Origin: a virus | Strand: one strand, 5' to 3' | Virus record (IMG/VR): IMGVR_UViG_3300009545_000642 | Location: 1 to 38,663 of that record | Length of the DNA: 38,663 nucleotides | Shown: positions 1 to 38,663 of the stretch, piece after piece | How positions within the stretch are numbered: the first letter of the stretch is position 1 | Layout of the letters: every line of letters starts with the position of its first letter | Notes under the pieces: model-generated | What the model saw: the letters and a program-made list of their open reading frames with translations, nothing else | Told to the model about the DNA's origin: nothing | Databases searched by the model: none | Translations under genes and position numbers: made by a program

Positions 1-1173
1 TTAGGTGTCGGAGACGGGGTCAACCACCGGTCGCGAGTGATCGTAGTGATTGACCATTTGCATCGTCTTGTGTCCGCTGGCTAGCTGTTTCTCGGCTTTA
101 TTCCCCTTGGTATCGGTGATAGCGCGATGCTTGATTGCGTGCAGTCCGAACTTCTCTTCGGGGGCGAGTACGCCAGTAGTGATCGCGGTGGCGATGGCTC
201 GGCGCCACGCGCTTGACATCGTGCTCTTGATTACTGGTCGCCCTGTCTCCGCCACCACTAGATAGCGATCTTGGGGACGATGGGGGATTGGTAGGCGCTT
301 GCCGGCCCATATGCCCTGGCGGCGGACCTTGAGCCATTCCCACGCCTCGCGTAGCGGTGGCGACCAGCGCGTGATATTGCCCAGGCTCCCTTTACGCCGA
401 TCCACGATGACCCCTTCGTTCGTCTCGTCTGCATCGGTCAGGCTGCGCACTTCCACACTACGCATACGGCATTCGTAGGCGATCACTGCGACAGCCCACA
501 CGTACGGCGCCAGTGAGCCCTTGGTGCGGGTAGGAAGGCCGCCGCGGCGTTTGAATAGGGCCACCACAGCTTTCATCGTCACCAAGTCAGGCATGCGATG
601 GGCCCCCACCTCGGACGGCATGTCCACGCCCTGCGCTGCATTGAACTTGCACAGACCGCGGGGCATTCCCCACACGAACGCTGCGGAAAGGTAGCGCTGT
701 ACATGCGCGCCACTGGACGGCGTCCTCTTTTCGGCGTCGTCGTCGTGCCTCCGCTTGCCATCGGCCACCGCATCCACCAGCACCTGCACTACAGGCAGGT
801 CAACCTTGCGGAGCTTGAGCTTGCCGAAGGGCACTCCCAGCTTGGTCTGGAATCCGTTGATGATCTTCCGGCAACGGATGTAGTCCTCTTGGGTGTCCTG
901 AGCCAGCTTGCGGAACGCCGCCGACTTCGCATGCTGGTCGAGCAGGAAATCGAGCGTATCTCGGTCGATACCTGCAAGGCATTCCATGGCGTGGTGAAGG
1001 TCGGACAATAGCGCGTCCTCCCCTCCGAGGCGCCGCAAGCGCGGCGCCTCTCCTTCCACCATCGTGTACCAATACCGGTCGCGCCGGTTCCAGTAACACC
1101 CGGCAGGCAGCAAAGACTGCTGGATGTGGGCCGGGATGCTAGGGTCGTGTTTCCGTTTGCGGCCCTTGGTCAT
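1..1173 (-). CDS. int: phage integrase (tyrosine recombinase)
   Basis: Site-specific recombinase expected to integrate and excise this prophage at its att sites. The 390-aa protein has the tyrosine recombinase C-terminal domain: first catalytic Arg in RSVE (R238), an HAIK box (H345, K348), SGHK (H368) and the nucleophile in NHYDH (Y377). The second catalytic Arg of the usual HxxR box is Lys here, a conservative change. The reading frame is open further upstream, but the ATG at 1173 overlaps the stop of the upstream small gene (ATGA), which decides the start. It is the last gene of the leftward early operon, unlike P2, where int is the first early gene beside the repressor. The attachment site probably lies just left of the window. 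Confidence 0.93.
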   Translation of the reverse strand: MTKGRKRKHDPSIPAHIQQSLLPAGCYWNRRDRYWYTMVEGEAPRLRRLGGEDALLSDLHHAMECLAGIDRDTLDFLLDQHAKSAAFRKLAQDTQEDYIRCRKIINGFQTKLGVPFGKLKLRKVDLPVVQVLVDAVADGKRRHDDDAEKRTPSSGAHVQRYLSAAFVWGMPRGLCKFNAAQGVDMPSEVGAHRMPDLVTMKAVVALFKRRGGLPTRTKGSLAPYVWAVAVIAYECRMRSVEVRSLTDADETNEGVIVDRRKGSLGNITRWSPPLREAWEWLKVRRQGIWAGKRLPIPHRPQDRYLVVAETGRPVIKSTMSSAWRRAIATAITTGVLAPEEKFGLHAIKHRAITDTKGNKAEKQLASGHKTMQMVNHYDHSRPVVDPVSDT

Positions 1174-1397
1174 AGCACCTCGTCCGGCCGATAGGCACCG
1201 ACGCGCTTGTTCGCTAACCCCACGCCCATCGATTCGTTGACTGCTTCGAGCGTGGTCCATGGGCCATCGCCGCCCTCCTTGATGCGGATGTTTTGGCTTT
1301 GCGCCCACCGGCGTATTGCGGCTGCCGAGGACTTGCCCGAAAGCTTCTTAAGTACCTCGGGCAGGATGATGTGCTTGCTTGCATCGCCTCCTAGCAC
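1170..1397 (-). CDS. small basic protein, candidate excisionase/DNA-binding
   Basis: 75-aa protein from a GTG start, coupled to int by an ATGA overlap. A short helical basic N-terminal part (LPEVLKKLSGKSSAAAIRRW) is followed by a segment with GPWTTLEAVNES, a layout common in small phage winged-helix or excisionase-like proteins that sit immediately before integrases. Position and size fit an Xis-type directionality factor or a DUF4224-like protein, but no diagnostic motif is visible, so the function is inferred from context only. The start is uncertain: an AGGAGG lies within the first codons of this frame rather than upstream, so translation may depend on the preceding gene. Confidence 0.6.
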   Translation of the reverse strand: MLGGDASKHIILPEVLKKLSGKSSAAAIRRWAQSQNIRIKEGGDGPWTTLEAVNESMGVGLANKRVGAYRPDEVL

Positions 1398-1436
1398 GTG
1401 ACCACCGTTCCTTGGATGACGTCGCCCTGTGACCTC

Positions 1437-1745
1437 TCAGCCATGGCCGGCCTCCCTGCCGTATTTCTGTCGAATACGCGCCACCCTGCCCGGCGGAGGA
1501 AGGGGCAGCGCGAGTGGCATCTGCGTGAATTTCCGGCCCCACTCTGCCTCTGCGGCCTGCAGCTCGGCGTGCATGCCGGTGCTACGGCCGCAGACACATT
1601 CCAGGCTATGTCGAAGCGCGGGCACCACGTACTGCATGGTTTCGCGACGCGTGCGGCCGCGACACTCGATATGGCGTGGCTCGCTGTGGCATTCCGTACA
1701 TGGCCAGAAGCGTCCTGCCGGTTCGCGGATGTGCTGCTGAAACAT
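1437..1745 (-). CDS. small Cys-rich (zinc-binding?) phage protein
   Basis: About 102 aa. Contains CTEC, then IEC and CVC cysteines in its first half, suggesting a small zinc-binding module; the C-terminal half is Pro/Arg-rich. The ATG at 1745 is preferred because GGAGG lies 8 nt upstream; a TTG at 1751 overlaps the stop of the upstream gene. It is translationally close to the 153-aa gene before it and belongs to the leftward early operon. Short proteins of this sort are common in the early region of P2-like phages; no specific function is recognised. Confidence 0.7.
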   Translation of the reverse strand: MFQQHIREPAGRFWPCTECHSEPRHIECRGRTRRETMQYVVPALRHSLECVCGRSTGMHAELQAAEAEWGRKFTQMPLALPLPPPGRVARIRQKYGREAGHG

Positions 1746-1747
1746 GC

Positions 1748-2209
1748 TCAAGCCTCCCCCGCACGGACGGCATGGAAACCCCAGACATTCGGTGCGTGAA
1801 GTAGCCCATCGCGCTGCATTCGGGCGAGCATCCGGCGCGCCTTGGCGGGACCGATGAGGATCATTTCCACAGGCATACGCAGCGAGGCGCCGCCGTGGCG
1901 AAGCACAGCCAACAGCAGACGTGCGTATTCCAGGTCGGCGGTCTTGGTCGTAGCCTGGTCCGGCGTGGCCTCGGCAAGCTTCTCACGGCATGCCTCGCGC
2001 AGGCAGATACCTTGCGTGTCCGAGATGTAGCCCAGAGTGACGGCCAAGCCAATGGCGCCCGTCAGATAGGCCAGATGACTTGGCAGGGCATATGGATGCT
2101 GCGCCGTATCGCGGGCCAGAGTTTCCGCCTGGCGCAGCACGATGCCTTCGACGCTCGCATGGTCCGTCGTGCCGGCACGGCGGCGTCCCATGTGTTGTTT
2201 ATCGACCAT
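1748..2209 (-). CDS. hypothetical early phage protein
   Basis: 153-aa mostly helical protein, not recognised. The ATG has GGAGG 8 nt upstream, inside the end of rdgC, and there are only 3 nt between the rdgC stop and this start, so it is certainly part of the same operon. The central part contains a moderately hydrophobic stretch (LAYLTGAIGLAVTLGYI, about residues 47-63) that could be one membrane segment or a buried helix. The C-terminal part (KARRMLARMQRDGLL) looks like a helix-turn-helix edge. No function is assigned. Confidence 0.7.
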   Translation of the reverse strand: MVDKQHMGRRRAGTTDHASVEGIVLRQAETLARDTAQHPYALPSHLAYLTGAIGLAVTLGYISDTQGICLREACREKLAEATPDQATTKTADLEYARLLLAVLRHGGASLRMPVEMILIGPAKARRMLARMQRDGLLHAPNVWGFHAVRAGEA

Positions 2210-2212
2210 GGC

Positions 2213-3115
2213 TCACGCCTCCGCGGGGCGGGGGAGGGCGAAGGTGGTTTCGATGAAAGCCAACAACCGCCGCACCTCCAACGTGGCGAGGGCCAACTCG
2301 CTTTCCACCTGCATATCGTGGCTGTCCGGATCTGCCTGCTCAGTGGTGACGATGTCGAGCGGACGCAGGCGCGTGATGGCCAGGTCGTGCGATAGCACTA
2401 GGCTCAGGCGGCCATCGAACACGAGGCCCACCTGATACGCCTGCTTGCCACCGCGCAGGTGCTCCTTGATCTCGTCCGCGTCCAGCGCCTGCCGGCGGCA
2501 CCGTACAAGGGCGCCGCTGGGCGTGGCGGGGTCACGCAGCTCGCACTCGTCGCCGAGGCCCAGCAGGGCCGGCAGCGTATCGTTGGCCAGCCAGTCGGTG
2601 AGTAACACGCGTGGCGCGTCGGCGGGAGCCAGCGGCACCGCAGGGAAAGAACCAAACGCCTCGCGCAGCGCCGATAGCGTCAGCTCCGCATAGCGCCGGC
2701 TCGGTGTATCGATGACCAGCCAGCCGTGGTTGGGGTCGATCCAGCCGGCAATGCGGCGGGAGGTCACGGGCGCGTGCGGCAGCATCGCCTGCACTACGTC
2801 CTCATGGAGCTGCTTACGCTCCTTGCGGCCGACCCGGCGGCCCTCTTGAGCGGTGATGGCTTGCACCTTCTTCGCTACTGCGTCGCGGACGGATGAAGCC
2901 GGCAGTACGCGCTCGGCCTGCACGAACACGAAGCCGTGGCAACCATTGGCCGCGACCGTGAGGCGGTCATCCAGCAAACCGTACGGCGACCCAAAGCCAT
3001 GCGTGGCGGGCTCCTGCGGGCCGGGTTCACGTACGCGGTGGCGAGCCAGGTCCGCGGCAATGTCGTGGGAGGGCGAGGTGCCGAAACGGAACAGGGAAAG
3101 GTTGCGGGGAAACAT
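2213..3115 (-). CDS. rdgC: recombination-associated protein RdgC
   Basis: 300-aa RdgC homologue. The family forms a ring-shaped DNA-binding dimer that modulates RecA-dependent recombination. The N-terminus MFPRNLSLFRF matches the typical RdgC opening (MxWFKNLxxYR-like), and full-family length, SPYG and the C-terminal LEVRRLL helix agree. The longer open frame upstream is rejected because the ATG at 3115 has GAGGTG 5 nt upstream. It lies in the early operon between a small membrane protein and two unknown small genes. A phage-borne copy could protect replicating phage DNA or modulate host RecA; that role is inference. Confidence 0.9.
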   Translation of the reverse strand: MFPRNLSLFRFGTSPSHDIAADLARHRVREPGPQEPATHGFGSPYGLLDDRLTVAANGCHGFVFVQAERVLPASSVRDAVAKKVQAITAQEGRRVGRKERKQLHEDVVQAMLPHAPVTSRRIAGWIDPNHGWLVIDTPSRRYAELTLSALREAFGSFPAVPLAPADAPRVLLTDWLANDTLPALLGLGDECELRDPATPSGALVRCRRQALDADEIKEHLRGGKQAYQVGLVFDGRLSLVLSHDLAITRLRPLDIVTTEQADPDSHDMQVESELALATLEVRRLLAFIETTFALPRPAEA

Positions 3116-3123
3116 CGGGCACC

Positions 3124-3294
3124 TCAGCGGGGCAGGAAGGGGAGAAGGGTGCAGGCGGCCAGCAGCAGGCCGGCCAGGAAAGCGACGAACAGGTCCGGAT
3201 CGCCATAGGGCCGAGACCGGCCGTCGCCGGGGACGGGGGGGCGCGTACACTGCAGTTGGGGGCCGTGTGCCGGCCGGATGCGCATCGTGTGCAT
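3124..3294 (-). CDS. small membrane protein, 56 aa
   Basis: Short ORF just upstream of rdgC (8-nt gap). The ATG at 3294 has a very good ribosome-binding site (AAGGAG, 8-nt spacer). The N-terminal half is polar and Pro/Arg-rich; the C-terminal part from about residue 37 (DLFVAFLAGLLLAACTLLPF) is one clear transmembrane segment ending in PR. Such a small single-pass protein in the early operon could be a superinfection-exclusion or lysis-timing factor, but no family is recognised. Confidence 0.6.
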   Translation of the reverse strand: MHTMRIRPAHGPQLQCTRPPVPGDGRSRPYGDPDLFVAFLAGLLLAACTLLPFLPR

Positions 3295-3329
3295 GGTGTG
3301 TGCTCCTTCGGTGGTATCAGGCGGTGCGT

Positions 3330-3351
3330 GGGGAGTGCACGAACACTCCCC
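3330..3351. terminator. hairpin between primase and the small membrane gene
   Basis: Perfect 8-bp inverted repeat GGGGAGTG / CACTCCCC with a 6-nt loop, in the 94-nt gap downstream of the primase gene. There is no T-run on either side, so it is more likely an attenuator, RNA processing or mRNA-stabilising hairpin than an intrinsic terminator. Confidence 0.4.
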
Positions 3352-3388
3352 CGGCCCCCGCCGCGGGTGAGCCGGGGTGACCGGCAAA

Positions 3389-6046
3389 TCAGTCGTCCGG
3401 GGACATGCGGAAGATCCAGCAGCGCACGGTGGCCGGTCCGGTCGTGCGAATGGCGCTGCGGACGGCGCGGCTGGATTCGAGGAACTTGTGGCGCTTGCTG
3501 GTCGGCAGGTGTTCGCGCAGCTCCGCCAAGGTCGGCACGTCACGCCAACGCTCGGTCGCCATTTCCAGCCATTCGTGGATGTTGACCGCGATCAGGCTCT
3601 TGTCGGCGCTGTGGTTGAGGTACGGGCGCTCGCCTCGGCCGTTCAGTTCGTGGAAGCGCTCCCAGAAACTGACGACTACCTCATGGTCGGAAGTGATCAC
3701 CTTCTGCCGTTCTTCGGTCATGGTGGCCAGTTGCTGCAGGGTCGCCTCGCGGTAAGGGGCGACGCCCGGCACGACCAGTTCCAGCGCCTCGGCCATGGCC
3801 ATCAGCTGCGCATGATTCTTCGCCAAACGCACGCTCTTTACCTTCGGGTTGTCCAGCAGCTGGCGTTCGTACACGGGCATGCGCTCGGTGAAGCACGCCA
3901 TGACCTTGGCTTCGGCGCGCGCGGCGGCGATAACGAAATAGCTCAGCTCGTCGGCGGTCATCGCATTCAAGAGGTCCGCCTTGCGCTTGCCTTCGTCGGA
4001 GTGGCCCTCGCGGGTCATGTACACATGGCAGATGCGCTGCATCACCGCGTCATCGGCTTTCACAGGACGGTTCTGTTCGATCACGATGGCCGCGCGGAAG
4101 GGCGGTTCGTAGGTGTCGTTGCCCACGCTTTTGACGCCGGTCGTGCGGGTGCTGCGGCCGTTGAATAGCGATTTCAGTTCGTCGAAATCGAACTTGACGG
4201 TTTTGGTGGACGTCTCGCCGCGGTCGCCTTCCATCAACACGACCGGTAGGTTGGCCACCTGCACGAAGGTGCGAGCGCGGCCCGCCGGCGTGGCCTTGGC
4301 CGGGTCGAAGCCTTCGTAGGTCGGACGCCCGAGCAGGCGATTGAGGAACATCACCAGGGAGGTCTTGCCCGAACCGCCTTCACCAACCATCTCGAAGAAC
4401 GGAAAGCTTTCCTGTACGGCACGTACCTGTTCGGCAAACAGCGATGCAAACCAGAAGGTCAGCGCGACCATGCCCTTGGGGCCGTAGACCTCGAACAGCA
4501 GTTTCGGCCACGATTGATTGAAGCGGTTGGCGTCGGTGTGGATGCGGTGATGCACCGAGCTGGTGGTCTTGATGTTCGAGCGCTTATCCAGCTCGAAGTA
4601 ATCCTCGTCGTTGATCTCGATCATGCGGCCGTCCTTGATCGCGACTTCGCCGAACACGTAGGCGCCGTGCTCCTTGGAGTAGCCGATGAAATCAATGGTC
4701 TCCACGTGCTTGAGGCGCGACAGGCGCTCGCCGTAGGTGCGGGTCAGCTGCTCCTTGGTCCCCATCCATGACGCGCCCGACATGATCGACAGCAAGCGCA
4801 CATCGAATTGCGAGGCGGTGGCGACGTGTTCTGGTTTGAAGGCGGCCTTTACCGTCTTCTGCGCGGGCGCGGTGACGCGGAAGAAGTACTGCGATTCCTC
4901 GGTGACCGCGTTGCGCTGGAAGTACAGCGGCACGGGATGGCAGGGGGCGAGCAGATCGATGGCGCCGGCCTGCTGCAACGCCTTGTCGCGGCGCTCCTCC
5001 TCGTCCAGCTCGTCGGCCTTCTCCTCCAACGCCTGCATGGCCTTGTCGTAGCGTGCTTCGTTGAGCGCGTACCAATACAGCTTGTCGCTGAAATCCAGCG
5101 GGAAGCTCTTGTAGCCCTTGCGCTTGTAGATCAGGCGCGCCTTCTCCGCGACGGAGCCGGCGATCACCAGGGCGCCCTCGTGGCGATACTCGTCCAGGTG
5201 CGTGGCGGTCAGCCGGTCGCGCTGGTACGCCTCGTTCCAGTCAAGCTTGCGATCTTCGGAGTGTTGGGGAATAACGGCGGCGCCGGCCATCCAGGCCTCC
5301 TGACGGGCGCGTTCCACCCAGCGCTGGATGTATTCCAGCCCGGCGGCGTCGCCATCGAGCGCCCACACCAGACGCGGTCGCCGGGCGCCTTCGGGGAACA
5401 GCTCCGCCAGCGTGTAGTTGGGAAAATTGTTGGTGGACATCGCCGAGATGGCCGGGATGCCGGCGAGGCACAGCGCGATGGCGTCGAAGATGCCTTCAAC
5501 GATCCATAGTTCCTTGATGTCAGCCAGCTCGATGAGCGTGGCCGGTGGTACCCAGGCGCGACCCCGATAGGACTTGCCCGGCTGAAAGCGGGCTTTCTTC
5601 TTGCCGAAGCGGGACGGCTGATCGATCAGGCGCTCCCAGTACGCACCGCCGGGCAACGCGAAGCGCACGGTGGCGGTGCTGATATTGAGGTCGCGGTCGT
5701 GGAACCATTCCTGCGTGTAGGCGCCCTTGAGCTTCTCGATGGCGAAGCCCCGCGCATGGATCAGGTACGCGTCGGCAGCGGCCAGGGGTGCCTCTTTGGT
5801 GCTGGGATAGCGATCCGACCAGGACTGGAACAGATCCTCGTAGAGGTCTTTGGCATAGCCTTCCCAGCGGCATTTGTTGATGCGTCCGCAGCGCACCACC
5901 CACGGCGCAGGGGCGTGGGCATACAGCTCCTTCTTGCCACATTGTGGGCAGGTGCCCTCCTGTAGCCAGCGGCCGTCGGTGGTCTCTTTGAGGCCGAAAT
6001 CGAGCTGCAGCTGTCGGCGGATGTCGGCGAGCAGGTCGTAGTTCAC
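3389..6046 (-). CDS. phage primase/helicase (zinc finger, TOPRIM, P-loop ATPase)
   Basis: 885-aa replication protein, the largest early gene. An N-terminal zinc finger (C33-x2-C36 ... C53-x5-C59) is followed by a TOPRIM primase core (WIVEGIFDAIAL with E184; WALDGDAAG with D231/D233) and a C-terminal P-loop ATPase (GEGGSGKTS, 555-563), the architecture of phage and satellite primase-helicases that start replication. It takes the place of P2 gpA, so replication may be primase-driven and not P2-type rolling circle (inference). The start is the GTG at 6046: it overlaps the upstream stop (GTGA) and has GGAGG about 7 nt upstream. A start at 6136 would run deep into the preceding gene. Confidence 0.9.
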   Translation of the reverse strand: MNYDLLADIRRQLQLDFGLKETTDGRWLQEGTCPQCGKKELYAHAPAPWVVRCGRINKCRWEGYAKDLYEDLFQSWSDRYPSTKEAPLAAADAYLIHARGFAIEKLKGAYTQEWFHDRDLNISTATVRFALPGGAYWERLIDQPSRFGKKKARFQPGKSYRGRAWVPPATLIELADIKELWIVEGIFDAIALCLAGIPAISAMSTNNFPNYTLAELFPEGARRPRLVWALDGDAAGLEYIQRWVERARQEAWMAGAAVIPQHSEDRKLDWNEAYQRDRLTATHLDEYRHEGALVIAGSVAEKARLIYKRKGYKSFPLDFSDKLYWYALNEARYDKAMQALEEKADELDEEERRDKALQQAGAIDLLAPCHPVPLYFQRNAVTEESQYFFRVTAPAQKTVKAAFKPEHVATASQFDVRLLSIMSGASWMGTKEQLTRTYGERLSRLKHVETIDFIGYSKEHGAYVFGEVAIKDGRMIEINDEDYFELDKRSNIKTTSSVHHRIHTDANRFNQSWPKLLFEVYGPKGMVALTFWFASLFAEQVRAVQESFPFFEMVGEGGSGKTSLVMFLNRLLGRPTYEGFDPAKATPAGRARTFVQVANLPVVLMEGDRGETSTKTVKFDFDELKSLFNGRSTRTTGVKSVGNDTYEPPFRAAIVIEQNRPVKADDAVMQRICHVYMTREGHSDEGKRKADLLNAMTADELSYFVIAAARAEAKVMACFTERMPVYERQLLDNPKVKSVRLAKNHAQLMAMAEALELVVPGVAPYREATLQQLATMTEERQKVITSDHEVVVSFWERFHELNGRGERPYLNHSADKSLIAVNIHEWLEMATERWRDVPTLAELREHLPTSKRHKFLESSRAVRSAIRTTGPATVRCWIFRMSPDD

Positions 6047-6345
6047 GACTGCGCCTCCGCGGTGTTGCCGGCGATGGGATGCCAGAGCATGCCGGCGGGG
6101 CCGCACGCGGCGTCCTGACGGCGCATGACATCGCACGCGATGCCCAGGTACTCAGTCTCGCCGTCAGCAAGGTCGAGCGCGTGTTCCTCACCGCGGCTCG
6201 CGGTCACCGGTGCGCAGTGCGGCGGAAGGGTGCACAGGTGCACGGTATCGGCGAACTGCTGGTGGAACAGGCAGGTGACGCAGTGGATGACGTCCGCGCT
6301 TATACGCGGCGACCGAGGAAGATTCATGAGACAAGCCGTGTCCAT
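6043..6345 (-). CDS. hypothetical early phage protein
   Basis: Up to 100 aa, coupled to the primase by a 4-nt GTGA overlap. Contains several Cys and His residues (IHCVTCLFH and a later CTLPPHC), which could make a small metal-binding site. Two ATG starts are possible (6345 or 6327) and neither has a convincing ribosome-binding site. No family is recognised. Confidence 0.6.
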   Translation of the reverse strand: MDTACLMNLPRSPRISADVIHCVTCLFHQQFADTVHLCTLPPHCAPVTASRGEEHALDLADGETEYLGIACDVMRRQDAACGPAGMLWHPIAGNTAEAQS

Positions 6346-6404
6346 GCCGGCAGCCCGAAGGCTGCCAGTCGTATGATCAAGAGGGAGGGAGGGGGGAGCG
6401 CCGC

Positions 6405-6797
6405 TTAGAAGTCGGCGCGGCGTCCACAGCGCGCGGCGGCGAGGTCGCCGTCCTGCGTGGTGGTGCGATGCTCGTCGGCGAGCGTGAGCAGTTCGCTCGC
6501 GGTGAAGGCGATCAGCCGGCCCGTGCGCGGGCTGGTGATGTACACCACGGCACTCGTGCTGTGGTGGATGTCGACGTAAGCCGGTACGCGGCGCGCCTGA
6601 TGGGCCGCTAAGGCGTGCATGGCATCGTTCGTGGCGGTGCGTTGGCTGATGTCAAAACGAATCATCAGTTCGGCAGCGCAGCGAGCGACGAGCTGCTGTT
6701 CATCCAAATGCTGTGCAGCCTGCTGTTCCATAAAGGCGGATGCCATCCGAAAGCGCGCCTCAGCCGTGTTGTGGTGGTCGGTGTCGATGGTGAGCAC
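6405..6797 (-). CDS. hypothetical early phage protein
   Basis: 130 aa from the GTG at 6797, which has AGGA 6 nt upstream and begins 13 nt after the ogr-like stop; the longer open frame would overlap the ogr-like gene by 100 nt. Predicted to be mainly helical in its first half (MASAFMEQQAAQHLDEQQL) with a short beta-rich part after residue 70 (AYVDIHHSTSAVVYITSP). No function is recognised. It lies between the late activator and the primase and is followed by about 60 nt without a gene. Confidence 0.65.
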   Translation of the reverse strand: MLTIDTDHHNTAEARFRMASAFMEQQAAQHLDEQQLVARCAAELMIRFDISQRTATNDAMHALAAHQARRVPAYVDIHHSTSAVVYITSPRTGRLIAFTASELLTLADEHRTTTQDGDLAAARCGRRADF

Positions 6798-6810
6798 GGG
6801 AATCCTGGGG

Positions 6811-7137
6811 TTAGTGGAGCGCAGGCAGTACGGGTGTGTGATCCGGGGGAGCTGATGGCACCATCGAGGTGGAAGGCACGGTGACTTCGGCGGTGCGTGG
6901 CATGACGATGTCATTGGCGCGCCGTTCCACCATCGGCGGTGACGCGTTGTCCGAAGGAGGTAAGCGCGGGATCAGGGTGCGCACGATGCCTAAATGGCCG
7001 ACGAAGCGGCACAGGCAGTCCTCATTGACGCAGTCGAAGTAAATCTCGCGCACGTGGTCGCTCAGCAGACGGGAGGTGATGGTGCGTACCCGTCCGCCGC
7101 ATTCGGGACAGGGCATGGAATTCCTGTTCGATGCCAT
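6811..7137 (-). CDS. ogr: Ogr/Delta-type late gene activator
   Basis: Zinc-finger transcription activator expected to bind upstream of late promoters and contact the RNA polymerase alpha subunit. The N-terminal part has C10-x2-C13-x22-C36-x4-C41, exactly the spacing of P2 Ogr / P4 Delta, plus the surrounding pattern (CPECGGRV, TSR, Y-x-D-C-x-N). P2 Ogr has 72 aa; this one is 108 aa with an extra Pro-rich tail. The ATG at 7137 has GAGGG 7 nt upstream, overlapping the stop of the preceding gene. Here it is the second gene of the early operon, so late activation is tied directly to release of repression. The probable targets are the two GTTCTG-N12-CAGAAC sites. Confidence 0.88.
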   Translation of the reverse strand: MASNRNSMPCPECGGRVRTITSRLLSDHVREIYFDCVNEDCLCRFVGHLGIVRTLIPRLPPSDNASPPMVERRANDIVMPRTAEVTVPSTSMVPSAPPDHTPVLPALH

Positions 7138-7140
7138 CGT

Positions 7141-7392
7141 TCAACCCTCGTACACCGGCGCTACGCATGCTTCCTCGCGCTGAGCCTCGCGCGACAACAG
7201 ATAGCTGGGCAGGCCGTGCTGGAACACTGCCAGCACGATGGACGCCACGCTGCATTGGTTCTCTCGTGAAAGAGCGACACAGGCAGTGAATTGATCAGGA
7301 AGCAAGCCCACGCTAACCCGCGGCCGCCTTTCCTGGCCGCGAGGCGCATAGGTCGTGGGTTTGGTGCTAGCAAGGGAGTTAGCGATGCGCAT
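7141..7392 (-). CDS. ribbon-helix-helix-like small regulator (Cox-position)
   Basis: 83 aa, first gene of the leftward early operon, divergent from the repressor. After an Arg/Pro-rich start, the segment RVSVGLLPDQFTACVALSRE continuing to SVASIVLAVFQHGL has the beta-helix-helix rhythm of RHH (CopG/Arc-like) DNA-binding proteins. By position it corresponds to P2 Cox, which represses the lysogenic promoter and assists excision; that is inference. The ATG at 7392 has no obvious Shine-Dalgarno. Confidence 0.6.
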   Translation of the reverse strand: MRIANSLASTKPTTYAPRGQERRPRVSVGLLPDQFTACVALSRENQCSVASIVLAVFQHGLPSYLLSREAQREEACVAPVYEG

Positions 7393-7424
7393 GGGTTACG
7401 ATCACGAAGTTGAGCACTTCGATG

Positions 7425-7453
7425 ATGTTATTTCACAACGGGTGAAATCGCAA
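7425..7453 (-). promoter_or_regulatory. early leftward promoter with operator in its spacer
   Basis: On the minus strand, TTGCGA (7448-7453) and TAACAT (7425-7430) are separated by exactly 17 bp, a plausible sigma70 promoter (4/6 and 4/6 matches) starting about 26 nt before the first early gene. The spacer is occupied by operator 1, so bound repressor would block polymerase directly. Confidence 0.6.
7430..7448. promoter_or_regulatory. repressor operator 1
   Basis: 19-bp palindrome ATTTCACAACGGGTGAAAT: 7-bp perfect arms ATTTCAC / GTGAAAT around a 5-bp spacer. It lies inside the early promoter and is repeated 40 bp away as operator 2, so it is very likely bound by the adjacent CI-like repressor. 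Confidence 0.75.
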
Positions 7454-7469
7454 CGGGTTGTTCGGCAAA

Positions 7470-7488
7470 ATTTCATACCAGGTGAAAT
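7470..7488. promoter_or_regulatory. repressor operator 2
   Basis: Second 19-bp site, ATTTCATACCAGGTGAAAT, same architecture as operator 1 with one arm mismatch (CAT for CAC). Centre-to-centre distance to operator 1 is 40 bp, close to four helical turns, which would allow cooperative binding on one face. It ends 14 nt before the repressor start, suggesting autoregulation. Confidence 0.72.
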
Positions 7489-7501
7489 CGGAGAGGCCCG
7501 A

Positions 7502-7879
7502 TTGGAGACCACCCAGATACTTCAGCGGCTAGGCGAGGTCCTAGGGACGCCCAGCAATATGGCGCTTGCCGAGCGCCTGGGAGTGGGTCCCAGCGCCATC
7601 AGCAACTGGATCAAGCGCAACACCCCGCCGGTCCAGATCATGAGCGACATCGCCGAGCAAGAGGGACTCTCGCTGGATTGGCTGCTTTTCGACGTCGGTA
7701 GCGCGCGGCGTGATGCCGTCGTGCCCAAGGCTGCCACCGCGCAGGGCAAGCGCCTGGTCGAATTCATCCTCGCCTGGGAGCAAAGCAAGCCCACCGAAGA
7801 ACTGGTATGGCTGGAACAACAGATGAAGCGCGCCGTTCCAGAATATGCCGAGTGGTTGGCGAGTCATCCGGCGGCCTGA
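7502..7879 (+). CDS. CI-like prophage repressor
   Basis: 125-aa helix-turn-helix repressor of the phage CI family, maintaining lysogeny by binding the two palindromes just upstream. The HTH spans about residues 18-40 (MALAERLGVGPSAISNWIKR), followed by the typical LSLDWLLFD element. The start chosen is TTG 7502 with GGAGAGG upstream, because family members begin a few residues before EILxRL-like sequence; the frame is open back to 7355, but that would translate both operators. No S24 peptidase domain is present, so it should not be cleaved during SOS, like the short P2 C protein. Its 3' end overlaps gene D, convergent, by 16 nt. Confidence 0.85.
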   Translation: METTQILQRLGEVLGTPSNMALAERLGVGPSAISNWIKRNTPPVQIMSDIAEQEGLSLDWLLFDVGSARRDAVVPKAATAQGKRLVEFILAWEQSKPTEELVWLEQQMKRAVPEYAEWLASHPAA

Positions 7880-8925
7880 TCGCCATTGGCGTCACTCTCG
7901 TCGGCCGCCTGGGTTTCACTAGCGATGGCCTTGCTTTCCAGTTCCACAGCCGTGGTATAGCCATCGCTCGGCGTGAAGCTATGCGTTGCCTTCACGATGA
8001 TCCAGTCGATGGCATCGATCTCCGGCTTCCAGCCGCGGGTACGCGTGGGTATTTCCGGATAGAGGTCCGGCCGACCAATCGCGATGTCCAGCGTGAACGT
8101 CGAAGCGCCACGCCGCACGCGCGCCAGTTCCGCCTCGGCGGCACGCTGTGCATCTTCCTGGCTGGCGAAATCTCCGCGTAGAAACTTCACATGTCCAGCG
8201 GTGCCAGCCAGCACCGTGCGACCGCGCCCGGCGCCCACGTCATGCCATCGCGCGCGGATCCCGGTGTAAGCGTCCCGGTCGGCTTCATGAAACCGATGCC
8301 GATCACCATCCGCACGCTGCAAGATCAACTGTTCGAGCAGTTTCCCGCCGGCCGTTTGCGCGGCGCCGACGGGCATAAACAGCAGGTTGCCCGCCTTCAC
8401 CGTCGCCACCGCATCCCACATCTTGCCCAGGCGTCGCAGCAGCGCGACGTCGGATTCCGTCTGCGCCAGGTGCCCCACCGGCAGGCGGTCCAGGCTCGCC
8501 GCCACACGCGGCGTGAGCTGGTGTTCGCCCGCGATGACGCGCACCACGTGCCCTACGGTGGTCTGGTTCCAGCTGCGTTCCTTGCGCGCGCGCAGCTCTC
8601 GCGTCAGCTTGGCGCTGCGCGCCACGATGCTCACGGTGTCGGGCGTGCCGCTATGTTCGATCTCGTCCACGTGATACGTGCCCTGCAGCGACACGCCGAG
8701 CCCTTCAAAGCCCAGCATGACCCGCATTTCCACGCCACGGCGCGGCAGGGCGATCTGCCCCTGGCTGTCGTCCAGATTCAAGCTCACCGTGTCCGCGTGA
8801 TCCTGGCGATGGGACTCCACCGTCAGCTGGATCAGGTGCGGCATGATCCGCGCGGTGCGGTCCTTACCGTCAATGGTGATCTGGCAGGTCGGGCGCAACA
8901 GTGGATTGGTGGGCTGTACGATCAT
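7864..8925 (-). CDS. D: late control/baseplate hub protein D
   Basis: 353 aa, the Phage_GPD family: tail hub protein located between tube and spike in contractile tails, homologous to T4 gp27. Begins with MIVQPTNPLLRPTCQITIDG and shows the family's RELRARKERSWNQTT and LRRLGKMWD regions. Starts by an ATGA overlap with U. It is the last gene of the tail operon; its 3' end runs into the oppositely oriented repressor. Confidence 0.9.
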   Translation of the reverse strand: MIVQPTNPLLRPTCQITIDGKDRTARIMPHLIQLTVESHRQDHADTVSLNLDDSQGQIALPRRGVEMRVMLGFEGLGVSLQGTYHVDEIEHSGTPDTVSIVARSAKLTRELRARKERSWNQTTVGHVVRVIAGEHQLTPRVAASLDRLPVGHLAQTESDVALLRRLGKMWDAVATVKAGNLLFMPVGAAQTAGGKLLEQLILQRADGDRHRFHEADRDAYTGIRARWHDVGAGRGRTVLAGTAGHVKFLRGDFASQEDAQRAAEAELARVRRGASTFTLDIAIGRPDLYPEIPTRTRGWKPEIDAIDWIIVKATHSFTPSDGYTTAVELESKAIASETQAADESDANGDQAAG

Positions 8926-9389
8926 GCGATGGCTCGGGCGCGTTCCTGCGCCTCCGGCGAGGGGCCGCCAGCAAGGTCGTCGCTGGCCTCGTCGGCAGGC
9001 TCCTCATCGCTGCGGCACAGCGTAAGCGAGAAGGCGACTTTCCGCGGCGTGCCGTCGCTGTGGATCGCGCTCTGCGTGGTTTGCAGGCTGTCGATGAAGT
9101 ACACGCCGTAGATGTGGCCGGCGCCGTCGACCAGGACGTAGGCCCGTCCCTCGCTGCCCATCGTTTCCAGCTGCGTGATGGACGCGAGCGTGCCGGACAC
9201 TTCTGGTGCGATGACACCCAACAGCGTGAGCATTTCGGTGCCAGGGCTCACGATCTGGTACGCGTCGCGCTTGCCCAGCCGGGCATTAGCGGCGTGCTTG
9301 AACTGCATCTGCCGTTGCAGCTCCTCGTAGGCCGCGGTGCGCATGCCGAACACGAACGGCCCGAAAGCCATCAAGACCATCCCATCCAT
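8922..9389 (-). CDS. U: tail protein U
   Basis: 155-aa P2 gpU-type tail terminator, which stops tube/sheath polymerisation and joins the tail to the head. Typical opening MVLMAFGPFVFG and FKHAANARLGKRDAYQ. The ATG at 9389 has GAGGA 7 nt upstream; an in-frame TTG at 9395 overlaps the T stop. The C-terminal tail (about 25 aa, Glu/Asp/Ala-rich) is longer than in P2. Confidence 0.88.
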   Translation of the reverse strand: MDGMVLMAFGPFVFGMRTAAYEELQRQMQFKHAANARLGKRDAYQIVSPGTEMLTLLGVIAPEVSGTLASITQLETMGSEGRAYVLVDGAGHIYGVYFIDSLQTTQSAIHSDGTPRKVAFSLTLCRSDEEPADEASDDLAGGPSPEAQERARAIA

Positions 9390-9391
9390 TC

Positions 9392-12208
9392 TCAATCCTC
9401 GTCACTAAAGGCGGAGCGTGCGCGTACCTGCTTGCTGCGCTCGTGGCGGGCCATGGCGTCGGCGACCTGGCGGCGCACTACGTCCGGATCGTTGCCGCGA
9501 GCGTCCACGTGCATCGTGACCTGGTCGCCCTGCATGACCACGGTCTTCGGTGGACGTACGCCTACCGGTGCGGTGGGGCTGACCAGACTGGCCCCCTGGC
9601 CTGATGGCTCGCCGCTCGCCAGCGGCGTGCGAGCGATGGCATCGGCGATCTTGTGGGCCTTCTCCTGGTCATCGCCGGTAATCCAGTCGATAGGCGTGGT
9701 GCCCGGTTGCGTCACCGGACTGTTCTGCCCCAGATGCCGAATGCGATCGATCAACTCGCGGACCGCGCCGAGCTTCTCGGCGATCCAGTCGAGCGTCTTG
9801 CGCGCGGCGTTCTCCACGCTCTGCCACATCTCGGCGAACCAGGCCTTGACCGGCTCCCAATGCACCACCACCCAGCCCGCCGCGGTGCCGATGGCTTCGC
9901 CGAGCGCTACGAACATCTGCACGCCGAAGGTGGCGGCCTGCACCACGCCGCGGATCGCCGCGCCCACCAGCTGCCCGAACGCCACGCCGGCCGCACGGGC
10001 GCTGGTCATCTGCTCCTGGGTGGCCTGCATGGGCTCCAGCAGCTGCGTGATCCAGCGCCACACGCTGACCAGGCAACCGACGATCACGTCGAAGGCGGGC
10101 TTAAGCGGCGCGAGCGCGCGGCCGATGTCGGCGAACACCGGCCCCACCGCTTGGCCGATCCCTTCCCACACCCCGGCGAACCAGGCGGAGATCGGTTGCC
10201 AGTGGCGACGCACGGCGAGCGCCGCGACGATGACTACGGCGATGAGCGCGGCGACCGGCAGGCTCACGCCGGTGATCGCCAGCATCGCCGCCCGGGCGCC
10301 GGTGGCGAGTGAGGGGAAGAGGCGCCCGAGCATCGGCAGGCGCGACAGCAGCCCGCCTTCGCCGCCGAGTGCGCCGAGGCGCAAGCCGCCCAAGCGCATC
10401 GCATAACGCAGCAGCGCGAACTGCCCGAGCAAGCCGCCCAGCGCGACCATCAGGCTACCCACCGTGGCCAGCAGCACGCCCGCACTGCCGGCGACCACCC
10501 CCATGCCCTTGGCCAGCATCGGGTGACGCTGCGACCAGGTATTCACCCCGCGCAGCACGCCGACCAGCTTGCCGAGACCCGCCACGTACAGCGGCAGCAA
10601 CTGCTCCCCCAACTCGCGATAGAGGTCCGATTTGCGGGCCAGCAGCTCGGCTTCCTGGCCGGCAGCGTTCTGGCCGGCCAGGTTGTACAGCGCATCGACG
10701 CCGTAGGCCTTGGGTGCCGCAGCCAGGTGCTTGGCGATGTTGGCGCGCTCCATGAACAGCGACGCGAACAGGTCGCCGCCCTTGCGGCCCGAGAACAGCG
10801 CGTTGATCTTGCTCACCACTTGCTGGTCGGAGAGCTGGCCGTCCGGGTTGAGCTTCGGGATGACGCGCGTCATCAAGTACTCGAACGGGTTGCTCCGATA
10901 GAGGTCGCCCTCTTTCAGTGCATCGGGCAGCAGTTTCTTGAGGTGGCCCGTCTTCTCATGGACTTCGATGGCGCCGGGTTTGAGCAGACCCAGCTGGAAC
11001 AGCTCATCGGCGGACTGCCGGGTGGATCGGCCGGCCGCCCAATTCTGGTACGCGGTGGCGAGACCCGTGCCGGCGCGGTGACCACCCATTTCCTGCACGG
11101 TATGCAGCAGCCCAAAGAAGAACGACTGATCGTCCAACTGCTTGGCGGCCACGCCGCCGGTCTTGATCATGTTGAGCAGGTCTTCGGACTTCACCAAGCC
11201 GCCCGAGGCGACGTAGGCCTGCGTGGCGAAGTCCAGCACGCGCTTCAAACTTTCCGGGCTCTTGGCGGCGCCGCGCAGTTCGGCCACCTTGAGCAGGTCC
11301 ATGAACATCGTTTCGGCCGTCGCGCCGTGGCCCTCACCGTGACCGCCCTGGGCCATCACGGTTTCGATGCCGAACTTCATCCGCGCCAGGTACGGCGTAA
11401 CCGCCTCCGCTTCGTGCATGTCGCGCAGCACGCTATAGGACTCTTTCAGTAGCTTGAGCGTTTCGGTCGCGCTCGTCCCCATGATGTCCTGGGCGCGGGC
11501 GAACTTCACCGCATCGGTCACCATGGCATCGCCCACGCCCATCGCGCGCAGCTGCGCCACCTGCATCGACCAGGCCTTCGCCTCGTCAATGGTCGGGCTG
11601 ATCGCGCCGAGTACGTGCTTGCCCGTCTCGCGAGTGGCATAGCCGCCGACGGTGAGGTGCGCGGCCGTCGCCGAGCTGCGCTCGAAGCTCTGTCGTGCCG
11701 CGGCCATCTTTTGCTGCTGCTGGGTGAGCGCGCCGAGTTTCTTCTGCTGTTCGCCGAGCTGGGCGTTCGTCGCGGCGATGTCGTCGCGTAGCCGCCGTTC
11801 GTGGCCGGCCAGGTTGCGCGTATGGATGCCGGCGGCGCCCAGGCCGTCGCGCAGGGATTGCAGGCGGCGGACATTGGCCTGGTACTGCACGCCCAGCGCG
11901 TCGGCCTGGCGCTTCGCCGCGGCGAACTCCCGGGTCTGCTGCCGGGTCGGGTTCGTGGTGCTGGCAAGGGCGCGCCCCAGCTCGGTGGCGCGTTGGCGCG
12001 CCGCCGCTAGCTGGGTGCCCAGGGCCTGAGTGCCTGCCTTGAGCTGGCGGAAGCCCTTCAAGTCGTCCTGTGCCTTCTGCAGGTCCTTGAGGCGCTGGCG
12101 AGTCTCGCGCAGTGCCTTGGACGTGGCGGCGGAACTGCCGGCGATGCCGCGCAAGGGCGCGGTCACCTTATCGATCATGTTCAAAAGGACACTGAGTTTC
12201 AGATCCAC
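9392..12208 (-). CDS. T: tail tape measure protein T
   Basis: 938 aa, sets tail length and is injected with DNA. The N-terminal 180 residues are heptad-rich coiled coil (KALRETRQRLKDLQKAQDDL). Central Gly/Ala-rich hydrophobic segments lie around residues 565-660 (GMGVVAGSAGVLLATVGSLM; VAALIAVVIVAALAV). The C-terminal part contains W-rich repeats as in phage tail tape measure TP901/P2 families. GTG start at 12208 with GAGGA 6 nt upstream, just after the E' stop. Length is slightly above P2 gpT (815 aa), implying a somewhat longer tail. Confidence 0.93.
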   Translation of the reverse strand: MDLKLSVLLNMIDKVTAPLRGIAGSSAATSKALRETRQRLKDLQKAQDDLKGFRQLKAGTQALGTQLAAARQRATELGRALASTTNPTRQQTREFAAAKRQADALGVQYQANVRRLQSLRDGLGAAGIHTRNLAGHERRLRDDIAATNAQLGEQQKKLGALTQQQQKMAAARQSFERSSATAAHLTVGGYATRETGKHVLGAISPTIDEAKAWSMQVAQLRAMGVGDAMVTDAVKFARAQDIMGTSATETLKLLKESYSVLRDMHEAEAVTPYLARMKFGIETVMAQGGHGEGHGATAETMFMDLLKVAELRGAAKSPESLKRVLDFATQAYVASGGLVKSEDLLNMIKTGGVAAKQLDDQSFFFGLLHTVQEMGGHRAGTGLATAYQNWAAGRSTRQSADELFQLGLLKPGAIEVHEKTGHLKKLLPDALKEGDLYRSNPFEYLMTRVIPKLNPDGQLSDQQVVSKINALFSGRKGGDLFASLFMERANIAKHLAAAPKAYGVDALYNLAGQNAAGQEAELLARKSDLYRELGEQLLPLYVAGLGKLVGVLRGVNTWSQRHPMLAKGMGVVAGSAGVLLATVGSLMVALGGLLGQFALLRYAMRLGGLRLGALGGEGGLLSRLPMLGRLFPSLATGARAAMLAITGVSLPVAALIAVVIVAALAVRRHWQPISAWFAGVWEGIGQAVGPVFADIGRALAPLKPAFDVIVGCLVSVWRWITQLLEPMQATQEQMTSARAAGVAFGQLVGAAIRGVVQAATFGVQMFVALGEAIGTAAGWVVVHWEPVKAWFAEMWQSVENAARKTLDWIAEKLGAVRELIDRIRHLGQNSPVTQPGTTPIDWITGDDQEKAHKIADAIARTPLASGEPSGQGASLVSPTAPVGVRPPKTVVMQGDQVTMHVDARGNDPDVVRRQVADAMARHERSKQVRARSAFSDED

Positions 12209-12209
12209 G

Positions 12210-12634
12210 CTAGTCCTCGCCGCCGTTCCGCAACCGGGCGCGTTCGCGCCACTGCACCAACTCGCTCACGTCCATGCCGTCCATCGTCGGTGGTGGCCAA
12301 TGGAAGACCACCGCGATGTCGGCCATGGCGTCTTCGACCGTTACGGGAAGCCCTCCCGCTTGGCCTTCGTCAACAAAAAAGAGGCCAGCTCCGAACCGAA
12401 TTGCGTGATGTCGGCCGGATCGAGCTGACCCACCTCGTGCTTGGTGAGGGTTGGCACGGTGATGCGCGGCAGGACGATTTCCAGCGCGGCGATGTCCATA
12501 TGCAGCAGGTTCACCAGCTGGGTGCCGCGCAGCTCGCCGGCCTTGGGCTTGCGCAGGCGCACTTCCGTGAGGGTCTGGTCGCCGCGACGGATCGGCTCGT
12601 CCAGCGTGATGACGGGCATGGTGGTGTCGTTCAT
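12210..12634 (-). CDS. E': tail assembly chaperone gpE+E' (-1 frameshift product)
   Basis: Extended product made when ribosomes slip -1 at T TTT TTG (12374-12380, plus strand CAAAAAA) near codons 86-87 of E. After the slip the frame reads VDEGQAGG and continues for 54 residues to the stop at 12210, giving about 141 aa. The heptamer is the same T6G slippery site known in P2 E/E', where the ratio of short to long chaperone controls tape-measure packing. The length arithmetic is exact for a -1 shift. Confidence 0.85.
12341..12634 (-). CDS. E: tail assembly chaperone E
   Basis: 97-aa zero-frame product, P2 gpE / mu gp41-like family (MPVITLDEPIRRGDQTLTEV; LRKPKAGELRG). ATG with AAGGAA 7 nt upstream. 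Sits between tail tube FII and tape measure T, as in all P2-like phages. It ends shortly after the slippery heptamer. Confidence 0.9.
   Translation of the reverse strand: MNDTTMPVITLDEPIRRGDQTLTEVRLRKPKAGELRGTQLVNLLHMDIAALEIVLPRITVPTLTKHEVGQLDPADITQFGSELASFLLTKAKREGFP
12374..12380 (-). promoter_or_regulatory. programmed -1 frameshift site TTTTTTG
   Basis: Minus-strand TTTTTTG in phase as TCT TTT TTG in E. Backing up one base joins E to the downstream open frame that is otherwise lacking a start. Same heptamer as the P2 E/E' shift site. Confidence 0.85.
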
Positions 12635-12664
12635 GAGGGGATTCCTTAGGTGAAGGGGGACGGG

Positions 12665-13177
12665 TTACCAGTGGCCCATGGCGGCGCGCTGCGCGGCCAT
12701 GCGATCGACGCCGTCGATGACCAGCTTGTTGGCCAGCATGTCGATCTCGATCACGGGTACGCCGTCGATGCTGAGGCGGTAGTAGGCGCACGACACGGAA
12801 AACTTGTGCTCGGTGTCGGCCTGCGTCTTGGCGTCGCCCGGATCGAATTCCTTGTAGCGGCCGCGCACCGCGACTTCCACGGCGTTGTAGCCGCTGCTGC
12901 TGTCGGACTGGTACGCCCCGGCGAAACGCAGCTGTACGGCATCCACCGCGGTGGCGCCGTACTGTTCCAGCGCGCTGCGCAGGATGCCGCCCGCGGTAAA
13001 GGCGAGCTCGATCTTTTCCTGCCCGAGATCGATGTCGACGGGGCCGGCCATGCCGCCGGCGAGGTAGTCCTCCATCTTGCGGGTCAGCTTCGGCAGCGTG
13101 ACGCTCGGCACCAGGCCCAGCCAGGACTCGCCGTTCTGGAAGAGGTCGAAGTTTTTCAGTTTGCTCGGGAGCTTCAT
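12665..13177 (-). CDS. FII: major tail tube protein FII
   Basis: 170 aa, forms the inner tube of the contractile tail. Shows the family pattern: KLKNFDLFQNGESWLG at the N-terminus and a C-terminal part carrying YYRLSIDGVPVIEIDMLAN. ATG with AAGGAA 7 nt upstream. Follows the sheath gene FI. Confidence 0.92.
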   Translation of the reverse strand: MKLPSKLKNFDLFQNGESWLGLVPSVTLPKLTRKMEDYLAGGMAGPVDIDLGQEKIELAFTAGGILRSALEQYGATAVDAVQLRFAGAYQSDSSSGYNAVEVAVRGRYKEFDPGDAKTQADTEHKFSVSCAYYRLSIDGVPVIEIDMLANKLVIDGVDRMAAQRAAMGHW

Positions 13178-13197
13178 GGTTCCGTTCCTTGCACCGA

Positions 13198-14379
13198 TCA
13201 GGCGTTGTTGGTGGAGGTGATCGCCGCCTTGAGATCGGCGATGTAGACGTCGGTGAAGGTCTGACGCAGCGTGAGGTCTTCCAGCGGCGGCACCGGCGTG
13301 TAGTCGTAGTTGAGCGCGAGCTTGCCGGCCTGCATGTCGGCGGTCTCGTTCAACGACGGGTCGAACCAGCAGCGGCCGCCGAGCAGGGCGCCCTGGCGGG
13401 TGAGGGCGCGCAGCTTGGCGTTGATCGCATCGATCAGGTCGCGGACGAGGCTCGCGTGCATGGCCTTGTCGCTGTACTCGAACACGCCTTCGCCGATGGT
13501 GTCGGCCACCACCTGGGCGGTGCGCGTGTAGGACTCGAACACGTAGGTGCTGGTGTCGCAGGTGCGCGAGCCCCAGAAGCGGAAGCCGTTGCGCTTGACC
13601 AGGGTCGTGATACCCGCTTCGTTGAGCAGGTCAGCATCCGTGCCTTCGGTGAGGTAGTCGAAGTAGACGTCGGCGCTGATGCCCATCACGCCATCGACGG
13701 GGATGTTGGAGAGCACGCGGTGCCAGCCGGCGACCTGATCGGTCTTCGCGCGCAGGCCCAGTGCCATCGCCACGGTCAGGGCCTTGGCTTCACGGTTGGC
13801 CATCGTGTCCCAGGTGGTGAAGTCCGGCCACAGCAGCATCAGCTCGCGGGCGCCGAAGCCCTCGCGGTAGGCCTTGGCATCGGCCAAGGTGGTGCAGTCG
13901 TCGCAGGTGGCATAGGCGAAAGCCTTCAGCCGTTTGGCGACCGTCACCAGCGCGTCCGCGACGGGCTTGGTGTCCAAGCCCGGCGCGCCGAGGATGCGCG
14001 GGCGCACGCCGGTGCGCACTTCCGCCGTGAGCAGCGCCTGCAGGCCGGTGTAGCGGCCTTCCGCGTTGACGGTGCCCACCGCGTTGGAGGTGGTCGCCGC
14101 CGGATCGACGCCCTCGGCGACGCGCACGACCACGATCGGGCAGGTCACGATATCGGCGATGGCTTTGAGCGCCCGGGCGAGGGTGCCCTTGGTGCCGGCC
14201 TTGGCGAGGCCAACCTTGGGTTGAGTGAGCAGGACCGGCGTGTCCAGGGGGAAGGCGGTCGCATCGGCATCCGACGCGGTGGCGACAAAGCCAATGGTGG
14301 CGGTGGAGACGGTTTTGAGCGCGTACGGGGCGTCGCTGGTTTCCTGGATGCGCGCGCCGTGGTGATAGGCGGTGGACAT
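13198..14379 (-). CDS. FI: major tail sheath protein FI
   Basis: 393 aa, contractile sheath subunit. Typical beginning YHHGARIQE, VGLAKAGTKGTLARAL and C-terminal LEDLTLRQTFTDVYIADL. ATG with GAGG 8 nt upstream. Located directly after the fibre-assembly gene G, so in this phage FI shares a transcript with H and G. Confidence 0.94.
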   Translation of the reverse strand: MSTAYHHGARIQETSDAPYALKTVSTATIGFVATASDADATAFPLDTPVLLTQPKVGLAKAGTKGTLARALKAIADIVTCPIVVVRVAEGVDPAATTSNAVGTVNAEGRYTGLQALLTAEVRTGVRPRILGAPGLDTKPVADALVTVAKRLKAFAYATCDDCTTLADAKAYREGFGARELMLLWPDFTTWDTMANREAKALTVAMALGLRAKTDQVAGWHRVLSNIPVDGVMGISADVYFDYLTEGTDADLLNEAGITTLVKRNGFRFWGSRTCDTSTYVFESYTRTAQVVADTIGEGVFEYSDKAMHASLVRDLIDAINAKLRALTRQGALLGGRCWFDPSLNETADMQAGKLALNYDYTPVPPLEDLTLRQTFTDVYIADLKAAITSTNNA

Positions 14380-14382
14380 GGT

Positions 14383-14925
14383 TTAGGCCTCGGAGGTGGC
14401 GGGGAGGGTGTCGGTCGGTGCCGGAGCGTCCGGCCAGGCCACGGTGTGCGGGAAGCCCGCCTGCTGCGGCACATCGCGCAGCGCCTGGGCATAGGCCGCC
14501 AGCGCCGACGCCTCGGCGTCGGTCAGCGTGGTCGGCTGGGCGTAGGTGGTTTGCAGCACGTGGCGCTGCAGGGCATCGGTGATCGGGGCGAGCAAGGCAT
14601 CGCGCTGGGCGCGCAGGCGCGCGGCGATCTGCTCGGTGGTCGGCGGCGGCGGATCCGCGAGCGTGGGCGCGCCATCGCGGACGACGATCCGTTTGCCGCG
14701 GCTCTGGCCTTCCAGCAGCGCGCGGTAGGCGTCCTCGCTTAGGACGACCAGGTCACTGGCCGGCGGCAGCGTGCAGTGCGGATTGGCCTGCTCGATCAGC
14801 GGACCATCGGCGAGCGTGTCATCGCCGTCCGGTGTCCAGTCGGGATCGCGGACCAGCACCGTGCGCGGACCATGCACGGCGTCGCAATAGAAGCCGCCGT
14901 GCACGATGTCGTAGAAGTAGGCCAT
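14383..14925 (-). CDS. G: tail fibre assembly-like protein G
   Basis: 180 aa. The C-terminal half has the pattern of phage tail fibre assembly proteins: a helical QIAARLRAQRDALLAPITD segment followed by YAQALRDVPQQAGFPHTVAWP. The N-terminal part (DPDWTPDGDD) resembles the bacterial-virus chaperone opening. Position between fibre H and sheath FI supports it. ATG directly follows the H stop (TGAATG). Confidence 0.8.
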   Translation of the reverse strand: MAYFYDIVHGGFYCDAVHGPRTVLVRDPDWTPDGDDTLADGPLIEQANPHCTLPPASDLVVLSEDAYRALLEGQSRGKRIVVRDGAPTLADPPPPTTEQIAARLRAQRDALLAPITDALQRHVLQTTYAQPTTLTDAEASALAAYAQALRDVPQQAGFPHTVAWPDAPAPTDTLPATSEA

Positions 14926-16737
14926 TCAGTACCCCAGGGCGAAGTAAGTCAGCCCGCACCAGCGGTTGGCGTTGGCGCCGCCAGGGAACTGGATGAAGGT
15001 GGTGAAGTGCGTGCGGTCCCAGCCGGTGAGCTGCGCGCTGTCGTCGTACTGCGACCAGCCCGCGCCACCGACGTTGGTCAGATAGTCGCTGACCTGCACG
15101 GAGAGGCAGCCATTGGGAAACGCGATGGGGAAGCTGAGCGCGGGGCCCGTGCCTTCGTTCCACGGCGCATCGGAGAGATACATCCCCCACTGCACCAGGA
15201 AGCCGTTGGGGAACTTCATCCAGCCGTTGCCCTGGGCGGCGAACGAGATTTGCCCGCTGTGCCACACGGGATTGCCCACCACGCGCAGGTCTTCCACCCA
15301 GGTGGTGCCATCGAGCACGGCGTCGCGGATGCGGTCGTGCAGCACACGCCGCGCGGGGCCCATCGTCCAGCCGCCCCACTTGAGCACGTTGTCGGTGTCC
15401 AGGCCGAGGAAGCCACCGGCGACGCTTTCGCGCAGGAAGGCCATCACGGCCGAGGCGGAGGCATTGCCGCCGTTGGCGACGAGTAGGGGCGGTGAGCCTT
15501 CCAGGCCCGTACCGGCGATGCCGTCGATGGAGGGCATGAGGCCGTTGGTCAGCCGCGTGCCGACCGATGTGTTGCTCGCGCCGATGCGTGCGAGGGCGTA
15601 GGCGGTGCCGCCGTTCAGGGCCAGGGCGCCGTCGTTCTTCAAGGTGGCATAGGCACCGCCGGTCGCGCCGATCTGCACCGCGCCCCCGGCGGCCACCACG
15701 GTACCCTGAAACACGGGGCTCTGCGTCGGTGCCTTCGCATCGAGCGCGGTTTGCAGGTTTGTCACATCGCCGATGGCGTGCGTGTGCGCCGACGGGGCGA
15801 AGGTGGTCGGCTTGGCGGTGACCTCGCTCCATGCCGGCCAGCGCTGGGTCTGCATGGGCGGGTTGTTGATGTCCGACCAGGCATGCGAGTGCGGCGCCGG
15901 GGTGAAGGTATCGGGCTTGGCTGTCACCTCCGACCAGGCCGGCCAGCGGCTCGCCTGCGCGGGCGGATTGGTGATGTCCGACCACGGGTGCGTATGCGCG
16001 CTCGGCGTGAACGTCGTCGGCTTGTCGGTGAGGTTGGCCCAGGCGCGGTAGTAGTCGCCGTGCTGGCCGTCGAGCGTGTCGGCATCCAAGCCGTTGCCGG
16101 GACCGTCGTCTTTCAAGGCGGCGCCCTTGAGGCCCAGCTCTAGCCGGAAGGCCGCGGCGGTGGCGAGTCCCAGCAGCTTCTTCACGAACGCGGTGGGCGC
16201 AGCGGCGCCCAGGCGGGCGTTGAGAGCGGCGAGCAGCGACTTCGGCGTGACAGCGCGCTGCGTATCGGTGCCGGCAGTGGCGTCCTCGTCGCCGGCCAGC
16301 TTCACCACGCCCAGCGTGTCGAGGGTGGCCGCCGGATTGTTGAAGGTGGTGTCGCCGAAGGTGATCTGTGTGGCGTCCGCGTCGGCGAACTGCACGTCGG
16401 TGGCCAGCAGCAGGGTGGACTGCACGGACTTCTCCACGATCACGTTCGCCTGGCCGTAGGAGCCAAACAGCGTGCCGTCGTCCAGGTACCAGCCGAAGCC
16501 GCGCACCGTGTACACGTCCGTGCCCGCATCCGTCACGGTGACGTGGACGGTGTCCTTCGCGGTCGCGCCGCCGGCAACGCTGGCGAGGCGCTTGATCTCG
16601 TTCGGCAGGGGTTGGCCGGGCACGAAGGCAGTGGCGGTCAGCCCGACGCGGGCAATGCGTACAGCGTTGGTGCCATCGGCTTGGGCGTTAACCAGTGCCG
16701 CGCGTCCGGCGGGCGTGATCGTGAGGGTGAGGGCCAT
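14926..16737 (-). CDS. H: tail fibre protein H with HxH repeats
   Basis: 603-aa receptor-binding fibre. The N-terminal about 160 residues are the P2 gpH/phage-tail-collar type baseplate-attachment domain (LTITPAGRAALVNAQADGTN). The middle has about 35-aa tandem repeats with WSEVTAKPxTF and HxH pairs (HTHPW, HSHAW, HTHAI), the metal-coordinating histidines seen in trimeric phage fibre shafts. The C-terminal about 180 aa ending in FALGY is the presumed receptor-binding tip. ATG with GGAG upstream. Host range should be set by this gene. Confidence 0.9.
   Translation of the reverse strand: MALTLTITPAGRAALVNAQADGTNAVRIARVGLTATAFVPGQPLPNEIKRLASVAGGATAKDTVHVTVTDAGTDVYTVRGFGWYLDDGTLFGSYGQANVIVEKSVQSTLLLATDVQFADADATQITFGDTTFNNPAATLDTLGVVKLAGDEDATAGTDTQRAVTPKSLLAALNARLGAAAPTAFVKKLLGLATAAAFRLELGLKGAALKDDGPGNGLDADTLDGQHGDYYRAWANLTDKPTTFTPSAHTHPWSDITNPPAQASRWPAWSEVTAKPDTFTPAPHSHAWSDINNPPMQTQRWPAWSEVTAKPTTFAPSAHTHAIGDVTNLQTALDAKAPTQSPVFQGTVVAAGGAVQIGATGGAYATLKNDGALALNGGTAYALARIGASNTSVGTRLTNGLMPSIDGIAGTGLEGSPPLLVANGGNASASAVMAFLRESVAGGFLGLDTDNVLKWGGWTMGPARRVLHDRIRDAVLDGTTWVEDLRVVGNPVWHSGQISFAAQGNGWMKFPNGFLVQWGMYLSDAPWNEGTGPALSFPIAFPNGCLSVQVSDYLTNVGGAGWSQYDDSAQLTGWDRTHFTTFIQFPGGANANRWCGLTYFALGY
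15760..16030 (-). repeat. tandem repeats inside tail fibre gene H
   Basis: Roughly 105-bp units coding for WPAWSEVTAKPxTF ... HxH ... WSDIxNPPxQxxRW. At least two full units and a partial third are visible, with strong DNA similarity among them. Such repeats can change number by recombination, altering fibre length. Confidence 0.75.
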
Positions 16738-16738
16738 C

Positions 16739-17296
16739 TCAGGCGGCTCCGGTGAATTGCAGATGCGCGTAGGCGACGGGCCGAGCGGCGGCGACCACGC
16801 CGACTCGGCCGCGGGCCTGCAAGCCCTGGGTGAAGGTGAAGTGCGACCGGGCCGGCTTGGTGCGCCGAATCTCGGCGATGACGTCGTCGACGTAGGCGGC
16901 GCTGGCGTCGGCGCCGTCGTCGCCGGTCAGCGTCAGCACCACGTCGAAGGTGTGCGGGACGCCCTTGGGCTCGGTCTGCCACCATTCCCGAATGCTGATC
17001 GCACCCCCGAAGGCGCCGGCGACATCGCGCACCGACTGCGACGTCCCTTTGCGACGCGCGATGTCGATGGCCTGGCGCACGCGGTTGCGCTTGACCGTGT
17101 CGGACCAGTAGCTCTTCCAGCTGTCGAGACTCAACGACCAAGCCAGCCACGGCAGCAGCTCGCCGCTGATGGTGTCGGCGTTCCAGAGCGTGCGCAGCGG
17201 CACCGGCACGTCCAGGGCGTTGAGCGTGACGTGTTCGAGGGTGCGCTCCAGCGGCGTGCTGTTGGGCGGCAGGAGGCTATCCACCAATACCCCCAT
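16739..17296 (-). CDS. I: tail protein I
   Basis: 185 aa, P2 gpI-type baseplate wedge protein (Tail_P2_I family). Shows LLPPNSTPLERTLEHV at the N-terminus and LPWLAWSLSLDSWKSYW followed by VRQAIDIARRKGTSQSV, which are typical. Its ATG lies within the last 20 nt of J. Confidence 0.92.
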   Translation of the reverse strand: MGVLVDSLLPPNSTPLERTLEHVTLNALDVPVPLRTLWNADTISGELLPWLAWSLSLDSWKSYWSDTVKRNRVRQAIDIARRKGTSQSVRDVAGAFGGAISIREWWQTEPKGVPHTFDVVLTLTGDDGADASAAYVDDVIAEIRRTKPARSHFTFTQGLQARGRVGVVAAARPVAYAHLQFTGAA

Positions 17297-18293
17297 AGGC
17301 CAGTTCCACGCCGGTGCAGTGCGCAGCCTGGGTCGGGCCGATCACCAGCGTGGCGCGCGGTTCGTCCAGTTCCACGTTCTGGATGCCGGCCACCTGCAAG
17401 GCGGCATAGAGCCCGGACAGCGTGATATCCCGATCCAGGCGCTTGGCCTCGGCGAGGTAGGTATCCAGGCTCGCGCGTGATGCGGCGCGGACGATATCGG
17501 CATCGGGGCCGGCATAGGTCCACAGGGTGGCGCGGACCTGGAAGGGCACGATGTCGGCCGACTGCACGGTGACGAAGTCGGTCAGAGGCCGCACATTGTC
17601 GGCGCTCACGTTGTCGGCCACGGCGGCAAGCAGAGCGGGGTCGGCCTGGCCGTCGCCCTGGCGCGACAACACCGACACGATCACCTCGCCGGGCCAGCGC
17701 GCCGCCGCCAAGGCGGCCTGCATATCGGCAGCCAAGGCCGGCGTCGCACCGTGACGGGCCAGGACGTCAGCAACCACGGCGCGGATGTCATCGGGCTGCG
17801 GGCTGATCGCGCTGGCATCGAGCACGTCACCCGAAGCACTGCGTGCATGGAAGACGTAGGCGGCCTCCGGCCCGGCCACCGAGAACGAGGCCGGCGCCAG
17901 GGTGATACGCTCGCGCAAGGCGTCGTCCGATTCCATCACGGCAGGGATAGCCAGCTCAGGCTTCGCGGGACTTAGGGTGAGGCGTTCGACGCCGTACCAG
18001 GCGCCGATGTGGTCGAGGTCCGCCCCCTTGGCAGTGGCTAGGAAGTTGGCCCGCGCCGCGTCGTTGACGCGTTGGCGCAGGCCCAGCGCCACGTAGGCGA
18101 CGGTCTGCAGGATCTTCACGACCGGCTCGGATTCGCGCGAGAGGTCGATGTCCGGCAGAGAGGTGTCGCGCTTCTGCTGTTGCTCCCACAGCGCCGCAAA
18201 CTGCTCTTTGGCTTTCGCTAGGATCGTTTCGTAGTAGAGCGGTTCGACCACATCCGGCGGCGGCAGGCGGTCAAGCTGGATGGCGCTGGTCAT
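17277..18293 (-). CDS. J: baseplate assembly protein J
   Basis: 338 aa, baseplate_J family wedge protein. LPDIDLSRESEPVVKILQTV and LRQRVNDAARANFLATAKG followed by DLDHIGAWYGVERL are characteristic. Starts by ATGA overlap with W and overlaps I by 20 nt, a tightly coupled baseplate operon. Confidence 0.93.
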   Translation of the reverse strand: MTSAIQLDRLPPPDVVEPLYYETILAKAKEQFAALWEQQQKRDTSLPDIDLSRESEPVVKILQTVAYVALGLRQRVNDAARANFLATAKGADLDHIGAWYGVERLTLSPAKPELAIPAVMESDDALRERITLAPASFSVAGPEAAYVFHARSASGDVLDASAISPQPDDIRAVVADVLARHGATPALAADMQAALAAARWPGEVIVSVLSRQGDGQADPALLAAVADNVSADNVRPLTDFVTVQSADIVPFQVRATLWTYAGPDADIVRAASRASLDTYLAEAKRLDRDITLSGLYAALQVAGIQNVELDEPRATLVIGPTQAAHCTGVELAYGGIGG

Positions 18294-18646
18294 GCGGCGT
18301 CACCTCGGGTCAAGGGCACGCTCAGCGACACGGCGCCGCCGGTCGTCGCCACTCGGCCACCGATGTCGAGGGCGAAGCGCCCCTGCAAGCCGTCGATAGC
18401 CGTCAGCGCGACGCGCTGCACGGTGAGGCGCTTCTCCCAGCGCATGAGGGCGGTCGCGGTGGCGGCGAACAGACGCACGCGGGTAGCGGCGTTGGCCGGT
18501 GCATCGAGCAGGTCGAACACGCGACTACCGTAGGTGCGTCGCGCCAGGCGGCTGCCCAGCGGCGTGGTCAGGACGTCGGCGACGGATTGGGAGATGTGCT
18601 CGATCTCCGAAAGCGCGGCGCCGGTGGTACGCGACATGCCCGTCAT
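18290..18646 (-). CDS. W: baseplate assembly protein W
   Basis: 118 aa, GPW/gp25 lysozyme-like baseplate wedge protein. Shows ISQSVADVLTTPLGSRLARRTYGSRVFDLLDAP, the family signature, and RWEKRL. ATGA overlaps with both V upstream and J downstream. Confidence 0.93.
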   Translation of the reverse strand: MTGMSRTTGAALSEIEHISQSVADVLTTPLGSRLARRTYGSRVFDLLDAPANAATRVRLFAATATALMRWEKRLTVQRVALTAIDGLQGRFALDIGGRVATTGGAVSLSVPLTRGDAA

Positions 18647-19239
18647 GGCTGCGGCTTGCCACTCAGGCCCGAGCCGGGCTGTACCTGACCGTGGGGGTGG
18701 TCGCGCAGGCTGATCTCGCCCGCCTTCACGTCGGCGTCGCTGGTGATGTCCTGGGCCGCATGCACGGTGTGATCGAACGTGGCCGCCTGCGTGACGTGGA
18801 GGCGGCCGTCCACGGCCACATCGCCGACCAGGTGGAAGCCGCCCGGCGCGGTGAGTTCGACGCGACCGCCGGTTGGCAACGTACCTTTGAGCAGGTGCGC
18901 AGTGTGGTCATAGAGCAGTACGGCGCCGTCGCCAAAGGCGATCAGCACGTTGTCGGCGGTGCCCTCCGATGGTTGCGTATACCGGTCATAGAAGATGCCG
19001 GTCAGCGCGACGGCGGCCCCTAGATTGCCGCCCGGGGAGAGCACGAGCACCTGCTCGCCGGGGGAGGGCGGTGACCATGTGCGCGTGGCGCCGGCCCGCG
19101 GCGCGACCCAGGGAATGGGCTTCGTCGTGAGCCCACCGACCACCACCGTCATGCGCGCGCGGCTCACGTCCACCGATTGGACGGTGCCGTAGCGGATCAG
19201 GTTGATGAGGGCGCTGGGGTCTTCGTGCATGCGGTGCAT
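18643..19239 (-). CDS. V: baseplate spike protein V
   Basis: About 198 aa, membrane-piercing spike/baseplate assembly protein (Phage_base_V). ALINLIRYGTVQSVD, WSPPSPGEQVLVLSPGG and the C-terminal beta-helix (HLVGDVAVDGRLHVTQA; DVKAGEISLRDHPHGQV) are typical; the HxH at the end (DHPHGQ) binds the tip iron in P2 gpV. The start is uncertain: ATG 19239 or ATG 19230, with a GTG at 19266. None has an ideal Shine-Dalgarno. It is the first gene of the tail operon, just below a predicted activator site. Confidence 0.88.
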   Translation of the reverse strand: MHRMHEDPSALINLIRYGTVQSVDVSRARMTVVVGGLTTKPIPWVAPRAGATRTWSPPSPGEQVLVLSPGGNLGAAVALTGIFYDRYTQPSEGTADNVLIAFGDGAVLLYDHTAHLLKGTLPTGGRVELTAPGGFHLVGDVAVDGRLHVTQAATFDHTVHAAQDITSDADVKAGEISLRDHPHGQVQPGSGLSGKPQP

Positions 19240-19275
19240 GCTGCGGAAGACTCCGGCGATTCGCACTGAGAGGCA

Positions 19276-19299
19276 GTTCTGTCGCGCGGGTTTCAGAAC
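19276..19299. promoter_or_regulatory. late activator site upstream of V
   Basis: Perfect GTTCTG-N12-CAGAAC dyad, identical in arms and spacing to the site in the O/P gap. P2 Ogr binds a TTGT-N12-ACAA dyad centred near -55; the same N12 geometry here suggests the phage's own Ogr-like protein as ligand. Centre is 48-58 bp before the possible V start codons. Confidence 0.7.
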
Positions 19300-19384
19300 A
19301 TGGCTATATTCTGGAATGGGGCGTAGTCTGATCCGAAGTCGATTTCAAGTAGACCCCCTGGTCGAATGTATTTCAGAAGAATTT

Positions 19385-19441
19385 ATGCTTGATCATGTCG
19401 TATTCGGAGTGAGTGACTACGAAGCGAGCTTTTACACTTAA
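19385..19441 (+). pseudogene. VOC/glyoxalase-family gene remnant
   Basis: An ATG followed by LDHVVFGVSDYEASFYT and a stop. This is recognisably the start of VOC-superfamily (glyoxalase/bleomycin-resistance) proteins, which commonly open with xxDHVxxxVSDYxxSKAFY. A Lys-Ala pair seems lost between S and F, and the next codon is TAA where a Lys codon is usual. Nothing downstream continues the family. It is a scrap of a chromosomal-type gene left in the cargo site, on the strand of the defence genes. Confidence 0.6.
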
Positions 19442-19535
19442 GCAAAGGTGAGATGGGCTCAAGTGGTCGATTTGCTACGGTCGGTATTGTTGGCATTTTG
19501 TGGCGACCCTTACGTGGTCGAAGGGGGCGTAGTCT

Positions 19536-20381
19536 ATGAAGTCTTTCAGTGAGCGTCAGGGCATCAGGCAAGTTGCAGACGTCGTGCAGGTTGGTGCGAT
19601 GAATGATGCTTTACGCAACTCCCTTTGGAATGCTTTGGATTCTGTCTTCTGGTCCGCTGGCGGGTTTATGTTCGGGAAGGATGGGGTCAATGGAGAAATT
19701 GATTGGTTCAGCCGTATTCTCTGGGCTGACTATTTCAAACTGCCCGTCGATTCGAGACCCACTGGTTCATACCATCTCCGTCCGGGAAAGATTCTCGAAT
19801 CTATTCGTGAGTACTTCTTTTCCTGCGAATGGAACGAGGTCTACGATCTTCTTCAGTTTTTGGTTGAAAGATTTGCACAGTGGAAAGTCCAGTTGATCCG
19901 CACGCTCAACCACATTCTCCAGCGGGAGCTGGCTGGCTACGCGTTCATTGACGGTATCCTCGTGGATATAACGGATCCCCAAGAAAAGCAGATGCTCGCT
20001 GAGGCCCTAGCAGATACACGGTTTGCGCCAGTTACGGCTCATCTTGAAAGGGCGCTGGTGCTTCTGGCGGATCGTAAAGAACCCGACTACCGCAACTCAA
20101 TCAAGGAATCCATCTCTGCGGTGGAGGCCATGGCGCGCGTCGTCTCAGGAAATCAAAAGGCGACGCTAGGCGATGCACTGAAGGTTTTGGAGAAGAGCGG
20201 CCATCTGCACCCGGCGCTCAAAGATGGATTCTCGAAGCTTTACGGATACACAAATGACGCCGAGGGAATCCGTCATGCGATGCTGGAGGAGTCGGGGTTA
20301 CGCCAGGCGGAAGCAAAGTATTTCTTGCTTTCCTGTACGTCGTTTATCAACTACTTAAAGGCGAACCTTCCTCAGACTTGA
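19536..20381 (+). CDS. AbiJ_NTD4/Abi_C-like abortive infection protein
   Basis: 281 aa. The opening SFSERQGIRQV and LRNSLWNAL match the N-terminal AbiJ_NTD4 type domain found in abortive-infection proteins; about residues 185-280 (SIKESISAVEAMARVVSG, TLGDALKVLEKSG, LYGYTNDAEGIRHAM, SFINYLKAN) match the Abi_C/HEPN-like C-terminal domain. HEPN-type domains are often RNases; the R-x-H pair in GIRHAM is a candidate site. ATG with AAGGGGG about 8 nt upstream. On the strand opposite to the flanking tail genes, with lower GC and its own codon use, so independently transcribed. Likely an anti-phage conversion gene; mode of action is inferred. Confidence 0.78.
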   Translation: MKSFSERQGIRQVADVVQVGAMNDALRNSLWNALDSVFWSAGGFMFGKDGVNGEIDWFSRILWADYFKLPVDSRPTGSYHLRPGKILESIREYFFSCEWNEVYDLLQFLVERFAQWKVQLIRTLNHILQRELAGYAFIDGILVDITDPQEKQMLAEALADTRFAPVTAHLERALVLLADRKEPDYRNSIKESISAVEAMARVVSGNQKATLGDALKVLEKSGHLHPALKDGFSKLYGYTNDAEGIRHAMLEESGLRQAEAKYFLLSCTSFINYLKANLPQT

Positions 20382-20545
20382 GTGATGCCCTTTTCCCCAA
20401 TGTCTGTATTCGCAACCCGAGGCGGACCTTGTAGCTTCGGAGACTGAATTATCATGGCGGTCCATTCGTCGGCCATATAAGTGAAAGCATCAATGAAGTG
20501 CCGATTGATGAAGAGGTTGTCTGGATTTCGATTGCTGGCGAGCAT
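20372..20545 (-). CDS. small antisense ORF between the defence genes
   Basis: 57 aa on the opposite strand from both neighbours: convergent with the AbiJ-like gene (10-nt overlap at the 3' ends) and divergent from the SIR2-like gene. The ATG at 20545 has GGAG about 8 nt upstream, and the peptide (NPDNLFINRHFIDAFTYMAD, then EWTAMIIQSP) has natural protein composition, whereas the competing plus-strand frame is Arg/Lys-rich. Not recognised. It could be a small regulator or inhibitor of the defence pair, or the tail of a lost minus-strand gene. Confidence 0.38.
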   Translation of the reverse strand: MLASNRNPDNLFINRHFIDAFTYMADEWTAMIIQSPKLQGPPRVANTDIGEKGITQV

Positions 20546-20624
20546 GATGAAGCTCCGCCGGAAGCCGCAGGATGTTCTAGGTTTTATCAAAGTTCAATTT
20601 CCAACACACAGTCAGTCATCCAAA

Positions 20625-21797
20625 ATGCCCTCTTCAACTCACCCTGGTTACCGAATCTATCTTCTCGGCGCGGGCTTTTCGCGGTCTGCGGGGCTGCCGG
20701 TGGCAAGCGAGCTTTTCCCTCTAGTTCGTGCAGCCATTGAAGAGAAACACGGTACCGATACGAAGTTCCATCGTGATCTTAGAAACTATCTCAGCTATTG
20801 TGCTGACTGTGGCGTATCGGGTCAGCAAGAGGAGTCTCTAGATCTCGAAGTGTTTATGTCGTACCTCGATATCGAGCATTACCTTGGCCTTAGGGGTGGT
20901 GACACTTGGAGTCGAGAAGGAAACGAATCTCAGCTCATGATTAAGAGAGCTATCGGGGAGGTGATCCATCGCCATACGCCCCCAGGCGATAAGCTTCCGG
21001 ACATCTACTATCGTTTTGCAGAACAGTTGTCGGTAAACGACACCGTGCTTACTCTTAACTATGATCTCGTTTTAGAGCGAGCTCTGGCCCATGTGGGCAA
21101 GGCGTTTCGGCGCTATCCAACTCGATTCAAGTCATTGTCCGCGCATGGAGGCGTTGTCGATTCTGACATCGAGGAACTGGTGCTATTGAAGTTGCACGGA
21201 TCCCTGGACTGGTTCGATGATCGGCAGTACCTTGCTTTGAAGGACTCGGTCAGGAACGTGGCTCCCGGACATCTACCGCATCACGATGTGTTTCGAGATC
21301 CTTCGCGTTTTGAAGTTGCTCCGCTCGTTGATGGCTTGTTGCCTGCGGAAGACGCACTTCGACACATTCATTTCATTAACCGTGTTGATGAATACTACCG
21401 AGATCCGCAAGGGTTGAGCGCGCCATTCATCCTGTCGCCGTCGCACGTCAAGTTTGTATATACGGAGCCACTGATGAGCTTTTGGTACGGATGGGGGCGC
21501 GCCGGCGGGTACAACACTGGCGTATCTGTCATAGGTTTCTCACTGCCGACCCATGACGAGTACATCCGCATTTGTCTGCATCAGATACTTTCCAACTATG
21601 GTTCATGGTGGGACGAGCGCCTTCTTAGTGTGCTCAAGGACTATGTGCGCTTTGTCGACTATAAGCCTACTGATGAGTATAGGCTGGCATACATGGATCG
21701 TTATTGCTTTGCGGACCCTGAGCGCTCACGCTTCTTCTTTGATGGCTTTGGGCTAGAAGCAATCGACTTCCTCTTTCATCAGCCGCGGAATGTCTAG
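20625..21797 (+). CDS. SIR2-like protein, putative NADase effector
   Basis: 390 aa with a SIR2-like (SIR2_2-type) domain: YLLGAGFSRSAGLP (13-25, NAD-binding loop), TLNYD (143-147, N145 the catalytic Asn position), KLHGSLDW (189-196, H191 the catalytic His position) and VIGFSLPTHDEY (302-313). In bacterial defence systems such as Thoeris, DSR and SIR2-HerA, related domains deplete NAD+ on phage sensing. All key residues are kept, so activity is plausible. The frame is open to 20481, but ATG 20625 places the Rossmann motif at the usual distance; there is no clear Shine-Dalgarno. Lower GC than the tail genes. No separate sensor domain is obvious, so the trigger may be the AbiJ-like neighbour or the phage itself. 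Confidence 0.8.
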   Translation: MPSSTHPGYRIYLLGAGFSRSAGLPVASELFPLVRAAIEEKHGTDTKFHRDLRNYLSYCADCGVSGQQEESLDLEVFMSYLDIEHYLGLRGGDTWSREGNESQLMIKRAIGEVIHRHTPPGDKLPDIYYRFAEQLSVNDTVLTLNYDLVLERALAHVGKAFRRYPTRFKSLSAHGGVVDSDIEELVLLKLHGSLDWFDDRQYLALKDSVRNVAPGHLPHHDVFRDPSRFEVAPLVDGLLPAEDALRHIHFINRVDEYYRDPQGLSAPFILSPSHVKFVYTEPLMSFWYGWGRAGGYNTGVSVIGFSLPTHDEYIRICLHQILSNYGSWWDERLLSVLKDYVRFVDYKPTDEYRLAYMDRYCFADPERSRFFFDGFGLEAIDFLFHQPRNV

Positions 21798-21972
21798 CAA
21801 TACATTTGTCCTGAAGGAGGACATCCGTTTCCTTATCTGACTACGAGTACACGATTGAGATCGTAACAACCTCAAGGCGTGACTGCGGGAAATACGGTGA
21901 GGACATGATTCTCTTGGATCGATGGCGAGGGCGAGCCATCACCCGAAAGGAGCTGATGGCGAGGGCGCCTTA
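21791..21972 (+). pseudogene. short frame-offset ORF after the SIR2-like gene
   Basis: An ATG overlapping the SIR2 stop starts a 15-codon frame (SNTFVLKEDIRF...) ending at TGA 21838-21840. The +1 frame then continues open for 44 codons with natural composition (DYEYTIEIVTTSRRDCGKYG through ELMARAP) to TAG at 21971-21973. An AAGGAGG lies at 21813-21819 but no ATG/GTG/TTG follows it in the long frame. Removing one C from TTCC near 21832 would fuse both into about 60 aa. Either a disrupted small gene or, less likely, a +1 frameshifted one. Confidence 0.35.
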
Positions 21973-22428
21973 GCCGGTAAGGTATTCGAGGAGAAGGTTG
22001 CGGACCCGTTCTCTGTCAGCGCTGGTGAAGCCGAGCAACGCTCGCCGTGGATAGCGCACTTCTGGCGCGCTTGGCGTGGCGCGGTCACGCAGACCATCCT
22101 GATGGACGCGCGCGACGCTCGCCACGCGGCCCGCGAAACCCACCTCGGCGGCATCGGCGGTGCTGGCGATACGCAGCCACTTTGCGGTGCGCAACTTGGT
22201 GAACATCGCCGCCCGACGGATAGACCCGGACCGCTCGCGCAACCGTGGTTTGCGCGGTACGAAGGGGGCGCCCTCGGCATCGTGCTGAGAGGCAATGCGT
22301 TGCTGTTGGGAGTGCCGCAGCTCGCGAGCGATAGTGACGGCTAGGCGACGACGTGCCGGCGCGTCGAGCTTGGTCAGTAGCGTGCCGGCCCATCTTTCCA
22401 GCTGTCGAAGCGGATCGGTACTCACCAC
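21970..22428 (-). CDS. S: tail completion/virion morphogenesis protein S
   Basis: 152 aa, P2 gpS-type (phage_tail_S / virion morphogenesis family), needed to finish and attach tails. LRQLERWAGTLLTKLDAPAR, the LRHSQQQRIASQHDAEGAPF region with its FVPRK motif, and YPRRALLGFTSADRERV are typical. Overlaps the R stop. Last gene of the lysis/completion block before the cargo island. Confidence 0.9.
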   Translation of the reverse strand: MVSTDPLRQLERWAGTLLTKLDAPARRRLAVTIARELRHSQQQRIASQHDAEGAPFVPRKPRLRERSGSIRRAAMFTKLRTAKWLRIASTADAAEVGFAGRVASVARVHQDGLRDRATPSAPEVRYPRRALLGFTSADRERVRNLLLEYLTG

Positions 22429-22829
22429 ATCGCCGTCGGGTCAGCCGGCGGTGGCGCGGGGTGCTCGAAGCCGTCGTTTCGTTGTCTCACTGGCTCGGTG
22501 ACATACAGTTGGAACTGCACGTCCGCTAGCTCGGCCGTCATCAGTTCTACCTCGAACCGTACGCCGTTGCGCCGACTCTCGGGACTCAGCAGCAGGTCCG
22601 GCTGTTCCGCAGCGAGCCAACGCAACACGATGGCGGTCAGTGCGTCCATGTCGCCCGCGAAGTCCTGCACGATCACCGTCAGCTGATAGGTGTATTCCCA
22701 GCTCTCGCCCGGCTCGCCCGTGGCCACCACCGTGCCGCGCTCGGCGAAGATCAGAAGTTTTTGCGGATCGAGGGCGATATCGGACAGTCCACGGATCAGT
22801 GCCTCGCGCAGCCGGCCAGGCTTATTCAT
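22422..22829 (-). CDS. R: tail completion protein R
   Basis: 135 aa, P2 gpR-type tail completion protein. MNKPGRLREALI, PQKLLIFAERGTV and YTYQLTVIVQDFAGD match the family. Overlaps Rz-like gene by 8 nt at its start and S by 7 nt at its end. Confidence 0.9.
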   Translation of the reverse strand: MNKPGRLREALIRGLSDIALDPQKLLIFAERGTVVATGEPGESWEYTYQLTVIVQDFAGDMDALTAIVLRWLAAEQPDLLLSPESRRNGVRFEVELMTAELADVQFQLYVTEPVRQRNDGFEHPAPPPADPTAMW

Positions 22830-23316
22830 CCGGCGCGGCCTCGTGATAGGGCGGCATCTGCAAGCGATCGATCAGCGCGTTGAGCTGGTCGCGGATGGCG
22901 TGGCAGGTACCGTAGTTGCCGGCGATGACGACGGCGGCGTCAGAGGCTGTAACGCCGGAGGCCTGCGCATCAGCAGTTCCGGGAGGGCCGGGCAGATCGG
23001 CCGCGGCGGCGGCGTCGTGCAGGCGGACAAAGCCGACAGGGAGAGGAAAAGCAGCATCGGTGCGGGACGTGACATAGCGGGGCGCCTCGCGCTGGATAGT
23101 GTGGATGACCTGGCGAACCACGCGCTCGCGGTCCACGTACTTGGTAATGACATGCACGTCCGCGCGCGCCGCGCTGGCCTCGAAGCCGGCGATGACCGCT
23201 TGTGTTTGTGCCTGGGCCACGTCGGTAGCTAGGCCTTGGATACGGTGGTGCTGCCAGGCTAGTAAGCCACCGGCCAAGGCGAGCAGGGCGAGCAGAACGA
23301 TAAAGACGTAGCGCAT
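22822..23316 (-). CDS. lysB: i-spanin (Rz/LysB-like)
   Basis: 164-aa inner-membrane spanin. One N-terminal transmembrane segment (YVFIVLLALLALAGGLLAW, residues 3-21) followed by a periplasmic helical region (DVAQAQTQAVIAGFEASAAR) and a Rz-like end carrying a Cys in GTCHAIRDQLNAL. With the embedded Rz1-like lipoprotein it should fuse inner and outer membranes at lysis. Follows the endolysin gene by 3 nt. Confidence 0.85.
   Translation of the reverse strand: MRYVFIVLLALLALAGGLLAWQHHRIQGLATDVAQAQTQAVIAGFEASAARADVHVITKYVDRERVVRQVIHTIQREAPRYVTSRTDAAFPLPVGFVRLHDAAAAADLPGPPGTADAQASGVTASDAAVVIAGNYGTCHAIRDQLNALIDRLQMPPYHEAAPDE
22872..23075 (-). CDS. lysC: o-spanin (Rz1/LysC-like lipoprotein), nested gene
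   Basis: 67-aa ORF nested entirely within the i-spanin gene in another frame, the classical Rz1 arrangement. Starts ATG 23075; signal MSRPAPMLLFLSLSALSAC has lipobox LSAC (16-19) so Cys19 should be lipidated; the mature part is Pro-rich (TPPPRPICPALPE). It is expected to sit in the outer membrane and pair with the Rz-like protein. Confidence 0.82.
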   Translation of the reverse strand: MSRPAPMLLFLSLSALSACTTPPPRPICPALPELLMRRPPALQPLTPPSSSPATTVPATPSATSSTR

Positions 23317-23319
23317 GGC

Positions 23320-23880
23320 CTACATCCCCACGCGGTTCGTGATCCAGCCGAACACGAACCGGCGCTGCGAACGGTTTCCCTCGGTGATGTCGAGATAGCG
23401 CACGCCCTGGGAGCTATGGATGCCCTTGAGTAGGGCGGCAGCCCCCATCGGGCCACGCCAGCGCAGGAAGGTGCGTAGTACATCGAGCGTCTTGTTGCCC
23501 ACCTGGCCGTCGACCACCAGCTCCGCGTAGCGCGTGCCGGTGTCGTTGAAGGCGTTGAGCCAGCGTTGCAGGAAGGTGGTGGCGACCGCCGGTCCCATGT
23601 TGACGCCGATGTCCACCAGCTTGGCGCCGATCTCCGGATCGATGGCCACCACCTCGCCGAAGCGGGGCGCCTCCACGTACCGCGCGCGGTAGATCGCGCG
23701 AGCGGTCGCTTCGGGTAGCGCGGTCATCGGGCCGGTGTAGCCGTAGGCGCGCGCCGTCGCCACAGTGATGCCCCACCGGGTCTCGCCGCCGCGATCGGCC
23801 GCGTCGTGGACGTAGCCGCCTTCCACCGCGATCAGGTCCGACAGCAGACGCTCGATGCGCTGCTCGGCCAACGCGATCAC
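23320..23880 (-). CDS. endolysin, glycoside hydrolase family 108
   Basis: 186-aa muramidase-like endolysin. The motif VEGGYVHDAADRGGETRWGI (about 15-34) is the GH108 catalytic signature with its active-site Glu in EGGY; the C-terminal half carries the family's peptidoglycan-binding element (VVDGQVGNKTLDVLR). GTG start at 23880 overlaps the holin stop (GTGA). The longer open frame upstream is only a shadow of the holin gene. No signal peptide, so holin-dependent. Confidence 0.9.
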   Translation of the reverse strand: MIALAEQRIERLLSDLIAVEGGYVHDAADRGGETRWGITVATARAYGYTGPMTALPEATARAIYRARYVEAPRFGEVVAIDPEIGAKLVDIGVNMGPAVATTFLQRWLNAFNDTGTRYAELVVDGQVGNKTLDVLRTFLRWRGPMGAAALLKGIHSSQGVRYLDITEGNRSQRRFVFGWITNRVGM

Positions 23881-24200
23881 CGGCGCACCCGACGATGAAC
23901 GGCACGCGCCGCGTCGCGCACGGCGCGCAGCGCATGCGCCAGGTCGCCACGGTGCCCGGTGAGCAGCGCGGCCAGCGCCGCGCATCCGAGCGCTTCCAGC
24001 GGCCCCGGCGGCGGTCGCACGCCGCAAAGGAGCTTCACCGCGGTCATCAGGCAGCCGACGACCAGCAGCCAGGCCAACCAGGCTACGCCGCGGCGATGGG
24101 GGGAACTGCCGCGGCGATACATGGCCAACTGCCCGGCGATGACCAGGCACGCGATCAGCTGGATCAGCGGCCAGGTGTTCGGGGTAATGAGCTGGGACAT
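23877..24200 (-). CDS. phage holin-like membrane protein
   Basis: 107 aa with two to three hydrophobic helices: WPLIQLIACLVIAGQLAMY (10-28), GVAWLAWLLVVGCLMTAVKL (38-57) and a weaker LEALGCAALAALL; the C-terminus is strongly basic (RAVHRRVRR), as in holins. Located directly before the endolysin and coupled to it. ATG with GGAG about 9 nt upstream. Confidence 0.8.
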   Translation of the reverse strand: MSQLITPNTWPLIQLIACLVIAGQLAMYRRGSSPHRRGVAWLAWLLVVGCLMTAVKLLCGVRPPPGPLEALGCAALAALLTGHRGDLAHALRAVRDAARAVHRRVRR

Positions 24201-24204
24201 GGGG

Positions 24205-24570
24205 TCAGGCTCCGCGCTTGGTGAACAGGGACGAGAAGTCGAGGGTCTTCACGCGCTCGATCGCTTGGGTGGCGACCGTCACGGCGACCGCACCGCCGAG
24301 GAAGCCGGCCAGGCCGTTGCTTTGCAGCGACAGCAGGCCGCGCAGCTCCGGCGCGCCGAAGTAACCCGCGGCCGTGCTCACCAGCAGGTAGACGGCGCGC
24401 CGTAGGGGCGGCAGGTCGCGCGCGCTGGTCACGTACAGCGTGCCGCCGGCCAGCGCACCGACCAGGGCGTCGCCGTCGATGCCGGGAAGCAACGCGGTGG
24501 TGGCCGCTGTGGCGGTGATCGCGGCGGCGGTGAGGTAAGCGCTGGCGGGCTCGGTCACGTTCAATCCCAT
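24205..24570 (-). CDS. second holin/antiholin-like membrane protein
   Basis: 121 aa with several hydrophobic segments: AYLTAAAITATAATTALLPG, DALVGALAGGTLYVTSA, RAVYLLVSTAAGYFG and GLAGFLGGAVAVTVATQAI. This matches the putative phage holin commonly placed between gpX and the lysis genes in betaproteobacterial and xanthomonad P2-like phages (Y position). With the next gene it may form a holin/antiholin pair. ATG 24570 overlaps the X stop by 10 nt. Confidence 0.8.
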   Translation of the reverse strand: MGLNVTEPASAYLTAAAITATAATTALLPGIDGDALVGALAGGTLYVTSARDLPPLRRAVYLLVSTAAGYFGAPELRGLLSLQSNGLAGFLGGAVAVTVATQAIERVKTLDFSSLFTKRGA

Positions 24571-24776
24571 AGCTGTTGGGTGGGGAGGGTCGGTGTCGTC
24601 GTGGCGGCCGAGCGTTCCGGGAGCTGCACCACGGTGCCGGTGGGGAGGACGTGGCCGAGGTCGGCGAGGTCGCGATTGCGTTCGAGCACGGCTTCCACCA
24701 CGCCCGTGGTGGCGCCCAACTCCCGCCAGCACAGCGCGTCCACCGTGTCGCCTTGGAGCGAACGCACCGCCGGCAC
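24561..24776 (-). CDS. X: tail protein X
   Basis: 71 aa, P2 gpX type with a LysM-like fold: SLQGDTVDALCWRELG, ERNRDLADLGHVLPTGTVVQLP. GTG start at 24776 shares its G with the L stop (TAGTG) and has GGAG 8 nt upstream. Confidence 0.9.
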   Translation of the reverse strand: MPAVRSLQGDTVDALCWRELGATTGVVEAVLERNRDLADLGHVLPTGTVVQLPERSAATTTPTLPTQQLWD

Positions 24777-25255
24777 TAGATCAGCTCCACGACGCTGCGC
24801 GCGCGGCCCAGGATGTCGGCCAGCGCCCACTGCGCGTTGCGCCGAAACTCATCGGCGGCCTCGGTCTCCGATTCGGCGCGATGATCGCCGGCACGGGTGG
24901 TGTCCCAATCGCGGTAGTGCTCGGCGAGGTCCGCCTGCACGCTGCAGGCGACGGCGCGCAGGTAGCGCTGCACGAGGACCGACTTGCCGTCGATGGTCTC
25001 GTCCAAGTCCGCGGCCGACACCCAGCCCTGTGCAATCTTCGTGGCGCGGAACGCGGCGAGCTGCGGATTGATGAACAGCACCGCGGCCACGGCCGCTGTG
25101 CGCAAGCGCGCCGCCGTGACGTTGCCGGTGAGGCGGGTGGAGGCGCGCAGGGCGCCGAGGTCGATATCCGGCCAGAAGCCGTCGTTGCGGATCGGCAGGC
25201 CGTCGTCGGAGGGAGGGGTGGCGGCTGCGCCGCCGTTGCCAGTCAGGGTGCCCAT
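24776..25255 (-). CDS. L: head completion/stabilisation protein L
   Basis: 159 aa, P2 gpL-type (Phage_GPL) head completion protein that closes filled capsids and connects to the tail. FWPDIDLGALRASTRLTGNV and the ARNAxWAxxDI-like end (QWALADILGRARSVVELI) are characteristic. A 93-nt gap separates it from M. Confidence 0.9.
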   Translation of the reverse strand: MGTLTGNGGAAATPPSDDGLPIRNDGFWPDIDLGALRASTRLTGNVTAARLRTAAVAAVLFINPQLAAFRATKIAQGWVSAADLDETIDGKSVLVQRYLRAVACSVQADLAEHYRDWDTTRAGDHRAESETEAADEFRRNAQWALADILGRARSVVELI

Positions 25256-25348
25256 GGGGTCTCGATAAATGCGGCGGTGGACGGGTGGGTCGGTGTTCGC
25301 CCGTGGGCGACCCTCGCCACCCGTGCCGCCGCGGCGCCGGGGGGAGGC

Positions 25349-26053
25349 TCAGGTGCCGCCCTGCGGCGGCGATTCGTTGGCGGCGATGTCGCCGGGTGAG
25401 TGACGCAGCCGACGTTCGAGCTGCTCGATGTCTTTCTTGGCGCCGACCTTGTCGTGCAATTCCACGGCGCGGCGCAGGTACACGAGGGCTTCGCCGGGCT
25501 CGGTCTCGGCCAGCAGGCGACCCAGCGCGAAATGGAGCTTGGCGCGCACCTGGTCGGGCATGTCGTAGGGCGCAGTGACGTCCATCACCTCGCGAAGGAC
25601 CGTCACGTCGAAGGGCTTGCCGGCCGTGTAGGCCTTGAGCGCCTGCTCGGCCGGTTCCTCGGCGACCAGCGTGGCGGTGGTGCGCTGGAAGCGGTCGGGC
25701 ATCGACAGGTTGTGCGTCAGCACGTAGCGGGCGATGGGCAGCGCACCGGCGAAGTCGCCCACGTCGATACGCCAGCACAGCACGTAGCCAAGCACGTCAT
25801 CCTGCACGCCCTGGCCGCCGGCCAGCACGCCGGTGACATAGGCCTCGTAGTCGGGCAGCAGTTCGCGCTTGGCCTCGATCTTCCGCTCCACCGATTGCAA
25901 GAGTTTCAAGCGGCGGCGGTCGGTGTCCAGCTTGGCGCGGATCAGGGCGTGGGCCTGCGAGGTGGAGCTATCCACCGCCGCCCCAGGCGCCGCTTTCGCA
26001 GTCGCCTGGGCCGCCTGCACGCGCATCAGATGTTCCATGGCGGGTGAGGGCAT
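25349..26053 (-). CDS. M: terminase small (endonuclease) subunit M
   Basis: 234 aa, P2 gpM-type terminase subunit. Family features: HALIRAKLDTDRRRLKLLQS, KRELLPDYEAYVTGVL, DDVLGYVLCWRIDVGDFAGA and LAIARYVLxHxL-like PIARYVLTHNLSMPDRF. In P2 this subunit carries the cos-cleaving activity with gpP. ATG 26053 chosen (or 26038); the long open frame above it is the shadow of N. Confidence 0.9.
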   Translation of the reverse strand: MPSPAMEHLMRVQAAQATAKAAPGAAVDSSTSQAHALIRAKLDTDRRRLKLLQSVERKIEAKRELLPDYEAYVTGVLAGGQGVQDDVLGYVLCWRIDVGDFAGALPIARYVLTHNLSMPDRFQRTTATLVAEEPAEQALKAYTAGKPFDVTVLREVMDVTAPYDMPDQVRAKLHFALGRLLAETEPGEALVYLRRAVELHDKVGAKKDIEQLERRLRHSPGDIAANESPPQGGT

Positions 26054-26064
26054 CGTGGCGGGCC

Positions 26065-27090
26065 TTACGGAGCCTGGGTCCAGTCGCCCAGCACGATGTT
26101 CTCGATCAACACCGCACCGCGCAGGCGCTCGATTACGTAGGCATCGTTGCTGGACTGGTAGTCGGCGATGCGGTCGTACTCCGGCTCGTCCTTGAGCAGG
26201 CGACGACGGCCGCCGGTCTGGTAGTAGATCGAGAGGTTGTCCGGTCGGCTGATCAGCAGCGAGGTGCCGGGGAAATACGGCAGGCCCAGCGCCGTCAGGC
26301 CGCCCATCAGCTTCTGGCTCACCAGCACCTGGGTGGCCAGTTCGTCGGTGGCACGCTGTTCCTGGTTGATCTTCGGGAAGTACTTGTCGTGCAGCAGCTT
26401 CCGGTTGACGTGCACGCGGAGGCCAGTGTCTTCCTGAAACCACGGCGCCAGAATCTGGATGGCGTCGTACACCAGCGCATCCAGGTTGGCGTAGTGACCG
26501 CCCGGGCCGATGCGGACCTCACCCGCGCCGGCCTTGCCTTCCTTCATCACCTGCGCTGGGGCCTGCTCGCGCAGTATCTGCAGCCAGCCCTTGTTGACGT
26601 CCTGCAGCAGCGGGTTCTTCTCGATGTCGGTATCGGCGGCCACGCTCGTGCCGTTCCAGCCGATCATCAGACGATCCAGCGCCTGCTGACTGATCAGCTC
26701 GCCGCTGACGCGCGGCTGGAAGTCGGGGAAGTGTGCCCAGGCGTCCAGGGTGGCGTAGCGGATGGAGGTGTCGAAATTGGTCTGGAAACACTCGTAGGGT
26801 TTCGCGTCCAGGTCGTGCATTTCGCGCGGGTTGCGCCGCTTGCCGCCGCTGGTGTTCGTGCGGCTGGCCGTGGGGCCCTTGATGCCGAGGCCCAGCTTCT
26901 CGCCGTTCCGCTCGGTCACCGGCTGGATGTTGACCAGGCGCAGGTAGTCGCTGGACTCCTGGATGCGGGTCTCCATGGTCTGCTGCACGGAGGGCTGCAC
27001 GTCGAATTTCTCGGTCGCGCTCGGGACGTCGTTGAGCTTGGCGATCTGCGCGGCCAGGGCGTTGAACGCCAGGCGGGTGTGTTTCTTCAT
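26065..27090 (-). CDS. N: major capsid protein N
   Basis: 341 aa, P2 gpN type. MKKHTRLAFNALAAQIAKLN, FDVQPSVQQTMETRIQESSD, YECFQTNFDTSIRYATLDAW and ISQQALDRLMIGWNGTSVA are textbook family segments. ATG with AGGGA upstream. The N-terminal about 30 residues are expected to be cleaved by the O protease. Confidence 0.95.
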   Translation of the reverse strand: MKKHTRLAFNALAAQIAKLNDVPSATEKFDVQPSVQQTMETRIQESSDYLRLVNIQPVTERNGEKLGLGIKGPTASRTNTSGGKRRNPREMHDLDAKPYECFQTNFDTSIRYATLDAWAHFPDFQPRVSGELISQQALDRLMIGWNGTSVAADTDIEKNPLLQDVNKGWLQILREQAPAQVMKEGKAGAGEVRIGPGGHYANLDALVYDAIQILAPWFQEDTGLRVHVNRKLLHDKYFPKINQEQRATDELATQVLVSQKLMGGLTALGLPYFPGTSLLISRPDNLSIYYQTGGRRRLLKDEPEYDRIADYQSSNDAYVIERLRGAVLIENIVLGDWTQAP

Positions 27091-27129
27091 GGGGTTCCCT
27101 TGTCGGTGTGGAGGTGCGCGGGCGGGCGA

Positions 27130-27954
27130 TCAGAACTCGGTCAGCACCAGGCCGGAGCCGTTGGCCTGGGGACGGTTGGCCGCCGGCATCGGCGTGGTGT
27201 GGAATTTCTGCTCCACGGCGTCCAGGCGCTGCGTCAGTTCGCTCACGCGCTGCGCGTGTTCCGCCACCATGGCGTCCACGGTCTGGAACTTCTGCGCGGT
27301 CTGGGTGCTCTGCGTCTCGCCGTGCTCGGCCACTTCTTCGATGGCGGCGGCAAGGTCCGAGAAGCGCGCATCGTCGGCGCCTTCCTTGCGGCGGAACATC
27401 TCGCGCACCCGAGCCAGGACGCTGGGTTTCGCGGGCTCCCCGCTGGTGAATTCGATCACCGTCTCGGTGGCTTCGCCGAACACGTTGTCGGGGTGCTGCT
27501 TGCGCGCCGTGAGCGGGCTGGATTCCGGGTGCTGCGCGGTGAACTTGAGCATCTCGGTGCCAAGGCTCGCGGGCGTGTCGGTGACGGCCAGGCCCACCAG
27601 GTAGGCGCGGCCGGTGTCGGCGAACTTCGGCGACACCTCGGCGCTGGTGAACACCTTCTGCATGGAGCCGACCAGCTTCACCAGGTCATCGCTCGGCGTG
27701 ATCGTGGCAAACAGTTCCAGCTTGCCGGTGGCGTTCTCCGTCGCGTCCAGCGCATCCACGAAACCGTAGTTCTTGAATGGGCTGTCGGGCAGGGCGCTGC
27801 GGATGTGCTCGATGTTGATGCCGGCGCGGTACTTCGCTGGATCGTAGGTGGCGGCCATGTCCCTGATCCAGGCACGTTCGACCACGCGGCCGTCGACGGT
27901 GGCGCCTTCGGTAAAGATGCGGAACTTCTTGGATTTCTTGGCGGGTGCCGGCAT
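27130..27954 (-). CDS. O: capsid scaffolding protein/protease O
   Basis: 274 aa, P2 gpO type scaffold with an N-terminal serine protease. Candidate triad D21, H50 (NIEHIR) and S108 (SAEVSP), close to P2 D19/H48/S107. The C-terminal part (SVLARVREMFRRKEG and the helical SDLAAAIEEVAEHGETQ) is the scaffold. Starts at MPAPAKKSKKFRIFTEG; the upstream in-frame extension into the promoter region is rejected. Confidence 0.93.
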   Translation of the reverse strand: MPAPAKKSKKFRIFTEGATVDGRVVERAWIRDMAATYDPAKYRAGINIEHIRSALPDSPFKNYGFVDALDATENATGKLELFATITPSDDLVKLVGSMQKVFTSAEVSPKFADTGRAYLVGLAVTDTPASLGTEMLKFTAQHPESSPLTARKQHPDNVFGEATETVIEFTSGEPAKPSVLARVREMFRRKEGADDARFSDLAAAIEEVAEHGETQSTQTAQKFQTVDAMVAEHAQRVSELTQRLDAVEQKFHTTPMPAANRPQANGSGLVLTEF

Positions 27955-28033
27955 GCGTGGGCCTCGGTGCGAGTGACGTGAGTCGATAGGCGGCCAGCAT
28001 CGGGATGCGAGCAGGGCGCGGCAACGCGCGCAT

Positions 28034-28057
28034 GTTCTGCATCGGGCGCGACAGAAC
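28034..28057. promoter_or_regulatory. late activator site in the O/P divergent gap
   Basis: Perfect GTTCTG-N12-CAGAAC dyad, same as upstream of V. Being symmetric, it could serve both directions: about 50 bp away lie TATCGA on the minus strand (27993-27998, towards O) and TACGCT on the plus strand (28090-28095, towards P), both weak -10-like boxes without -35, as expected for activator-dependent P2 late promoters. Confidence 0.72.
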
Positions 28058-28102
28058 GAACGCAGCGCGAAGCGCCGACGGGGCGTCCCTACGCTGTCGC
28101 GC

Positions 28103-29863
28103 ATGCTTATGCCGACGATGGATCCCCGACGACATGCACGCAGCCTGTTCTTTCAAGGCTGGGGTGTGACCGAGATTGCGCAGCACCTGGTGCTGCCCCG
28201 CGCCACGGTGGAGTCGTGGAAACAGCGTGACGAGTGGGCATCCGCTCGCTCGATTGATCGCGTGGAAATGCAGCTGGACGTGCGTCTGTGCCAGCTCATC
28301 ATGAAAGAACCGAAGAGCGGCGGCGATTACAAGGAAATCGATCTGCTCACGCGACAGATCGAGCGCCTGGCGCGCGTACGCCGCTACGAAGCGCCGGGCG
28401 GGCACGAGGGCGACCTCAACCCCGCGGTGGCCAACCGCAATGCCAAGGCGCGGCGCAAGCCGGTACGCAACGAGTACAGCCCCGAGCAGGCCGTGCGGCT
28501 ACGAGAAGCCTTTCTCGATTCGCTGTTCGCCTACCAGCGCACCTGGCACGAACAAGGCTTGGAAAGGCGCATTCGCAACATCCTCAAGTCCCGCCAGATT
28601 GGTGCCACCTGGTACTTCGCTCGCGAAGCACTGGTCGATGCGATGGATACGGGGAGGAATCAGATTTTCCTGTCGGCAAGCCGTGCGCAGGCGGACGTGT
28701 TTCGCCAGTACCTGACGCAGTTCGCCAAGGATGCGGCCGAGATCGAGTTCAAGGGCGATCCGCTGATCCTGCCCAACGATGCCACGCTGTACTTCCTTGG
28801 CACCAACTCGCGCACCGCGCAGAGCTACCACGGCAACCTGTACTTCGACGAATATTTCTGGGTCCACAGTTTTCAGACGCTGCGCAAGGTGGCGTCGGGC
28901 ATGTCCAGCCACAAGAAGTGGCGGCAGACCTATTTCTCTACGCCGTCGTCCCTGACGCATGACGCTTTCCCGTTCTGGTCCGGCGCGCAGTTCAACAAGG
29001 GGCGTGCCAAGGCGGATCGCGTCGATATCGACACTTCGCACTCTGCGCTCGCCGCGGGCCTGTTCTGCGCCGACGGACAGTGGCGCCAAATCGTCTCGGT
29101 GATCGATGCGCTGGCCGGTGGCTGCGACCTGTTCGATATCGACCAGCTGCGGCTGGAGTATGGCGACGACGAATTCCAGCAGTTGTTCATGTGCGCGTTC
29201 ATTGACGATAGTGCGTCGGTGTTCCCGTTCAACCTGGTCAAGCGCTGCATGGTGGATAGCTGGGATGCGTGGGACGACTTCCGCGTCTATGCGCCGCGGC
29301 CGATCGGCGATGCCGAAGTATCCATTGGCTTCGATCCGTCGAAGGGCGCGACGGGCGGTGACCCCTCCGGCTGCACCGTCAATGCGCTGCCCACGCGGCA
29401 GCTGGATACGTTCCGCGTATTGGAAAAGTTCCAATGGCCCGGCCAGGACTTCGATGCTCAGGCCGGCAACATCAAGGGGCTGTGCGACCGCTATCGTGTG
29501 GCGGACATTGCCATCGATACCACGGGCATGGGCACGGGCGTCTACCAGCTAGTGAAGCAGTTCTTCCCGATGGCGCGGGCGATCCAGTACTCGCCCGAGA
29601 CCAAGGGCCAGATGGTCATGAAGACCCAGGACGTCATGAACAAGGGACGCCTGGAATTCGATGCCGGCTGGACCGATCTAGCCGCGGCCTTCATGGCCAT
29701 CCGCAAGACGATGACCGCCAGCGGTCGCCACGTGACCTATGACGCCAGCCGTTCGGCGGACGTCGGCCATGCCGACCTCGCCTGGTCGGTCATGCATTCC
29801 CTCATCTACGAACCGCTGGAGGGCCGCGCAGCCCACAGCCAGAACGTCATGGAGATTTTTTAA
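28103..29863 (+). CDS. P: terminase large (ATPase) subunit P
   Basis: 586 aa, P2 gpP type DNA packaging motor. N-terminal HTH-like DNA-binding region (FQGWGVTEIAQHLVLPRATV), ATPase P-loop-like SRQIGATWYF, Walker B-like LYFDEYFW, and C-terminal nuclease with IGFDPSKGATGGDPSG and IAIDTTGMG. Possible starts at 28103 and 28118; family members usually begin close to DPRRHARSL, so 28118 is equally likely. Transcribed away from the capsid operon, overlapping Q by TAATG. Confidence 0.94.
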   Translation: MLMPTMDPRRHARSLFFQGWGVTEIAQHLVLPRATVESWKQRDEWASARSIDRVEMQLDVRLCQLIMKEPKSGGDYKEIDLLTRQIERLARVRRYEAPGGHEGDLNPAVANRNAKARRKPVRNEYSPEQAVRLREAFLDSLFAYQRTWHEQGLERRIRNILKSRQIGATWYFAREALVDAMDTGRNQIFLSASRAQADVFRQYLTQFAKDAAEIEFKGDPLILPNDATLYFLGTNSRTAQSYHGNLYFDEYFWVHSFQTLRKVASGMSSHKKWRQTYFSTPSSLTHDAFPFWSGAQFNKGRAKADRVDIDTSHSALAAGLFCADGQWRQIVSVIDALAGGCDLFDIDQLRLEYGDDEFQQLFMCAFIDDSASVFPFNLVKRCMVDSWDAWDDFRVYAPRPIGDAEVSIGFDPSKGATGGDPSGCTVNALPTRQLDTFRVLEKFQWPGQDFDAQAGNIKGLCDRYRVADIAIDTTGMGTGVYQLVKQFFPMARAIQYSPETKGQMVMKTQDVMNKGRLEFDAGWTDLAAAFMAIRKTMTASGRHVTYDASRSADVGHADLAWSVMHSLIYEPLEGRAAHSQNVMEIF

Positions 29864-30873
29864 TGAGCAAGCGCAAGCGCCAGGCGGTGCCAGCTGCGAT
29901 CCCGAAAGACACGTCCGCCGGCGGCCGCTTCGAGGCCTTCACCTTCGGTGATCCGGAACCGATCGACAGGGCCAACCTGCTGGATTACGTGCAGGTGTGG
30001 CACAACAGCCGATGGTACGAGCCGCCGGTGAGCCTGACGGGACTCGCCAACATGTTGCAGATTGCGCCGCACCACTCGTCGGCCATCTATGTGAAGAGGA
30101 ATCTGCTGGTCTCCGCGTTCCAGCCGTCGCGTTACCTGTCAGTGGCGGAGTTCGAGGCCTTTGCCATGGACTACCTCACCTTTGGCCAAGCGTATCTGGA
30201 ACGCGAGGAGGCGCTATCCGGCAAGCTGCTGCGGGCCAAGCACACGCCATCGTTGTTTACCCGGCGAGGGGTGGAAGAGGGCGCGTTCTGGTTTGTGCCG
30301 CCAAACGGTCAAGCCTTCCAGTTCGAACGGCCGGTGGTCCAGATGAAGGCGCCGGATGTGCGGCAAGAGGTGTACGGCATCCCTGAATACCTGAGCGCGC
30401 TGCATGCTGCGCAGCTCAATCGCTCGGCCACGCTGTTCCGTCGCAAGTACTACGACAACGGATCACACGCGGGCTTCATCCTCTACATGACGGATCCGGC
30501 GCAGAACCCTGACGACGTCGACAACCTGCGGAAAGCTCTAAAAGGGGCGAAGGGGCCGGGTAACTTCCGGAACCTCTTCATGTATGCGCCGAGCGGCAAG
30601 AAGGACGGCCTGCAGCTGATTCCGATCAGCGAGGTGGCGGCGAAGGATGACTTTGCGTCGATCAAGAATGCGAGCCGGGATGACATCCTCGCGGCGCACC
30701 GCGTGCCGCCTCAGCTTTTGGGGATGATTCCGACCAATGCTGGTGGGTTCGGTGATGTGGGGAAGGCGAGGGATGTATTCAAAGAGAATGAGATCGATCC
30801 GCTGATCGCTCGCATGGTTGGATTGAATGATCAGTTGAGTGCCAAAGTTTTTAGTTTCATGGGTGCTATGTAA
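29863..30873 (+). CDS. Q: portal protein Q
   Basis: 336 aa, P2 gpQ type (PBSX-family) portal. PPVSLTGLANMLQIAPHHSS, SAxxxKRNxL-like AIYVKRNLLVSAFQPSRYLS and VPPQLLGMIPTNAGGFGDV are typical. ATG shares a base with the P stop and has GGAG 8 nt upstream. Confidence 0.95.
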   Translation: MSKRKRQAVPAAIPKDTSAGGRFEAFTFGDPEPIDRANLLDYVQVWHNSRWYEPPVSLTGLANMLQIAPHHSSAIYVKRNLLVSAFQPSRYLSVAEFEAFAMDYLTFGQAYLEREEALSGKLLRAKHTPSLFTRRGVEEGAFWFVPPNGQAFQFERPVVQMKAPDVRQEVYGIPEYLSALHAAQLNRSATLFRRKYYDNGSHAGFILYMTDPAQNPDDVDNLRKALKGAKGPGNFRNLFMYAPSGKKDGLQLIPISEVAAKDDFASIKNASRDDILAAHRVPPQLLGMIPTNAGGFGDVGKARDVFKENEIDPLIARMVGLNDQLSAKVFSFMGAM

Positions 30874-30876
30874 CGA

Positions 30877-30901
30877 ATAAGGCGGCTCATTGCCGCCTTA
30901 T
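30877..30901. terminator. bidirectional terminator-like hairpin after Q
   Basis: Perfect 10-bp inverted repeat ATAAGGCGGC / GCCGCCTTAT with loop TCATT, right after the Q stop and before the convergent immunity gene. No long T-run follows, but stem stability and position between converging transcripts support a terminator role. Confidence 0.65.
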
Positions 30902-30947
30902 CGTCTAGAGGTGAAAGATAAACACCACGGTCCTAGCTGGGTATACG

Positions 30948-31406
30948 CTAGCGCTCAGAAAGGCGTTTCTTCAATGTGATCTCTGTTGCCTCTGCGCCGT
31001 ACATAGAATCAGGTGGATAGTCGTTGTTCGCTGCCGCAGGGTACTCGCCGATCAGGGCATTCGGGTCGTCATCCGAATACCTCACCTCCCATCGTCGCCC
31101 CGTAAGCATCTCCTCTCGAACGAATATTGGCATCGGCCATTCCTTGCGGTCCCAGCTAGGCAGCGTTCCTAATTCCACCCACCTACCTGTCTGCAAGAAC
31201 AAATCACCAAAACGCGCGACCAAAATGGTGTCATCCCGGCTCAGAGTTAAAGAGCCGACCTCCGGAAGTTCTTTCCATTCAGCCCAGAAATAACCTAGAA
31301 GGACGCCGCGCCTGGATGCACGAGCGATGAGGCCGATTGCGAAGCCTCCGTCCTGCAACGGGATGCCGAATACAGTTCCCTCAGTGAGTACCTTATTTTT
31401 GGCCAC
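30948..31406 (-). CDS. immunity protein, Imm26-like
   Basis: 152 aa. The opening GTVFGIPLQDGGFAIGLIAR, then GVLLGYFWAEWKELP, resembles the Imm26 family (GxxFxIPLxDGxYxxGxI-like) of polymorphic-toxin immunity proteins. GTG start overlaps the end of the RHS gene by 14 nt, so toxin and antidote are translated together. Expected to neutralise the C-terminal nuclease domain of the RHS protein in the cytoplasm. Position directly after the toxin tip is the usual arrangement. Confidence 0.75.
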   Translation of the reverse strand: MAKNKVLTEGTVFGIPLQDGGFAIGLIARASRRGVLLGYFWAEWKELPEVGSLTLSRDDTILVARFGDLFLQTGRWVELGTLPSWDRKEWPMPIFVREEMLTGRRWEVRYSDDDPNALIGEYPAAANNDYPPDSMYGAEATEITLKKRLSER

Positions 31407-34400
31407 TTGCTGCCCTTATCAAATAGTCGTCCGCTGCTTGTAGGTAGCTGCTGCGATTTGGGTTCCGCAATCCTATCGGTCGTACATAGTTAAGGGGGGC
31501 ATCGTAAGCCTCGTATGCCGATTGCTCCAAACCGCGTTGCTCATTATAAACGTCAGTTCGAGCTAGGACATCAAAAGTGTACTTGCCAAGCACTGGGTCT
31601 CGGGCGTGCTCTGCTTGGCGCCTCGCTAGATCGTTGGTTCTTCCCGTCCGGACTGTCTCTCCGGTGGCGGGGTCGATAAGCCTGTATACCCCTCCGCGAT
31701 TCTGATTCGCCGGATTGACGCAAGGTTTGCCGGCTAGTTCTTCCTGGACGCGGATGTCGGCCTCAGAACGGGGGATCTGATTGGCTTGGTTTGGGCCCAA
31801 TCGGAGACCAAATGCTTCGATCAATCTCTCTCGTTCTAAGGGATCGACGAGATCCAGCTCCTCCGCCTGTTGCAGGCCAAGGGTATCGGTGGCGCCGAGT
31901 GGTTGGCTGCTGACATAGGCGTAGCTTGCAACGCCACCCTGAAGTCCGATCGGATCAGTCTGAGAATACCGGGAGGTTGAGGGCTCGTAGTATCGGTTGA
32001 TGTTGTAAGCAAGCTTGCTCTCTGCGTCATAGTACTGACCAGGAAGGCGCAGATTGAATACGTAGCCGCTTGCCGACGTGGGTTGTTTTTCACCGAACGC
32101 ATTGCCCTGGTAGGGCCACTGCCACTGAACCGATCCTGCGTCATCCGTTATGACTCGCGGCGTGCCTAGACCATCCGCGTATACGTAGCTCACCTTCGCT
32201 GTCGTTCCCAAAGCATCGATAGCTGCGATTGGAACGTCGCCCATCCAGACATAGTCGCGGTTCGTTGTTCCGTACTCACTCAGTAGCTGACTGCCTTCGT
32301 CATAAGCGAAGCGCAGATTGACGGTTTGAGGTGCCGTTGCCGCCTTTGCGACGCGCTCTCCAAGAGCATTGTAGGTATAGCTTGCGACGGTTTGGTTGGC
32401 TTCTTGTACGACAGTCAATCGATTTCGGCTGTTGTAGCCATAGCCAAACGTGTCGCCACTAGCGGAGTTGCCTGTGGTGTTCCCGTTGGCGTCGAATGAG
32501 CGTGCACTATTGCCTATGGTGGTCAGCCAATGCGTTCCGGTCTGATATCCATAAGTGCCGGTGGCGAGGCCGTTGCCGGACTTGCTGAGCCGATCGCCCG
32601 TCTTGTTGTAGGTGTAGGCTTCGATAACGGTGCCTGTGGCATCGTTGATCGAGCCAAGGCGATAGAGCGGATCGTAGTGGTAGGTCTCTGTGGCCGGGTT
32701 AGCGCCAGGCGCATTTCCCAAGGCCGTGATGTTCCCCATCGCATCACGCGCAAAATGGAGGTTCATCGCTGAGCTGGTGACGTCGGACAGTCGGTAGTCG
32801 CTGTCATAGGAGCGAATAACCGTCTGTCCGTTACCTAGCGTGTAGCTCGCGATCGGTCCGAAGGGAAGGTATACGACACTGGTCACTAGATTGACCGTGC
32901 CGCTTGCACCTGGCGGCCGCGCGCTGACCGCGTTGATACGGCCGGCGATATCGCGGCCATACTGGATCATCGCGCCATCGGGCGTATTGATGCTGGCTAG
33001 GCGACCGCCAGGTGTGTACGTGTAATTGACCGTATCAACGGTGGTGCCTTGGGTCTGGCGTTTTTGCACCACATTACCCCGCGCGTCATAGCAGTAAACC
33101 GTGCTGACGGCAGTTTCTACAATGCTGGTTAGACGGCCTATGGGGTTTGATCCTACGCATCCGGTAACGCTGTCGGACTCGTCGTAGCGATAGCTGATGT
33201 TAGATGCGCTATCAGGATATGTGGTTGCGGTAATGCGGTTAAGCGCGTCATAAGTACGTTGGCTTGCTACAGCCTTTGCATCAGTGTCTTGGATGCGATT
33301 GCCGGCTGCGTCGTAGACGTAGCTGGAAGCGCCGGAATCCGGGCTCGTAAGTCCTTTGAGCACTCCCAGGCCATCATACGCGTAAGACGTCACTAGGCTG
33401 TTCGGATCAGTGACCTTTAGGATTCGATCAAGACTGTCGTACGAAAATGATGTTGCGCTGTTCTTGGTTGCTGTGTCGGTGCCATTGTAGTTGCGCGTCA
33501 CGCTGGCAATGCGATTAAGTGCGTCGTAAGTCGTGTGCGTGATGATGCTAAGGCGGTCCTTGGCATCGGTCAGGTTGCCATTCAGATCATAGGTGAAGAT
33601 GATGGCTCGGCTCTGCGCATCGAGCTCCTGCGCCAACTGACCAAGAGCATTGAATTTGCGTGTCAGCGTGCGGATTGGCGTGCTGGACCCATTCGCATAG
33701 ATGTTCTCGGCCGTTCGATTGTCCGCCGCGTCAAGCGTGTACTGGATATAGTTGCCAAGAGCATCGGTGATCTTGACCAGCCTGTGCGCGTCGTCGTAGC
33801 CGTACGACGTTACTACGCCATCCGGATCGGTTACGGATGTGACGGAACCGACCTTGTCGTAGCCGTAACTTGTCTTTGCGCCTCCCACTGTCTGCGTATC
33901 GATCCAGCCACGTGACGTGTACGTAAGGTCATTTGCGTTGCCATTGGCATCTATGATCCGCGTTGGGCGTCCCGCGCCGTCATATGAGGCAATGGTGAGG
34001 GCGTGGCCGAGCGCATCGATAATCTGATGAATGTCGCCGGTTTGGTAGCAGGCTGCTCCGGGAGTGCCACAGTTCTGCGCACTGCTGGATTGATAATAGG
34101 TGTAGTTCGTTATGTTGCCGCGAGGATCAGTTTCGCTGAGCAGCAGTCCTACCGACGTGCAGCCATTGCTCCCGGTTGTGTCGCAGTAGCGATATGTTTG
34201 TTGGCGGACGCCTACGGGTGCGGAAGCAGCGCTACCGCAGACGTAACCTGTTGAACCCGAGACCGCTGGGTCAGCTTCGCAAGACGCGGTCACTTGTCCG
34301 CGGTTGTTGTAAGCGAAACTTTGATAGGCGACTAGCGCTCCAGTCGAGTCCAGTGTGCTGCGCGTCAAGGGGTTGCGAAGAACGGCGTCCCACGTGGTGT

Positions 34401-35967
34401 TGGTCGTGCGCTGGCTAGCGGTTCCCTTCGCGTCGATACGCTGCAGTTCTAAGCCAGATACGCTGTAATTGGTCGACGTGACGTTGCTATTGAGGTCGGT
34501 AAGCGTCGCTGGCCAGCCATTGGTGTCGTAGCTGATAGATTTCCACGGCATTGTGCAGCCCGTACCGCACGAAGTGGAAATGCCCGCAATCTTGTTTTCG
34601 CCCAGATAGTTCTGGAACGTTAGTGTTGACGATGTCCCTAGGGGTGTTTTGATCGTTGCAGGGATCGCGCCATTGATCGTAGAACCCCCGTAAGTAATGG
34701 TGCTGGCAGCGGCACCACCAGCAAAGCTCGATGAGATAGCGCGACCGGAGGTGTCATATCCGGTGTTTTCATAGCGCACATTCTTTTCATCGATGACGCC
34801 GGTTAAGGCATTCGGGAAATTAGTGTTCGACGTTAGGTTGGCTTCGTTATAGACAAACTGCCGGACGCTATTGTCTGGAAACGTCGCAGTGGAGAGATTG
34901 CCGATCGCATCGTAGGTGTAACCTAGGGAGCCGCCTTCGGGGAGATTGACTGTGTTGATGCGGGCACTGCTGTCGTATACGAAGTTTAGCGACCGTCCAT
35001 GAGGGTCTGTGACGGTAAGGAGCAAACCTGGCTTGGGCGCAGTCGATGCAGGCGTACTGACTGTGCTGTAGGTCAGTGTCGTGGTCTGACCATCACGGTC
35101 AGTGATCGAAAGGAGTTGGCCGCTAGGTGAGTATTGTTCAAACTCATGGCCGTAAGCCATGAAGACGGTGTACCCCGTGGGATGGCCCCCCGCGTCGTCC
35201 TGTTCAACGATGGTATCAATGACCCCAGTGTCTGCCGTCCAGGCACCACTCACCTTCTGAAATTGCTCCCGAGTTCCATCAGGGCGATAGAGCACTAGCC
35301 AGTTACCGCCGCCCGATGCGGTGGATTGGAGTGGTTCCAGAGACCGATCAAACGAATGGCGCCACTGGACGCCAACGTTAGTTTGCTTGATCGCAATGTG
35401 GCTATTGTAAAAGCGCCGGAATGTTAGCCACGCAGAGCCGCTGTAATCGGTGTCTTGCTGAAACTTGTTCCCCGTGGACGTATTGATGGGGTCAAGCTGC
35501 TCAGCGCTGGGGCATGTGTTTACGATGTGCGTCTTAGATTCATGCTTCGGCGACCCATTGCTTCCCCAGCAACCTGCTCCACCCAGGTTCTTGAAATCGT
35601 CATACATGTGCGCGGTAGCTTCGACGTAGAACGAGTTCGAGCCATCCGTGTAACTGACGACGGCGCCAATGCCCTCCAACGTTCCGGAGTTGGCCGAGCG
35701 ATAGTTGATGGTGACGTTGCAGTTCGTAGACGTTGGTGAACACGCCGCAAGCATCCTGCCTTGGAGATATGCGGCGGCCTCACCTTCGCTCTCGAAGGTT
35801 TCGAGGTCACCGAAGTAGTTGATCTTGTATGGGGCGCCGTAATAGGAGCCAGCATGCGCCTCCATCGGGAGCGCTAGTACCGCCATCTGAGCCATGGCGG
35901 TGAATGCCAAGAGTCGTAACGAGGAGCGCCGGAAGCCGCGTCCCGCCAAAGCACCTATCCGTGACAT
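31393..35967 (-). CDS. RHS-repeat polymorphic toxin with GIY-YIG-like nuclease tip
   Basis: 1524 aa. Starts at ATG 35967 (CGGAG upstream); Sec-type signal peptide ending AHA-GSY near residue 40. After a unique N-terminal domain and a DUF6531-like entry (PINTSTGNKFQQDTDYSGSA), dozens of YD/RHS repeats (YxxxGxxxxxxD) build the cage. The core ends with RYYEPSTSRYSQTDPIGLQG and DTLGL (about 1365). The variable tip (1425-1524) reads GGVYRL ... RTGRTNDLARRQAEH ... RGLEQ, a GIY-YIG (Tox-URI-like) pattern with catalytic Arg and metal-ligand Glu. Lower GC than phage genes. Lies between portal and the presumed cos, so it is phage cargo; no T6SS or VgrG gene is near. Confidence 0.85.
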   Translation of the reverse strand: MSRIGALAGRGFRRSSLRLLAFTAMAQMAVLALPMEAHAGSYYGAPYKINYFGDLETFESEGEAAAYLQGRMLAACSPTSTNCNVTINYRSANSGTLEGIGAVVSYTDGSNSFYVEATAHMYDDFKNLGGAGCWGSNGSPKHESKTHIVNTCPSAEQLDPINTSTGNKFQQDTDYSGSAWLTFRRFYNSHIAIKQTNVGVQWRHSFDRSLEPLQSTASGGGNWLVLYRPDGTREQFQKVSGAWTADTGVIDTIVEQDDAGGHPTGYTVFMAYGHEFEQYSPSGQLLSITDRDGQTTTLTYSTVSTPASTAPKPGLLLTVTDPHGRSLNFVYDSSARINTVNLPEGGSLGYTYDAIGNLSTATFPDNSVRQFVYNEANLTSNTNFPNALTGVIDEKNVRYENTGYDTSGRAISSSFAGGAAASTITYGGSTINGAIPATIKTPLGTSSTLTFQNYLGENKIAGISTSCGTGCTMPWKSISYDTNGWPATLTDLNSNVTSTNYSVSGLELQRIDAKGTASQRTTNTTWDAVLRNPLTRSTLDSTGALVAYQSFAYNNRGQVTASCEADPAVSGSTGYVCGSAASAPVGVRQQTYRYCDTTGSNGCTSVGLLLSETDPRGNITNYTYYQSSSAQNCGTPGAACYQTGDIHQIIDALGHALTIASYDGAGRPTRIIDANGNANDLTYTSRGWIDTQTVGGAKTSYGYDKVGSVTSVTDPDGVVTSYGYDDAHRLVKITDALGNYIQYTLDAADNRTAENIYANGSSTPIRTLTRKFNALGQLAQELDAQSRAIIFTYDLNGNLTDAKDRLSIITHTTYDALNRIASVTRNYNGTDTATKNSATSFSYDSLDRILKVTDPNSLVTSYAYDGLGVLKGLTSPDSGASSYVYDAAGNRIQDTDAKAVASQRTYDALNRITATTYPDSASNISYRYDESDSVTGCVGSNPIGRLTSIVETAVSTVYCYDARGNVVQKRQTQGTTVDTVNYTYTPGGRLASINTPDGAMIQYGRDIAGRINAVSARPPGASGTVNLVTSVVYLPFGPIASYTLGNGQTVIRSYDSDYRLSDVTSSAMNLHFARDAMGNITALGNAPGANPATETYHYDPLYRLGSINDATGTVIEAYTYNKTGDRLSKSGNGLATGTYGYQTGTHWLTTIGNSARSFDANGNTTGNSASGDTFGYGYNSRNRLTVVQEANQTVASYTYNALGERVAKAATAPQTVNLRFAYDEGSQLLSEYGTTNRDYVWMGDVPIAAIDALGTTAKVSYVYADGLGTPRVITDDAGSVQWQWPYQGNAFGEKQPTSASGYVFNLRLPGQYYDAESKLAYNINRYYEPSTSRYSQTDPIGLQGGVASYAYVSSQPLGATDTLGLQQAEELDLVDPLERERLIEAFGLRLGPNQANQIPRSEADIRVQEELAGKPCVNPANQNRGGVYRLIDPATGETVRTGRTNDLARRQAEHARDPVLGKYTFDVLARTDVYNEQRGLEQSAYEAYDAPLNYVRPIGLRNPNRSSYLQAADDYLIRAASGQK

Positions 35968-36597
35968 GCTTTTCTCCGAGTTATAAAAAAGGGCCAGCAG
36001 CCGCAGATGGCTTCCGACCCTTCGTTGACTTGAGTTTTTTCCGACGGTTACGCCGTCGCATACAGCGCTCTTGATGCGCATGGTTCCATCCGTGGATTGT
36101 CGCCATTCAAGTAGCGAGCTCTATCGATGATATACGCGTGCAATGTCTCTACGGCTACAGCAGAGGAGGCCAATTTTTCTCGATCTACTGTAGGCGTAGG
36201 ACTACAGCAAGAATTTGCGCGAGTTATGGCGTAGCTCAATGGCTATTTTCAGATAATGGTCGCAAATATTTGCGGGCTCGCCTGTCTATCGCGGACGAGG
36301 TCACGCCGTGATCATGGAGCGCCATGCATCAGCGTGGATGGTTTCGGCTGTACCAGACATATTCGACGGCGATGTGTCGGTCGTGGCACCTCGGGGGTGA
36401 TCAAAAAGTAGCCAGTTCTGCAGCGTTTCAGAGCTGGCGCGCGCGGTCGTCCCCCCTCCTCGCCTGCGCGCTTCGCCCCCCACTTTTAGTGCAGTTGATG
36501 CGATGGTGCCGCGCCTTAGCTTATGGGGCGCTTCGGCCGATTTTAAGGGCGTGCTACGTGATGCAGATTGATGCGCGCCAGGGCTGACCGATGGCCT
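35968..36597. other. intergenic region upstream of the RHS gene
   Basis: About 630 nt without a convincing gene. It should hold the RHS promoter (not resolved), an inverted repeat CTGTAG-N8-CTACAG (36188-36207), a small hairpin GACGG-CGTAA-CCGTC near 36040-36055 and the cos-like sequence at 36446-36464. Open frames of 60-90 codons here have unnatural composition and no ribosome-binding sites. Confidence 0.5.
36446..36464 (-). other. candidate cos packaging site
   Basis: Minus-strand GGCGAGGAGGGGGGACGAC. From memory, the P2/P4 cohesive end is GGCGAGGCGGGGAAAGCAC; 14 of 19 positions agree, including the first seven. The location after Q and the cargo, in a non-coding GC-rich stretch, is where a P2-type genome is expected to have cos. 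If correct, virion DNA ends here and the RHS pair is packaged next to Q. Confidence 0.5.
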
Positions 36598-37197
36598 TCA
36601 CGGGCGATCAAAGGCTAAGCACAGAATCTCGCGGCCGCCATGGGCAACGCGCATTTGCCCGCGGTACTGCGGAGCTTTGGAGCAGGCGAGAAGGTGGCGC
36701 GTCCTGGTCTTGCCAGGCAACGGAAGGCCACGGCGGAATGCTGCGAGCTGCGTATCGGTGAGGTTGATGGCCAGTACCTCCGTGCCGTGGCCGTAGTCCT
36801 TCGCTGCGCCGATGTCGAGGAGGTGGTCAATTACATGCCATAGCTCGCGCACCTCGGCCGAGTTCCCGTTGGGAACCTGCTCGTATATGGCGTGGCGGAC
36901 GGCAGGCGCCACTTTCTGGTGCAGCCAACGAGCTACGTCGTCAGCGAGGCGGTAACCGGCAACGCTCACCACTGACCAAAGCCCGTCGTCGTCTGTCCAC
37001 GGCGTGCCCGCAGTCTCCTGTGTCGAAAGGCGTAAACGCTGCGGGTGAGCCGAGCCCACAAAAGCCACGGCATCCTCGAGCGGCGGTCGGCCCAATAAGG
37101 CGCATAGGTCGGATAAGTCGTACCAGGCCGTCCCATCGATCAGTTGCACCCGGAGCGGGTGCTGGTTGTACGCGAAAGCCAGCCGGCCAACGTCCAT
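36598..37197 (-). CDS. BRO-N/antirepressor-like phage protein
   Basis: 199 aa. The first about 100 residues follow the BRO-N domain pattern: LRVQLIDGTAWYDLSDLCALLG, then WSVVSVAGYRLADDVARWLHQKVAPAVRH (the usual SExGLYxLxxxSxKPxAKxFxxWVxxxVLPxIR region). Such proteins are DNA-binding phage regulators or antirepressors. The C-terminal half (LWHVIDHLLDIGAA; LAFRRGLPLPG-like) is unrecognised. ATG with AGGGG upstream. Leftward promoter must lie in the GTAAC-rich region, hinting that this protein or another phage factor binds there. Confidence 0.65.
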   Translation of the reverse strand: MDVGRLAFAYNQHPLRVQLIDGTAWYDLSDLCALLGRPPLEDAVAFVGSAHPQRLRLSTQETAGTPWTDDDGLWSVVSVAGYRLADDVARWLHQKVAPAVRHAIYEQVPNGNSAEVRELWHVIDHLLDIGAAKDYGHGTEVLAINLTDTQLAAFRRGLPLPGKTRTRHLLACSKAPQYRGQMRVAHGGREILCLAFDRP

Positions 37198-37598
37198 GCA
37201 AACCCCTTTTTAAGGAAAGGCCATAGGCAGAGTGTAACGGTCTGCAGAATGGCCTGAAAACACAGGCTAAGCCATTGAGTTAAGGTCGAAATGAGGTTTG
37301 TAACAAACGCGTAACTAGGCGCAACAAGCGGCGTAACGCCCTGATTTATATAGATGGTATTGTTACTTCGTTCTTTGTAACAATGTTACTGGCTGTCACT
37401 CGGTTGTTACGATTGAAAATTGCTTAATTAATCAAATGAAATCAATAGCCTGTTATGACTCTCTCGGCTCCTGTTACGGACATTACGCTTTTCCGATGGG
37501 GGTGTTCCTTTTGGACTCCATATAAAGAATGGAGGGCATACCCACATTTCCTTGCGCTGTCGCGGTTGGCAAGGCATCCCTTCCTTGCCGACCAGACA
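37198..37598. promoter_or_regulatory. AT-rich regulatory region with nine GTAAC/GTTAC pentamers
   Basis: GTAAC at 37234, 37300, 37311, 37333 and 37377; GTTAC at 37362, 37385, 37406 and 37473. Spacings of 11, 22 and 21 bp among like-oriented copies follow the helical repeat, and ATTGTTAC / GTAACAAT (37359-37384) forms an 8-bp inverted repeat. About 0.5 copies would be expected by chance. A TATATA box lies in the middle (near 37346-37352). It could be a multi-site operator for the BRO-N gene or an iteron-type replication origin. Confidence 0.6.
37568..37589. terminator. hairpin downstream of the 68-aa gene
   Basis: GGCAAGG / CCTTGCC inverted repeat with an 8-nt loop, starting 10 nt beyond the stop of the leftward 68-aa gene. 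No T-run, so a weak terminator candidate only. Confidence 0.35.
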
Positions 37599-37805
37599 TC
37601 ACATCAAGGGTTGCCTAAGCGCTGCCTGCAGCTCCTCCAACTGCCCACGTAGTTGCATGGCCATCATGGTCATGAGCGTGTGGACATGGTCAGGAACGAC
37701 AACCCCGGCTTGAATGCCGGCCGCTAGGCTCGCGCCTAGCGTCTCAATGGCGTCCACGTGTTCCATCGCGCGGTCGAGGGTGACGATGATGCTGCTGTCT
37801 TTCAT
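37599..37805 (-). CDS. small phage protein, 68 aa
   Basis: Starts ATG 37805 with AGGAGT 7 nt upstream. Amphipathic helical protein (MEHVDAIETLGASLAAGIQA; MTMMAMQLRGQLEELQAAL), acidic and Met-rich at the end, probably a small oligomeric helix bundle. Not recognised. The longer open frame upstream has poor composition. Leftward, upstream of the GTAAC region and probably cotranscribed with nothing else. Confidence 0.6.
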   Translation of the reverse strand: MKDSSIIVTLDRAMEHVDAIETLGASLAAGIQAGVVVPDHVHTLMTMMAMQLRGQLEELQAALRQPLM

Positions 37806-38039
37806 GGTGCTACTCCTGCCAACAACGTTCCCCCCGTTCGTCGGTATCGGCAGGAGACGAGCGAAGGCGAGGGGATATCTGGCGATCCGCGAGGAGCTGG
37901 TGCATGTCATCGTAGAGACTGCCAATGCAAATGCACCTGCTATGGCGCTCTTCAATAGCAAACACCACGCTTAAGCCACTCATTATCGAGTTGCGCGGCT
38001 ACGTCACCTGATTGGACATTGGCGACAGGGGAATTACGC

Positions 38040-38663
38040 ATGGCGACGCCTCCCAATGCTCACGGCCAACAGACATTTCTTGTGAGGTCGTGGCAGGCCA
38101 TGATGGCCAAGCTTCATTTCGAGATCGATGAGTTCGACCGGACGCGCTTGATAGATCCCGACAGCACAATCCGAAGCTATCGTGCCCTCAACGTTGCCTG
38201 GACTGCTTGGCATATCCACGACTGGTTTTGGGAATGGGTCTGCGATAACTCGCCTGGCACTGTCATGGCGATCAATGCCCATCTCGCTACAAATTTGGTA
38301 GCGGACGCGAACGCCAAAACTAGGACTAAAAGGGAAGCAATGGCCAATTTTGGCGATGCCGTAGCTTCGAAATATCAGGACATCGCCCGATGTAGGACGA
38401 TTGCGACCGCAGCCAAGCACAGTAAGGCGGAAAGTAGACCTGATCCTACTCTGACTACCCGGGGTGTGTTTATTCTCAGTTTGGAGCCGATGCGAACTCT
38501 TCCGCTCACGGATCCCGTGCAGTATCACGACGTTCGTGTGTTTCACGCGGGTCAAGTGGTCGATGCCGACAGGGTATTCAAGGGCGCGGCAGCAAGTTGG
38601 GGGCAGTTCTTCAAGGCGGTCGGAGTGGGGTATCCGAAAATCGTAAACAACATTGCGACGTGA
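38040..38663 (+). CDS. hypothetical protein at the right end of the prophage
   Basis: 207 aa, not recognised. Starts ATG 38040 with AGGGGAA upstream; a TTG at 38019 is less likely. The first half contains an aromatic/His-rich helix (NVAWTAWHIHDWFWEWV), and the middle has an ARCRTIATAAKHSK segment; the pairing of WHxHxWxWE with a later AxxxKH resembles a recurrent but uncharacterised family of bacterial proteins (impression only). Lower GC than the tail genes and plus orientation, isolated at the presumed attR side, so probably cargo. The 234 nt before it hold no other gene. Confidence 0.6.
   Translation: MATPPNAHGQQTFLVRSWQAMMAKLHFEIDEFDRTRLIDPDSTIRSYRALNVAWTAWHIHDWFWEWVCDNSPGTVMAINAHLATNLVADANAKTRTKREAMANFGDAVASKYQDIARCRTIATAAKHSKAESRPDPTLTTRGVFILSLEPMRTLPLTDPVQYHDVRVFHAGQVVDADRVFKGAAASWGQFFKAVGVGYPKIVNNIAT

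Follow-up and report, generated by a model that had tools for sequence, protein, structure and literature searches.

We propose that a CI-type repressor gene and the DNA in front of it form the lysis-lysogeny switch of a P2-like temperate phage, in which a 125-aa repressor would act on two operators, here named O1 and O2, so that the leftward early promoter is blocked and the repressor limits its own synthesis. Based on the evidence presented below we give this reading a probability of about 0.85. The arrangement is an ordinary one, of the textbook kind of repressor/operator switch.

The window, that is, the whole stretch of DNA analyzed, comprises the 38,663 bases of a virus record and, judged by its genes, is a P2-like temperate phage (Peduoviridae). 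Hallmarks of the family that were detected by Pfam are an Ogr/Delta activator, the gpD baseplate hub (PF05954, E 1.5e-12), a gpP-type terminase (Terminase_5, E 3.9e-21) and the portal protein (Phage_portal, E 1.8e-13). The window's primase has 45% identity to that of Dobby and 42% to that of Smp131, over at least 95% of its length. An integrase-type protein scored under the Pfam cut-off and was matched to phrog_1 (E 1.1e-22), and an RdgC-type recombination protein (2213-3250, leftward strand; PF04381, E 7.7e-78) is encoded between the integrase and the primase. The leftward early genes are separated from gpD by a single rightward gene, which encodes the CI-type repressor. An Rfam search over 6300-8900 gave no match that reached the gathering threshold.

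Two other ORFs of the window are recorded here as separate observations. A 438-aa ORF (20481-21797, rightward strand) that has a SIR2-like domain (PF13289, E 1e-6) and is flanked by long leftward ORFs is possibly a phage-carried defence gene. Close to the end of the record there is a 1562-aa RHS-repeat protein with DUF6531 (31393-36081, leftward strand), which we interpret as cargo or flanking host DNA.

The repressor and its relatives

The repressor gene (7502-7879, rightward strand) encodes a helix-turn-helix protein of 125 aa when read from a TTG start. Residues 6-67 matched Phage_CI_repr (PF07022) with an E-value of 3.3e-13 and a score of 50.2 bits, against a curated cut-off of 22, and a search of phage protein families identified the phrog_4 repressor family (E 3.2e-10). 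Among solved structures there was a profile match over positions 5-101 to the phage CI chain 2fjr_A (E 0.0058), which we take to be the CI protein of phage 186 and which has 189 residues, versus the 125 aa of the window's protein. This chain was followed by a Cro protein (E 0.078) and an uncharacterized protein (E 0.084). The top E-value in the same search (1.1e-4) belonged to a SUMO-2 chain in which no individual stretch passed, and that match was judged to be due to chance. An AlphaFold2 model built from a four-sequence alignment (mean pLDDT 67, pTM 0.43) was uninformative, as was a Foldseek search of the model against the PDB, where the best match had an E-value of only 4.4.

The S24 peptidase domain was absent among the 11 Pfam families reported for the repressor at E 0.1. 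This differs from the situation in the Burkholderia phage KS14, whose repressor also matches PF07022 (E 3.1e-14) but is a 235-aa protein with an ATG start and an S24 peptidase domain (E 2.6e-15). Given how short the window's repressor is, and that no S24 domain was detectable in it, direct RecA-stimulated cleavage of this protein is unlikely.

When viral contigs were scanned with the repressor, five loci (L001-L005) were identified. L001 shows no difference from the window over 980 bases and, for this reason, was left out of the variability counts, while L002, L003, and L004 have 89-91% protein identity to the repressor. As L002 and L004 are 98.6% alike, the window and its relatives represent three lineages. 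An alignment-based scan recovered the same four close relatives and none further. The fifth locus, L005, has 29% identity to the repressor; by eye, a single ORF there (2890-3834) seemingly contains two tandem CI-type helix-turn-helix repeats. A DNA search of phages with positions 6800-8000 gave no match. By tblastn, the repressor matched one phage record at E 1e-5 and 70 at E 1, and none of the 40 of these 70 records that were listed spanned 80% of the query. Six plasmid records were found at E 0.01. The sole genome-contig locus, L006, from a Lachnospiraceae MAG, was matched over 17 residues and judged to be a chance match.

The palindrome pair and the leftward early promoter

The original prediction that two 19-bp palindromes precede the repressor gene was confirmed for the coordinates of both, and O1 and O2 are 40 bp apart, start to start. 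O1 (7430-7448, ATTTCACaacggGTGAAAT) has the form ATTTCAC-N5-GTGAAAT, with all seven arm pairs matched, and O2 (7470-7488, ATTTCATaccagGTGAAAT), located immediately upstream of the repressor ribosome site, has the form ATTTCAT-N5-GTGAAAT, with six of seven arm pairs matched. The window has no copy of ATTTCA-N7-TGAAAT besides these two, which are also its sole case of a pair of palindromes with the same arm and the same gap that are 12-200 bp apart. Such a pair was present in only one of 200 first-order Markov sequences, and the O1/O2 pair is more than chance would give.

Comparison of the window with L002, L003, and L004 revealed that the arms of the two palindromes do not vary (0/14 positions in O1 and 0/14 in O2), whereas their centers do, at four of five positions in O1 and three of five in O2, or 7/10 together. 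Over 7430-7501 as a whole, none of the 28 arm positions is variable versus 19 of the 44 other positions (P about 1e-5 for four distinct sequences, which represent three lineages only and whose sites are partly dependent). We regard the combination of invariant arms with variable centers as a phylogenetic footprint of symmetric DNA recognition. The palindrome pair, the repressor and the Arc-like gene that faces it recur together in all four related contigs, one of which is identical to the window here. The motif of the pair matched seven contigs, namely the four relatives along with L009, L010, and L012, in whose ORF lists no repressor was seen by eye; the motif alone is, therefore, no proof of a switch. 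From these patterns we infer that the CI-type repressor, translated from TTG 7502, binds both O1 and O2, probably as a dimer.

O1 coincides with a predicted early (lytic) promoter (7425-7453) on the leftward strand. This promoter would consist of TTGCGA (7453-7448), a 17-bp spacer, TTTCACCCGTTGTGAAA (7447-7431), and TAACAT (7430-7425), with its start expected near 7418. That O1 fills the spacer had been predicted, and it does so precisely, as the 17-bp core of the palindrome is the exact spacer between the -35 and -10 hexamers, while the full 19-bp palindrome overlaps each hexamer by one base. All four relatives, including the one identical to the window, retain this layout. L002, L003, and L004 have TTGATA or TTGAAA as one hexamer and TAGCAT as the other, invariably with 17 bp between them, and these are nearer to consensus than the hexamers of the window, which match it at four of six positions each (8/12 in total). 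Pairs of hexamers with 4/6 matches each and a 17-bp spacer are found 26 times across both strands of the window, and a stricter consensus scan (9/12) of 6600-8600 detected no promoter at all, the early promoter included. With an approximate sigma-70 weight matrix, which was used to score the window, L002, and L003 (L004 and L001 being left out), the early promoter ranked 5th of 386,320 site/spacer combinations in the window, and nothing in the window outscored the L002 or L003 version of it. Repressor bound at O1 would occupy the promoter spacer and is thereby expected to keep RNA polymerase off the DNA, in which case the Arc-like gene, the Ogr-like gene and the replication genes would be silent.

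The repressor start codon

The repressor had been predicted to start at the TTG at 7502, one of the rarer start codons, and not at an ATG further upstream, and we consider the TTG start likely, based on the boundary of the CI domain, the N-termini of relatives and the fast-changing DNA outside of the arms in 7430-7501. The TTG (7502-7504) is in frame with an ORF that is open from a GTG at 7355, and it is retained in all five sequences. It is preceded, at a distance of 5 nt, by the ribosome-binding sequence GGAGAGG (7490-7496), which is GGAGTGG in L003 and a weak site, GGCGTGG, in both L002 and L004. In the TTG form the CI domain starts at residue 6, whereas in the form beginning at ATG 7385 it starts at residue 45 and has a slightly lower score. 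In a BLASTP comparison of the ATG 7385 form with KS14 gp5, the alignment begins at residue 3 on the gp5 side and, on the side of the window's protein, three residues before the residue encoded by the TTG.

The expectation that related repressors lack the N-terminal extension was borne out for 13 KS14-type proteins (12 loci and the phage FLC10), all of which have an ATG start that makes them only ~5 residues longer at the N-terminus than the TTG form, with 5 to 37 open codons upstream of the ATG in the 12 loci. A point against the TTG start is one more distant relative, from a Vibrio phage, which is annotated with ~13 N-terminal residues more than the TTG form has.

A start at ATG 7385 or ATG 7391, which would produce a protein of 164 or 162 aa and place the operators within the gene, is in our estimation very improbable. 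Such a start is consistent with the presence of a good ribosome site, AAGGGAG, 6 nt before ATG 7385 (an in-frame codon that the window shares with L001 and L003), with the retention of ATG 7391 in all five sequences, and with a frame that is open throughout and has no frameshift among the relatives. The extension also has a dN of 0.17 versus a dS of 0.24 (window versus L002, 7355-7501), although the operators by themselves constrain this stretch, which leaves the comparison uninformative. However, ATG 7385 is ACG in L002 and L004, and a gene that begins there would run over the beginning of the gene that faces it on the opposite strand. The extension has no Pfam family above cut-off (there was one match below it), retrieved no repressor from the phage collection and is missing from the 13 KS14-type repressors; a match of the extension to a phage RNA polymerase subunit gene (E 0.05) was taken as chance. 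Furthermore, 7430-7501 outside of the arms varies more than the repressor gene does, both at codon positions 1 and 2 (10/28 variable versus 24/250 in the gene, P 0.0006) and at codon position 3 (9/16 versus 36/125, P 0.04). The choice of start has a practical side, in that a gene caller that prefers ATG could add ~39 false residues to the repressor and bury both operators inside a gene.

Promoter orientation, the Arc-like gene and comparison with other phages

A promoter for the repressor itself can be proposed only tentatively. The candidate (7442-7471, rightward strand; GTGAAA, 18 bp, CAAAAT), which sits back to back with the early promoter, has the top rightward weight-matrix score within 7330-7505 in the window, L002, and L003, and an unremarkable rank, 83rd, in the window as a whole. 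Its start is expected near 7478, inside O2, and repressor at O2 may sit on the point where its own message begins and in this way limit its own synthesis. The lytic and lysogenic promoters of P2-like phages, as described in PMC7498355, are face to face and 40-60 bp apart, unlike the back-to-back layout that is weakly predicted here, and promoter orientation is the one feature in which this phage may differ from other P2-like phages.

Should the promoters of this phage be face to face as well, the repressor message would start left of 7418 and cross the early promoter and both operators, a layout that is compatible with repression at O1. The description of other P2-like phages favors such an arrangement, as does the striking conservation of 7393-7423, where two of 31 positions are variable. 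Nevertheless, none of the best six rightward candidates in 7330-7505 of each of the window, L002, and L003 starts left of 7401, and the top candidate in all three sequences, by the approximate matrix, is the back-to-back one, so that we consider a face-to-face layout possible but rather unlikely. An alternative of a different type is that the protein which binds O1 and O2 is not the CI-type repressor but its Arc-like opponent or a regulator of the host. Position alone is silent on which protein binds, as a single intergenic region serves both regulators, and the same four contigs all contain the Arc-like gene (7141-7392, leftward strand), with 87-100% identity. However, repeated sites with two-fold symmetry next to a repressor gene are a common target of helix-turn-helix repressor dimers, and a distinct conserved palindrome, at 7405-7421, remains for the second regulator. 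We thus view binding by another protein as improbable and retain the CI-type repressor as the protein expected to bind O1 and O2.

The Arc-like protein, of 83 aa, is the product of the first leftward gene and was assigned to phrog_3431 (E 8e-7), the same family as KS14 gp4 and FLC10 gp35; neither Pfam nor a search of phages gave a match at E 0.1. We believe that it is probably the opposing regulator. The second leftward gene (6811-7137) encodes an Ogr/Delta-like zinc-finger protein of the late-gene activator family (PF04606, E 2e-13). The palindrome at 7405-7421, CGAAGT-N5-ACTTCG, is different from O1 and O2, is located at the expected early start site, is invariant in alignments of the four distinct sequences and does not recur in exact form elsewhere in the window. 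The Arc-like protein may bind there. The exact 17-mer matched eight contigs, the four relatives and L025-L028, the latter judged by eye to be unrelated DNA.

The closest parallels in gene order are in the Burkholderia phages KS14 and FLC10 (Peduoviridae, Kisquattuordecimvirus), in which, as in the window, a CI-type repressor gene and a phrog_3431 Arc-like gene point away from each other and a palindrome lies in the intergenic region. The intergenic palindrome of KS14, CTTAGTAACACTAAG, is different from that of the window, and the KS14-type group has another palindrome at the same intergenic place. As the first early gene of the window is Arc-like and belongs to the family encoded opposite the CI-type repressor in KS14 and FLC10, the region fits a two-repressor switch. 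Dobby and Smp131, the Peduoviridae with related primases, also have a regulator gene near the early operon, as in the window. That of Dobby, however, is an XRE protein for which the aligned identity is only 23%, and the first early genes that were examined fall into families other than the Arc-like one, phrog_925 in Dobby and phrog_33491 in Smp131.

An operator in a promoter spacer is textbook for phage repressors, as in lambda. The lambda OR/PR region resembles our reading in that an operator occupies the promoter spacer, the promoters are divergent and the repressor is autoregulated, although lambda has three operators versus the two here and, set against that system, the window's repressor has no detectable S24 domain. 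The pattern of promoter plus palindrome was found in 10 contigs, comprising the four relatives, five matches inside long ORFs, and L033, an unrelated phage contig (AT-rich by eye) in which TTGACA, a 17-bp spacer, TTTCAGAAATAATGAAA, and TAAAAT lie between divergent helix-turn-helix genes. Although these genes are of other families (HTH_3/HTH_19, the second gene being under the Pfam cut-off), L033 is a parallel case of the same design with a similar palindrome. We also observed that, within 4701-4900 of L033, the promoter with its palindromic spacer is flanked by two TTCAG-N5-CTGAA palindromes.

A more novel reading, which goes beyond our proposal, is a P2-like switch of lambda-like design, with back-to-back overlapping promoters, a short non-cleavable repressor, and an Arc-like opponent that acts via its own palindrome at 7405-7421. 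We put this forward as a speculative combination, which we consider possible but rather unlikely. If it is true, induction would need a trigger other than RecA, as the repressor has no cleavable domain. With O1 and O2, a group of environmental P2-like phages gains a clean operator pair that lends itself to testing.

Follow-up and report, generated by a model that had tools for sequence, protein, structure and literature searches.

The usual account of P2-like phages is rolling-circle replication from a nick site in gene A, gpA being the nicking enzyme of P2. The IMG/VR record studied here (the window, 38,663 nucleotides in all) is a P2-like prophage, but it gave no match to the gpA-family initiator (PF05840), so that an origin of the P2 gpA rolling-circle type is not indicated. 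Where, then, might such a phage start its replication, and what is the meaning of a dense cluster of GTAAC pentamers in a 401-bp gap between two of its genes?

Gene neighborhood and architecture of the GTAAC array

The window encodes an integrase (1-1308), RdgC, a TOPRIM primase-helicase, regulators of the Ogr and Arc types and the usual P2 late genes, along with RHS/Imm26 cargo. The gap that holds the array is flanked by a BRO-N-type gene on one side and by a small conserved gene on the other (Table 1). The cos-like segment was compared with the cos overhangs of P2 and Smp131, as given in the accessible text of PMC3931495. Between portal and cos (30948-36081), a gene for an RHS-repeat protein (1,562 aa) is followed by an Imm26 immunity-type gene; RHS genes related to it occur in loci L002, L005, L007, L008, and L022. 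A SIR2-like protein (438 aa, SIR2_2) and a 140-aa ORF on the opposite strand, located in the late region (20481-22344), are possible defense cargo.

Table 1. Coordinates of the array, its parts and the associated genes (window positions unless a locus is given)
Feature	Position	Strand	Remarks
TOPRIM primase/P-loop helicase (phrog_1139)	3389-6136	-	Proposed initiator
cos-like GC-rich segment	36436-36501	no strand	Conserved in >20 P2-like relatives; GGCGAGGAGGGGGGA-like core (minus strand)
BRO-N-type protein gene	36598-37197	-	Similar to the primase C-terminal domain at residues 101-198; proposed second array ligand
Iteron array, proposed replication origin	37234-37486	no strand	~250 bp, 12 sites
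Left outer iteron	37234-37238	+	66 bp before the inner row
Left inner row	37300-37337	+	GTAAC 37300, 37311, GCAAC 37322, GTAAC 37333; 11-bp steps
AT-rich center, candidate unwinding element	37338-37361	no strand	67% AT vs. 37% for the record
Right inner block	37359-37410		GTTAC 37362 (-), GTAAC 37377 (+), GTTAC 37385 (-), GTGAC-type 37395 (-), GTTAC 37406 (-)
Spacer	37411-37472	no strand	Inner block to right outer pair, 67 bp
Right outer pair, 9 bp apart	37473-37486	-	GTTAC 37473, ATTAC 37482
Small gene, 68 aa	37599-37805	-	Adjoins the array in at least 11 relatives, 33-65% identity
Antirepressor-type N-domain with primase-like C-terminal domain	L038:16462-17379; L235:2509-3426; L226:347-1228
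Nearly domain-only protein, primase-like C-terminal domain	L204:4503-4973

The initial annotation had reported nine exact GTAAC/GTTAC pentamers at 37234-37477, and all nine are indeed present (37234+, 37300+, 37311+, 37333+, 37362-, 37377+, 37385-, 37406-, and 37473-). In 5,000 dinucleotide shuffles of the 401-bp intergenic region, GTAAC occurred ~0.8 times on average and five times at most, compared to the nine copies observed; if any 5-mer may be picked post hoc, at least nine copies are reached in 1.4% of the shuffles. Steps of 11, 22, and 21 bp and an 8-bp inverted repeat (ATTGTTAC at 37359-37366 and GTAACAAT at 37377-37384, inside the right inner block) were likewise found as annotated. 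Orientation runs ++++-+---, and the two opposed blocks proposed are not cleanly separated.

Three additional copies with one mismatch, GCAAC at 37322, GTGAC at 37395 (-), and GTAAT at 37482 (-), occupy spots predicted by the layout, bringing the total to 12 GTAAC-type sites. We thus see a short iteron in many copies and both orientations, above chance, with two iteron sets placed around an AT-rich stretch, as in origins of the P4/PICI type. A 9-bp partner of the left outer iteron, present in relatives, is not recognizable in the window. The spacer on the right is AT-rich early on (37400-37459, ~70% AT), and the right outer pair is followed at 37489 by TTTTCCGATG, a flank common to many relatives. 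No Rfam family was found in 36400-38663.

The layout is conserved while the repeated word changes

Conservation in relatives had been set beforehand as the test on which the array should stand or fall. A terminase scan yielded 80 P2-like loci, many of which carry an array at the same spot, between cos and the small gene, with or without a BRO-N gene; that the array is kept favors a real element. The common geometry reads as a pair 9 bp apart, 65-67 bp, a row of ~11-bp steps, an AT-rich center, another row, 65-67 bp, and a second pair, the inverted block after the AT-rich stretch showing steps of 15, 8-9, 10, and 11 bp in most array phages. The same arrangement is seen in P2-like phages from Pseudomonas, Stenotrophomonas, Halomonas, and E. 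coli and from metagenomes, while the repeated word varies by phage: GTAAC (e.g., locus L040), GGTAAT (L010, L018, L039), TGTAAG (L038), GGCGAT (L041), TGTGA, CTGACA, GGAACA, or TGGAAG. Named phages with both the array and the same primase include Dobby, Sirocco, and the OQ658368 prophage (all of Pseudomonas), Smp131, Halomonas 4908, ESSI2 (TGTGA), UFJF_PfPro (CTGACA), clone 2F_1 (GTAAC), phi3 (GGAACA), and JFK (TGGAAG).

Among primase-bearing records that extend past the portal side (for L114, past the primase), 28 of 31 have the array, compared to none of five gpA-type records (G024, G025, G026, G042, and P2), although these records are related to each other and do not count as independent trials. 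The three primase carriers without an array are Mae-JY29, G049, and G064. The distance between array and primase gene is variable. Immediately 3′ of the primase gene in phi3 and JFK, the array is 1.8 kb 3′ of it in L114 (GGTAAG repeats at 14475-14760). In Dobby and Smp131 it is also 3′ of the primase on the circular map, kilobases off; most P2-like members have 4-6 kb between the two, and in the window they stand at opposite ends of the record. Two GTAAC clusters upstream of the primase (L113:7629-7740 and L114:7325-7436) were set aside as array candidates: GTAAC recurs every ~12 bp, apparently within an ORF that would encode a Val/Thr-rich stretch, and in both cases this looks more like repetition within a coding sequence than an origin.

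Spacing is a stronger test of the reality of the array than copy number. From L010 (GGTAAT) we derived a template of seven offsets, which was scanned with every pentamer over whole sequences. On the 38.7-kb window, the best placement was the array itself (GTTAC at 37473, 5/7), compared to scores of no more than 4 in 30 resampled genomes; when the nine sites of the window were placed at random, 5/7 was reached in none of 20,000 trials. Scores were higher still in Dobby (7/7), PfPro (7, TGACA), and ESSI2 (6, TGTGA), 2F1 (6), L041 (6, TCGCC), and L038 (6, TTACA), all six of which had their score matched in 0 of 20,000 random placements of their own sites. The best placement fell within the array in the window, Dobby, Smp131, ESSI2, PfPro, 2F1, L038, L039, L041, and L046. 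Generally, random placement of a phage's own sites reproduced the score 0-5 times in 20,000; the exceptions are phi3 and JFK, which differ in spacing and match the template poorly (927 and 336 of 20,000, respectively). In P4, the best placement was in the annotated ori (TGAAC at 9398, 5/7; random, 2/20,000), with matches at offsets -87, -77, -66, 0, and +10; half of the module therefore has the geometry of the P4 origin. The blind pentamer scan ranked P4 crr first.

The primase-helicase as candidate initiator

Only one window gene, that of the primase, is common to Dobby, Smp131, phi3, JFK, ESSI2, PfPro, and 2F1 and missing from P2. An informative pair is given by the Pseudomonas phages phi3 (L108) and JFK (L119), whose late proteins are 98-100% identical while their primases share 56% identity and their iteron words differ (GGAAC versus TGGAA). 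Other early genes differ as well, but it looks as if primase and iteron word had been exchanged together. With their early regions exchanged, the two phages constitute a natural swap pair for initiator specificity. Across the wider set, once general relatedness was taken into account, the motif covaried with the C-terminal domain of the primase only as a non-significant trend (partial Mantel p = 0.077).

We propose that the last ~100 aa of the primase may form the iteron-binding domain. The AlphaFold model of the C-terminal 216 aa (pLDDT 87.7) had one confident PDB match, the SCCmec helicase Cch (5dgk; prob 0.98, with a modest Foldseek E-value of 0.013); PDB sequence searches with the primase and its C-terminal profile returned no meaningful match. 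Cch is related to SaPI Rep, which reads a downstream iteron origin via its C-terminal domain (PMC7581432).

The motif cluster, its layout, the persistence of that layout under a changing word, and the association with the primase are direct observations. They lead us to consider the array as very probably the replication origin of a P2-like phage without gpA, in which the TOPRIM primase-helicase takes the place of gpA. It is best read as an iteron origin of the known P4/PICI kind, the new aspect being its presence as a variant in a gpA-less P2-like phage. The initial annotation had offered three options. The evidence favors one of them, a replication origin for the primase; the other two, an operator of the BRO-N gene and a complex near attR, fared less well.

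Alternative readings of the array

A purely regulatory reading, in which BRO-N or some other regulator occupies an operator for BRO-N and early transcription and replication is not involved, would suit an array that closely precedes the BRO-N start codon, the more so as the C terminus of BRO-N is similar to the C-terminal domain of the primase (hhalign prob 90.8). However, the array is not confined to BRO-N carriers: many relatives have array and cos with no BRO-N gene between them, L010, L014, L018, L024, L029, and L030 carry it between cos and the small gene, and in phi3 and JFK it lies behind the primase. In addition, no sigma-70-like promoter was found in 37190-37850, and the spacing matches the P4 ori. 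We therefore regard this as a very unlikely main role.

Even less probable is a complex for integration or excision, with arm-type sites for integrase or excisionase near attP/attR. Direct repeats at helical spacing are a typical feature of excisionase and arm sites, and the array of OQ658368 lies ~200 bp inside the annotated att, but only because attP is located between primase and origin on the circle. In Smp131, attP (30738-30783; PMC3931495) and the array (33055-33330) are 2.3 kb apart with genes between them. In phi3 and JFK, the primase gene separates int from the array, which in L114, too, lies beyond that gene; neither adjacency to attP nor a shared integrase type unites the array phages. 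We give an equally small chance to a centromere-like partition site or a packaging enhancer near cos. The array is indeed within 0.15-4 kb of cos in P2-like relatives; yet P2 has cos and no array, phi3 and JFK keep the array with the primase, and the array phages as a whole have no par genes in common.

Primase-like domains in antirepressor-type proteins

If the array is an origin, the BRO-N protein may still bind it, given the likeness between its C-terminal domain and that of the primase. Residues 101-198 matched the primase domain profile (E 1.2e-6), and 5,000 shuffled BRO-N C termini all scored below the real one. The AlphaFold model of BRO-N, built with two sequences, is unusable (pLDDT 40), though the order of secondary-structure elements in its C terminus agrees with the primase domain. 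Searches of viral and genome collections returned one BRO-N relative, on a contig that ends at the BRO-N start codon, before the array region. The primase C-terminal domain type is also found fused to other N-terminal domains, clearer examples of which are L038 (Pfam Bro-N), L235 (KilA-N), and L226 (P22_AR_N). All three, like the nearly domain-only protein of L204, are encoded separately from the primase, and the genes in L038, L226, and L235 lie on the portal side; in L038 and the window, the fusion or BRO-N gene is on the cos side of the array. In record G048 (L204/L205; 46,962 bp), the same 159-aa domain-only ORF occurs at 4692 and 40664, 35,972 bp apart, which suggests a redundant assembly of a ~36-kb genome or a tandem prophage.

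Antirepressor-type proteins (Bro-N, KilA-N, P22_AR_N) with a copy of the presumed origin-binding domain of the primase might act as initiator mimics beside the origin in some phages, a tentative idea that we lean slightly against. Such mimics could compete with the initiator for iteron sites and thereby restrain prophage replication in concert with the lysogeny switch, or they could obstruct the origins of incoming related phages; pressure of this kind could explain why the word changes with fixed spacing. A precedent for a protein borrowing origin specificity is given by the origin-directed nuclease Odn of phage ICP1 (PMC8263062). Similar to Odn, these would be non-initiator proteins with an initiator-like origin-binding domain; different from its nuclease domain, the partner domains here are of antirepressor types with no known nuclease activity.

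Proposed mechanism and comparison with known origins

A winged-helix-like C-terminal domain of the primase-helicase would bind the GTAAC iterons, and subunits on the two opposed half-sites would assemble helicase rings over the AT-rich center, where the DNA would open and theta-type replication begin. P4 alpha with ori/crr is described as working in this way, and so is SaPI Rep with its ori. In the circular phage, the origin would lie 3′ of the primase gene with attP between them; integration therefore parts initiator and origin to opposite ends of the prophage. Cumulative GC skew gave no consistent signal at the array across seven phages. We found no mention of such an origin in the accessible text of the Smp131 paper (PMC3931495) or in the literature searched, mostly not subscription titles.

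A branch of the Peduoviridae, comprising Citexvirus members such as Dobby, Smp131, phi3, and many prophages, appears to use a P4/PICI-like iteron origin. Its presence in P2-like phages would connect helper phages with the P4 and PICI satellites, and a rigid geometry with a changeable word offers a direct route to origins in uncharacterized prophages. The initiator/iteron pairs would amount to a set of natural specificity variants, and the putative initiator mimics point to conflict over, or control of, replication at these origins.

With P2, the phage shares the virion and late-gene family (Peduoviridae). In contrast with P2, whose origin is of the rolling-circle type with the nick site inside gene A, the window lacks gpA, and P2 lacks the array. 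The closer likeness is to ori and crr of P4, which have short iterons in both orientations, rows of 10-11 bp, and pairs 9-10 bp apart; crr, like the arrays of phi3 and JFK, is directly 3′ of the primase gene. P4 differs in its iteron, GGTGAACAG, and in the 4.7 kb between ori and crr, whereas here a single dyad-like module of ~250 bp combines both kinds of element, and the replicon is an entire P2-like phage. In PICI origins, two iteron sets flank an AT-rich stretch (PMC6092414, accessible text). Like those of PICIs and SaPIs, the origin proposed here has two iteron sets with an AT-rich middle. In PICIs and SaPIs it lies downstream of an initiator helicase (Pri-Rep or Rep) whose C-terminal domain recognizes the iterons (PMC6092414 and PMC7581432), a part that the primase-helicase may play here, from a variable distance on the circular map. 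Unlike in those systems, the proposed initiator is a TOPRIM primase-helicase fusion, and int, attP, and cargo genes separate it from the origin. The outer pairs at 65-67 bp, which the accessible text of the same two papers does not describe for PICI/SaPI origins, set the P2-like module apart.
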